A stretch of DNA of 30,139 bases from a virus. Shown piece after piece: positions 1 through 30,139 of this stretch (position 1 is its first letter; every line of letters begins with the position of its first letter). The DNA is taken from the IMG/VR virus record IMGVR_UViG_3300048837_001823, positions 1-30,139 of that record. One strand, 5' to 3'. The notes under the pieces were generated by a model. That model did no database searches. It had not been told where the DNA came from and was given only the letters and a program-made list of their open reading frames with translations. Made by a program: the position numbers and the translations under genes.

Positions 1-499
1 GGACATCGAGATGCTCCAGGCGCGGCTCAGCAAGATGCTGGCGAAGGCCGCGATGCTGGCCACGGTGGACATTCCCGAGTCGATGACGGAGATGGGCTCG
101 TCCTCGTTCACGACCGACGACATGCTGAAGTGCGAGGTCTCCTACAAGATCTACGGGAGCCTGCCCGGCAGGGACAATCCGGACGCCCGATTCGCGGCCA
201 TCGACTACCTGAAAGCGCACGAGGGGGGAGAGCTCATCAAGTCCAAAGTGGAGCTCATCTTCGCGAAGGGCGATATACGGGCTGCGAACAAGACCAAGCG
301 CATGGTCGAGTCCCTCATCAAGCAGGGGAAGATCACCGGCGAGCACGAGCCCGTCGTAGAGGTCGACAGCGAAGTCCATCCCATGTCCCTCCAGGCGTGG
401 GGCAGAGCCAGGGTGGCAGCGAATCTGCCGATCGACCTCAGCGTGGTCGGCCTCCGCGGTCAGACGAAGGCGGTTGTGAAGAATGTCGCCAAGGTCTGA
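1..499 (+). CDS. Conserved phage protein of unknown function, 5' truncated
   Basis: The frame is open from the first bases of the window, so the true start probably lies upstream; the first ATG inside is at 11. The visible 162 residues contain an IPESMTEMG-S-F segment, an aspartate-rich middle with DYLKAHEGGELIK, and a VHPMSLQAW-R segment near the C-terminus. From memory this resembles a protein widespread in tailed phages, in which an 'IPEA-ELG-F' segment is followed by 'HPQTLKAF'. No enzymatic motif is visible and no function is known to me. The stop at 497-499 overlaps the next start at 483, which suggests coupled translation. Confidence 0.75.
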   Translation, partial: DIEMLQARLSKMLAKAAMLATVDIPESMTEMGSSSFTTDDMLKCEVSYKIYGSLPGRDNPDARFAAIDYLKAHEGGELIKSKVELIFAKGDIRAANKTKRMVESLIKQGKITGEHEPVVEVDSEVHPMSLQAWGRARVAANLPIDLSVVGLRGQTKAVVKNVAKV

Positions 500-875
500 C
501 AACGAGCCGCCGGACAACCCCGGACCCCGGAAGCCGATCCTTCGCCGCAAGAACTGGCAATGGGCGAAGATCGACCACTATCCGCTTCTGGACCTGGAAA
601 GGATCCGGGGGGTGGCCGTCTATCGCACCCTCGCCCCCGCCCCACTTTTCTACCGCATTGTGATTCATCACAATGTCGGTGGGAAATATCGCGTGCCCGC
701 CGTCGTGGCCATCAAGAACGAGCGCGACATCCGTTTCGGACGGACCGCGCCTGTGGAGTTCGGTGTCCTTGCGCCCGGTCAAGCCAAGGTCACGGAGTGG
801 TTCGACGACCTGCCACTCTTCACGAACAAGGACGTAATTCACAGCAATCCCGACTTCGTGGAGTTTAAGCCGTAA
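483..875 (+). CDS. Hypothetical protein (130 aa)
   Basis: Not recognised. It starts at the ATG at 483, inside the end of the previous gene, and its stop overlaps the next start at 875, so it sits in a coupled run. The first 25 residues are rich in Pro, Arg and Asp and look disordered. The rest has alternating hydrophobic residues (VAVYRTL, FYRIVIHH, VPAVVAI) that suggest a small beta-rich fold. No signal peptide or membrane segment is visible. Confidence 0.7.
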   Translation: MSPRSDNEPPDNPGPRKPILRRKNWQWAKIDHYPLLDLERIRGVAVYRTLAPAPLFYRIVIHHNVGGKYRVPAVVAIKNERDIRFGRTAPVEFGVLAPGQAKVTEWFDDLPLFTNKDVIHSNPDFVEFKP

Positions 876-1303
876 TGCCGAAAGCCTTTCGCCCAGAAGA
901 CTTCAAGCCCGTCTATGAATGGGAAGATGGAACCCGCATCGAGAAGTGTCGCGCCCTCTACGACCAGCGCACCCGGCGCATCGTGGTCCAGTTCCTGGGC
1001 AAGACGCTGACGAGCCGCAACGGTCTGGACTATATCTCGTGGGCGATCAACAACGCCGCCTTCGAGAAGATCAAGACCGCAGCCAACCCCCGCATCTTCA
1101 TCATGCTGGAGATCGATCCCGAGGAAGATTGGGAGGACGTTCAGGACGATGACCGGATGCTCAGCAAGAAGGAGTTCATGACACTGGTCACTCAGTTTGC
1201 CCGCCAGTTTCCGGGGGGTGATTACCGGACGTTCGGGGAGGCCGCGCTGCGGGACTTCCACGACAATCCGGAAGGCAATCCACAACGCGCGATTTGGAGA
1301 TAA
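875..1303 (+). CDS. Hypothetical protein (142 aa)
   Basis: Not recognised. The ATG at 875 overlaps the previous stop by one base. The protein is mixed alpha/beta in appearance, with an acidic segment (EIDPEEDWEDVQDDD) near residues 85-100 and no Cys cluster or nucleotide-binding motif. It ends nine bases before the likely start of the next gene, and the ribosome binding site of that gene overlaps its last codons. Confidence 0.7.
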   Translation: MPKAFRPEDFKPVYEWEDGTRIEKCRALYDQRTRRIVVQFLGKTLTSRNGLDYISWAINNAAFEKIKTAANPRIFIMLEIDPEEDWEDVQDDDRMLSKKEFMTLVTQFARQFPGGDYRTFGEAALRDFHDNPEGNPQRAIWR

Positions 1304-1311
1304 TCCGCACC

Positions 1312-2076
1312 ATGGCAATGATCAAGCGCAACAAGACTGAAGTCGCGACCCTCGCCCCCAACCCGTTCGCCGATGCGGGCATGGGCGCCGAGAACGTCTC
1401 GGCTCAGGACCTCATCATCCCGCGGCTCAGCCTGCTCCACGAGATGAGCCGTGTCACGAAGAAGAACCGCGCCGAGTTCATCAAGGGCGCGGCGGGCGGC
1501 ATGTTCTGCGTGGCCAGCCTGCAGAAACTCTGGGACGGCGAGGAGGGAATCTACGTCATCCCGATCACCTACCAGCGGCGGTTGATCGAGTGGACCCCGA
1601 TCGACGCGGGCGGGGGGTTGGTCCGGATGGACGTTCCCGAGGAGGAACTCGAGGGGATGGAGCGCAAAAATCCCGGCGTCTACCTGACCGACAACGACAC
1701 CGAGGTCGTGGTCACGCCGGAATACTATGTCCTCATCGTCGACGACAACAGCGGCGAGGCTGTCCCGGCCGTGTTCTCCATGACCGGCAAGAAGGCGGCG
1801 ATCAGCAAGCGTTGGAATACGCTGATCATGTCGCAGAGGCAGGTCAACCCCGCCACAGGCGAGGAAGTCCAGATGCCGTTCTGGTTCAACTGTTACCACA
1901 TGACGGCGCAGGCGACCAGCAACGACCAGGGGGACTTCTATATCCCCTCGGTGTCGGTCCACATGCCGACGACGGAGCTGGACCACGGCGCGCAGTTCTA
2001 CAACCGTGCCCGTGAGTTCTACAATGCGGTCAAGGCCGGGATGGCCAAGGCCGCCGATATCGAAGATCGCGGCTGA
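1312..2076 (+). CDS. Conserved phage protein, possible DNA-metabolism role
   Basis: The start is placed at ATG 1312 because a GGAGA sequence lies at 1296-1300; an upstream TTG at 1294 is in frame but less likely. The 254-residue product has LIIPRLSLLHEMS near residue 40, then GGMF, EEGIYVIPITYQRRLIEW and, towards the end, KKAAISKRWNTLI. I recall this order of motifs in a family common in phages of aquatic proteobacteria, usually left unannotated. A single-stranded DNA-binding role is sometimes suspected for such proteins because they lie near replication and recombination genes, but nothing here proves it. Confidence 0.8.
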   Translation: MAMIKRNKTEVATLAPNPFADAGMGAENVSAQDLIIPRLSLLHEMSRVTKKNRAEFIKGAAGGMFCVASLQKLWDGEEGIYVIPITYQRRLIEWTPIDAGGGLVRMDVPEEELEGMERKNPGVYLTDNDTEVVVTPEYYVLIVDDNSGEAVPAVFSMTGKKAAISKRWNTLIMSQRQVNPATGEEVQMPFWFNCYHMTAQATSNDQGDFYIPSVSVHMPTTELDHGAQFYNRAREFYNAVKAGMAKAADIEDRG

Positions 2077-2103
2077 CCCAACAACTCTCAAGGACACACA
2101 CCC

Positions 2104-2424
2104 ATGAGCATTGAACACACCGACGCCGAATCCGCCGCCGTGGCGGTCGCCCCCCGCGTGAGCCTCGCCAGCATGGAGGCGAAGATCGTGGCCCGCTACG
2201 ACATGACGGGATCGGAGGCTGCCGACGCGACGGTGCCGTCGCTGGCCATCTTGTCGATCTGCATCCTTGTGATGGAGAATGGCTTCACGGTCATTGGCAA
2301 GGCTGCCCCCGCCAGCGCCGAGAACTTCAACCGTGAGCTGGGCAAGAAGTTCGCCTATGAGGACGCGATCCGGCAGCTCTGGCCGCTGGAGGGGTATCTC
2401 CTCCGGAGTCAACAGGCCCGCTAG
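2104..2424 (+). CDS. Phage N4 gp49 / Sf6 gp66-like family protein
   Basis: This 106-residue protein carries the signature of the Phage_gp49_66 family: VMENGFTVIGKAAPASAENF, then LGKKFAYEDAIRQLWPLEGYLLR at the C-terminus. Members are small proteins found in many phages and have no proven function. An AAGGA at 2090-2094 precedes the ATG at 2104. A 10-bp G6/C6 hairpin follows the stop at 2432-2458, and then a promoter begins a new transcription unit, so this is probably the last gene of its operon. Confidence 0.88.
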   Translation: MSIEHTDAESAAVAVAPRVSLASMEAKIVARYDMTGSEAADATVPSLAILSICILVMENGFTVIGKAAPASAENFNRELGKKFAYEDAIRQLWPLEGYLLRSQQAR

Positions 2425-2431
2425 GGCCAGC

Positions 2432-2458
2432 GCAGGGGGGCTTGCCCGGCCCCCCTGC
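2432..2458 (+). terminator. G6/C6 hairpin, probable terminator without U-tract
   Basis: A perfect 10-bp inverted repeat, GCAGGGGGGC paired with GCCCCCCTGC, has a 7-nt loop and lies just after the stop of the gp49/66-like gene. It is followed by CTCAACCTTG rather than a T-run, so it is not a textbook intrinsic terminator. It may still stop or slow transcription, or protect the 3' end of the mRNA. Confidence 0.55.
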
Positions 2459-2465
2459 CTCAACC

Positions 2466-2493
2466 TTGTCCTAGTTGGCTCTTACGCTATACT
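2466..2493 (+). promoter_or_regulatory. Sigma70-like promoter P1 with leader hairpin
   Basis: TTGTCC at 2466-2471 and TATACT at 2488-2493 are separated by 16 bases. The predicted transcript start, near 2500, falls at a small hairpin (GCAAC 2503-2507 with GTTGC 2514-2518), followed by AGGAG at 2522-2526 and the ATG at 2533. The spacer contains CTAGTTG at 2471-2477, also found in the palindrome inside the second ParB-like gene. Confidence 0.65.
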
Positions 2494-2532
2494 AGCCCCG
2501 CCGCAACATCGCGGTTGCTCCAGGAGATTATC

Positions 2533-3312
2533 ATGAGCAAGAACTCCGTTCCTTGCGAACCGCATCCCTATCGTACGAAGAACTGGCCCGAGAATTCGGC
2601 GATCGACGACTTGCGGAGCAGCCTGCTCTCGCAGGGCCTGCTGTATCCCATCAAGTGCTGCATCGAAGACGGCCGCCGTCTGATCACTGATGGCTGGATG
2701 CGCTACCTGCTCTGCGTCGAGAACCAGATTCCGATCCGCTATGACACCCATCAGCCGGAAGACGCCTTGGACGTGATCGTGGGTGCGAATTTCGCCCGGC
2801 ACCACTGGACGAAGTCGCAGATCGCGATGTTCATCGCGGGCAAGGCGGCCAGCCTGGACGGCTGGTCGTTGCAGAAGAAGATCGATACCGTGCGCGAGAC
2901 CTATGGAATCCCTCGGACGAAGGCTGTCTTCAATGAGGACCAACTGATTCGCACGGCCTCCAAAATCCGGGCTGCGGACCCGGCGCTGGCGGACGATGTC
3001 CTGGCTGGGAAGATCACGGTGAGCGCGGCGATGGAGGAGCTGAAGAATCGTGCGAAGGACAAGGATGATCCGAACATCTTCCTGAAGACGATTCACCAGG
3101 GCGTGTGCAATCTGCAGCGCAACACCCGCAAGACCGACGAGATCATCACGGAACTCACGTCCGGCGATCTGCGCGACACCAAGGACTCTCGCACGATCGG
3201 GGTCATGGTGGCCGTCATGACGGACAGGACCCGTCAGGACAAGACCCTCAAGAAGTCCTTCCCGGAAGCCGCTCGCGCGGTGGCTGGCGATCGCACCAAG
3301 CGCATCGCCTGA
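2533..3312 (+). CDS. ParB-like protein, first of a tandem pair
   Basis: The start is ATG 2533, preceded by AGGAG at 2522-2526. The 259-residue product has a ParB/RepB/Spo0J-type N-terminal layout: HPYRTKNWPENSAIDDLRSSL, then a hydrophobic strand and an RRLITDGWMR segment corresponding to the family's 'DG-R' loop. ANFARHHWTKSQIAMFIAGKAA then resembles the start of the ParB helix-turn-helix region. Known relatives partition plasmids, act as CTP-dependent clamps or regulate phage genes. No ParA lies nearby, so a regulatory or DNA-organising role is more likely than partition. The following gene is a second ParB-like protein, probably from an old duplication or a paired acquisition. Confidence 0.8.
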   Translation: MSKNSVPCEPHPYRTKNWPENSAIDDLRSSLLSQGLLYPIKCCIEDGRRLITDGWMRYLLCVENQIPIRYDTHQPEDALDVIVGANFARHHWTKSQIAMFIAGKAASLDGWSLQKKIDTVRETYGIPRTKAVFNEDQLIRTASKIRAADPALADDVLAGKITVSAAMEELKNRAKDKDDPNIFLKTIHQGVCNLQRNTRKTDEIITELTSGDLRDTKDSRTIGVMVAVMTDRTRQDKTLKKSFPEAARAVAGDRTKRIA

Positions 3313-3320
3313 ACCAACCT

Positions 3321-3349
3321 TCCAGGGGGGATTGATCGTCCCCCCTGGA
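3321..3349 (+). terminator. G6/C6 intercistronic hairpin between the ParB-like genes
   Basis: TCCAGGGGGG (3321-3330) pairs with CCCCCCTGGA (3340-3349); an extra A-T pair leaves a 7-nt loop. No T-run follows. The Shine-Dalgarno sequence of the next gene (GGAGG, 3352-3356) starts almost at once. An attenuator, RNA-processing or mRNA-stability element is as plausible as a terminator. Confidence 0.5.
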
Positions 3350-3362
3350 TCCGGAGGATATC

Positions 3363-4223
3363 ATGAAATCGCACCCATATCTGTCTATGGTCCCTGAGAT
3401 AGCGAAGAAGGAATTCGACGATCTACGAGCAGACATCAACCAGTTCGGCCAGATGTTCCCGATCATCACCTGCAACGGTATGATCGTTGATGGGCGGGCG
3501 CGCTGGCGGGCCTGCACGATGCTTGACCGCAAGCCGCAGATCGAGGAGCGTGATCTCAGCGAAATGCAGATCCTCGACTTCGTGATCTCGGCGAACGTTC
3601 ATCGACGACACCTGACCAAGAGTCAGATCGCGGTGATCGTCGGCCTGCCCTACATGCGCGAGAAGGCGAAACTCGTGGCGGCGGGGAAGCGCGAGAAGAT
3701 GCGTGCTGCCGACAATTTCAACAAGAAGTCGCCACTAGTTGCGCCTGCTACCGGCGCAACTAGTCGAGACAAAACCGCGAAAGAGACGGCCGAAATGCTT
3801 GGGGTCGGGGCTACTGCTCTGAAAGACGCCAAGACCGTAGAGAAAAAGGCTCCTGAACTCATCCCGCCGATTGCTCGAGGAGAAATGTCGGTGGAAGCCG
3901 CGGTCAAGACTCTGCGTCAGCCCAAGCCGGAGCCCCCCGCACCGGAGCCCGATGCGGCCGAGTATGTGATCGACCGCAGCCAGTCGCTCGTCACCAACAT
4001 CAAGCGCAGTCTAGAGCGCGCGGCCAAGGATCTACATACGCTGCACGAAGAATGCAAGATGCGACAGATCGTTCTGCCGGAGGAGATATTCAGTAATCTG
4101 GTGACCGCTGGAGGCGATGTCATCACGATCAATAACTACTTCCGAGAGTTCAACCGTCTTCGTGGGGTGAATTTCGTTGGTTCTCGCGAGACCATCGAAG
4201 CCGACTGGGAAGATGTCAAGTAA
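3363..4223 (+). CDS. ParB-like protein, second of a tandem pair
   Basis: ATG 3363 follows GGAGG at 3352-3356. The 286-residue protein has a ParB-like N-terminal domain: FDDLRADINQFGQMFPIITC, then IVDGRARWRAC for the DGxRR-like loop, then NVHRRHLTKSQIAVIVG leading into the helix-turn-helix. Around residues 140-170, AKETAEMLGVGATALKDAKTV is a second helix-turn-helix-like segment. A proline-rich linker (PKPEPPAPEPD) and a helical C-terminal region, probably for dimerisation, follow. The gene contains a perfect 12-bp inverted repeat at 3734-3764. It shares the HRRHLTKSQIA/HHWTKSQIA core with the gene before it but is otherwise well diverged. It could be a transcriptional regulator or a DNA-organising protein. 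Confidence 0.82.
   Translation: MKSHPYLSMVPEIAKKEFDDLRADINQFGQMFPIITCNGMIVDGRARWRACTMLDRKPQIEERDLSEMQILDFVISANVHRRHLTKSQIAVIVGLPYMREKAKLVAAGKREKMRAADNFNKKSPLVAPATGATSRDKTAKETAEMLGVGATALKDAKTVEKKAPELIPPIARGEMSVEAAVKTLRQPKPEPPAPEPDAAEYVIDRSQSLVTNIKRSLERAAKDLHTLHEECKMRQIVLPEEIFSNLVTAGGDVITINNYFREFNRLRGVNFVGSRETIEADWEDVK
3734..3764. repeat. Perfect 12-bp inverted repeat inside a ParB-like gene
   Basis: ACTAGTTGCGCC (3734-3745) and GGCGCAACTAGT (3753-3764) are exact inverted repeats around a 7-base spacer. They encode part of an Ala/Thr/Ser-rich linker between the two DNA-binding-like parts of the second ParB-like protein, a region where codon choice is relatively free. The 11-mer TCGCCACTAGT that enters the left arm (3729-3739) recurs at 4225-4235 over the next promoter. 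The element may be a binding site for a ParB-like protein or an RNA hairpin. Confidence 0.75.
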
Positions 4224-4231
4224 ATCGCCAC

Positions 4232-4260
4232 TAGTCCTTCCACATAGGCCGCGCTATAGT
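4232..4260 (+). promoter_or_regulatory. Sigma70-like promoter P2 with leader hairpin
   Basis: TAGTCC at 4232-4237 and TATAGT at 4255-4260 are 17 bases apart. The 11-mer TCGCCACTAGT at 4225-4235 overlaps the -35 element and repeats the left edge of the palindrome in the upstream ParB-like gene. Near the predicted start, GCACC (4267-4271) and GGTGC (4276-4280) form a 5-bp hairpin with a GGGG loop. AAGGAG at 4283-4288 and ATG 4295 follow. Confidence 0.65.
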
Positions 4261-4294
4261 GGCACCGCACCGGGGGGTGCTGAAGGAGAACAAC

Positions 4295-4540
4295 ATGCAG
4301 ACCAAAGGACGACATCTTCGTTGGACCGTCGTGGACGTCGAAACTCTCGATGTCACGAACGTTTCCAATTATTCAGGGAAAGAGCACACGATCCGCATCA
4401 AGGCGCGGCCGTGCCAGTTCACGCTTTGGAACAGCGGCGCCCTGATCCAGGAGTGCTTTCCCGAACTCACCCCTGACGAGCGTGAGTTCATTCTCAGCGG
4501 CATCACCAAGGAGGAATGGAATGAGCTCTTCGGAGAGTGA
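4295..4540 (+). CDS. Hypothetical protein (81 aa)
   Basis: Not recognised. ATG 4295 is preceded by AAGGAG at 4283-4288 and is the first gene after promoter P2. The product is a small soluble protein with beta-like segments (HLRWTVVDVETLDV, HTIRIKARPCQFTLW) and a C-terminal LTPDEREFILSGITKEEWNELFG stretch that looks helical. The next gene starts inside it at 4521, so the pair is translationally coupled. Confidence 0.75.
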   Translation: MQTKGRHLRWTVVDVETLDVTNVSNYSGKEHTIRIKARPCQFTLWNSGALIQECFPELTPDEREFILSGITKEEWNELFGE

Positions 4541-4937
4541 CTACTCCCCCCAGGCTGTGTTCAATCGCACGGTCGCGCATCTGGCGGCGCAGGGGCGACC
4601 GTCTTTCAACCCGACTGGTCAGCGCCAGTATCGCGGGCCAGGGGGGTTGAAGTGCGCGGTCGGCATCTGGATCCCCGACGAGAAGTATCGTCGCGGTCTG
4701 GAAGGCAAGTCAGTTCACGATGGCGTGGGCTCGGCGATCGTCCAGGCGGTGCTGCCCGAACCGCTGCGTGAGCCGAAGATGCTCCGCCTGCTGGATCAAC
4801 TCCAGCGCCTTCACGACAATACCATGAATTGGGACGGGACCAACGCCTGGAGTGTGCCGAATCTCACCGGCGCGCTGCGTGAACTCGGGCGGCGGAAGAA
4901 GCTCCGCGTGGCTGTGATCAAGGAGTGCTTCTCGTGA
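4521..4937 (+). CDS. Conserved phage protein of unknown function (138 aa)
   Basis: ATG 4521 is preferred over an upstream alternative at 4482 because AGGAGG lies at 4509-4514. The N-terminal half contains VFNRTVAHLAAQGR, then YRGPGGLKCAVGIWIPDEKY and GLEGKSV, a pattern I recall in many phage proteins of unknown function ('YR-DGLKCA-G-LIPD-Y-EG'). The C-terminal half is helical and basic (LRELGRRKKLRVAVIK). No catalytic motif is visible. It overlaps the preceding gene by 20 bases. Confidence 0.8.
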   Translation: MSSSESDYSPQAVFNRTVAHLAAQGRPSFNPTGQRQYRGPGGLKCAVGIWIPDEKYRRGLEGKSVHDGVGSAIVQAVLPEPLREPKMLRLLDQLQRLHDNTMNWDGTNAWSVPNLTGALRELGRRKKLRVAVIKECFS

Positions 4938-4948
4938 TGCAAAAGCCG

Positions 4949-4977
4949 TAGTCCCTGAAACGCCTGCACGGTATAAT
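4949..4977 (+). promoter_or_regulatory. Sigma70-like promoter P3
   Basis: A consensus TATAAT lies at 4972-4977 with TAGTCC at 4949-4954, a 17-base spacer. The same TAGTCC hexamer is the -35 of promoter P2. A short CGGG/CCCG hairpin (4980-4990) follows, close to the predicted start. The next gene begins at 5008. Confidence 0.7.
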
Positions 4978-5007
4978 GCCGGGCCACCCGCCACAAGGAT
5001 GTCGTAA

Positions 5008-5271
5008 ATGGGCCGTTCGCCTGATCCCAGCGCGTTTCCACACACCGCCCCCAACACAGACCCGCCGAAACTCGGCGATCTCGTGTTCGGGGTGGAAGGC
5101 CTCATGGCCGTGTGCCACATCACACCTACCGCATGCACCGGCCTTCTGGTGACTGCGGACTCCGCCGACATCGTCGACGTGCCGCTGGACGAATACGCGG
5201 AGTGTTTCCCGACACGCGTCCTGGTCAAGGAGAGCATCCACGACATCGACCCTTCCTCGCGGGGCCACTGA
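5008..5271 (+). CDS. Hypothetical protein (87 aa)
   Basis: Not recognised. ATG 5008 is the first start after promoter P3, with AAGGA at 4995-4999 as ribosome binding site. The first 20 residues are rich in Pro and Asn and look unfolded. The rest (LGDLVFGVEGLMAVCHI, CTGLLVTADSADIVDVPLDE) suggests a small beta barrel. It lies three bases before the DNA ligase gene and is probably co-transcribed with it. Confidence 0.7.
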   Translation: MGRSPDPSAFPHTAPNTDPPKLGDLVFGVEGLMAVCHITPTACTGLLVTADSADIVDVPLDEYAECFPTRVLVKESIHDIDPSSRGH

Positions 5272-5274
5272 TTC

Positions 5275-6144
5275 ATGAAACCGATGCTCGCCTACACGCC
5301 CAAGGACCTCGACGAGCTCAAGTTTCCGCTCCTGGCCAGTCCGAAACTGGATGGCGTCCGAGCGCTGAACATCAACGGCACGCTCATGAGTCGGAAACTC
5401 AAGCCCATTCCGAACACCTTCCTGCAGAATTTCCTGGGCCGCACGCACTATCATGGCTGGGACGGCGAGCTCATCTCCGGAGAGCCCACGGGCCAGGGTG
5501 TCTTCTATCGCACAACCAGCGCGGTCATGAGCGAGGGGGGCACCCCCCAGGTGACGTTCTGGGTCTTCGACGTTTTCGCGAAGCACCAGGAGCCCTACAT
5601 CGAGAGACTGCGGCATCTGCCCAAGGAATCTATGATCGACCCCGATGGTCTCGTGGAGGTGAAACCGCTGCCCCACCGATGGATCCGCACCCGCGAACAA
5701 CTGGACGTCTACGAAGCCTCGTGTCTCGAACAGGGCTACGAGGGCGTCATGATCCGACGAGCCGACGGCCTCTACAAGTTCGGGCGCAGCGGCAAAACCG
5801 ACAAGTGGCTCTGCAAGATCAAGCGGTTCGAGGATGCCGAAGCCGAGATCATCGGTGTCGTCGAGCAGAAGCGCAACGACAACCCCCAGCAGATGAGCGA
5901 GCTCGGTCGCATGAAGCGATCCAGCCACAAGGCGAACAAGGTGCCGAAAGGCACGCTGGGGACGCTTGTCTGTCGATTGCCGAGCGGCGTTGAGTTCGAG
6001 ATCGGCACCGGCCTGGACGAGCACCAGCGAGCCGTTCTGTGGAAGAACCCGCCCATCGGCAAGATGGTCAAATACAAGTTCCAACCCACGGGCATCAAGG
6101 ATAGACCGCGATTTCCCGTGTTTCTCGGCATCAGGGAGGACTGA
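5275..6144 (+). CDS. ATP-dependent DNA ligase
   Basis: The protein seals nicks in double-stranded DNA, for example between Okazaki fragments, using ATP. Nucleotidyltransferase motifs are clear: motif I KLDGVR at residues 24-29 with K24 as the adenylated lysine, motif III WDGEL at 62-66, motif IV EGVMIRR at 156-162 and motif V KIKRF at 181-185. The C-terminal part (IIGVVEQ, GTLGTLVCR, VKYKFQPTG) fits the OB-fold. At 289 residues it is a minimal two-domain phage ligase in the size range of T7-like enzymes. With the family A polymerase and the helicase it forms part of a phage-encoded replication set. Confidence 0.93.
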   Translation: MKPMLAYTPKDLDELKFPLLASPKLDGVRALNINGTLMSRKLKPIPNTFLQNFLGRTHYHGWDGELISGEPTGQGVFYRTTSAVMSEGGTPQVTFWVFDVFAKHQEPYIERLRHLPKESMIDPDGLVEVKPLPHRWIRTREQLDVYEASCLEQGYEGVMIRRADGLYKFGRSGKTDKWLCKIKRFEDAEAEIIGVVEQKRNDNPQQMSELGRMKRSSHKANKVPKGTLGTLVCRLPSGVEFEIGTGLDEHQRAVLWKNPPIGKMVKYKFQPTGIKDRPRFPVFLGIRED

Positions 6145-6145
6145 C

Positions 6146-6454
6146 ATGAAACTCACCGACGAAATCCAGAAAGCCCTGGTCACGGCGCGGGTGCATTTCA
6201 CCTACGCGAATCGAGCGACGGTCAAGATCTGGAACTCCATGAAGCCCATCAACGAGCCGCCGATCTTCTGCGGCTGGTATTGGATGCACGGGACCAGCGA
6301 GGGGGGACCGTTCAACACCGAGTCGGCAGCCATGCGCGACGCGTGGTATCGCGTCTGCCTCAAGCGGGCGCCCCCCATGCTCTATCACGCGGGCGGAGTC
6401 CAGCCGCACATGACCCTGCCCCCGGAGAAGCTCAAGTTGAGGCTGGTATCATGA
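6146..6454 (+). CDS. Hypothetical protein (102 aa)
   Basis: Not recognised. ATG 6146 has a strong GGGAGGA at 6134-6140, inside the end of the ligase gene. The protein has a helical start (KLTDEIQKALVTARVHF) and an aromatic-rich core (FCGWYWMHG, MRDAWYRVCLK). Its stop overlaps the next start as ATGA. It is the first of a chain of short genes with touching ends running to the dUTPase. Confidence 0.72.
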   Translation: MKLTDEIQKALVTARVHFTYANRATVKIWNSMKPINEPPIFCGWYWMHGTSEGGPFNTESAAMRDAWYRVCLKRAPPMLYHAGGVQPHMTLPPEKLKLRLVS

Positions 6455-6789
6455 CCGAAGACGAAGCGTTCGAACTCTACATGGACAAGGACGAGCCGTT
6501 GGCTCGCGCCATGTTCAGGTTTCGCACGGAGATGGCGAGGCACGAGCAGGCGCAGGGTCAGCGAAAACCTATCTCTTCGCGAGCTCTCATCCTTCTGCAC
6601 TACAATGCCGTGAAAGCGATCGCCGCTGCGCTGGGTCACACCTTGCCGAACGACCCGCTACACATACACGAGGGAAAATGGTGGTTCTGGGACGAGACCT
6701 GGGCGAAGCGCTACGGCCCATATCAGACCCGCCTCGGCGCGAAACACGAGCTCAACAAGTATTGCCGGGAGGTCCTGGGTCGGTCATGA
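6451..6789 (+). CDS. Hypothetical protein (112 aa)
   Basis: Not recognised. The start at 6451 forms an ATGA overlap with the previous stop, which makes it far more likely than in-frame starts further upstream. The protein is mainly helical, with an acidic N-terminus (MTEDEAFELYMDKDE) and a Trp-rich segment (KWWFWDETWAKRYG) near residues 80-95. No known motif is visible. Confidence 0.72.
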   Translation: MTEDEAFELYMDKDEPLARAMFRFRTEMARHEQAQGQRKPISSRALILLHYNAVKAIAAALGHTLPNDPLHIHEGKWWFWDETWAKRYGPYQTRLGAKHELNKYCREVLGRS

Positions 6790-7142
6790 ACATCAACTGG
6801 TGCAAGAACTGGAATGGTGTCCTCAATTCCTCTTGCCGGGCAGGGGTGCCATACCTGATGCTGGGCAACGATCCGCCGAAGACGTGGCCGTGCAGTCGCA
6901 CGGGAGGGGGGAGCTGCCAGCATCGAGATATGCCGACTCAAGCAGAAGTCGACGAATGGCGAAAGACGATGGACGAGTCGTTGTCCCGTAGTCTGAAGAT
7001 CATCGCGAACATCCCCCCTGGACCGTCCGGCAAGATGGACTGCCCGAACTGCGGCAAGACGATCACCTACTCCCGGTCGCCCCGCAACGGCCACCTTCAC
7101 GCCCGATGCGAGACCCCCCGCTGTTTCGCGGTGATGCAATGA
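6786..7142 (+). CDS. Cys-rich, probable zinc-binding protein (118 aa)
   Basis: ATG 6786 overlaps the previous stop as ATGA. The C-terminal part has a zinc-ribbon-like layout, CPNCGKTITYS followed by HARCETPRC, giving a CxxC pair and a later C-x4-C pair with a nearby His. The N-terminal part has four further Cys (INWCKNW, SSCRAG, PCSRTGGGSCQHR). Such proteins usually bind nucleic acid or protein partners, but no specific role can be assigned. The next gene is also Cys-rich. Confidence 0.75.
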   Translation: MNINWCKNWNGVLNSSCRAGVPYLMLGNDPPKTWPCSRTGGGSCQHRDMPTQAEVDEWRKTMDESLSRSLKIIANIPPGPSGKMDCPNCGKTITYSRSPRNGHLHARCETPRCFAVMQ

Positions 7143-7318
7143 ACCGCGAGTGTCGGACCTGCCAGTGGCGCAAGGAGGGAATGCTGGCCGTCGATCCCTA
7201 CGAGTGCCGACGATATCCGCCGGTGCCGATCGAGGGCTACAACTTCACGAAGTCATCTTGGCCCGCCGTCAAGCCGACCGACTGGTGCGGCGAGTGGAAG
7301 AAGGAAAAGCCTGAGTGA
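7139..7318 (+). CDS. Small Cys-rich protein (59 aa)
   Basis: The start at 7139 overlaps the previous stop as ATGA. Four Cys occur in the order CRTCQWRK, YECRRYPP, DWCGEW, a spacing typical of very small metal-binding phage proteins that also carry 'YPP' and 'WP-V-DWCGE' segments. Zinc binding is inferred. Two adjacent small Cys-rich genes suggest a shared task, perhaps binding to a host protein, but this is speculation. Confidence 0.72.
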   Translation: MNRECRTCQWRKEGMLAVDPYECRRYPPVPIEGYNFTKSSWPAVKPTDWCGEWKKEKPE

Positions 7319-7557
7319 TCAACTCGTTCCTCGGGATGAAGATCGTCGTCAGCCAGCACGCTGTCCGAATCACCGTCTCCGAAGAGCGCCTGTTCCCTGC
7401 GTCGCGGCATCGCAGCGCACGGATCCACAAGAAACTCGTCAAGCGATATGGAGGTGAATTCAAAGTCAAGATCACGCCTATCACCTACGTGATGGGGAAC
7501 ACCCTGTTCACGCACCCAACCCTATACGAGGAACTCAAGCGAAATGCGAAACGATAA
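7315..7557 (+). CDS. Hypothetical protein (80 aa), GTG start
   Basis: A GTG at 7315 overlaps the previous stop as GTGA, and an AAGGAAA sequence lies upstream at 7302-7308. An in-frame ATG at 7336 lacks a clear ribosome binding site. The product is basic, with SRHRSARIHKKLVKRYGGEF in the middle and a YVMGNTLFTHPTLYEEL C-terminal segment. I recall similar short basic proteins in other phages, all without a function. The basic stretch could contact nucleic acid. Confidence 0.68.
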   Translation: MINSFLGMKIVVSQHAVRITVSEERLFPASRHRSARIHKKLVKRYGGEFKVKITPITYVMGNTLFTHPTLYEELKRNAKR

Positions 7558-7810
7558 CCTGCTCGGTTTCATGGCCTCCGACAAGGTCACCGGATTCAAG
7601 GGTCGCATCACCGCGGTCGTGGAATACCTGAGCGGCTGCACCCAGCTCCTGCTGAGCCCGCCCGTCAAGGACGATGGCACCGAGCGCGAGGGGAAGTTCT
7701 TCGACGTGCAGCGCGTGGTCATCGACTCCACCATCCCGGCCATCGTGCTGGACAACACCAAGACGCCCGGCTTCCAGCCCGGCACCGTCGGCCGGAGGGA
7801 GCACCCGTGA
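7544..7810 (+). CDS. Conserved small phage protein (88 aa)
   Basis: It has the pattern DKVTGFKGRITAVVEYLSGC followed by LLLSPPVKDDGT and FFDVQRV, which I recall from a widespread small phage protein of unknown function with 'DKVTGF-G-VT---YLTGC-Q'. The ATG at 7544 overlaps the previous gene by 14 bases; a second ATG at 7571 is possible. The likely fold is a small beta barrel. Its stop overlaps the dUTPase start as GTGA, so it may be co-expressed with nucleotide metabolism. Confidence 0.78.
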   Translation: MRNDNLLGFMASDKVTGFKGRITAVVEYLSGCTQLLLSPPVKDDGTEREGKFFDVQRVVIDSTIPAIVLDNTKTPGFQPGTVGRREHP

Positions 7811-8235
7811 TCCTCAAGGTCGCAACCCTTGAACACGCCGTCGCTCTTCCGTCATATGCGACGGAGGGCGCTGCCGGTATGGACATCGCCAGCGCAGACA
7901 CGGGCATCGTCTACTACGGGATGCATCGCATTTTCCGCACCGGCCTGATGTTCGAGGTCCCCCCTGGGCACGAGCTCCAGATCCGCAGCCGTTCGGGCAT
8001 GGCCGCGAAGCACAAGATCTTCGTGCTGAACTCGCCGGGCACGCTGGACTGCGACTACCGGGGGGAACTGATGATCGTCCTGATGAATCTGGGCGACACG
8101 AACTACGAAGTCAAGCGCGGAGATCGCATCGCGCAGGCGGTCCTCGCCCCCTTCCTGCGGGCCGAGATCGACTACGTGGAGGAACTGACGCCCACGGCGC
8201 GCGGGGCCGGAGGATTCGGCAGCACGGGGGCCTAA
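7807..8235 (+). CDS. dut: dUTPase (dUTP diphosphatase)
   Basis: It hydrolyses dUTP to dUMP and pyrophosphate, keeping uracil out of DNA and supplying dUMP to thymidylate synthase-family enzymes. All five trimeric dUTPase motifs are present in order: AGMDI at 23-27, RSRSGMA at 60-66, a motif III with D83-Y84-RGE at 75-87, RGDRIAQ at 104-110 and the glycine-rich RGAGGFGSTG at 132-141. The 142-residue length is normal. The GTG at 7807 overlaps the previous stop as GTGA. In this window it would feed dUMP to the TS-family enzyme at 10745-11650. Confidence 0.95.
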   Translation: MILKVATLEHAVALPSYATEGAAGMDIASADTGIVYYGMHRIFRTGLMFEVPPGHELQIRSRSGMAAKHKIFVLNSPGTLDCDYRGELMIVLMNLGDTNYEVKRGDRIAQAVLAPFLRAEIDYVEELTPTARGAGGFGSTGA

Positions 8236-8244
8236 TTTTCCCCC

Positions 8245-8273
8245 TTGCGCTGGACCCCTCAGCGCAGTATAAT
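8245..8273 (+). promoter_or_regulatory. Sigma70-like promoter P4 with leader hairpin
   Basis: TTGCGC at 8245-8250 and a consensus TATAAT at 8268-8273 have a 17-base spacer. The predicted transcript begins at or next to a perfect 8-bp hairpin, TCGGGGCA (8281-8288) with TGCCCCGA (8292-8299) and a GGG loop. AGGAG at 8313-8317 and ATG 8324 follow. The stretch from CCAGGAGA to the ATG nearly repeats that of promoter P1's gene. Confidence 0.75.
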
Positions 8274-8323
8274 GATTGGGTCGGGGCAGGGTGCCCCGAT
8301 CGAAACACTCCCAGGAGACTATC

Positions 8324-8986
8324 ATGGCCGACACGGTCGATATCGAAGAACTGGACGCCTCCGACCTCGCCGACATCCTCTCCGAGGTCAACGGCAAGGC
8401 CACCAAGGTCAAGAACGTCGCCGCCGCGCGCAAGGAGCTCGCCGGCCTGCTCGAGAGCAAGAGCCTCGTGCTCACCACCGACGACGAGGGCAATTTCGTC
8501 CTGAACCCCAAGAAGGCCGCGAAGACCAAGGCGAAGGCCAAGGCGCCGGAGCCCGATGAGGAAGAGGAAGCCGAAGAGGAAGCCGAGGAGGAAGCCGAGG
8601 AGGAAGCCGAGGAGGAGGTCGAGGAGGAGAAGCCCGCCCCGAAGACCAAGACCAAGGTGAAGGCCAAGGCGCCGGAGCCCGAGGAGGAGGCCGAGGAGGA
8701 AGAAGCGCCGAAGGCCAAGTCCAAGACCAAGGCGGCCCCGGCCAAGGACGGCGCGAAGCGGGCGCCGCCGCCCCGCGAGCCCACCCTGAAGGACGACATG
8801 ACCATCACCGTCGTCAACAAGACGCCCAAGTTCGCCGAGGACTCCTTCCGGGCGCGCAAGTGGGACGTCCTGAAGAAGGCCAAGACGGTCGGCGCCTACA
8901 TGAAGGCGGCCGAGGCGGCCGAGCTCCCGTCGGCGCGCGGCTTCCTGACGGTGTGCATGAAGGCCGAATACATCACCATTTCCTGA
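8324..8986 (+). CDS. Acidic repeat protein with Glu/Ala and Lys/Ala/Pro linkers (220 aa)
   Basis: The start is ATG 8324 with AGGAG at 8313-8317, directly downstream of promoter P4. An N-terminal helical part (ADTVDIEELDASDLADILSE, residues 2-21) is followed by a long low-complexity region, about residues 65-150. This region alternates Lys/Ala/Pro segments (KAKAKAPEP) with Glu/Ala blocks (EEEAEEEAEEE). A compact C-terminal domain (FRARKWDVLKKAKTVGAYMKAAEA, RGFLTVCMKAEYITIS) ends the protein. At DNA level a 12-base unit is repeated over 8561-8629 and a 24-base unit occurs twice. The long acidic tract could mimic DNA or bind basic proteins. No relative with a known function is recognised. The strong promoter and leader suggest high expression. 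Confidence 0.8.
   Translation: MADTVDIEELDASDLADILSEVNGKATKVKNVAAARKELAGLLESKSLVLTTDDEGNFVLNPKKAAKTKAKAKAPEPDEEEEAEEEAEEEAEEEAEEEVEEEKPAPKTKTKVKAKAPEPEEEAEEEEAPKAKSKTKAAPAKDGAKRAPPPREPTLKDDMTITVVNKTPKFAEDSFRARKWDVLKKAKTVGAYMKAAEAAELPSARGFLTVCMKAEYITIS
8533..8682 (+). repeat. 24-bp direct repeat and 12-bp tandem units within the acidic-repeat gene
   Basis: An identical 24-base sequence, beginning GAAGGCCAAGGC and ending GGAGCCCGA, occurs at 8533-8556 and 8659-8682, 126 bases apart. Between them, 12-base units close to GAGGAAGCCGAG are tandemly repeated (about 8561-8629). Both encode the alternating basic and acidic linker segments, so the gene likely grew by internal duplication and may vary in length between strains. 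Confidence 0.8.
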
Positions 8987-9005
8987 TCACCGGCGCGCCT
9001 GCGGA

Positions 9006-9033
9006 CGAGGGGGGTGGGAGACTGCCCCCCTCG
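9006..9033 (+). terminator. G6/C6 hairpin before the modification genes
   Basis: CGAGGGGGG (9006-9014) pairs perfectly with CCCCCCTCG (9025-9033) around a 10-nt loop. It lies in the gap between the acidic-repeat gene and the aGPT-PPlase-like gene, with no T-run after it. The next Shine-Dalgarno (GGAGGGA, 9043-9049) follows closely. It may reduce read-through from promoter P4 or stabilise mRNA. Confidence 0.5.
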
Positions 9034-9053
9034 ATCTGTATTCGGAGGGAACC

Positions 9054-9932
9054 ATGATCGTCATTAAGCGCCGAGGCGACCGGATACTTCCGGAACAGTT
9101 AGATATCATGTGCCACTGGATCGAAGCACGGGAAGCTCTCCGGCACAACCGCGAATCCAACGCTCCGAAACCCTGGACCGACGACTGCCTGCTCCTGGCC
9201 TATCGCTGGTGCAACGTCCGCCGCATGGACGATCGGGTGAGCCACTGGCTCCTTCGGTGGCATCAAGCTCGGCCCGAAGTCGGGTTTCAAGACCGCATCA
9301 TCGCCGCGGTCGCGGGGCGTCTCATCAATTGGCCCCCCACGCTGCAAGAGCTTCCGTATCCTGCCCCGTATCGCGAGAAAGCGTGGACCCGCGTGATGCT
9401 GGCGCGGAAAAAGAACCGCGACAAGGTGTTCACCGGCGCCTACATCATCAACGGTGCGTTGGGGGGCGACAAAATTCTGCAGGTCACGCAGAAAGTCCTG
9501 GTGCCGCTGTGGAATGCACGAAGGACAATCGGCACTCACCCCCAGACGATGCAGGAAGTCTGGAAATGGCTCAACGGCAAGCCCGGCATCGGCTCATTCA
9601 TGGCTGGGCAGGCGGTCGCCGACCTTCGGCATATCCACCACGAGCTCCCCTGGACGGATCGCCTCACCTGGGCGCCGCAGGGGCCGGGCAGCATCCGCGG
9701 TGTCAACAGGTTGATCGGCCAGCCTCTGTCAGCAAGCCTGCCCTATAATGAGTGGCTTGACGTTGTGCGCGCGGCCTATGCCCGCTGCGCTGCTCGTCTG
9801 CCCACCATTTATGAGCGGCTGGAGCTGATGGATCAACAAAATATTCTGTGTGAGACAGATAAATACATGAGATTGACCAATGGAGAAGGTTCGGTGCGTT
9901 CACGCTATCGGGAGTTCAAAGGATGGACATAA
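9054..9932 (+). CDS. aGPT-PPlase / HMUDK-helical family protein (DNA base modification)
   Basis: The 292-residue protein matches, from memory, the helical domain family found in 5-hydroxymethyluridine DNA kinases and alpha-glutamyl/putrescinyl-thymine pyrophosphorylases of phages with hypermodified thymine. Signatures are PKPWTDD at residues 39-45 with YRWCNVRRMDDRV after it, a helix-hairpin-helix-like PGIGSFMAGQAVADLR at 177-192, GPGSIRGVNRL at 210-220, and a C-terminal QNILCETDKYMRLTNGEG-RSRY. No Walker A motif is visible, so the kinase domain is absent. It is therefore more likely a stand-alone pyrophosphorylase/transferase than a kinase. The family acts on hydroxymethyluracil already in DNA. 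The glycosyltransferase-like gene overlaps its end by 10 bases. Confidence 0.82.
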   Translation: MIVIKRRGDRILPEQLDIMCHWIEAREALRHNRESNAPKPWTDDCLLLAYRWCNVRRMDDRVSHWLLRWHQARPEVGFQDRIIAAVAGRLINWPPTLQELPYPAPYREKAWTRVMLARKKNRDKVFTGAYIINGALGGDKILQVTQKVLVPLWNARRTIGTHPQTMQEVWKWLNGKPGIGSFMAGQAVADLRHIHHELPWTDRLTWAPQGPGSIRGVNRLIGQPLSASLPYNEWLDVVRAAYARCAARLPTIYERLELMDQQNILCETDKYMRLTNGEGSVRSRYREFKGWT

Positions 9933-10720
9933 CCTTCTATATCCCCACGCTGGGGAGAATAGACAATCAACCAACGATGATCTACCTGCGCTCGGGGGGC
10001 GTAACGCCGACCCTCGTGGTGCAACCCCACGAATACGAGTTCTACCGGGTGCGCTATCCGGCCTGCTCGTTCATGCGCCTACCCAAGAGTGTCAAGGGCA
10101 TTTCGGCGACGCGTCAGTTCATCCTGGAGAACTGCGAGACTCGCCACTTAGCCATGTTCGACGACGATCTGCGGTTTGCCCGCAAAGACCCGGCCGACCG
10201 CAAGAAGCTCTTGGAGCCGAAACCGCACGACATGGAGGAGATGATCGCTGCCATCAAGTCGAAGCTCCTGCGTTTCGCCCATGTCGGCATCAGCCTTCGG
10301 CAAGGCAACAATCTCAAGACCGAGCCCTACGTCCTCAACGAGCGCATCATTCGAGCGGTGGCCTACGACAAAGAGCGCATGCCCCCCTCGGCTCGTTTCG
10401 ACCGGATCCCGCTCAAGCAGGATTTGGACATGACGCTCCAGCTTCTACGGGCCGGTCTACCGAACTGCTGCATCTACGAGTGGGCGCAGGATCAGGTCGG
10501 CGGGTCCAATGCGCGCGGGGGGTGTTCCACGTTCCGCAACGAGGACCTCTCGGACCAAGCGGCCCAGATGCTGCACGATCTACACCCAGACTTCGTCACC
10601 CTCGTCCGCAAGACGAACAACAATTGGAAGGGCTTCGGGAACAAGGATCGTCTCGAGACCCGCATCGCCTGGAAACAGGCTTACGAGGCTGGCAAGAGAG
10701 CCCGCCGCGTGCTACCCTAG
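9923..10720 (+). CDS. TAGT-like GT-A fold glycosyltransferase
   Basis: The 265-residue protein has the layout of TET-associated glycosyltransferases: a YIPTLGR nucleotide-binding start at 6-12, LVVQPHEYEFY at 31-41, KGISATRQFIL at 58-68, then LAMFDDDLRF at 76-85 with a D80-D81-D82 metal-binding motif. A later QDLDMTLQLLRAGLP segment at 166-180 may hold the catalytic acid. Known relatives were proposed to attach sugars to hydroxymethylated bases in phage DNA. No TET/JBP oxygenase is seen here. The gene overlaps the aGPT-PPlase-like gene and is followed by a TS-family gene, so a hydroxymethylated pyrimidine is a plausible acceptor. The sugar donor and acceptor are inferred. Confidence 0.75.
   Translation: MDITFYIPTLGRIDNQPTMIYLRSGGVTPTLVVQPHEYEFYRVRYPACSFMRLPKSVKGISATRQFILENCETRHLAMFDDDLRFARKDPADRKKLLEPKPHDMEEMIAAIKSKLLRFAHVGISLRQGNNLKTEPYVLNERIIRAVAYDKERMPPSARFDRIPLKQDLDMTLQLLRAGLPNCCIYEWAQDQVGGSNARGGCSTFRNEDLSDQAAQMLHDLHPDFVTLVRKTNNNWKGFGNKDRLETRIAWKQAYEAGKRARRVLP
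10690..10718 (+). promoter_or_regulatory. Extended -10 promoter P5 inside the end of the glycosyltransferase gene
   Basis: TGCTACCCT gives an extended TG with -10 TACCCT at 10713-10718; the weak -35 is TGGCAA at 10690-10695. The 21 bases at 10701-10721 match 15126-15146 at 20 positions, although here they encode the last residues and stop codon of a protein and there they are non-coding. The shared sequence is therefore most likely regulatory. AGGAGG at 10731-10736 and ATG 10745 follow. Confidence 0.6.
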
Positions 10721-10744
10721 GGGCGGCTTCAGGAGGGCCACATC

Positions 10745-11650
10745 ATGCATGTCCAATACGAGAATGTCAACCACGCAATCGCGATCCTGCCTCAGCACAT
10801 CAAGCAGCAGGGCCAGATCGAAGACAGCCGCAACGGGAAGGTCGTGTCCTACCCGCTGCCGCTGATGGTCACGACGACGCAGCCGTGGGAGCGCGTCCTG
10901 CTCTGCCCGCGCCGCCGCGCCAACCCGTTCCTATTTCTGCTTGACGGGCTGAGCATCCTTTCCAAGGTCGCGCTCGTCAAGCCGTTCGCGGACATCGTGC
11001 CGCGGTTCAAGAACTACAGCGACGACGGCGCCACGCTCCGCGGTCACTACGGCAGGCGCCTCTACGACCAGATTCCGGACGCGATCGAGATGCTGCGCCG
11101 GGAGCCGAACAGCCGCCGGGTGACGATGGCCATCTGGGACGCGGCAATGGATCTGGGGGCGGACAGCAAGGATATCCCCTGCAACGTTCACGTCAACCTG
11201 AGGATCGTCGACGGCGCGCTGGATCTCACGGTGTTCAACCGCAGCAACGACGTCCTGTGGGGAATGCTCGGCGCGAACATCGTCCAGTTCTCGTTCCTCC
11301 AGGAATACATCGCCACATCGCTCGGCCTGTTCGTCGGCCGCCTGCACCAGATCAGCACGAACGCCCACATCTACCTGGGCTTCGGCCCAGGCCAGGGAAT
11401 GCTGGACTTCACCCACACAGTGAAGACGGCGCCGACGATGCCGCTGGACATCGCCGACCTGACGAACGATCTGGACATGATGTTCCTGGCGCTGGCGGCC
11501 GATGATCCGCTGCCCCCCACGCAGAACAGGTTCCTGGCCGGGGTGGTCTATCCGATGATCCAGGCCCACCAGAACAAGGACTTGGGGATGCTGGACGGCT
11601 ACCCGGACTGCGACTGGTTCCAGGCCGCTCGCATGTATGGAGTGAAGTGA
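10745..11650 (+). CDS. Thymidylate synthase-family enzyme, candidate dUMP hydroxymethylase
   Basis: The 301-residue protein is in the thymidylate synthase/pyrimidine hydroxymethylase family. It has SRNGKV at 28-33, FKNYSDDGATLRGHYGRRL at 88-106, SRRV at 123-126, the catalytic cysteine in DIPCNVHV (C146), NRSNDVLWGMLGAN at 165-178 and the dUMP-binding HQISTNAHIY at 201-210. N178 aligns with the asparagine that selects uracil over cytosine, so the substrate should be dUMP. Y91 appears to replace the tryptophan (W80 in E. coli ThyA) whose substitution favours hydroxymethylation. With the neighbouring modification genes this points to 5-hydroxymethyl-dUMP synthesis, but ordinary dTMP synthesis is not excluded. 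The start has AGGAGG at 10731-10736. Confidence 0.88.
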   Translation: MHVQYENVNHAIAILPQHIKQQGQIEDSRNGKVVSYPLPLMVTTTQPWERVLLCPRRRANPFLFLLDGLSILSKVALVKPFADIVPRFKNYSDDGATLRGHYGRRLYDQIPDAIEMLRREPNSRRVTMAIWDAAMDLGADSKDIPCNVHVNLRIVDGALDLTVFNRSNDVLWGMLGANIVQFSFLQEYIATSLGLFVGRLHQISTNAHIYLGFGPGQGMLDFTHTVKTAPTMPLDIADLTNDLDMMFLALAADDPLPPTQNRFLAGVVYPMIQAHQNKDLGMLDGYPDCDWFQAARMYGVK

Positions 11651-11651
11651 C

Positions 11652-12143
11652 ATGGCCGCGACTCTTCAAGCGCTCATCAAGGCGGGCTACGACGTGACCC
11701 GCTGGCATACGCTGCCGAACTCGCGTCCGCAGAACCTCGCGTCCCATCTGTGGGGGGTGGCCATGCTGATCAACCGGCTCTACGACGGGCCGATTCACCT
11801 GCTGCCCTTGCTGATGAGTGCGGCGCTGGAACACGATCTCGCCGAATCGCAGATCGGCGACATGCCCCGGCCCGCTCGCACCAGAGAGCATCGCGTTCTG
11901 GAGCTCGCCGTGTGCAACAACATGAAGATCGCTCATGAGGATCACCTGCCGGCGATCATCCGGCCGTGGCTGGAATGGGCGGATCTGATCGAAGCCGGGC
12001 TGCACGCCCAGCGCGAGGTGATGGTCGGCAACTCGAACTTCACGGAAGTCCTGCTGCGCGTCAGCGACTACATCAACGAGAGCGAGGCGCATATCCCCCC
12101 TCCGCTGTTCAAGTTCGCCCGGGAAGCGGGGTTGGTGCTGTGA
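11652..12143 (+). CDS. HD-domain phosphohydrolase, YfbR-like 5'-deoxynucleotidase
   Basis: YfbR-type enzymes remove the phosphate from deoxyribonucleoside monophosphates. The 163-residue protein shows the family's residues: R17-W18, H32 in SHLWGVAMLI, H61-D62-xx-E65 in the EHDLAE motif, G69-D70 followed by MPRPAR, and an aspartate in VSDYIN near residue 138. The gene starts one base after the TS-family stop, so the two are coupled. In phages with modified bases, HD phosphohydrolases are known to deplete the normal nucleotide, so removal of dTMP or another dNMP would suit this cluster. The specificity cannot be read from sequence. Confidence 0.85.
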   Translation: MAATLQALIKAGYDVTRWHTLPNSRPQNLASHLWGVAMLINRLYDGPIHLLPLLMSAALEHDLAESQIGDMPRPARTREHRVLELAVCNNMKIAHEDHLPAIIRPWLEWADLIEAGLHAQREVMVGNSNFTEVLLRVSDYINESEAHIPPPLFKFAREAGLVL

Positions 12144-12811
12144 AGAAGCCCGGCCAGCCCGCCAGCCCGCTCGAGATCACGGCGGGCCGCAAGACCCTCT
12201 TGGGCGCTTTCCGGTTCGGCATCGCTGACCGGGAGCAGATGGCCATGGCCGCGAACTGGCTTCGCGACCTGACCGTGTTTCACGGTGAATCCCTCAAGCG
12301 CCTTGAGGGAAACCCGGTGTATCTTCAGTTGATGAGGGGAACCCTCACGGGGTCGGCAACCCAGAACCACGCTGCCGACTGGATCGAAGGTCTTGTGCAA
12401 TCAGGAGAGATACAGCCTATGGTCGAACAGCCGACCGCCAACGAGCGTCAGGTGGGGGGTGCCCACTACCGGAAGAAGATCCAGCATTGGGACTTCGTGG
12501 CTTCCCACGACTACGGCTACTTGGAGGGGCAGGTCACGAAATACGTGTTCCGCTGGAAGGACAAGAACGGTCTGCAAGACGTGCAGAAGGCTGAGCACTT
12601 TCTGCAGAAGCTCATCGAAGTCGCTGAAATGGACAGCATGCCGATTCCCCTCGGCCAGTTTCTCGACGACAACGACATCCAGGGCGAGGAGCGCGAGATC
12701 TACATCGCCATGCACGCCTATCACGGCACGCTGGACCCCATGTTTCTGGAGGTCGCCCAGCGAGCGATGAAGCGGCTGCTGGCCAGCGCGGCGGCGCTGC
12801 CTCCGGCGTAG
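12140..12811 (+). CDS. DUF3310 protein with N-terminal extension (223 aa)
   Basis: The C-terminal half carries DUF3310 (SaV-like): NERQVGGAHYRKKIQHWDF near residue 100, then HDYGYLEGQVTKYVFRWKDKNG and DVQKAEHFLQKLIE. This is a small phage domain linked to nucleotide metabolism neighbourhoods, with no proven reaction. The GTG at 12140 overlaps the HD gene stop as GTGA and gives an extra 93-residue helical part (MAMAANWLRDLTVF) of unknown origin. An in-frame ATG at 12419 with AGGAGA at 12403-12408 would give the DUF3310 domain alone, so two products are possible. Confidence 0.82.
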   Translation: MKKPGQPASPLEITAGRKTLLGAFRFGIADREQMAMAANWLRDLTVFHGESLKRLEGNPVYLQLMRGTLTGSATQNHAADWIEGLVQSGEIQPMVEQPTANERQVGGAHYRKKIQHWDFVASHDYGYLEGQVTKYVFRWKDKNGLQDVQKAEHFLQKLIEVAEMDSMPIPLGQFLDDNDIQGEEREIYIAMHAYHGTLDPMFLEVAQRAMKRLLASAAALPPA

Positions 12812-12819
12812 CGCGACTG

Positions 12820-12856
12820 CCAGGGGGGCCTCATACAGCCCGTGCGGCCCCCCTGG
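12820..12856 (+). terminator. 11-bp G6/C6 hairpin after the DUF3310 gene
   Basis: CCAGGGGGGCC (12820-12830) pairs perfectly with GGCCCCCCTGG (12846-12856) around a 15-nt loop, just after the DUF3310 stop. No T-run follows. It marks the likely end of the modification and nucleotide operon before the polymerase genes, although partial read-through is plausible. Confidence 0.55.
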
Positions 12857-12876
12857 CGCTACCCCTGCCCCACCCC
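12856..12876 (+). repeat. 21-base element shared with 21271-21291
   Basis: GCGCTACCCC-T-GCCCCACCCC here matches the sequence at 21271-21291 at 20 of 21 positions. Both copies are intergenic and both follow G-rich hairpin sequence. The core GCGCTACCC resembles the extended -10 block GTGCTACCC of promoters P5 and P6, so it may be a weak or degenerate promoter, but no good -35 is present. Confidence 0.55.
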
Positions 12877-12897
12877 AGCAGATAAAGGCCCTGGCGA

Positions 12898-13233
12898 ATG
12901 TCGAACGCAGGCAAAAAGATGGTCAACTGGAAGCGAGACCACGCTGTCCTGCGAGTAGCCCTCGGGCTGCTCAGGCGGGACGGCTTCACGTCGCTTCACG
13001 CGGCGCGCTTCCTCATGTCGCACGAGGCGACCGCGGCCGTGAGAGAAGACTGCCTGCGGCTGGGCCGCGAGCTCACCGATGAGGCGCTGGCCAGCCGTAT
13101 GAAGCGAATCGAGGAGCTCGACTGGCTCGAGACCAACCGCCCTGCGATGTTCAAGGCTGGCAAGGCCCTGAGCCGCGTGTTGAAGCGCGATCTCCGCGCT
13201 GCTCACATCGAATCCTTCTCGGCGCTCGGCTGA
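12898..13233 (+). CDS. Hypothetical protein (111 aa), upstream of polymerase
   Basis: Not recognised. ATG 12898 has only a weak AAGG at 12884-12887. The protein is basic and mostly helical: GKKMVNWKRDHAVLRVALGLLRRDG, HAARFLMSHEATAAVRED and KALSRVLKRDLRAAHIE. Its last base overlaps the polymerase start (TGATG), so the two are translated together and it may assist replication. No helix-turn-helix signature is clear. Confidence 0.7.
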   Translation: MSNAGKKMVNWKRDHAVLRVALGLLRRDGFTSLHAARFLMSHEATAAVREDCLRLGRELTDEALASRMKRIEELDWLETNRPAMFKAGKALSRVLKRDLRAAHIESFSALG

Positions 13234-15125
13234 TGTTTCCGGAGATTACGATCGTGGATTGGCAACCCCCCGGCCCAGAGCTTCCTGAGATTCCGGCAGG
13301 CTCCCTCGTCGCGCTTGACTTGGAAACCCACGACCCGATGCTCAAGAGGCTCGGTCCGGGATGGGCTTTCAACGAGGGCTTCATCTGCGGCGTGGCCCTG
13401 GCGTGGGGCCTCGAGACGCTCGACGAAGTCCGCTACTACCCTCTTCGTCACGCAGGGGGGAATTGGACAGGGGACATCGGAAAGTTCATGCGATGGCTGC
13501 GCGCCCAGCTCCGTCGCGGCGATCTCGAGTGGTGCTTCGCGAACTCGTCCTACGACCTGGGCTGGCTCAACGTGGTGCCGGAAGGACGGATCCACGACGT
13601 CCAAGTCAGCGCCCCCCTGCTCAACGAGCATCGTTGGTCCTACAGCCTGGACAATCTGGCCAAGGACGAGCTCGGCGAAGGCAAGGACGAATCGCTGCTC
13701 AAGGAATGGGCGAGGCGTGCGGGCATCAAAGACAACCCGAAGGGGATGATGGCCGAAATGCCGTCGTTCGCTGTCGGGCCGTATGCTGAGCAGGACGCAT
13801 CGGCGACGTGGCGCCTACACAAGATTTTCATGCCTCGCATCCGCGAGCAGGACCTCGGCAAGATCTACCGGCTCGAGATGGACCTCGTTCCAATGCTGAT
13901 GGAAATGCGAAGGGCGGGGGTCAAGGTGAATGTCTCCCGCGCGCAACGGCTCCGGGAAGAGCTCCTGGTCGAGGAGAACGACCAGTCTCGAGCGCTCAAA
14001 CATCTCACAGGCATCCGCATGACCGCCTGGGATATTCAGTCCCAGATCCGGGTGCTGAAGAACGAGGGTGTCAAGGGATTCCCTGTCACACCCAAGTTGA
14101 AAAAGGAGGGCCTCACGGGGCCGTTCCTCGATCAACTCAGTAAGCACCAGAACAAGGCCGGTGAAGTCGCTCGCGCCATCCTCAACCTGCGCCGGAAGAA
14201 CCGCCAGCGGGTGACCTTCGTTGACCGGCTGGTGCTGGAGCATCACTACAACGGGCGCATTCACGCTCAATTCAATCAGCTCAAGTCCGACGACGGCGGC
14301 ACCGTGTCTGGCCGATTCTCCAGCCAAGACCCGAACCTCCAACAATTACCTGCGAGAGATGAGGAAGTGGCCAGCCTGATTCGCGGCTTGGTGGAGGCGG
14401 ACGATGGAGAACTCCTGGCCAGCGCGGACTATGCGTCGCAGGAACCTCGCCTCGCTGTCCATTGGGCCGTGGAAGGAGGCAGCCGTTTGGCCCAGAAGAT
14501 GGCCCAGAAGTTCCACGAGAACCCGCGCCTGGATCTACATCAGCAGGTCGCCGACATCATGACCATCAAACGGTCCAGCGCCAAGATCCTCAATCTGGCG
14601 CAGATGTATGGTCAAGGGGGTGGAAGTCTCTGTATCGCCCTGGGCCTGGACGCCTTCCCGGACAGTTTCGTGAACGACGCCGGTCAGGAGATCCACTATC
14701 TGGCGCCGGGCCGCGAAGGTCGCCGACTCCTCGACGAATACAACAAGGTGATGCCTTTCATGAAGGCGACAGCCAAGGCTGCTGAGCGCGATGCCCGCCG
14801 CGACGGATACATCACGACGCTCCTGGGTCGGCGTTGTCGAGTATTCCACTACCCCAATGGCGGCGATGACGCCCGCAAGATGTTCAACCGGCGCATTCAG
14901 GGCAGCGCGGCCGACATGACCAAGAAGTCGATGCTAGACGCGTGGCGGGCCGGATACAAGGTCAGGCTGACAGTCCACGACGAGAACGTATTCAGCGTCG
15001 AGAACGAAAAGCAGGCGCGCGAGTGCGTCGAGATCATGAACGACGCCGTCCAGCTCCACGTTCCGGTTGTGAGCGATCTGGCGATCGGACGGACCTGGGG
15101 GGACATGCGAGAACTGGTCACATAA
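13233..15125 (+). CDS. Family A DNA polymerase with 3'-5' exonuclease domain
   Basis: This is the replicative DNA polymerase. The N-terminal exonuclease has Exo I LDLETHD (D29, E31), Exo II NSSYDLGWL, and Exo III YAEQDASATWRL. The polymerase core has motif A SADYASQEPRL (D399), motif B with R447, K451 and Y459-G460 in RSSAKILNLAQMYGQG, and motif C VHDENV (H582-D583-E584). It is 630 residues and lacks the 5'-nuclease domain, as is usual in phages. The residue equivalent to E. coli Pol I F762 is L455, a substitution associated in family A surveys with slower, more accurate enzymes. The ligase and SNF2 helicase lie in the same unit. Confidence 0.95.
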   Translation: MFPEITIVDWQPPGPELPEIPAGSLVALDLETHDPMLKRLGPGWAFNEGFICGVALAWGLETLDEVRYYPLRHAGGNWTGDIGKFMRWLRAQLRRGDLEWCFANSSYDLGWLNVVPEGRIHDVQVSAPLLNEHRWSYSLDNLAKDELGEGKDESLLKEWARRAGIKDNPKGMMAEMPSFAVGPYAEQDASATWRLHKIFMPRIREQDLGKIYRLEMDLVPMLMEMRRAGVKVNVSRAQRLREELLVEENDQSRALKHLTGIRMTAWDIQSQIRVLKNEGVKGFPVTPKLKKEGLTGPFLDQLSKHQNKAGEVARAILNLRRKNRQRVTFVDRLVLEHHYNGRIHAQFNQLKSDDGGTVSGRFSSQDPNLQQLPARDEEVASLIRGLVEADDGELLASADYASQEPRLAVHWAVEGGSRLAQKMAQKFHENPRLDLHQQVADIMTIKRSSAKILNLAQMYGQGGGSLCIALGLDAFPDSFVNDAGQEIHYLAPGREGRRLLDEYNKVMPFMKATAKAAERDARRDGYITTLLGRRCRVFHYPNGGDDARKMFNRRIQGSAADMTKKSMLDAWRAGYKVRLTVHDENVFSVENEKQARECVEIMNDAVQLHVPVVSDLAIGRTWGDMRELVT

Positions 15126-15143
15126 CCCCCCGCGTGCTACCCT
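15115..15143 (+). promoter_or_regulatory. Extended -10 promoter P6
   Basis: TGGTCA at 15115-15120 and TGCTACCCT, with -10 TACCCT at 15138-15143, are 17 bases apart. The block 15126-15146 is almost identical to that of promoter P5. An inverted repeat, TAGGCTTGCCTA at 15143-15154, covers the predicted start and is a good operator candidate. The short gene at 15167 follows. Confidence 0.65.
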
Positions 15144-15154
15144 AGGCTTGCCTA
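15143..15154. repeat. Inverted repeat TAGGC-TT-GCCTA at a promoter start
   Basis: TAGGCTTGCCTA is an inverted repeat of 5-base arms around TT, placed between the -10 of promoter P6 and the next gene. Related words occur at promoter P7 (TAGGCTTGCG, 19344-19353) and three times in the convergent gap (21237-21246, 21313-21322, 21350-21359). It may be a repressor or activator site. Confidence 0.5.
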
Positions 15155-15166
15155 ACGGGGAGTCAC

Positions 15167-15355
15167 ATGAAAGACCACAATTTCGTAGATGATAGCGGTC
15201 GGCACATTCCCACGTCGGAGTTGTCGACAGAGCAAATCCAAGAACTTCTCCGGACCGGTATCGAGATTGTCGACACAGACGGTCAAGTTCCGAATCCGGA
15301 AGATGTCCTGGAACGCCTTAGGATAGAACTGCTGATTCGGGAGTTGAACCTGTGA
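15167..15355 (+). CDS. Hypothetical acidic protein (62 aa)
   Basis: Not recognised. It is the first gene after promoter P6. The protein is acidic, with a helical middle (STEQIQELLRTGIEIV) and a C-terminal helix (PEDVLERLRIELLIRELNL). Its stop overlaps the GTG of a tiny membrane-peptide gene as GTGA. Confidence 0.65.
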   Translation: MKDHNFVDDSGRHIPTSELSTEQIQELLRTGIEIVDTDGQVPNPEDVLERLRIELLIRELNL

Positions 15356-15429
15356 ACATCGCAGACATCATCGCGGCAACCGTCGCCGTGTGCCTGATCG
15401 TCGTCTTGGCCGTGCTGCTGATTCCATGA
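15352..15429 (+). CDS. Tiny single-span membrane peptide (25 aa)
   Basis: This 25-residue frame (GTG 15352, stop 15427-15429) encodes MNIADIIAATVAVC followed by LIVVLAVLLIP, almost entirely one transmembrane helix. Its start overlaps the previous stop as GTGA and its stop overlaps the next start as ATGA. That coupling on both sides is the main reason to call it real. A function cannot be assigned; small phage membrane peptides often act on host envelope proteins or serve in lysis control. Confidence 0.6.
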   Translation: MNIADIIAATVAVCLIVVLAVLLIP

Positions 15430-15620
15430 GCAAGTATATCGTGGAGTGCCGATCGACGATCGGCCAGCCGAGCCTCTACGTCTGGGACAATATCCTGACG
15501 ATCGAGATCGATCGCAGCCGAGCCTTGCGAATGACTGAAGCACAGGCCCGCGAGCGTGCGAAGAAGGAGAAGGCGCTGCGGCCCGGCCGCAAAGTGTTGA
15601 TCATCAAGGTGGAATCCTGA
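15426..15620 (+). CDS. Hypothetical protein (64 aa)
   Basis: Not recognised. ATG 15426 overlaps the preceding stop as ATGA and its own stop overlaps the next ATG (TGATG at 15618-15622). The protein has a beta-like start (KYIVECRSTIGQPSLYVW), then TIEIDRSRALRMTEAQARERAKKEKALRPG and a final VLIIKVES, so it looks like a small alpha/beta unit. Confidence 0.68.
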   Translation: MSKYIVECRSTIGQPSLYVWDNILTIEIDRSRALRMTEAQARERAKKEKALRPGRKVLIIKVES

Positions 15621-15820
15621 TGCCCTATATCGTCGTTGCCAAGCACCCGAAACATGGGGAGATGCACGTTCTGAAGAACGGCAACCTGTCGCAGTTTGGC
15701 ACCCCCCGGAAGTTCATAAACAAAGACCTCGCCCGCGAAGTCGCTGCTGAATGGGCGCAGCATCACGCAGACGCTGGCCACGACCAAACGACGGTTGTGG
15801 TTCGCAAAGTCGGGGGGTAA
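15620..15820 (+). CDS. Hypothetical protein (66 aa)
   Basis: Not recognised. It begins at the overlapping TGATG and has a beta-helix-beta look: PYIVVAKHPKHGEMHVL, KDLAREVAAEWAQHHAD, TTVVVRKVGG. The layout is like that of the gene before it (strand, helix with Ala/Arg/Glu, strand), so the two may be distant duplicates. Confidence 0.66.
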   Translation: MPYIVVAKHPKHGEMHVLKNGNLSQFGTPRKFINKDLAREVAAEWAQHHADAGHDQTTVVVRKVGG

Positions 15821-15851
15821 TATGGGCCACCACCTAGCGCGAGTGTTCCCC

Positions 15852-16253
15852 ATGCAAACATTCCTTCCAGTCGCCAATCTGCAAGCCAGCGCGCAGATGC
15901 TCGACTATCGCAGACTCGGCAAGCAACGCGTCGAAGCCATGCAGATCATCAATGCCATCCTAGGTATCAGCAAGGGGTGGCGCACCCACCCTGCGACCGT
16001 CATGTGGGAACGCAACGTGACCGGCTTGATGGCCTATCATGATTTCTGTATCGACGAGTGGGTGCGTCGCGGCTACCGCAACACGATGCAGAAATACGAT
16101 CGACGAGTCTACACTCTGCCTCTGTGGTTCGGCGATGAACGATTCCACTCCTCGCACCGCGCCGCTTTGCTGCACAAAGACCTTGAGTTCTACAGCAAGT
16201 ATGACTGGCGCGAGGAGCCCGCCCTCAATTATCTCTGGCCGGAATTCACCTGA
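15852..16253 (+). CDS. Pyrimidine dimer DNA glycosylase-like (Pyr_excise family) protein
   Basis: From ATG 15852 the 133-residue protein has the family start MQTFLPVANLQASAQMLDYRRLGKQRVEAMQII, then GWRTHPATVMWERN, IDEWVRRGY and a C-terminal FHSSHRAALLHKD followed by YLWP. I recall this pattern in proteins assigned to the T4 endonuclease V / Pyr_excise family. Those cut at UV-induced pyrimidine dimers, although these shorter relatives are untested. An upstream in-frame ATG at 15822 would add 10 residues; 15852 is chosen because the conserved family begins at MQTFLP. Repair of thymine dimers, or action on modified bases, is possible. Confidence 0.78.
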   Translation: MQTFLPVANLQASAQMLDYRRLGKQRVEAMQIINAILGISKGWRTHPATVMWERNVTGLMAYHDFCIDEWVRRGYRNTMQKYDRRVYTLPLWFGDERFHSSHRAALLHKDLEFYSKYDWREEPALNYLWPEFT

Positions 16254-16387
16254 TGCACGTGATTGTCTTCCTCGCGGCTTCGCTATTCGCTTTCTATGCG
16301 GTTTTGCAGGGCCGTCTAGACTCAGCGTTTCAACTGTCCGCGCTGGCCCTGGCGACCTTTATCCTGGCGGGCGTAGCCCGGCGCTAG
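16253..16387 (+). CDS. Small two-helix membrane protein (44 aa)
   Basis: A 44-residue frame starts at an overlapping TGATG (16251-16255). It has two hydrophobic segments, HVIVFLAASLFAFYAVL and FQLSALALATFILAGVA, joined by a short QGRLDSA turn and ending in RR. It looks like a helical hairpin inserted in the inner membrane. No lysis genes are near, so a function is unknown. Confidence 0.62.
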   Translation: MHVIVFLAASLFAFYAVLQGRLDSAFQLSALALATFILAGVARR

Positions 16388-16416
16388 CCCGGCCCCCAGC
16401 CTCAAGGAGCTCGTAA

Positions 16417-16755
16417 ATGGCCGTTATTATCCGTCGCAGCAAGCCCGAGGAGCCCGCGCCCCGCAAGATCGTGCGGCGGAGCAAAGAGCATATTGGCACG
16501 GGCTGGGTCTACATTCCCGGATTCCCCCCAAACAGGCTCAAGGCTGCCTATCACTGCATAGAGATCAATGGGGTGCTGCACGCCTTCCTCTGGGATCCGA
16601 AAGGCCCGCTCGGCGAAGGATGGACCTGCGGGAAATGGTCGTGTTCAGGTGGTGTGATGGCGCCGCACAATTACAAGGGGGAATGCTCGATCGTCTATCG
16701 CTCTTCCTCAACCCCAGATGACAACGTCTCTTTCCAAAGGAAATACCGCAAGTGA
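16417..16755 (+). CDS. Hypothetical protein (112 aa)
   Basis: Not recognised. ATG 16417 has AAGGAG at 16403-16408. The N-terminus is very basic (VIIRRSKPEEPAPRKIVRRSKEH). The middle is aromatic and has a few Cys (AAYHCIEINGVLHAFLWD, GWTCGKWSCSGGVMAPH), possibly a small beta domain. The stop overlaps the next GTG as GTGA. Confidence 0.68.
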   Translation: MAVIIRRSKPEEPAPRKIVRRSKEHIGTGWVYIPGFPPNRLKAAYHCIEINGVLHAFLWDPKGPLGEGWTCGKWSCSGGVMAPHNYKGECSIVYRSSSTPDDNVSFQRKYRK

Positions 16756-16940
16756 CGAACTGGCCTTTTGCGATCGCATTGGGGGTCGTCTGTCTATTGA
16801 TCGTAAAACAATTCTTCTTGGCACGCACCATTCGCGTCCTCGAAGAGAAGAATTTCGATCTGCGATTTCAGATCGAGATGCTGGAGGCCCGACGCAAGGG
16901 TCTCGTTGAAGTTCACCCATTCACAGGAGACGAATCATGA
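16752..16940 (+). CDS. Small membrane-anchored coiled-coil protein (62 aa)
   Basis: The GTG at 16752 overlaps the previous stop. An N-terminal transmembrane helix (WPFAIALGVVCLLIVKQFF, residues 4-22) is followed by a coiled-coil-like helix (ARTIRVLEEKNFDLRFQIEMLEARR). The layout resembles Rz-like i-spanins in miniature, but it lies in the early unit, far from the lysis genes. The role is unknown. Confidence 0.66.
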   Translation: MTNWPFAIALGVVCLLIVKQFFLARTIRVLEEKNFDLRFQIEMLEARRKGLVEVHPFTGDES

Positions 16941-17269
16941 GCGCGCTGCACCGAGTTCTCGAGTTCTACATCAAGGAAGCCTGGACCAAGGCAGATGATG
17001 GAACGATGGTTCCCTCAGCGGCCCTGCTCGCCGACAGGGGGGTGATGGCCCTGGATTTCATGCACCCGACGGTGACGATCAGCCCCCCGCCCGAGGCCGC
17101 GGTCCAGGCCGCCTACCGGGTGGCGATCGCAGAGATCTGCGAGTCCCTGCGCGACGTGATCGACGCGATGAGCATGCCGCACACCGAGGCCCGCACGATG
17201 AAGATTGGCAGCGCCTGCGTCGCGCTGCAGAACGCCGAGTATCGCATTCGCTCGGTGACGCGGTCATGA
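16937..17269 (+). CDS. Hypothetical helical protein (110 aa)
   Basis: Not recognised. ATG 16937 overlaps the previous stop as ATGA. The protein is mainly helical: ALHRVLEFYIKEAW, AAVQAAYRVAIAEICESLRDVIDAM and ARTMKIGSACVALQNAEYRI. A proline-rich turn (ISPPPEAA) separates the halves. The stop overlaps the next start. Confidence 0.68.
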   Translation: MSALHRVLEFYIKEAWTKADDGTMVPSAALLADRGVMALDFMHPTVTISPPPEAAVQAAYRVAIAEICESLRDVIDAMSMPHTEARTMKIGSACVALQNAEYRIRSVTRS

Positions 17270-17535
17270 GTGTCAATGTTTTCAAGTATCCTCTTCCGCA
17301 AGAAGACAACCGCGTGCAGATGCCGCTGCTCGCCAAAGTTCTGTGTCTGCATTCACAGAACGAGTGCCCGACGATTTGGGCGCAAGTAGATCCTTCCCTG
17401 CCTACGGAAGAGCGAAGGTTTCTACTCATTCCCACTGGCGCAGAAATTCCTAACGACGCTCGGCGAGGATATGTAGGCACTGTTCTTCTGATGAGCGGAG
17501 GCCTAGTGCTCCACGTCTACGAGATAAGCAGATGA
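17266..17535 (+). CDS. Conserved small phage protein, DUF7352-like (89 aa)
   Basis: The pattern VFKYPLPQEDNRVQMPLLAK, then PTIWAQVDPSLPTEERRFLLIPTG and GYVGTVLLMSGGLVLHVYE is familiar from a common small phage protein family, which I recall as DUF7352. It looks like a small beta-rich fold; no activity is known. It overlaps both neighbours by four bases (ATGA) and so belongs to the same coupled run. Confidence 0.75.
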   Translation: MSVNVFKYPLPQEDNRVQMPLLAKVLCLHSQNECPTIWAQVDPSLPTEERRFLLIPTGAEIPNDARRGYVGTVLLMSGGLVLHVYEISR

Positions 17536-17891
17536 CCGTCTATGTCGACGACATGTATCGCTATCCCATGGGCCAGTTCGGCCGCATGCGGATGAGCCAT
17601 CTGATCGCCGACACCGAAGAAGAACTGCACGCGATGGCGGACGCAATCGGCATCGCACGACGCTGGTATCAGGGTGACCACTACGACATCAGCATGAGCA
17701 AGCGCGACGAAGCCATTCAGCGGGGGGCTGTTCCTATCCCACTGCGACTGCTCGCTGCGATGTGTGCTATCCGTCGTAAGACCGGTCGCCTGCCCACCCC
17801 GGAGGAGACCTACTCCTTCGACTTCAAAATGGCCGTGCGTGGCACCGTGACAATCCGGAGAACCCGAAGTGCGCCTGATTCAACCGGCTGA
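17532..17891 (+). CDS. DUF4031 family protein
   Basis: The start MTVYVDDMYRYPMGQFGRMRMSHLIADTEEELHAMADAIG, the central RRWYQGDHYDIS and KRDEAIQRGAVPIPLR match DUF4031, a small family seen in phages and bacteria. Its conserved acidic and His residues (VDD, H in SHLIADT, HYDIS) hint at a metal-binding site, but no reaction is established. It overlaps the helicase gene by 23 bases. Confidence 0.8.
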   Translation: MTVYVDDMYRYPMGQFGRMRMSHLIADTEEELHAMADAIGIARRWYQGDHYDISMSKRDEAIQRGAVPIPLRLLAAMCAIRRKTGRLPTPEETYSFDFKMAVRGTVTIRRTRSAPDSTG

Positions 17892-19296
17892 GATCATCCC
17901 CCCTCCGCGCGACCACCAGAAAGAGGCGCTGCGTTTCATCGAGAAGAAAGAGAACCCGGAGTTCGCCGGGCTGTTCATGGAGCCGGGCACTGGCAAGACG
18001 AAGACCGCTATCCTGCGGGTAGCGAAACTCTACCGTGAGAAGAGGATCGACGTGGCCCTGATCTGGGCGCCCAACGGAGTCCACGCACAGTGGATAGAAG
18101 AGCAGGCTGTCGAGCATTGCCCCGTTCCATATCGCACCGTCGTCTGGTCTTCAAACCGATCGAAGCGGTGGAAAGACCAAACGCTCTACACGCTTAAGAA
18201 GACAGACGCGCTGATTCTGGTGGCCATGAATTGGGAAGCGCTGACAACCAAAGACGGCGTGAATTTCTGCCGTTGGTTGATGAAGCAGAAGCGAGTGGCC
18301 CTGGTCGCAGACGAGTCCAGCCGCATTCGCAACCCCAAGGCGATACGAACCAAGACTGCACTGAATATCGCCCCCGAGGCCGCGCACCGGATGATCCTCA
18401 CCGGCACCCCCCTGGTGAAAGGCTTCGAGAATCTGTGGAGCCAACTGACGTTTTTGTCGCCGGACATTTTGCGATGCCGAACGTTCATTCAATTTCGTTC
18501 GCTCTATTGCAAACTGAAGCCGATTATCGGCGCGCCCAGGGGGGCCATGCAGATCACGGGATATCAAAGAGTCGACGAACTGATGTCCAAGATCAAACCG
18601 CATGTGTTCGTCAAGACGAAGAAGGAGTGCTTGGACCTTCCTGACAAGATTCCCATTCCCAGCCCGGTGCCCCTGACAGACGCGCAGGCTGAAGCCTACG
18701 AGACAATGAGAGACGAACTGCTCGTCCAGCTCTCGGAGCTCGAGGTCGTGACAGTGGCCCACCTGATTTCTGCGCGTGCGAAGCTCAGGCAGATCTCCAT
18801 CGGTTTCATTCTTGACAAGGACAAGAAAGCCACCCCCCTGCCGTCGCATCGGTGGGAGCGGACGCTGGAGCACCTGGAGGAAGCTCCCGGCAAGACCATC
18901 TTGTGGACTTCGTTCCGTTGGTGCCTGGGCGAGTGGGAGCGTCTCCTGGCCAAGCATCGTATCGGTTTCGTGCGATACCAAAAAGGCGACAACGAGTCTA
19001 TACGCCAATGGAAGCGTGATCCCAAAACCAAGGTGTTCCTGGGCAACCCACACTCCGGCGGCATCGGTTTGAATCTGGCCGAGGCCGATACGATGATCTT
19101 TTTTAATAACGTGGACGACCTGGAAATTCGTCTTCAGGCAGAAGACAGGGCACATCGCATCGGGCAGACGAAGCATTTATCTCTGATAGATCTCTACGCT
19201 CCCGATACTGTCGAAACGAAAATGCAGAAACAACAAAAAGAAAAGATGTCTTTAGTGGATATAGTCATGCGGGGGGACTGGAGAGACGCTTTGTGA
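17869..19296 (+). CDS. SNF2-type superfamily 2 helicase/translocase
   Basis: An ATP-driven DNA translocase or helicase of 475 residues. Visible motifs are Walker A MEPGTGKT at 37-44, motif II VADESS (DESS in place of DEAH) at 146-151, motif III LTGTPL at 177-182 and, in the second RecA-like domain, SGGIGLNLAEADTMIFFN and QAEDRAHRIGQTK with the SNF2-type arginine near residue 430. No extra DNA-binding or nuclease domain is attached. Phage relatives are thought to aid replication or recombination. The GTG at 17869 has GGAG at 17856-17859. A promoter (P7) begins the next unit after it. Confidence 0.92.
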   Translation: MRLIQPAEIIPPPRDHQKEALRFIEKKENPEFAGLFMEPGTGKTKTAILRVAKLYREKRIDVALIWAPNGVHAQWIEEQAVEHCPVPYRTVVWSSNRSKRWKDQTLYTLKKTDALILVAMNWEALTTKDGVNFCRWLMKQKRVALVADESSRIRNPKAIRTKTALNIAPEAAHRMILTGTPLVKGFENLWSQLTFLSPDILRCRTFIQFRSLYCKLKPIIGAPRGAMQITGYQRVDELMSKIKPHVFVKTKKECLDLPDKIPIPSPVPLTDAQAEAYETMRDELLVQLSELEVVTVAHLISARAKLRQISIGFILDKDKKATPLPSHRWERTLEHLEEAPGKTILWTSFRWCLGEWERLLAKHRIGFVRYQKGDNESIRQWKRDPKTKVFLGNPHSGGIGLNLAEADTMIFFNNVDDLEIRLQAEDRAHRIGQTKHLSLIDLYAPDTVETKMQKQQKEKMSLVDIVMRGDWRDAL

Positions 19297-19299
19297 ACG

Positions 19300-19313
19300 T
19301 TACGCAAGCGTAA
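19300..19313. repeat. Inverted repeat TTACGC-AA-GCGTAA after the helicase gene
   Basis: TTACGCAAGCGTAA is a perfect 6-base-arm inverted repeat around AA. It lies just after the helicase stop and before the -35 of promoter P7. AAGCCCGCTT follows immediately as a second small inverted repeat. It may be an operator for P7; the hairpin loop would be too tight for a terminator. Confidence 0.5.
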
Positions 19314-19319
19314 GCCCGC

Positions 19320-19349
19320 TTGTGTCTATGTTTTGTTGCGTGCTAGGCT
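19320..19349 (+). promoter_or_regulatory. Extended -10 promoter P7 with leader hairpin
   Basis: TTGTGT at 19320-19325 and TGCTAGGCT, -10 at 19344-19349, have an 18-base spacer. The predicted start lies at a hairpin, CAGCCC (19357-19362) with GGGCTG (19368-19373), followed by AAGGAG at 19374-19379 and ATG 19387. The -10 overlaps TAGGCTTGCG, related to the inverted repeat at promoter P6. Confidence 0.6.
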
Positions 19350-19386
19350 TGCGTTGCAGCCCGTGGGGGGCTGAAGGAGCAACCAA

Positions 19387-19644
19387 ATGGATACGAAGAC
19401 TGTGGCAGTCCAATTCTGGGCAGCCATGTGCTATCACAAGATGTTCGTAGCCGGTGATCTCATCCACGCGAGGGCGTTGTGGAATCACCTCGGGTTCAAA
19501 GGCTACAGCATCAACCGAGTCCGCCGCTATGGTGAAAAACAGGGGTGGTGGGAATACGTGCGGGACAACGGAAAGTTCCGCGTGTTGAAAACCATGGACA
19601 AAGCGCCGATGCGGACCCTCCTCGCTCACAAGAGGGCCGGCTGA
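19387..19644 (+). CDS. Hypothetical protein (85 aa)
   Basis: Not recognised. It is the first gene after promoter P7, with AAGGAG upstream. The N-terminal part is helical and aromatic (VAVQFWAAMCYHKMFVAGDLIHARALW) and may lead into a winged-helix-like unit (GYSINRVRRYGEKQGWWEYV, then KFRVLKT). A small DNA-binding role is possible but only by shape. Confidence 0.66.
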   Translation: MDTKTVAVQFWAAMCYHKMFVAGDLIHARALWNHLGFKGYSINRVRRYGEKQGWWEYVRDNGKFRVLKTMDKAPMRTLLAHKRAG

Positions 19645-20012
19645 TGATCGCATTTCTGCAATACGAAGGGAAGACGCTTGTTCTCGAGCTCTCCCCCCTG
19701 CCTGGAAAACCGGGCTACTTCGACGCGTCCGTAGTGACGCTCACGGGCAAACCCGAGCCCATCAAGATCAAGCGTCGACGAGTCCGCACCCCGTCCGACG
19801 AACGTCTGGCACAGGCGCAGCGTCTCTACGATCATCTCAAGGAAATGTCGACCGACGCCACCCTCACGTCGGTCCCGGCCTACTCCACGGCGCTCGGCCT
19901 GTTCCCGAAACTGTCCGGGGGCAGCATCCAGAGCCTCCTGCGGCTGGGTGCGCGGAAGAAGCTCTGGCGCTACAACCAGAAGACGAAGCCCGCGCGGGTG
20001 GAGGTCCTCTGA
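19644..20012 (+). CDS. Hypothetical protein (122 aa)
   Basis: Not recognised. The start ATG 19644 overlaps the previous stop as TGATG. The N-terminal 45 residues are beta-like (MIAFLQYEGKTLVLELSPLPG, FDASVVTLTGKPEPIKIKRRR). The C-terminal part is helical and basic (RLAQAQRLYDHLKEM, SGGSIQSLLRLGARKKLWRY), compatible with a small DNA-binding helical domain. Confidence 0.66.
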   Translation: MIAFLQYEGKTLVLELSPLPGKPGYFDASVVTLTGKPEPIKIKRRRVRTPSDERLAQAQRLYDHLKEMSTDATLTSVPAYSTALGLFPKLSGGSIQSLLRLGARKKLWRYNQKTKPARVEVL

Positions 20013-20224
20013 TGGAGCTCAGGCACAACGGGCAGCCGTGCCCCGAATTCATTCAGCGCATGATGTCGCGCCCTGGCGTTCTCCGCGCCCGTGCCGCGGT
20101 CCGGCGATCGATCGCCGAGCAGGATCGGGCCTGGGGGGACACCCTCGCCGAACACCGCAATCTGGCAGAGGCCCAGCGGCTGGAGGGGGCGGCCTATGAG
20201 GCTGAAAGGTCGATCGTCCGTTGA
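20012..20224 (+). CDS. Hypothetical helical protein (70 aa)
   Basis: Not recognised. The start overlaps the previous stop (TGATG). It is Arg/Ala/Glu-rich and helical (FIQRMMSRPGVLRARAAVRRSIAEQD, RNLAEAQRLEGAAYEAERSIV). The next gene begins inside it at 20196. Confidence 0.6.
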   Translation: MELRHNGQPCPEFIQRMMSRPGVLRARAAVRRSIAEQDRAWGDTLAEHRNLAEAQRLEGAAYEAERSIVR

Positions 20225-20456
20225 ACTCCGGAAATGGCGTCGCATTCAGCAAGAGCTCGGCTACTTGCCTCATTATCACAAGTGCGGTAGGGTGCTCATG
20301 GAAGTCCGATTTCTACTGACCGATCGCCATTTCTGGTGTATCTTCAATACCGTGACCCGTGAGACGCATCGTTTCCGGCGAAACGGCACCCCCCTCAATG
20401 GAACCCGCGGCCGACTGATCGGGCCGCTGGTCGAGAAACGGAAGGTCAAGAAGTGA
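20196..20456 (+). CDS. Hypothetical basic protein (86 aa)
   Basis: Not recognised. ATG 20196 has GGAGG at 20182-20186 and overlaps the preceding gene by 29 bases. The protein is strongly basic (MRLKGRSSVELRKWRRIQQEL, ETHRFRRNGTPLNGTRGRLIG, EKRKVKK) with a beta-like middle (VLMEVRFLLTDRHFWCIFNTVT). A nucleic-acid-binding role is possible from charge alone. Confidence 0.62.
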   Translation: MRLKGRSSVELRKWRRIQQELGYLPHYHKCGRVLMEVRFLLTDRHFWCIFNTVTRETHRFRRNGTPLNGTRGRLIGPLVEKRKVKK

Positions 20457-20869
20457 TGGAACCCCTGGCAGCGATGCCCACGCCGAATCAGACGCTGAAC
20501 ATGGAGCAGCGGTGGAATCGGCGATCGTTGATCATTGAGTTCACCTGCCCCGCCCACCTGATCGACAGCGTGGAATTCTGTTCCAAGCGCAATCAAGCCG
20601 ACGCGCTCCGGCTGGCGCTCATGGGTGTGGTGAATTTGTTCATCCGCGATGCGTCCGGCTGGCGCGGCTTCAACGGCGGTCCAGACGGCCCAGAGCCTCC
20701 TGTGCCGGGCGAAGTCACGCGTGTCGTGTTTTCGCCGGACAGCGTTCGCCGACCGTCTTTCACTTTCCGGGGCGAGAAGATTCCCGACAAGCCCGGCGCC
20801 AAGCCCGTGCCGATCCTGCACGGCGGTCTGATCTATCGCGACGCAGAAGGATGGAGCATCCACACATGA
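20456..20869 (+). CDS. Hypothetical protein (137 aa)
   Basis: Not recognised. ATG 20456 overlaps the previous stop; an in-frame GTG at 20453 is an equal alternative. After a polar start the protein has RRSLIIEFTCPAHLIDSVEF, a helix (NQADALRLALMGVVNLFIRDASG), then a proline/glycine-rich stretch and beta-like ends (VTRVVFSPD, FTFRGEKI, ILHGGLIYRD). Confidence 0.66.
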   Translation: MEPLAAMPTPNQTLNMEQRWNRRSLIIEFTCPAHLIDSVEFCSKRNQADALRLALMGVVNLFIRDASGWRGFNGGPDGPEPPVPGEVTRVVFSPDSVRRPSFTFRGEKIPDKPGAKPVPILHGGLIYRDAEGWSIHT

Positions 20870-21066
20870 TCTACAAGGACAAGCGCCACCACCCGAGCCG
20901 GGTGTTCGTGGTGACCAAGACTCTTCGCGTGAAGAAGGGCAAGGTCGTGACCAATCGCATCTACGGCCTGGAACTTCAAGACGGGCAGGAACAGCCTGTC
21001 GAGACTTCTTACCTGCAGAAGGACTTCGACAAGGCATACCCGATCGTGATGTGGGCACCTGCCTAG
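20866..21066 (+). CDS. Hypothetical basic protein (66 aa), last gene of the rightward unit
   Basis: Not recognised. ATG 20866 overlaps the previous stop as ATGA; another in-frame ATG lies at 20851. The protein is basic and beta-rich (RVFVVTKTLRVKKGKVVTNRIYGLELQD). It is the last rightward gene before the convergent gap; the -35 hexamer of the candidate RNA promoter begins two bases before its stop codon ends. Confidence 0.63.
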   Translation: MIYKDKRHHPSRVFVVTKTLRVKKGKVVTNRIYGLELQDGQEQPVETSYLQKDFDKAYPIVMWAPA

Positions 21067-21093
21067 TCACATCAGCCTGGGGGGTGCTAGACT
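21064..21093 (+). promoter_or_regulatory. Extended -10 promoter P8 of a candidate small RNA
   Basis: TAGTCA at 21064-21069 and TGCTAGACT, -10 TAGACT at 21088-21093, have an 18-base spacer and an extended TG at 21085-21086. The -10 lies in an inverted repeat, GCTAG (21086-21090) and CTAGC (21096-21100), that could bind a regulator. It points towards a structured sequence and a U-tract terminator, with no open reading frame of convincing quality between. Confidence 0.55.
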
Positions 21094-21099
21094 CCCTAG

Positions 21100-21226
21100 C
21101 GCGGCCCCTCTGGCGGTATCCTTCCGTCCCCACTCCCGCGCAGGTCCGGGCTCCTGAGAGAGGGGTGCAGCCCGGACGTCTCCCTGCAAACTCAGAGGCG
21201 GTGCTGAAAAGCCCGCCTCTCTTTTT
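21100..21226 (+). ncRNA. Candidate structured small RNA at the convergent junction
   Basis: A transcript from promoter P8 would run about 125 nt to the terminator. It contains GCGCGG (21099-21104) pairing with CCGCGC (21136-21141), and a perfect 9-bp stem GTCCGGGCT (21144-21152) with AGCCCGGAC (21169-21177). The loop of the second stem has AGAGGGG (21159-21165), complementary over seven bases to CCCCTCT (21105-21111) in the first loop, so a kissing-loop or pseudoknot is possible. An outer GCAGG/CCTGC pair (21140-21144, 21183-21187) competes with stem ends. I recognise no known RNA family. A regulatory RNA, an untranslated leader, or a packaging-related structure are alternatives. Confidence 0.5.
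21194..21226 (+). terminator. Intrinsic terminator with U-tract
   Basis: AGAGGCGG (21194-21201) pairs with CCGCCTCT (21213-21220), with an inner GC...GC pair around TGAAAA, followed by CTTTTTG. This is the only textbook Rho-independent terminator seen in the window. It ends the candidate small RNA and the rightward unit. Confidence 0.85.
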
Positions 21227-21236
21227 GATCAGCGCG

Positions 21237-21359
21237 TAGGCAAGCCTCGCCAGGGGGCCTAGGCGGCGCTGCGCTACCCCAGCCCCACCCCCCCCCGCCA
21301 AGGGGCTCAAAACAGGCTTGCCGGGCAGCCAGAATAACCACTCCACAAATAGGCAAGGC
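21237..21359. repeat. Three AGGCAAGCC-like words in the convergent gap
   Basis: TAGGCAAGCC (21237-21246), CAGGCTTGCC on the plus strand (21313-21322, the inverse orientation) and TAGGCAAGGC (21350-21359) are spaced by 76 and 37 bases. The same word forms the inverted repeat at promoter P6 and overlaps promoter P7. They may be binding sites for one phage or host protein. A C9 run lies between them at 21288-21296. Confidence 0.45.
21271..21291 (+). repeat. 21-base element shared with 12856-12876
   Basis: GCGCTACCCC-A-GCCCCACCCC differs at one base from the copy after the DUF3310 gene. Here it lies between the U-tract terminator and the leftward genes and runs into a C9 tract. It has no clear -35 upstream. 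Confidence 0.55.
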
Positions 21360-21384
21360 GGCAGGGGACCACCCCCCGCCGCCT
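21356..21384 (-). terminator. Hairpin ending the leftward unit
   Basis: AGGCGGC (21356-21362) and GCCGCCT (21378-21384) form a stem that can extend through G4/C4 pairing. It lies 39-67 bases beyond the stop of the last leftward gene and could end transcription in either direction. No T-run is present in the leftward reading. Confidence 0.5.
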
Positions 21385-21422
21385 CTCCTAAGTTCACCCG
21401 AGGGGAAAGATGATACGGGTGC

Positions 21423-21725
21423 TCAGGAGTCCAAGGGCGGCCAGGGAAGTCCCAGGAGCCCATGCACGCGCGGCGTCGCCATGCCGTTCACGTCGAGGCC
21501 GAACTGCTCTTGCAGACGGCGGATCGTATATTCGGTGACTTCGTCGAACTTGCCCGTCACGGCCACGCCGATGCGCTGCTGGAGGCGGCTGACGGCGATG
21601 CGGTTGTCGCCACGGCGCAGCCCTTCCAGCGGAAGCTCCGGCTGCTCCGGCAGAGGCGCCGGGGCAGGCGGGGGTGCGGGCGCGGGGAACTCGTCCTTCG
21701 CCATGTTGAGGATCTTGCGGGTCAT
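21423..21725 (-). CDS. Small peptidoglycan-binding domain protein (100 aa)
   Basis: ATG at 21725 has AAGGAGG immediately upstream and overlaps the previous stop as ATGA. After a short start (MTRKILNMAKDEF) and a Pro/Ala-rich linker, residues 40-95 form a PG_binding_1 type domain: LRRGDNRIAVSRLQQRIGVAVTG, then DEVTEYTIRRLQEQFGLDVNGMATPRVHGLLG. The domain binds cell wall. It has no catalytic domain and no signal peptide. It may help the adjacent M15 endolysin, or be a virion protein. It is the last gene of the leftward lysis cassette. Confidence 0.83.
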   Translation of the reverse strand: MTRKILNMAKDEFPAPAPPPAPAPLPEQPELPLEGLRRGDNRIAVSRLQQRIGVAVTGKFDEVTEYTIRRLQEQFGLDVNGMATPRVHGLLGLPWPPLDS

Positions 21726-22111
21726 GTTGACGGCCTCCTTGCCGGTGGGGTGGGGGGTGCGGGGAGAGGGCCGCCCCCCGCACACAGATTCAGCGTGACT
21801 CGCGTCGCCGTGTTGGGGCCTTCCGCGAGCGAGATGATGCCCTGCTGATTCAGTTGCACGATGAGCTCGCCAAGAGGCGGGCCGTCGCGGCAGGATGTCA
21901 GCGAGAACGACGCGGAAGCACCGTCCGTCGCACGGGCCAGAGGGCTGCCCGTTGAGTTCGAATTGCCGCTTGAGCTCGACAGAAGGCCGATTGCCCGGAG
22001 AGAGTTCGCCGAACAACCCCCCAGGAGGAATAGTGCCAGGAAAAGCAGAGCGCTGATCGCCAACCCGTTGAGAAAGCCCCGCGCTGTGTCCAGCGGATCA
22101 TCTTCATTCAC
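21722..22111 (-). CDS. Small membrane or lipoprotein, spanin/Rz1-like candidate (129 aa)
   Basis: A GTG at 22111 overlaps the endolysin stop as GTGA; another GTG at 22114 is possible. The N-terminal region has a hydrophobic stretch (LNGLAISALLFLALFLLGGCSA, about residues 14-35) ending in LGGC, which could be a lipobox with Cys as the lipidated residue or the end of a membrane helix. A Ser/Thr-rich part and a Pro-rich tail (PLPAPPTPPARRP) follow. The position after the endolysin and the Pro-rich tail fit an o-spanin or u-spanin, but the acidic N-terminus before the hydrophobic part is unusual for a lipoprotein signal. Confidence 0.68.
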   Translation of the reverse strand: MNEDDPLDTARGFLNGLAISALLFLALFLLGGCSANSLRAIGLLSSSSGNSNSTGSPLARATDGASASFSLTSCRDGPPLGELIVQLNQQGIISLAEGPNTATRVTLNLCAGGGPLPAPPTPPARRPST

Positions 22112-22572
22112 CACCGAGCCCTCCCCTTGCGCGTGTCAATGTGGGTGAAGTTCGAATACCGACCGAGGCCTCCCGTGTGCAGCGGATCGAGGAGGCGAAA
22201 GACATCGGCCGGAGACACGCCCCGCACCACGAAATCCGCCGCCGTGCCGAGCAGATGCTGGGAGTTCGGCGCACCGCCGACCGCTGCGTTGTGTGACGGC
22301 GAACGGTAGCCGCTGTTGATGGTCACCGGCACACCGTAGTGATCTCGGATCGCCTGAAGAATGCGAATGAGCTCCGGATCCATACCCCCCGGTGGAAGCG
22401 TGCCCGTGCCGCGACACCGGAACTCCGCCTCGGTGAAATTCCGCGACAGATGGCCGGGGGGCAGCGGCAGCTCGGGAGGAGAGACCGGCTCGTTGCTTTC
22501 CGTCGTCGTGTAGTCGATATCGGGATCATATCCCTGGGTGACAGCCCAGGCCACCAAGTTCTCGAGATTCAT
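22108..22572 (-). CDS. M15-type peptidase endolysin (Peptidase_M15_3)
   Basis: A zinc peptidase of 154 residues that cleaves cell-wall peptide cross-links. Motifs are NFTEAEFRCRGTG at 45-57, INSGYRSPSHNAAVGGA at 85-101, SQHLLGTAAD with H106 and D113 as zinc ligands, and FTHIDTR with H144. The start ATG 22572 has GGAGG at 22582-22586; an upstream in-frame ATG at 22614 is less likely. There is no signal peptide, so it should depend on a holin. It overlaps the preceding membrane protein gene as ATGA. Confidence 0.9.
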   Translation of the reverse strand: MNLENLVAWAVTQGYDPDIDYTTTESNEPVSPPELPLPPGHLSRNFTEAEFRCRGTGTLPPGGMDPELIRILQAIRDHYGVPVTINSGYRSPSHNAAVGGAPNSQHLLGTAADFVVRGVSPADVFRLLDPLHTGGLGRYSNFTHIDTRKGRARW

Positions 22573-22787
22573 CGTCCAGGTCCTCCGACGGTTGGTGGAT
22601 TGTAGGCGGGGCAATTCCGAAGAGCCGCCATGAACTCTATGTGCTTGGCGTCCGCGATGTGGACATAGACATAGAAGAACATGCCGTTGAGCACTACGGT
22701 CAACATGAGCGCCGCTAGCATGTTTGGGTCTAGACGCTTGATGACTTCCACAGCGTCCCCCATCGATGAGCGGGATTCGTCAGGCAT
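22569..22787 (-). CDS. Single-span membrane protein, holin candidate (72 aa)
   Basis: Of 72 residues, the central MLAALMLTVVLNGMFFYVYVHI (about 23-44) is one transmembrane helix. The N-terminus is acidic and the C-terminus polar. The gene starts inside the end of the fiber gene and its stop overlaps the endolysin start as ATGA, a position usual for a holin. Its sequence is not one I recognise, and the Shine-Dalgarno is weak. A different membrane function cannot be excluded. Confidence 0.65.
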   Translation of the reverse strand: MPDESRSSMGDAVEVIKRLDPNMLAALMLTVVLNGMFFYVYVHIADAKHIEFMAALRNCPAYNPPTVGGPGR

Positions 22788-24303
22788 TTTTCAGGGCTTT
22801 TTTCAGCTCGTCGATCTGCTCTTGCTGCTGCTGTATTGCACGAACCAAATACGGTATCAACTCGAGCGTGTGGACAGTCAGCATGTCTTTTGGGGCAACG
22901 CAGACTGTTGGGGGGCTGTCAGGGGCACGGACCGAAGGCGCTGGTTGAACTACGGAAACCACGTCTGGCAGGTGTTCTTGGACTTGTTGCGCGGTGAACC
23001 CGACTTTCTGACCACTCAAGCGCCGGACAGTTCGCCCTTGAATATCCTTGGTCTCTGCAGCTTCTGCGTAGGCGTCCTCGTAATCAAACTCCACCATCTC
23101 CAGCGCCCGGATAGAAGAAAGTGCGTCATGCGTCGCTGGCTTGATATTCTTTTTTATCCGCTTGTCCGAGCCCGGCTGCCACACGACAACGGCGTTGTCC
23201 GAGGTCCGGACAATATTGCCGTCGTTTCTCGTATCATACATCATGTTGCCGACAACCAACCGCATCGAAGCGAACACGCCAGACTGATGAAGCAACTGAA
23301 TATCTATGTCAGCCCAACTCGGGTTGCCTCGAAAAGCCAGGACGCCATAGACGCCGCCCCAATCAGAAGACCCATCGCACTGAAATCCGGCGGAAGTTGC
23401 GTGAACAGACCCTGAAAATCGAGAAACTCCGCCGGCTTCGAACAGCGCGTGATTTCGATCTGCGAGGTTGTTGTAGATACCTGCGTCTCCGGAGGGAGAG
23501 GCAAAAAACGAATACGATGAATTCGCCCCCGTGGCGACGATGACATCGGCGTTGCCAGATGCAGGGCGGGAAGCAATGAAAGCCCCCTCCACACCAATCG
23601 GCGCTGAAACAATACCTGTCGCGCGGCTGATGTTGAAGACTGCCCCCAGGGAGACCCCATCATCGCCGTGTCTGGAAATGGAAAAATCGCTTCCGCTATT
23701 TCCGCCAGTTTCCGCGCCGCGCGAAGCGATTTGAAGCTCCCAGCGCGGGCTTGCCCCGGTCCTCCCCCAGATAGAGCGATTTTGGCCCGCATTGGCGTCC
23801 AACTGAAGAGCCGCGTCGGTGTTGGTTTGAACGATGCGAATGTTCGTATTGTAGGTGAACCCAGAAGTCGCCATCCGCCCAAATTGGACGCCCCCTAGTG
23901 CGAAGCCCAGCTCGCCAGCGGCCATCCGATAGATGCCTGTTCCCGTATCACCGGCGAAAGTGATCGACGGCGCAGCCGCGGTCCCAAACGGAAATCGAAT
24001 GGGGCCGGTCACGGTGCCGCCCGTCAATGGTAGCCCCCCTGCCGTGGTGAACAAGCCGGTGGTGAGATTCAGAGTGCCGATCTCGCGCCACACTGTTCCT
24101 GTATATTGGCGCAGAACATGGACCGGGGGATTCGCCGACTCACCACTCGTGTCCACCCACATCTGCCCCTGCTCCGGGGAGGGGGGCGCCGCTGCTCCGG
24201 CGTGGTTCGTGTAAAGCGCGGGAAACGCCCCATTGAGTTTCGCGCTGAGCGTGATGCCGTCGTCGACGGCGGCATTCAGCGTGGGGCGAGCGAATTGCGT
24301 CAT
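22780..24303 (-). CDS. Tail fiber/appendage protein with S74 intramolecular chaperone
   Basis: The 507-residue protein begins with an N-terminal virion-attachment region. A repetitive, Gly/Ala/Ser-rich beta-like shaft with many phage-fiber motifs (PLTGGTVTGPIRF near 92-104) follows. The C-terminal Peptidase_S74 / endosialidase chaperone domain starts at SDKRIKKNI (379-387), where S379 is the likely autocleavage residue, and includes FDYED and KVGFTAQQVQEHLPDVV. It ends in a coiled coil (AIQQQQEQIDELKKALKN). This class trimerises the fiber and then cleaves itself off. The fiber likely touches the host receptor. The start overlaps the J-protein stop (TGATG), with GAGGAG upstream. Confidence 0.88.
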   Translation of the reverse strand: MTQFARPTLNAAVDDGITLSAKLNGAFPALYTNHAGAAAPPSPEQGQMWVDTSGESANPPVHVLRQYTGTVWREIGTLNLTTGLFTTAGGLPLTGGTVTGPIRFPFGTAAAPSITFAGDTGTGIYRMAAGELGFALGGVQFGRMATSGFTYNTNIRIVQTNTDAALQLDANAGQNRSIWGRTGASPRWELQIASRGAETGGNSGSDFSISRHGDDGVSLGAVFNISRATGIVSAPIGVEGAFIASRPASGNADVIVATGANSSYSFFASPSGDAGIYNNLADRNHALFEAGGVSRFSGSVHATSAGFQCDGSSDWGGVYGVLAFRGNPSWADIDIQLLHQSGVFASMRLVVGNMMYDTRNDGNIVRTSDNAVVVWQPGSDKRIKKNIKPATHDALSSIRALEMVEFDYEDAYAEAAETKDIQGRTVRRLSGQKVGFTAQQVQEHLPDVVSVVQPAPSVRAPDSPPTVCVAPKDMLTVHTLELIPYLVRAIQQQQEQIDELKKALKNA

Positions 24304-27300
24304 CAGATTTCTCCTCGTCCGTAACCGATGGCCTGCCAGTCGATCTTGCGGCTGACGGAGACTTCGGCGTTGTTGAAGACTTCCACGGTCAGAGCGGTAG
24401 TGCTGACCGACTTCACGATACGATCACCTGTTTGTCCATCGTTGAGGGTCACGGCCACGGAGGGCGGAACGAAGAAGGGTCTTGAGAAAAATATGTTCTT
24501 ACCCCCTGTTCCGGTCGCAACATCGTCGCCAAACTCTCGACGCTCCGAGTGATCGACAATCAAGATAGCGTTCTTAACCGAAGGGGTGATCGTCGATCGA
24601 CGACTGGTAAGCCGAACAGCCCAATTGATCAAGCGACCCACGAGGTCGGTTTGGGAAACCGTTGCCAGCGGAACATAGACGCCCGGCCCTCCCGCCAGAG
24701 GGACTGCGTTGCTGAGGGGGGCAAACCAGGGACTGTTGAGTTTTGGCGCCGATTTCTGTATGGATACCCAGATCTGCGCGTTCCAATCACCAAGCGGATC
24801 GTCGCCTGTGGGGAACACGTTAAGGTCAAAAGCCCCCCGGACCCGGAACAACCACGAAGCCGGATAGTCCACCGCCGACGTCGCGTAGAACCATCCCTCT
24901 GCCGGGTAGGCTCCGTCTGAGCCCGGCCGCAGCCGAAGCTCGCCGCCGACGACTTCCGTCTGATCAAACGTGCCTGCCCACGTCGGTCCCGCCTCTAGGC
25001 GCGTGATCTCATCCACATTCGGCAGCGTCTCGACATTGGTCACGGAATACGAAGGAGGACCGAAGTTTCCGCTCGTATCGAACGCGCGAATCGCGTAAGT
25101 GCCGGTTTGAATGTGAACAGTCAACGATGTCGTATCCGGAGACACCGAGTCCACGACAGACACCATGTCTTCCCACGCCGGGTTGATTTTCCCAATCGTG
25201 GTGTCTACGAAGCGAATCTGATATCCCCCCAGGTCCGGGATATTCGGCCTGCCCCAGATCAGCATGGTAGTCTCGGACAATACGTTGGTCGTGAAAACCA
25301 ACGCAGGCGGAGCTACGGTATCCGGCAGGAATGTCGCCTCTACAGCCACGGCATCGCCTCTGCGCCCGCTGGGGGTCACCGGAACGACGCTGTAGCGAAC
25401 AAGCGTGCCACCATGGCGCAGCGTGCGCGTGTCAAGCGTGTCAAGGAACCGGGGCGTTATGGCGCGACCGAGTTCTATCAACACGTTTTCGCTCTGAAAC
25501 GGCGGGGTAATGCCGTCTCCCGGGTTAGGGACGACATACAGGCGGGTCACGATATAGAACGCTACTTGAAAAGCCGGTGGATCCCATTGCAGCAGATTTT
25601 CGTGTGTCGGCACGCCGTCCGCGGTGTATAGGAACGGTGTGGTAGTGAGCGTCAGGTTGCGGACTGGCGGAAGGTCGGTCAGGATGCCCGAACCCTCGTT
25701 CGGCACATACGGGGGGATCGGGCCTTTGTCAGCCTGTAGAACCCCAGGGGCATGTTCGATGAGGTCAATGTTCGCCGCGAAGTCACCCCCCGCTGTGATC
25801 TTGTCCACCAGCCAATCGCTGGTCTCGGTCGCGAGAGTGCCGACAACGATGAGATCACCCGGCGCGGCTTGGTCGGCGATCGACTGCGTTACGAGGACCT
25901 GATCCTCTGCGGGGCGGGCAAGAATCGGAAATGAGTCGACGAGTTCGCCGTCCGTCGTCCGCAGTTGACCGTAAATCGCTTCGGGCGCCGCGATCGCGGG
26001 CAGACCGCTCGTTGGATTGGTCGTATCTCCGACCAGCGGAAGGCGAAAACGGATCGTCACGTCGCAAGCGGCCCCTGCCGCCGGGCTGATCCTCATACCG
26101 AAAGTGAAGCGCTCGGCATTCGGGACAGACGAAAGATCCACTGGTCCGTGCACGACTTCTATTTCGTTTGTGGTGTTGAGCGTCAGTGTTCCCGAAAGAA
26201 AGTTCTGTATCCAAACCCCTGCTGAATCCAACGCGGAAAAAACGAGCGTTACTGTCGGAGCAGTTCCCGCGACCGCTGTTCGGCGCATCTGCACTCGCCC
26301 AAACAGTTTCTTAGAATCCGGCAGATCTTGATTGACAGCAAACATCAAGGAACCCACTCCGGTTCCAGCAGGCGCCGTGAAACGAATGTCTATGTCCCAG
26401 TATTCAAAAACTTTGGCAACACGGGTGACCTCTCTCGTCCAACCAGACCATTGTTGGCTGGCCCATCCGTCAGGAAATACGTTTAAGCCTTCGGTGACTG
26501 CGACACCTAGAACAGCGCCAGCCCCCTCTGCGTTAGGCACAAGACGAGGCTTCACCTCGTCTACCCGTGCTAGAAGACTAGGCTTCGGATTATTGATGAA
26601 GTGACGCGGCGTGTAGACGCGAACGTCCATCGTGGCCGGATAGTCGGTGGTGGGCGCCCAGCCGAATTCCAGGAGAGGCCTCCACCCATTCACTACGCCC
26701 AGGGTGCTGCCAGGAGCTGTGACGAGAGTGTCTTGAACTCTCGTATTGAGGGGGGGAAAAGGAAGGGGAGCGGTAAAGACAGTTCCCAGACCAGTTCCGT
26801 TGGTGGAGTTCGTTGGTTGAGTCGCCAACCGGATTTGATTACCAACAAAGTTTGTCTGTGAAAGAATCTCGTAGTCTGCAGAATTGACGATAATGTCGTC
26901 GCTGTTGATTCCGAAATATAGATTGTTGGCCGTGAGGATTTGAACAGCGTTAGCGGTTCCCCCCGCTGCGGCTTTTGTTATGCGAATGTCGCAATATCCC
27001 GTGCCGTCTGCCGTTTGCCCCCGATCGATAGCAGTCACAGTGACTCCGGCTGCTCCCGCGGTGCTAGTCCCCCAGCCAGGAGGCAGAGCCGTGCCAGAGC
27101 CCGCATTTGCAGGAACAAGCGGAAATGGTTCGCTGTAGAGCTCTGTGGTCAGGTAGGCGTCCATCGTCAGAACATTCGCGTCGATCTCTCGAACGCGCGC
27201 TGCGAAATTCTGGAGCAGATGGTCGTGCGCCACTCGGACGAGATCTCCGCGCTGACACACCAGATTCTCGACATCAGTGGAGAAGCTCAAACGCTCGCGG

Positions 27301-29552
27301 CGGAGAAACGCAGCGGCGAGATAGTAACGACCGAACCGCCACACTTGCCACGGGCGGACGATGCCTGCGAGCTGAAGCGACTCGAACTTGGTAGCGTTTT
27401 GATCGCTGTAGCCATCTGCGTAGACGATGATCTCTTCGCGGTTCCAAGTGTTCTCCGACATATACTGGACCTTCAGCGCATGCGGAAGATCTACCCACGC
27501 CCGAGTCGCCTGGAAATTGGCGGCGTTGCGATTCGTGAACATCTGAACAGGAATCTTATTCTCGTCATCCAGAAGCACGCTGTATAGACCATCTACGACC
27601 GTGGGCGCCCCCCTGCCCGTGCTGCACACGTTCTGGCAGAGCTCGCCAATCGTCAAACGGTAGTCCACGATCAAGTCGCAGGTAGCGAAGATATCGCCTT
27701 GGACAGTTTTCTCTTCGTTCTTGTTCGCCCACTCGATGAGTTTCGACTCATCAAGCCGCGACCAAGGCACCGGACGAGGATTGGCCGTGCCCGTCAGAAT
27801 GTCTGCGTAGATCCACGCAGGATTGCGCGTTGCGATACGAGCGCCGGGGTTGCGGGGGTCTTTCAGAATCGACGTGCAGAGAGCATTGATATTCTGCACC
27901 TGTCCGCTGATTTGCTCAGAAGCCGTGATCTGCAACTCCATGATCGTGCGGGGCTTTTCAGGATAGATGGGGGCAACCCAGCGACCGACACGAATAGATG
28001 ACCACGTGATCTGGTTGGATATGAAAGAGCTATTGCTGACGGGAGTGCTGCGCCGAACTAGAATCTGCCACTTGTTCTCATAGGGCATCTGCATGACGAC
28101 AGAAACTACGCGGGGGGTGCGCGTCTGCCCGTGGAATTCTACGTCATAAGCGGAAGGTCCGAAGGTCACCCAGAGAGGCCCAGAAGCGCCTCCTGAGCCC
28201 GGGAGCGGAAACGTTCCTGCGCGACCTTCCTCACCGAAGATGACTCCCGTGTGTGTATAAATCCACGAGATGTTGCCGGGCAGGTTAGCGAGCTTGACAT
28301 TCCACTGACCCGGCTCCAGGTTGTTCGGCTCCACGCCGTTGATCGTATAGCCGACACCATTATAAGTGAACAGGCTGCCGACAACCATCCGCTGAACGAC
28401 GGGATCCCCGGTCGTAAAACCCTGGGGGAATCCATTTATCGATCCGCGGCTCCAACGAACTACACCGACAGAGCCGACCTGCGCCGCGCCTGCGTTTTGA
28501 GTTCCGCCTTCGCCTTGAAAGAGCGCATACGGATAGAAATTCGAGATCGGCTGCCAGCCCCCCGCCCCATTCTCAGGTGCGGCGAAGACGGTGACGTGGT
28601 CGTCTTTTTGGAACGAGGCGCCTTGTTCTGTGAACCCCGTGAGGCCGCCCGGAAACGCGAACTCAAGTGTCACAACCGATCCCGCCTGGGGGGAAACGCG
28701 AACGTTGTCTACGAGCTCCGTTAGAACAGCGTTGACTTCCAACGTTGCCTGGTCATTCTTGTATATGTAGAGAGGGTCGCCTTTCTTGTATTCGCTGTGG
28801 ACGAACCAGCGCGCCGTCGGAAAATTCGAGATCGGCGTATTGCCGACACGAATATCCTCGACCAGAAGAGGACCGTAGCCGAAATCCAGCAGAAGATTGA
28901 TCGTCTGCGACGTGCCTGCAGAGACGACATAGGGCTCTGCGGCGAACGGCGGCGTGACCCGGTGCCGACCGTAGACACGGGGAACGACCCCGTATCGCGA
29001 AATCGCGTTCGAGGCTCCACTGATGCCGTAGGAATTGCTCTCGGACGCAGCGTTCCCCCCTGCGCCCGAATTGGTGAGCGTCTGCCTTCCGAGGGAGCCG
29101 GGACGCACGAGCGCGCCGAGGGCCAGCGTGCCCGCGATTGCAAGACCGGCTTGGGTCGCGGCGACAGCCACACCCAGACCAGTCCCGATACCAGCCGAGG
29201 CCGCTGCCGTCGTGCCGACACCGGAGAGCGCACCAACGATGACCGGGGCGGCATACCATGCGACCACCATGATGGCGATCGCTGCGACGGCCATAGCGAT
29301 ACTCTTGCCCGCGCCGCCTCCGCCCCCGCCCGCAGGGCGAAGAGCGATCAACACTCGCCGACCTTCCTTGGGCCGCGCCACGTTCCAGATCTCGGCGGGC
29401 ACCTGTCGCCCGTCGACAGTCACGTAAGTCCACGGACGGAGCTCAGGCTTCCAGGAAACGGCCTCCAGCATTTCATTGATCGTCAGCCCCTGCGGGAGCT
29501 GATGAGTTTCCTGGCCGGAAGTCGCGAACTTCTCGCGGGTTACGATTTCCAT
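24303..29552 (-). CDS. J-like central tail tip protein with fused Ubl/TAPI-like N-terminus
   Basis: This 1749-residue protein is the tail-tip host-specificity protein of the lambda J type. ATG 29552 has a GAGG upstream and overlaps the NlpC/P60 gene by 13 bases. The N-terminus (EIVTREKFATSGQETHQLPQ and following, then a Gly-rich hinge and a long hydrophobic Ala/Gly/Val segment, about residues 73-155) resembles the lambda I-type ubiquitin-like tail assembly domain fused to J. Next come the J core (VPRVYGRHRVTPPF, TINLLLDFGYGPLLVEDIRVG), repeated beta-rich modules and a fibronectin III-like part (LPPVRNLTLTT, LQWDPP) near residue 1330. The C-terminal region likely binds the host or the fiber. 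Confidence 0.88.
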   Translation of the reverse strand: MEIVTREKFATSGQETHQLPQGLTINEMLEAVSWKPELRPWTYVTVDGRQVPAEIWNVARPKEGRRVLIALRPAGGGGGGAGKSIAMAVAAIAIMVVAWYAAPVIVGALSGVGTTAAASAGIGTGLGVAVAATQAGLAIAGTLALGALVRPGSLGRQTLTNSGAGGNAASESNSYGISGASNAISRYGVVPRVYGRHRVTPPFAAEPYVVSAGTSQTINLLLDFGYGPLLVEDIRVGNTPISNFPTARWFVHSEYKKGDPLYIYKNDQATLEVNAVLTELVDNVRVSPQAGSVVTLEFAFPGGLTGFTEQGASFQKDDHVTVFAAPENGAGGWQPISNFYPYALFQGEGGTQNAGAAQVGSVGVVRWSRGSINGFPQGFTTGDPVVQRMVVGSLFTYNGVGYTINGVEPNNLEPGQWNVKLANLPGNISWIYTHTGVIFGEEGRAGTFPLPGSGGASGPLWVTFGPSAYDVEFHGQTRTPRVVSVVMQMPYENKWQILVRRSTPVSNSSFISNQITWSSIRVGRWVAPIYPEKPRTIMELQITASEQISGQVQNINALCTSILKDPRNPGARIATRNPAWIYADILTGTANPRPVPWSRLDESKLIEWANKNEEKTVQGDIFATCDLIVDYRLTIGELCQNVCSTGRGAPTVVDGLYSVLLDDENKIPVQMFTNRNAANFQATRAWVDLPHALKVQYMSENTWNREEIIVYADGYSDQNATKFESLQLAGIVRPWQVWRFGRYYLAAAFLRRERLSFSTDVENLVCQRGDLVRVAHDHLLQNFAARVREIDANVLTMDAYLTTELYSEPFPLVPANAGSGTALPPGWGTSTAGAAGVTVTAIDRGQTADGTGYCDIRITKAAAGGTANAVQILTANNLYFGINSDDIIVNSADYEILSQTNFVGNQIRLATQPTNSTNGTGLGTVFTAPLPFPPLNTRVQDTLVTAPGSTLGVVNGWRPLLEFGWAPTTDYPATMDVRVYTPRHFINNPKPSLLARVDEVKPRLVPNAEGAGAVLGVAVTEGLNVFPDGWASQQWSGWTREVTRVAKVFEYWDIDIRFTAPAGTGVGSLMFAVNQDLPDSKKLFGRVQMRRTAVAGTAPTVTLVFSALDSAGVWIQNFLSGTLTLNTTNEIEVVHGPVDLSSVPNAERFTFGMRISPAAGAACDVTIRFRLPLVGDTTNPTSGLPAIAAPEAIYGQLRTTDGELVDSFPILARPAEDQVLVTQSIADQAAPGDLIVVGTLATETSDWLVDKITAGGDFAANIDLIEHAPGVLQADKGPIPPYVPNEGSGILTDLPPVRNLTLTTTPFLYTADGVPTHENLLQWDPPAFQVAFYIVTRLYVVPNPGDGITPPFQSENVLIELGRAITPRFLDTLDTRTLRHGGTLVRYSVVPVTPSGRRGDAVAVEATFLPDTVAPPALVFTTNVLSETTMLIWGRPNIPDLGGYQIRFVDTTIGKINPAWEDMVSVVDSVSPDTTSLTVHIQTGTYAIRAFDTSGNFGPPSYSVTNVETLPNVDEITRLEAGPTWAGTFDQTEVVGGELRLRPGSDGAYPAEGWFYATSAVDYPASWLFRVRGAFDLNVFPTGDDPLGDWNAQIWVSIQKSAPKLNSPWFAPLSNAVPLAGGPGVYVPLATVSQTDLVGRLINWAVRLTSRRSTITPSVKNAILIVDHSERREFGDDVATGTGGKNIFFSRPFFVPPSVAVTLNDGQTGDRIVKSVSTTALTVEVFNNAEVSVSRKIDWQAIGYGRGEI

Positions 29553-29929
29553 CGACCGATCCTCACGATAGCGTTCTTCCAAAGCCCACGGGCGACAGGT
29601 TCGAGGCAAGACATGCGGCCCTCAAGCACGTGAAGCATCCTACCATGCCCGGCGTAGACGCCGCAATGGACGGGCAACCCGCCCACCTTTAGGGCCAGCA
29701 CATCGCCGAGCTCAATATTGGCCAGTTCTACGGACACCCAGGCGTTCCACCGCTCTACGATGTAGTTTCGCATGCTCGGAGATTCAGCGTCAGCGTAACC
29801 TTCGTAGCGCGGAATTTCCTGGTTCAGCGCGTGCCTGTGGAACAGCCAGACCAACCCCCAGCAATCGCAGCCCTTGAATGAAGAGCCGCGATTCTGATAG
29901 GGTATGCCGATGAACTGGTCGAGGGTCAC
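29540..29929 (-). CDS. NlpC/P60 family tail tip peptidase (lambda K-like)
   Basis: Of 129 residues, the catalytic Cys is in GCDCWGLVWLFHR (C23) and the His is in VHCGVYAGHG (H88), with a further H100. The family cleaves peptidoglycan peptide bonds or acts in tail assembly, and in lambda-like phages the K protein sits beside I and J. The GTG start at 29929 overlaps the previous stop as GTGA, and its stop lies inside the start of the J-like gene. It likely helps DNA pass the cell wall during infection. Confidence 0.88.
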   Translation of the reverse strand: MTLDQFIGIPYQNRGSSFKGCDCWGLVWLFHRHALNQEIPRYEGYADAESPSMRNYIVERWNAWVSVELANIELGDVLALKVGGLPVHCGVYAGHGRMLHVLEGRMSCLEPVARGLWKNAIVRIGRWKS

Positions 29930-30139
29930 GACGAGAACATGCCGGGGTTCTGGGCAGGGTCGAAATCGTGGGCGGGAAAGCCCCCCTGCCAGATCGTATC
30001 GGGCACGAGCTTTCCCGTGATCGACTGATTGGTGACGGACGCCTCTCGAAGCCGAAGACCCGTGGTCTGCAACATGACGTCGTCGGGAGCGCTAGCGAGG
30101 ATCACCTCCATCGTAATGATAGGCGCAGCGGTCAGCATC
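29926..30139 (-). CDS. DUF1833-type minor tail protein, C-terminal part
   Basis: Only about 70 C-terminal residues are inside the window; the gene continues beyond its right end. VILASAPDDVMLQTTGLRLREASVTNQ and GGFPAHDFDPAQNPGMF match, from memory, the C-terminus of DUF1833, a family of minor tail proteins found next to NlpC/P60 and J-like genes in siphoviruses. It would fill the place of lambda L. The stop overlaps the next GTG as GTGA. Confidence 0.75.
   Translation of the reverse strand, partial: MLTAAPIITMEVILASAPDDVMLQTTGLRLREASVTNQSITGKLVPDTIWQGGFPAHDFDPAQNPGMFSS

Follow-up and report, generated by a model that had tools for sequence, protein, structure and literature searches.

The phages M6 and PaMx11 carry hypermodified thymine, SPO1 DNA contains bare 5-hydroxymethyluracil (5-hmU), and the DNA of T4 and T6 contains 5-hydroxymethylcytosine (hmC). 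Base J arises when TET/JBP enzymes hydroxylate thymine in DNA and a glucosyltransferase unrelated to the TAGT family of glycosyltransferases acts on the product. The TAGT of T6 places a second glucose on glucosyl-hmC (PMC13216743), and of 753 phage genomes with a glycosyltransferase, 288 had solitary TAGTs, whose substrate is not known (PMC13216743).

The window analysed here is a whole 30,139-base IMG/VR entry, a linear piece of a phage genome. An earlier note had proposed a base-modification operon of four adjacent genes with a dUTPase upstream and a polymerase downstream, and we found all six genes, on the plus strand, in that arrangement. The first gene of the block (9054–9932) matched PF18723 with 124 bits against a curated cut-off of 25, over positions 4–276 of the 281-position profile (E = 1e-35). 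The note had called this family, formerly aGPT-PPlase1, aGPT-PPlase. That name is misleading: Pfam now describes PF18723 as the helical domain of 5-hmdU DNA kinase, and the amino-acid transferase belongs to another family, PF18724; we refer to the protein as HMUDK_hel herein. The second gene (9923–10720) encodes a GT-A family TAGT, which scored 64.6 bits against a curated cut-off of 27.5 for PF20691 (E = 1.6e-17; phrog_842, 1.2e-48), and a GT-A acidic motif, DDD at residues 80–82, was invariant in six TAGTs. Thus both genes lie within the families to which they had been assigned. The other assignments were likewise upheld by profile searches: a thymidylate-synthase-family (TS) enzyme (10745–11650; PF00303, 9.6e-17; phrog_5131, 2e-68) and a YfbR-like HD phosphohydrolase (11652–12143; PF12917, 1e-9; phrog_6047 and phrog_7076), which is syntenic with gp59 of M6. 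The dUTPase (7807–8235; PF00692, 4e-26) exceeded the cut-off of NF001862 (3.6e-47), and downstream of the block lie a DUF3310 protein (12140–12811; PF11753, 3e-6) and a family-A DNA polymerase, PolA (13233–15125; PF00476, 1.4e-41), with 35% identity to the M6 polymerase.

The genes of the block are tightly packed. The HMUDK_hel and TAGT reading frames share 10 nt, the TS frame begins 24 nt past the TAGT stop codon with a GGAGG of its own, the HD frame follows after a gap of 1 nt, and the DUF3310 gene has a GTG start that overlaps the HD stop codon. A megablast search of the region against phages gave no match. The gene order was found again in loci L002, L003 and L007, and comparison of the window with L002 gave dN/dS values of 0.11 for HMUDK_hel and 0.15 for TAGT, indicating purifying selection. 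Given this recurrence and the low dN/dS values, the four-gene block is not a chance arrangement.

The TS enzyme bears on which base is modified. The catalytic residues C146, R166, S167, D169, H207 and Y209, as well as N177 (E. coli numbering), were kept in 139 of 139 TS proteins. The residue at N177 is therefore the dUMP-type Asn, as in SPO1 gp29 and M6 gp58, and not the dCMP-type Asp of the T-even enzymes. The TS also has Asp at the position of E. coli L143, in common with SPO1 gp29, M6 gp58 and T4 gp42, which is suggestive only as a sign of hydroxymethyl-dUMP synthesis. From these residues we propose that the enzyme is a dUMP 5-hydroxymethylase, in support of the predicted hydroxymethyl-dUMP synthase feeding a base-glycosylation pathway; since such residues cannot prove hydroxymethylation, it might be an ordinary dTMP synthase. 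A T6-like cytosine route, in which the TS would make 5-hydroxymethyl-dCMP and TAGT would decorate hmC or glucosyl-hmC, draws on the activity of the T6 TAGT (PMC13216743) and on the nearest PDB sequence to the TS, the CMP hydroxymethylase MilA. We consider this route improbable, as MilA has Asp where all 139 TS sequences have Asn, HMUDK_hel is absent from T4 and T6, and the synteny is with thymine-modifying phages. Across 11 records, moreover, no C5-methylase was found, and a search for TET/JBP that had no positive control gave no PF12851 match.

Two other proteins may act on the nucleotide pool. The HD enzyme is, by family, probably a deoxynucleotidase that trims dNMPs or dNTPs. DUF3310 is the C-terminal domain of the T7 gp1.7 nucleotide kinase (T7 gp1.7 matches PF11753 at 4.5e-23), and the DUF3310 protein is possibly, on this weak similarity, an hmdUMP kinase.

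Searches of PDB sequences with HMUDK_hel (phmmer and profile) and TAGT (profile) returned only noise. An AlphaFold2 (AF2) model of HMUDK_hel (pLDDT 87.4) had as its best fold matches two structures of PUGT, a 5-PmdU-DNA glycinyltransferase (8z2n and 8z2m; Z = 11.4 and 10.0), followed by the helix-hairpin-helix (HhH) DNA glycosylases AGOG (Z = 9.4) and Mag1 (Z = 8.9). A Z score of 11.4 is moderate, and all-helical proteins may reach like values by chance; the predicted fold is HhH-DNA-glycosylase-like. HMUDK_hel could itself be a PUGT-like catalyst, acting as a group transferase on 5-hmU or on its neighbour's product, so that the base would carry a sugar and more, or the sugar would serve as an activating leaving group. 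The glycinyltransferase as nearest fold and some 14 polar residues that are invariant whichever partner is present are what such an enzyme might show. Conserved residues are equally expected of a specific base-recognition pocket, however, Pfam assigns PF18723 to the kinase, and in M6 the amino-acid transferase is encoded beside HMUDK_hel by a gene of another family. A catalytic role is therefore unlikely, if less so than the cytosine route.

We examined which genes accompany HMUDK_hel. It was present in ViI, phiW-14, M6 and PaMx11, and absent from SPO1, T4 and T6. When TAGT loci were gathered independently of HMUDK_hel, it lay near TAGT in 71 of 80 loci and in 27 of 31 clusters, counts that are biased because the query came from this phage's clade; nearly all of the 31 clusters also had a TS. 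HMUDK_hel is missing from ctUhy936 and from a small number of further TAGT loci, and so may not be essential. The combination of TAGT, HMUDK_hel and TS is not unusual. The note's impression of an odd mix of "thymine-type" and "cytosine-type" transferases did not hold, as dozens of phage clusters contain the same pair; because the TS in the block is dUMP-type, the cytosine label of TAGT is a matter of name only. A role for TAGT away from DNA, on a surface glycan or protein, with its position due to chance, would accord with the diversity of acceptors among GT-A glycosyltransferases, but the regular company of HMUDK_hel and TS makes it very improbable. So does an unrelated GT-B glycosyltransferase that occupies the TAGT slot beside HMUDK_hel in four close relatives. 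As the AF2 model of this protein is poor (pLDDT 49), its fold assignment rests on consistent Foldseek matches to PimA, MshA and T4 alpha-glucosyltransferase together with weak Pfam GT4 matches; a profile search against PDB sequences gave noise.

Among 80 HMUDK_hel clusters, 32 had TAGT only, 30 kinase only, 4 the GT-B enzyme, 1 both kinase and TAGT, and 13 no recognised partner nearby. Partner choice is thus almost exclusive, with kinase in 30 clusters versus a glycosyltransferase in 36 (4 of them GT-B). On the tree, the partner changed between kinase and glycosyltransferase at least 7 times in a two-state count and 9 times in a three-state count, both excluding phiW-14 and SH-Ab 15599, whose kinase labels are unverified. 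Fusions of HMUDK_hel to kinase or TAGT were not seen, and the one locus in bacterial genomes, in Ramlibacter albus, lacked a recognised partner. Twenty-five nearly invariant HMUDK_hel residues were identical in the kinase-partner and glycosyltransferase-partner classes, and no partner-linked position passed our filter. This swap of partners appears to be new.

The window is a fragment, and a kinase and transferase for M6-type amino-acid hypermodification of thymine might be encoded in the rest of the genome, with TAGT as an extra; locus L099 does join an M6-like cassette, kinase included, with TAGT. With M6 as positive control, however, neither PF18748 nor a trained HMM found a kinase in the window, as the note had observed, in the 44 kb contig of the relative L003 or in the complete genome of LuckyBarnes. 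A PF18748 scan of 50 records also gave no match, but was not relied on alone as it missed the L099 kinase, which the trained HMM detects. The amino-acid:DNA transferase ADDT was likewise absent from the window, the L003 contig and LuckyBarnes, and among the TAGT/HMUDK_hel records searched was found in that of L099 only. Together with the near-exclusivity of kinase and TAGT, this leaves an M6-type pathway as improbable as the cytosine route.

Protein families, synteny, partner alternation, conserved residues and predicted fold together point to a block that makes glycosylated 5-hmU in phage DNA, a reading to which we assign a probability of roughly 0.6; from these we infer the substrate, base flipping, physical pairing of the proteins and identity of the sugar. 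The dUTPase would supply dUMP, the TS-family enzyme would convert it to 5-hydroxymethyl-dUMP, and the HD enzyme would trim competing nucleotides. A kinase of host or phage origin, which may be the DUF3310 protein, would raise 5-hydroxymethyl-dUMP to the triphosphate for incorporation by PolA, so that part of the thymine is probably replaced by 5-hmU and then sugared. After replication HMUDK_hel, HhH-glycosylase-like but without glycosylase function, would recognise and probably flip out 5-hmU, presenting it to its partner TAGT, which would glycosylate the hydroxymethyl group with a nucleotide sugar as donor. In phages of the M6 type this recognition protein would serve a P-loop kinase.

The alternation of partners calls into question whether PF18723 belongs to the kinase. 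It also suggests a modular build of thymine hypermodification, in which a single protein on the DNA side is combined with transferases that can be exchanged. More tentatively, at somewhat less than even odds, HMUDK_hel is not a kinase part but a general 5-hmU-DNA platform for interchangeable modifiers (kinase, GT-A TAGT, GT-B and perhaps FkbM methyltransferase or Mom), and its glycosyltransferase version a phage counterpart of base J that works through the nucleotide pool, which would explain many solitary TAGTs. For solitary TAGTs resembling this clade the predicted substrate would be 5-hmU DNA, and LuckyBarnes offers a cultured phage for it.

Among known systems, pelagiphages with this cassette were noted in 2022 (PMC9599517), in an account whose accessible part does not describe partner exclusivity, GT-B substitution, residue tests or fold; the HTVC023P-type pelagiphages belong to a different phage group. 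The order HMUDK_hel, X, TS, HD, DUF3310, PolA matches that of M6, with TAGT in slot X here and Nmad5 there, and PaMx11 is arranged similarly. The TS of these cassettes has dUMP-type residues, as here, whereas their kinase, ADDT, PLP and radical-SAM genes are absent from the window. The complete genome of the cultured Brevibacterium phage LuckyBarnes has TS, TAGT, TAGT and HMUDK_hel adjacent and no kinase, but in reversed order, with two TAGTs and a divergent HMUDK_hel. T6 shares the TAGT family, and T6 TAGT and the T4 glucosyltransferases glycosylate a hydroxymethylpyrimidine in DNA after replication, as predicted here; unlike in this block, the base is cytosine and HMUDK_hel is lacking. The predicted product resembles that of the kinetoplastid base J pathway, a sugar on 5-hmU in DNA, although there thymine is hydroxylated in DNA and here 5-hmU would enter via the nucleotide pool. 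Should this reading hold, the phages would make a sugared form of thymine akin to the base J of trypanosomes.

The window, a fragment of a tailed-phage genome that makes up the full IMG/VR record of 30,139 bases, carries four adjacent plus-strand ORFs that an earlier note had proposed as a base-modification operon. These proved to be intact, real genes, and a Pfam search assigned a family to each: HMUDK_hel (9054-9932; PF18723, 1e-35), TAGT (9923-10720; PF20691, 1.6e-17), a thymidylate synthase (TS) family enzyme (10745-11650; 9.6e-17) and a YfbR-like HD enzyme (11652-12143; 1e-9). HMUDK_hel and TAGT share 10 nt at their junction, and the remaining genes almost touch. The same search identified a flanking dUTPase (7807-8235), DUF3310 protein (12140-12811) and family-A DNA polymerase (13233-15125). 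Comparison with the relative L002 gave dN/dS values of 0.11 for HMUDK_hel, 0.15 for TAGT, 0.35 for TS and 0.36 for HD, and all four genes are therefore maintained. The block is almost certainly a DNA-modification cassette.

PF18723, which includes gp55 of the thymidine-hypermodifying Pseudomonas phage M6, was formerly named aGPT-PPlase1, and the old name is used for the same gene in the SN1 paper (PMC9476957). Since this family is distinct from both the amino-acid:DNA transferase PF18724 (M6 gp51) and the P-loop kinase PF18748 (M6 gp54), the 9054 gene is assigned by sequence to the helical protein associated with the kinase rather than to the amino-acid transferase.

Several other features of the window were recorded. 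A gene between the dUTPase and HMUDK_hel (8276-8986) has conserved ends and a long Glu/Ala/Lys-rich low-complexity middle; it gave no family match, and homologues occur in L002 and in the 44 kb contig L003. With the DpoZ (aminoadenine) model the polymerase scored 305 bits, short of the 500-bit cut-off; a dATP triphosphohydrolase PHROG gave a weak match to the HD protein. ORF 1294-2076 is homologous to gp34 of phage Pam3 (PF23977, 2e-47), which also carries an M6-like thymine cassette, and 3363-4223 has a weak ParB-like nuclease match.

To consider which base is modified, we compared the TS-family proteins of the collected loci. All 139 have Asn at the E. coli N177 position, as do the dUMP hydroxymethylase SPO1 gp29 and M6 gp58, and the catalytic Cys, Arg, Ser, Asp, His and Tyr are likewise kept in 139/139; the CMP hydroxymethylase MilA has Asp at the N177 position. 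As this Asn is of the dUMP type and a search of 11 records turned up no C5-cytosine methylase, the base is most likely 5-hmU, and very probably a uracil in any case. An Asp at E. coli L143, shared by the cassette proteins, SPO1 gp29, M6 gp58 and T4 gp42, hints that the cassette enzyme may hydroxymethylate, though it is no proof.

The simplest chain would run from dUTP through dUMP and 5-hmdUMP to DNA and then glycosylated 5-hmU. We give a probability of roughly 0.6 to the reading in which TAGT, partnered by HMUDK_hel, glycosylates 5-hmU in DNA. The T7 gp1.7 nucleotide kinase likewise ends in a DUF3310 domain, so the 12140 product could conceivably help to make hmdUTP (pairwise E 0.005).

The AF2 model of HMUDK_hel was confident (pLDDT 87.4, pTM 0.84), and its top structural matches were to PUGT, the 5-phosphomethyl-deoxyuridine glycinyltransferase of phage PaMx11 (Z 11.4 and 10.0), with HhH DNA glycosylases coming next (Z 6 to 9.4). 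From what is known of the latter superfamily, we infer that HMUDK_hel may bind DNA and flip a base. By eye, an invariant Phe in the HhH stretch PGIGSF occupies what we take to be the position of the endonuclease III catalytic Lys, and D202 presumably lies near the catalytic Asp spacing of HhH glycosylases. HMUDK_hel is present in ViI, phiW-14, M6, PaMx11, Pam3 and others. It was not found in SPO1, whose 5-hmU is bare, nor in either of the hmC-glycosylating phages T4 and T6, the latter of which nevertheless has a TAGT. This pattern fits a role in decorating hmU.

The pairing of HMUDK_hel with TAGT is widespread. HMUDK_hel loci and TAGT loci were gathered separately from viral contigs and their neighbours classed by HMMs built from seeds; the TAGT query came from the window's clade, and the counts describe this branch, not T6-like TAGTs. 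HMUDK_hel occurred in 71/80 loci retrieved by TAGT alone (27/31 clusters at 80% identity), and a kinase in one. Among 80 HMUDK_hel clusters, 32 had TAGT without kinase within 1.5 kb, 30 kinase without TAGT, 4 a different glycosyltransferase, 1 both kinase and TAGT, and 13 none. The sole HMUDK_hel found among bacterial genomes (L199:6001-6867, Ramlibacter albus) has neighbours that match no cassette HMM. On a 178 kb phage contig, a GalE-like epimerase (L009:7000-7992) immediately precedes HMUDK_hel, with four TAGT-like genes upstream, which fits a sugar-supplying role for the epimerase.

Four close relatives (L004, L005, L006 and L019) have, between HMUDK_hel and TS, not TAGT but a ~420-residue protein with weak GT4 matches in Pfam, whose low-confidence model matched almost exclusively GT-B glycosyltransferases, T4 alpha-glucosyltransferase among them. 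Used as a query, it returned seven loci, six with HMUDK_hel on the same contig. In a maximum-likelihood phylogeny built from 92 HMUDK_hel proteins, the partner switches at least nine times when three states are scored and at least seven times when only kinase and glycosyltransferase are; counting well-supported branches only, the kinase and TAGT labels still need at least 5 to 6 switches. The window protein belongs to a 99%-supported group made up of two TAGT and four GT-B members. Because 25 positions are nearly invariant, with identical residues, in both partner classes, and no position telling the two classes apart passed our filter, HMUDK_hel appears to keep one job whichever partner it has. 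An FkbM-type methyltransferase (L032:9013-9774; 1.4e-10) and a Mom-family protein (L043:10223-10987; 1.2e-17), each between HMUDK_hel and TS, are possible further partners. A 2022 paper had partly reported the pairing in pelagiphages (PMC9599517). A 2026 study described many TAGTs without alpha- or beta-GT as potential novel transferases (PMC13216743); in the part of the literature covered, we found no report of kinase/glycosyltransferase exclusivity, GT-B replacement or HMUDK_hel as a shared component.

Kinase, amino-acid:DNA transferase (ADDT), PLP and radical-SAM genes are absent from the sequenced part of the window phage genome. Neither Pfam nor an HMM trained here, which recovers the M6, L011 and L099 kinases, found a kinase in L003 or in the complete genome of the cultured Brevibacterium phage LuckyBarnes, and ADDT was not found in either. 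One contig, L099, has TAGT in addition to a complete cassette of the M6 type (ADDT, PLP, radical SAM, kinase, HMUDK_hel), and is the only locus with both partners. The M6 order is kinase, HMUDK_hel, Nmad5, TS, HD, DUF3310, PolA, and that of PaMx11 is similar; the window, in contrast, reads HMUDK_hel, TAGT, TS, HD, DUF3310, PolA, with TAGT in the place of Nmad5.

Follow-up and report, generated by a model that had tools for sequence, protein, structure and literature searches.

Prophages and model phages are the source of many of the small RNAs (sRNAs) known from phages, and comparative proof of their structure is rare. Two described RNAs are instructive for their loop contacts: the phage-borne packaging RNA of the phi29 type, ~120 nt in length, whose complementary loops pair between molecules, and the ZTP riboswitch, in which one strand of the first hairpin's internal loop forms a pseudoknot with the loop of a later hairpin. 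PreS of lambda, VpdS and c4 RNA are phage-encoded intergenic sRNAs, and c4 RNA is thought to hold complementary sequences in its loops (PMC12197685). Anti-Shine-Dalgarno (anti-SD) loops are an established mode of sRNA action, and SmelA075/SmelA099 and RS0680a are anti-SD hairpin sRNAs of Rhizobiales and Rhodobacter (PMC3927594).

Here we describe a locus that can be set beside each of these, in a contig from an uncultivated phage (G000; 30,139-base virus record, analysed whole and hereafter ‘the window’). Its RNA, presumably a short non-coding transcript of the phage genome, resembles PreS, VpdS and c4 RNA in kind, and c4 RNA also in the complementary sequences of its loops, without demonstrated kinship in sequence or structure; it differs in having a conserved two-tier hairpin and a likely pseudoknot, and in coming from uncultivated phages. 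With SmelA075/SmelA099 and RS0680a it shares C-rich anti-SD motifs in hairpin loops and stems whose sequences drift, but its loop reads UAUCCYU or AUACUCCCC, not CCUCCUCCC, and it is phage-borne, with a C-rich internal loop and the likely pseudoknot. Its length of ~120 nt, phage origin and complementary loops recall phi29-type packaging RNA, from which the lack of an Rfam match and the lambda-J-like tail gene of the window phage set it apart; its predicted pseudoknot has the topology of the ZTP riboswitch (internal-loop strand with the loop of a later hairpin), but here too Rfam gives no match, a downstream gene to control is lacking, and the conserved letters are others. A search of Rfam 15 gave 0 matches at gathering score, and neither the pRNA nor the ZTP family matched in the gap at E up to 10, in keeping with an earlier note on this DNA, which had found no resemblance to a known RNA; suhB/mmgR lies below threshold and is weighed further on. 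As two related phages, L081 and L100, keep the fold while the paired letters swap, we conclude that an uncultivated phage clade very probably has here a genuine RNA family not described before, of a kind (‘phage-encoded small RNA’) that is already known; that a structured RNA exists here we hold with high confidence.

The + strand of the window carries a replication cluster, with small genes running up to 21066, and the - strand a late cluster for lysis and tail (lambda-J-like tail gene, S74-chaperone tail fibre, M15 endolysin and peptidoglycan-binding protein). An ORF at 8276-8986 (+) contains a long E/A-rich repeat run (EEEAEEE), the rest of the replication cluster being ordinary. These convergent clusters meet at a gap, 21067-21422, and the claim that this is the single long gene-free gap is borne out, as it has no equal in the window. 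The landmarks are:

13233-15125, + strand: DNA polymerase A, replication cluster
17869-19296, + strand: SNF2-type helicase, replication cluster
20866-21066, + strand: final ORF of the replication cluster, 66 aa
21355-21385, - strand: terminator-like hairpin of the convergent late operon, with counterparts in L081 and L100
21423-21713, - strand: peptidoglycan-binding domain protein (PF01471), final gene of the late operon

Relatives were found through polymerase searches; both are uncultivated phage contigs long enough to span the junction, namely L081 (44.4-kb contig, polymerase 84% identical) and L100 (9.7-kb contig, polymerase 75% identical), and in profile scans with helicase and polymerase they were the sole close relatives reaching the gap. 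The RNA unit sits at the gene-cluster junction in both, as it does in the window. In L081 an extra ORF of ~160 aa separates the homolog of the window's 66-aa ORF (51% identical) from the gap (17717-18006), so the RNA is not bound to one upstream neighbour. That ORF (17228-17716) matches nothing in Pfam or PHROG. The + strand genes of L100 end with the homolog of the 138-aa gene (7511-7867), and the gene opposite, across the gap, differs from that of the window, such that both neighbours of the RNA differ. With the gap regions as queries, nothing notable came from nucleotide searches of INPHARED and PLSDB, and the collections searched gave no cultivated close relative of the window phage. Two other candidates were rejected as carriers of the RNA: YuA, related through its polymerase, has one-directional transcription over the stretch read, without this junction, and L002, whose endolysin is 76% identical, lacks such an RNA in its convergent gap. 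As the wider polymerase and endolysin relatives, YuA and L002 included, gave no match to a three-sequence model, the family seems confined to this clade, as far as searched.

The elements of the window RNA are as follows:

21064-21069, + strand: -35-like TAGTCA, read from the sequence at three loci, overlapping the stop codon of the upstream ORF
21085-21093, + strand: extended -10, TGCTAGACT
21100-21226, + strand: putative sRNA transcript, ~127 nt, placed from promoter position and terminator
21099-21141, + strand: hairpin 1, starting at the expected +1, 5 nt past the -10
21099-21104/21136-21141, + strand: outer stem P1 of hairpin 1, GCGCGG/CCGCGC, 6 bp
21105-21111 and 21129-21135, + strand: C-rich internal loop of hairpin 1
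21112-21116/21124-21128, + strand: inner stem P2 of hairpin 1, GGCGG/CCGUC, 5 bp
21117-21123, + strand: terminal loop of hairpin 1, UAUCCUU
21144-21177, + strand: hairpin 2, with a 9-bp stem (21144-21152/21169-21177) and a purine-rich 16-nt loop (21153-21168)
21105-21111, + strand: proposed 5' strand of the pseudoknot, CCCCUCU, in the internal loop of hairpin 1
21159-21165, + strand: proposed 3' strand of the pseudoknot, AGAGGGG, within the hairpin-2 loop
21194-21226, + strand: intrinsic terminator, 8-bp stem AGAGGCGG/CCGCCTCT (21194-21220), then CTTTTT

Upstream, L081 and L100 share one layout: TRGTCA, 17 nt, extended -10, 6 nt, hairpin 1. The -35-like element (TGGTCA in L081, TAGTCA in L100) is weak alone, with a 4/6 match to TTGACA, and TGNTANANT, which occurs once in the window, at 21085-21093, is expected 2.7 times by chance, so that the lone extended -10 is not significant. 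The extended -10 promoter that had been claimed is nonetheless present, and the promoter-like site is kept in both relatives (-10 counterparts TGCTAGAAT in L081 and TGATATAGT in L100), with a spacer from the -35-like element of 18, 17 and 17 nt in the window, L081 and L100 and a distance from -10 to hairpin 1 of 5 nt in the window and 6 nt in the other two. As judged from sequence, the RNA would then have a promoter of its own, made up of a -35-like element and an extended -10 at near-constant spacing at three loci. We infer independent transcription from this putative promoter, starting at ~21100 and running to the terminator.

Both stems of the earlier note were found, P1 at 21099-21104 with 21136-21141 and the perfect 9-bp stem of hairpin 2 (GTCCGGGCT/AGCCCGGAC) at 21144-21152 with 21169-21177, but P1 is not a simple stem-loop by itself: hairpin 1 has two tiers, of which P1 is the outer and a 5-bp stem the inner. 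Hairpin 1 pairs GUCCGG/CCGGAC (outer) and GGCAGC/GCUGUC (inner) in L081, and UUCGGU/ACCGAA (outer) and GGCGCCC/GGGCGUC (inner) in L100; hairpin 2 has CCCUCGG/CCGGGGG in L081 and CCUGCCG/CGGCAGG in L100, there followed by a U-rich tail, CAUCUUUCUUUAG. The window terminator, AGAGGCGG..CCGCCTCT-CTTTTTG, is the sole stem of at least 7 bp adjoining at least 5 Ts on either strand, which upholds that part of the earlier description, but it is a third hairpin, absent from the relatives: the 3' end is a clear terminator in the window, terminator-like in L100, and weak in L081, without a clear U-tract. The stretch 21100-21227 has a better fold than its shuffles (z = -2.57), and the RNA holds no conserved reading frame, as befits a non-coding RNA. 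For L081 taken alone, the best-scoring fold differs from the shared structure.

The covariation check in related phages that had been proposed was run, and promoter, both hairpins and loop complementarity are kept with compensatory changes. The comparison rests on three distinct sequences (window, L081 and L100). Because MAFFT alignments of the full RNA put the stems wrongly, a manual alignment of the whole RNA and an N-padded input for hairpin 1 were used. In the manual structural alignment 12/22 pairs are changed on both sides and 0 are broken, and unconstrained RNAalifold returns identical stems, statistics that are biased towards structure, since the alignment was made by hand along it. 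For hairpin 1 alone, 36/36 cells are paired and 7/13 pairs carry changes on both sides; neither value is reached in any of 500 shuffles, and sliding the structure lowers pairing to ~45-54%. Compensatory changes, the mark of a selected structure, thus appear in the manual alignment and in the hairpin 1 test alike.

An architecture descriptor was also applied (extended -10; an outer stem of at least 6 bp whose loop contains CCCC; an inner stem of at least 5 bp; a second stem of at least 7 bp whose loop contains GGGG), its bounds chosen after all three loci had been seen. It found one site per gap, on the + strand only, and 0 in 3000 dinucleotide shuffles of each gap; over 1.67 Mb of phage DNA it matched solely at the known sites (L087 and L095 being the L081 contig, and L001 the window). 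A scan for the hairpin-2 stem alone hit 32 contigs, and the architecture scan covering these matched just the known sites. Seven matches to a promoter plus hairpin 1 pattern beyond the L081 contig were inspected and rejected, the layout not being shared. A covariance model built from the window only, run over 557 kb, ranked L081 2nd and L100 3rd behind the window itself, with weak E-values (0.1 and 1.3 in 557 kb) and with the outer stem of L100 set one base off. At the level of sequence comparison, then, the hairpins, the promoter-like site and its fixed spacing are established.

The seven-base complementarity described earlier, CCCCUCU/AGAGGGG, is real, but the ‘kissing’ of two loops is not what it amounts to; as the 6-bp stem is an outer tier and the partner is an internal-loop strand, the contact would be pseudoknot-like. 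In the window, L081 and L100 the entire 5' internal-loop strand has its complement in the hairpin-2 loop, over 7, 7 and 5 bp, and within-loop letter shuffles equal the best complementarity of each RNA in 0.95%, 0.85% and 1.9% of cases. Local pairing of the G-rich segment inside loop 2 is also possible. As the longest complementarity in L100 (6 bp) is to the terminal loop instead, and as C-rich loops facing G-rich ones leave the register open, we consider a pseudoknot between internal-loop strand and hairpin-2 loop likely, though not settled.

Synthesising these findings, we propose a model in which a sigma70-type extended -10 promoter fires at ~21100 and the RNA opens directly with hairpin 1, whose outer stem leads into a C-rich internal loop and whose inner stem, with its conserved GGC/GUC base, is capped by the C/U-rich terminal loop UAUCCUU. 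The G-rich loop of hairpin 2 would pair with the 5' internal-loop strand, locking the RNA as a pseudoknot, and the U-tract hairpin would end transcription. The exposed, anti-SD-like C-rich loops may then engage, in trans, the ribosome-binding sites of mRNAs from the host or the phage, the C-rich strand being masked or presented by the pseudoknot. The C-rich loops of the three RNAs (UAUCCUU, AUACUCCCC and UAUCCCU; CCCCA) resemble the anti-SD motifs of sRNAs such as SmelA075, and the unpaired terminal loops contain UCCUU, UCCCU and CUCCCC. Against the start regions of the phage's own genes (phage targets only), shuffled loops do as well as the terminal loop in 0.16 of cases, and this own-phage search gave no stand-out target. 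Action in trans by base-pairing through the C-rich loops is probable, albeit held with lower confidence than the structure, and to the full statement of an independently transcribed, structured phage sRNA that pairs in trans we give a probability of roughly 0.55.

The main rival accepts the structured RNA but has it act through a bound protein, as a scaffold or as a decoy, rather than by pairing with mRNA; examples might be a packaging-RNA-like molecule, a counter-defence RNA, or a sponge that takes up host sRNAs or RNA-binding proteins. The overall shape is fixed while the stem sequences change freely, the internal-loop letters GGC and GUCCCCA are conserved, and the G-rich loop could titrate host sRNAs bearing C-rich loops, all of which would suit such a role; we nevertheless think it somewhat unlikely, as no known protein-binding motif was identified and neither phage pRNA nor another Rfam family matched at gathering score. 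In a related formulation, tentative but possible, a new pseudoknotted RNA family starting at +1, which stays at the replication/late-gene junction despite altered neighbours and an almost complete turnover of stem letters, would work via a bound host factor or as a scaffold and not by ordinary antisense pairing. A cis-acting leader on the transcript of this promoter (a put-type antiterminator, attenuator or riboswitch) could likewise start at +1, some riboswitches (ZTP) have this pseudoknot topology, and no strong terminator is seen past hairpin 2 in L081. We judge it improbable, since the next genes lie on the opposite strand, leaving no same-strand downstream gene in the window, L081 or L100, and a terminator-like end comes at once in the window and L100.

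It might also be argued that nothing lies here but the terminator region (3' UTR) of the + strand operon, the hairpins having arisen by chance in GC-rich DNA and the -10 being a coincidental match: the site ends an operon ahead of a convergent one, where terminators are expected, the GC content is 67%, a lone TGNTANANT is expected by chance and single-sequence z-scores are modest. Retention in L081 and L100 of promoter, spacing and both hairpins with compensatory changes, despite the intervening ORF in the one and different neighbours on both sides in the other, makes this quite improbable. We give very little credence to the idea that the phage carries a relative or mimic of mmgR (suhB, RF00519), an sRNA of alphaproteobacteria: at a lax threshold this was the best family, with 27.6 bits and E = 9e-4 at 21163-21233 (+), covering the terminator and the CUCCCU stretch ahead of it in the window copy, but the score is below the 41-bit cut-off, the first hairpin of the model is not formed, and neither L100 nor the L081 contig (searched as L095) has a match or similar sequence, so membership was rejected. 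The likeness of the 3' part of the window RNA might reflect convergence, mimicry or chance. Least credible to us is an element of single-stranded DNA whose hairpins serve replication initiation or recombination, an idea that paired hairpins within an intergenic gap could suggest; the promoter stands at constant spacing on the same strand at all three loci, no GC-skew switch occurs at the gap, and one inner-stem pair is G-U (G-T in DNA) in the window, L081 and L100, which favours RNA over DNA.

A phage RNA family is now at hand with compensatory changes in both hairpins, a predicted pseudoknot and a promoter-like site at fixed spacing, and this makes in vitro probing and a metatranscriptome search possible at once. 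Elsewhere in the gap, the hairpin at the end of the late operon is strong and GC-rich (GGCGGCGGGGGG-UGGUC-CCCCUGCCGCC), with a T-run at its L081 counterpart, and palindromic motifs of the CCTAGG/GCCTAGGC type recur in such gaps, at 21250-21270 in the window, at 8080-8195 in L100 and, in several copies, at 4911-5190 in L002.
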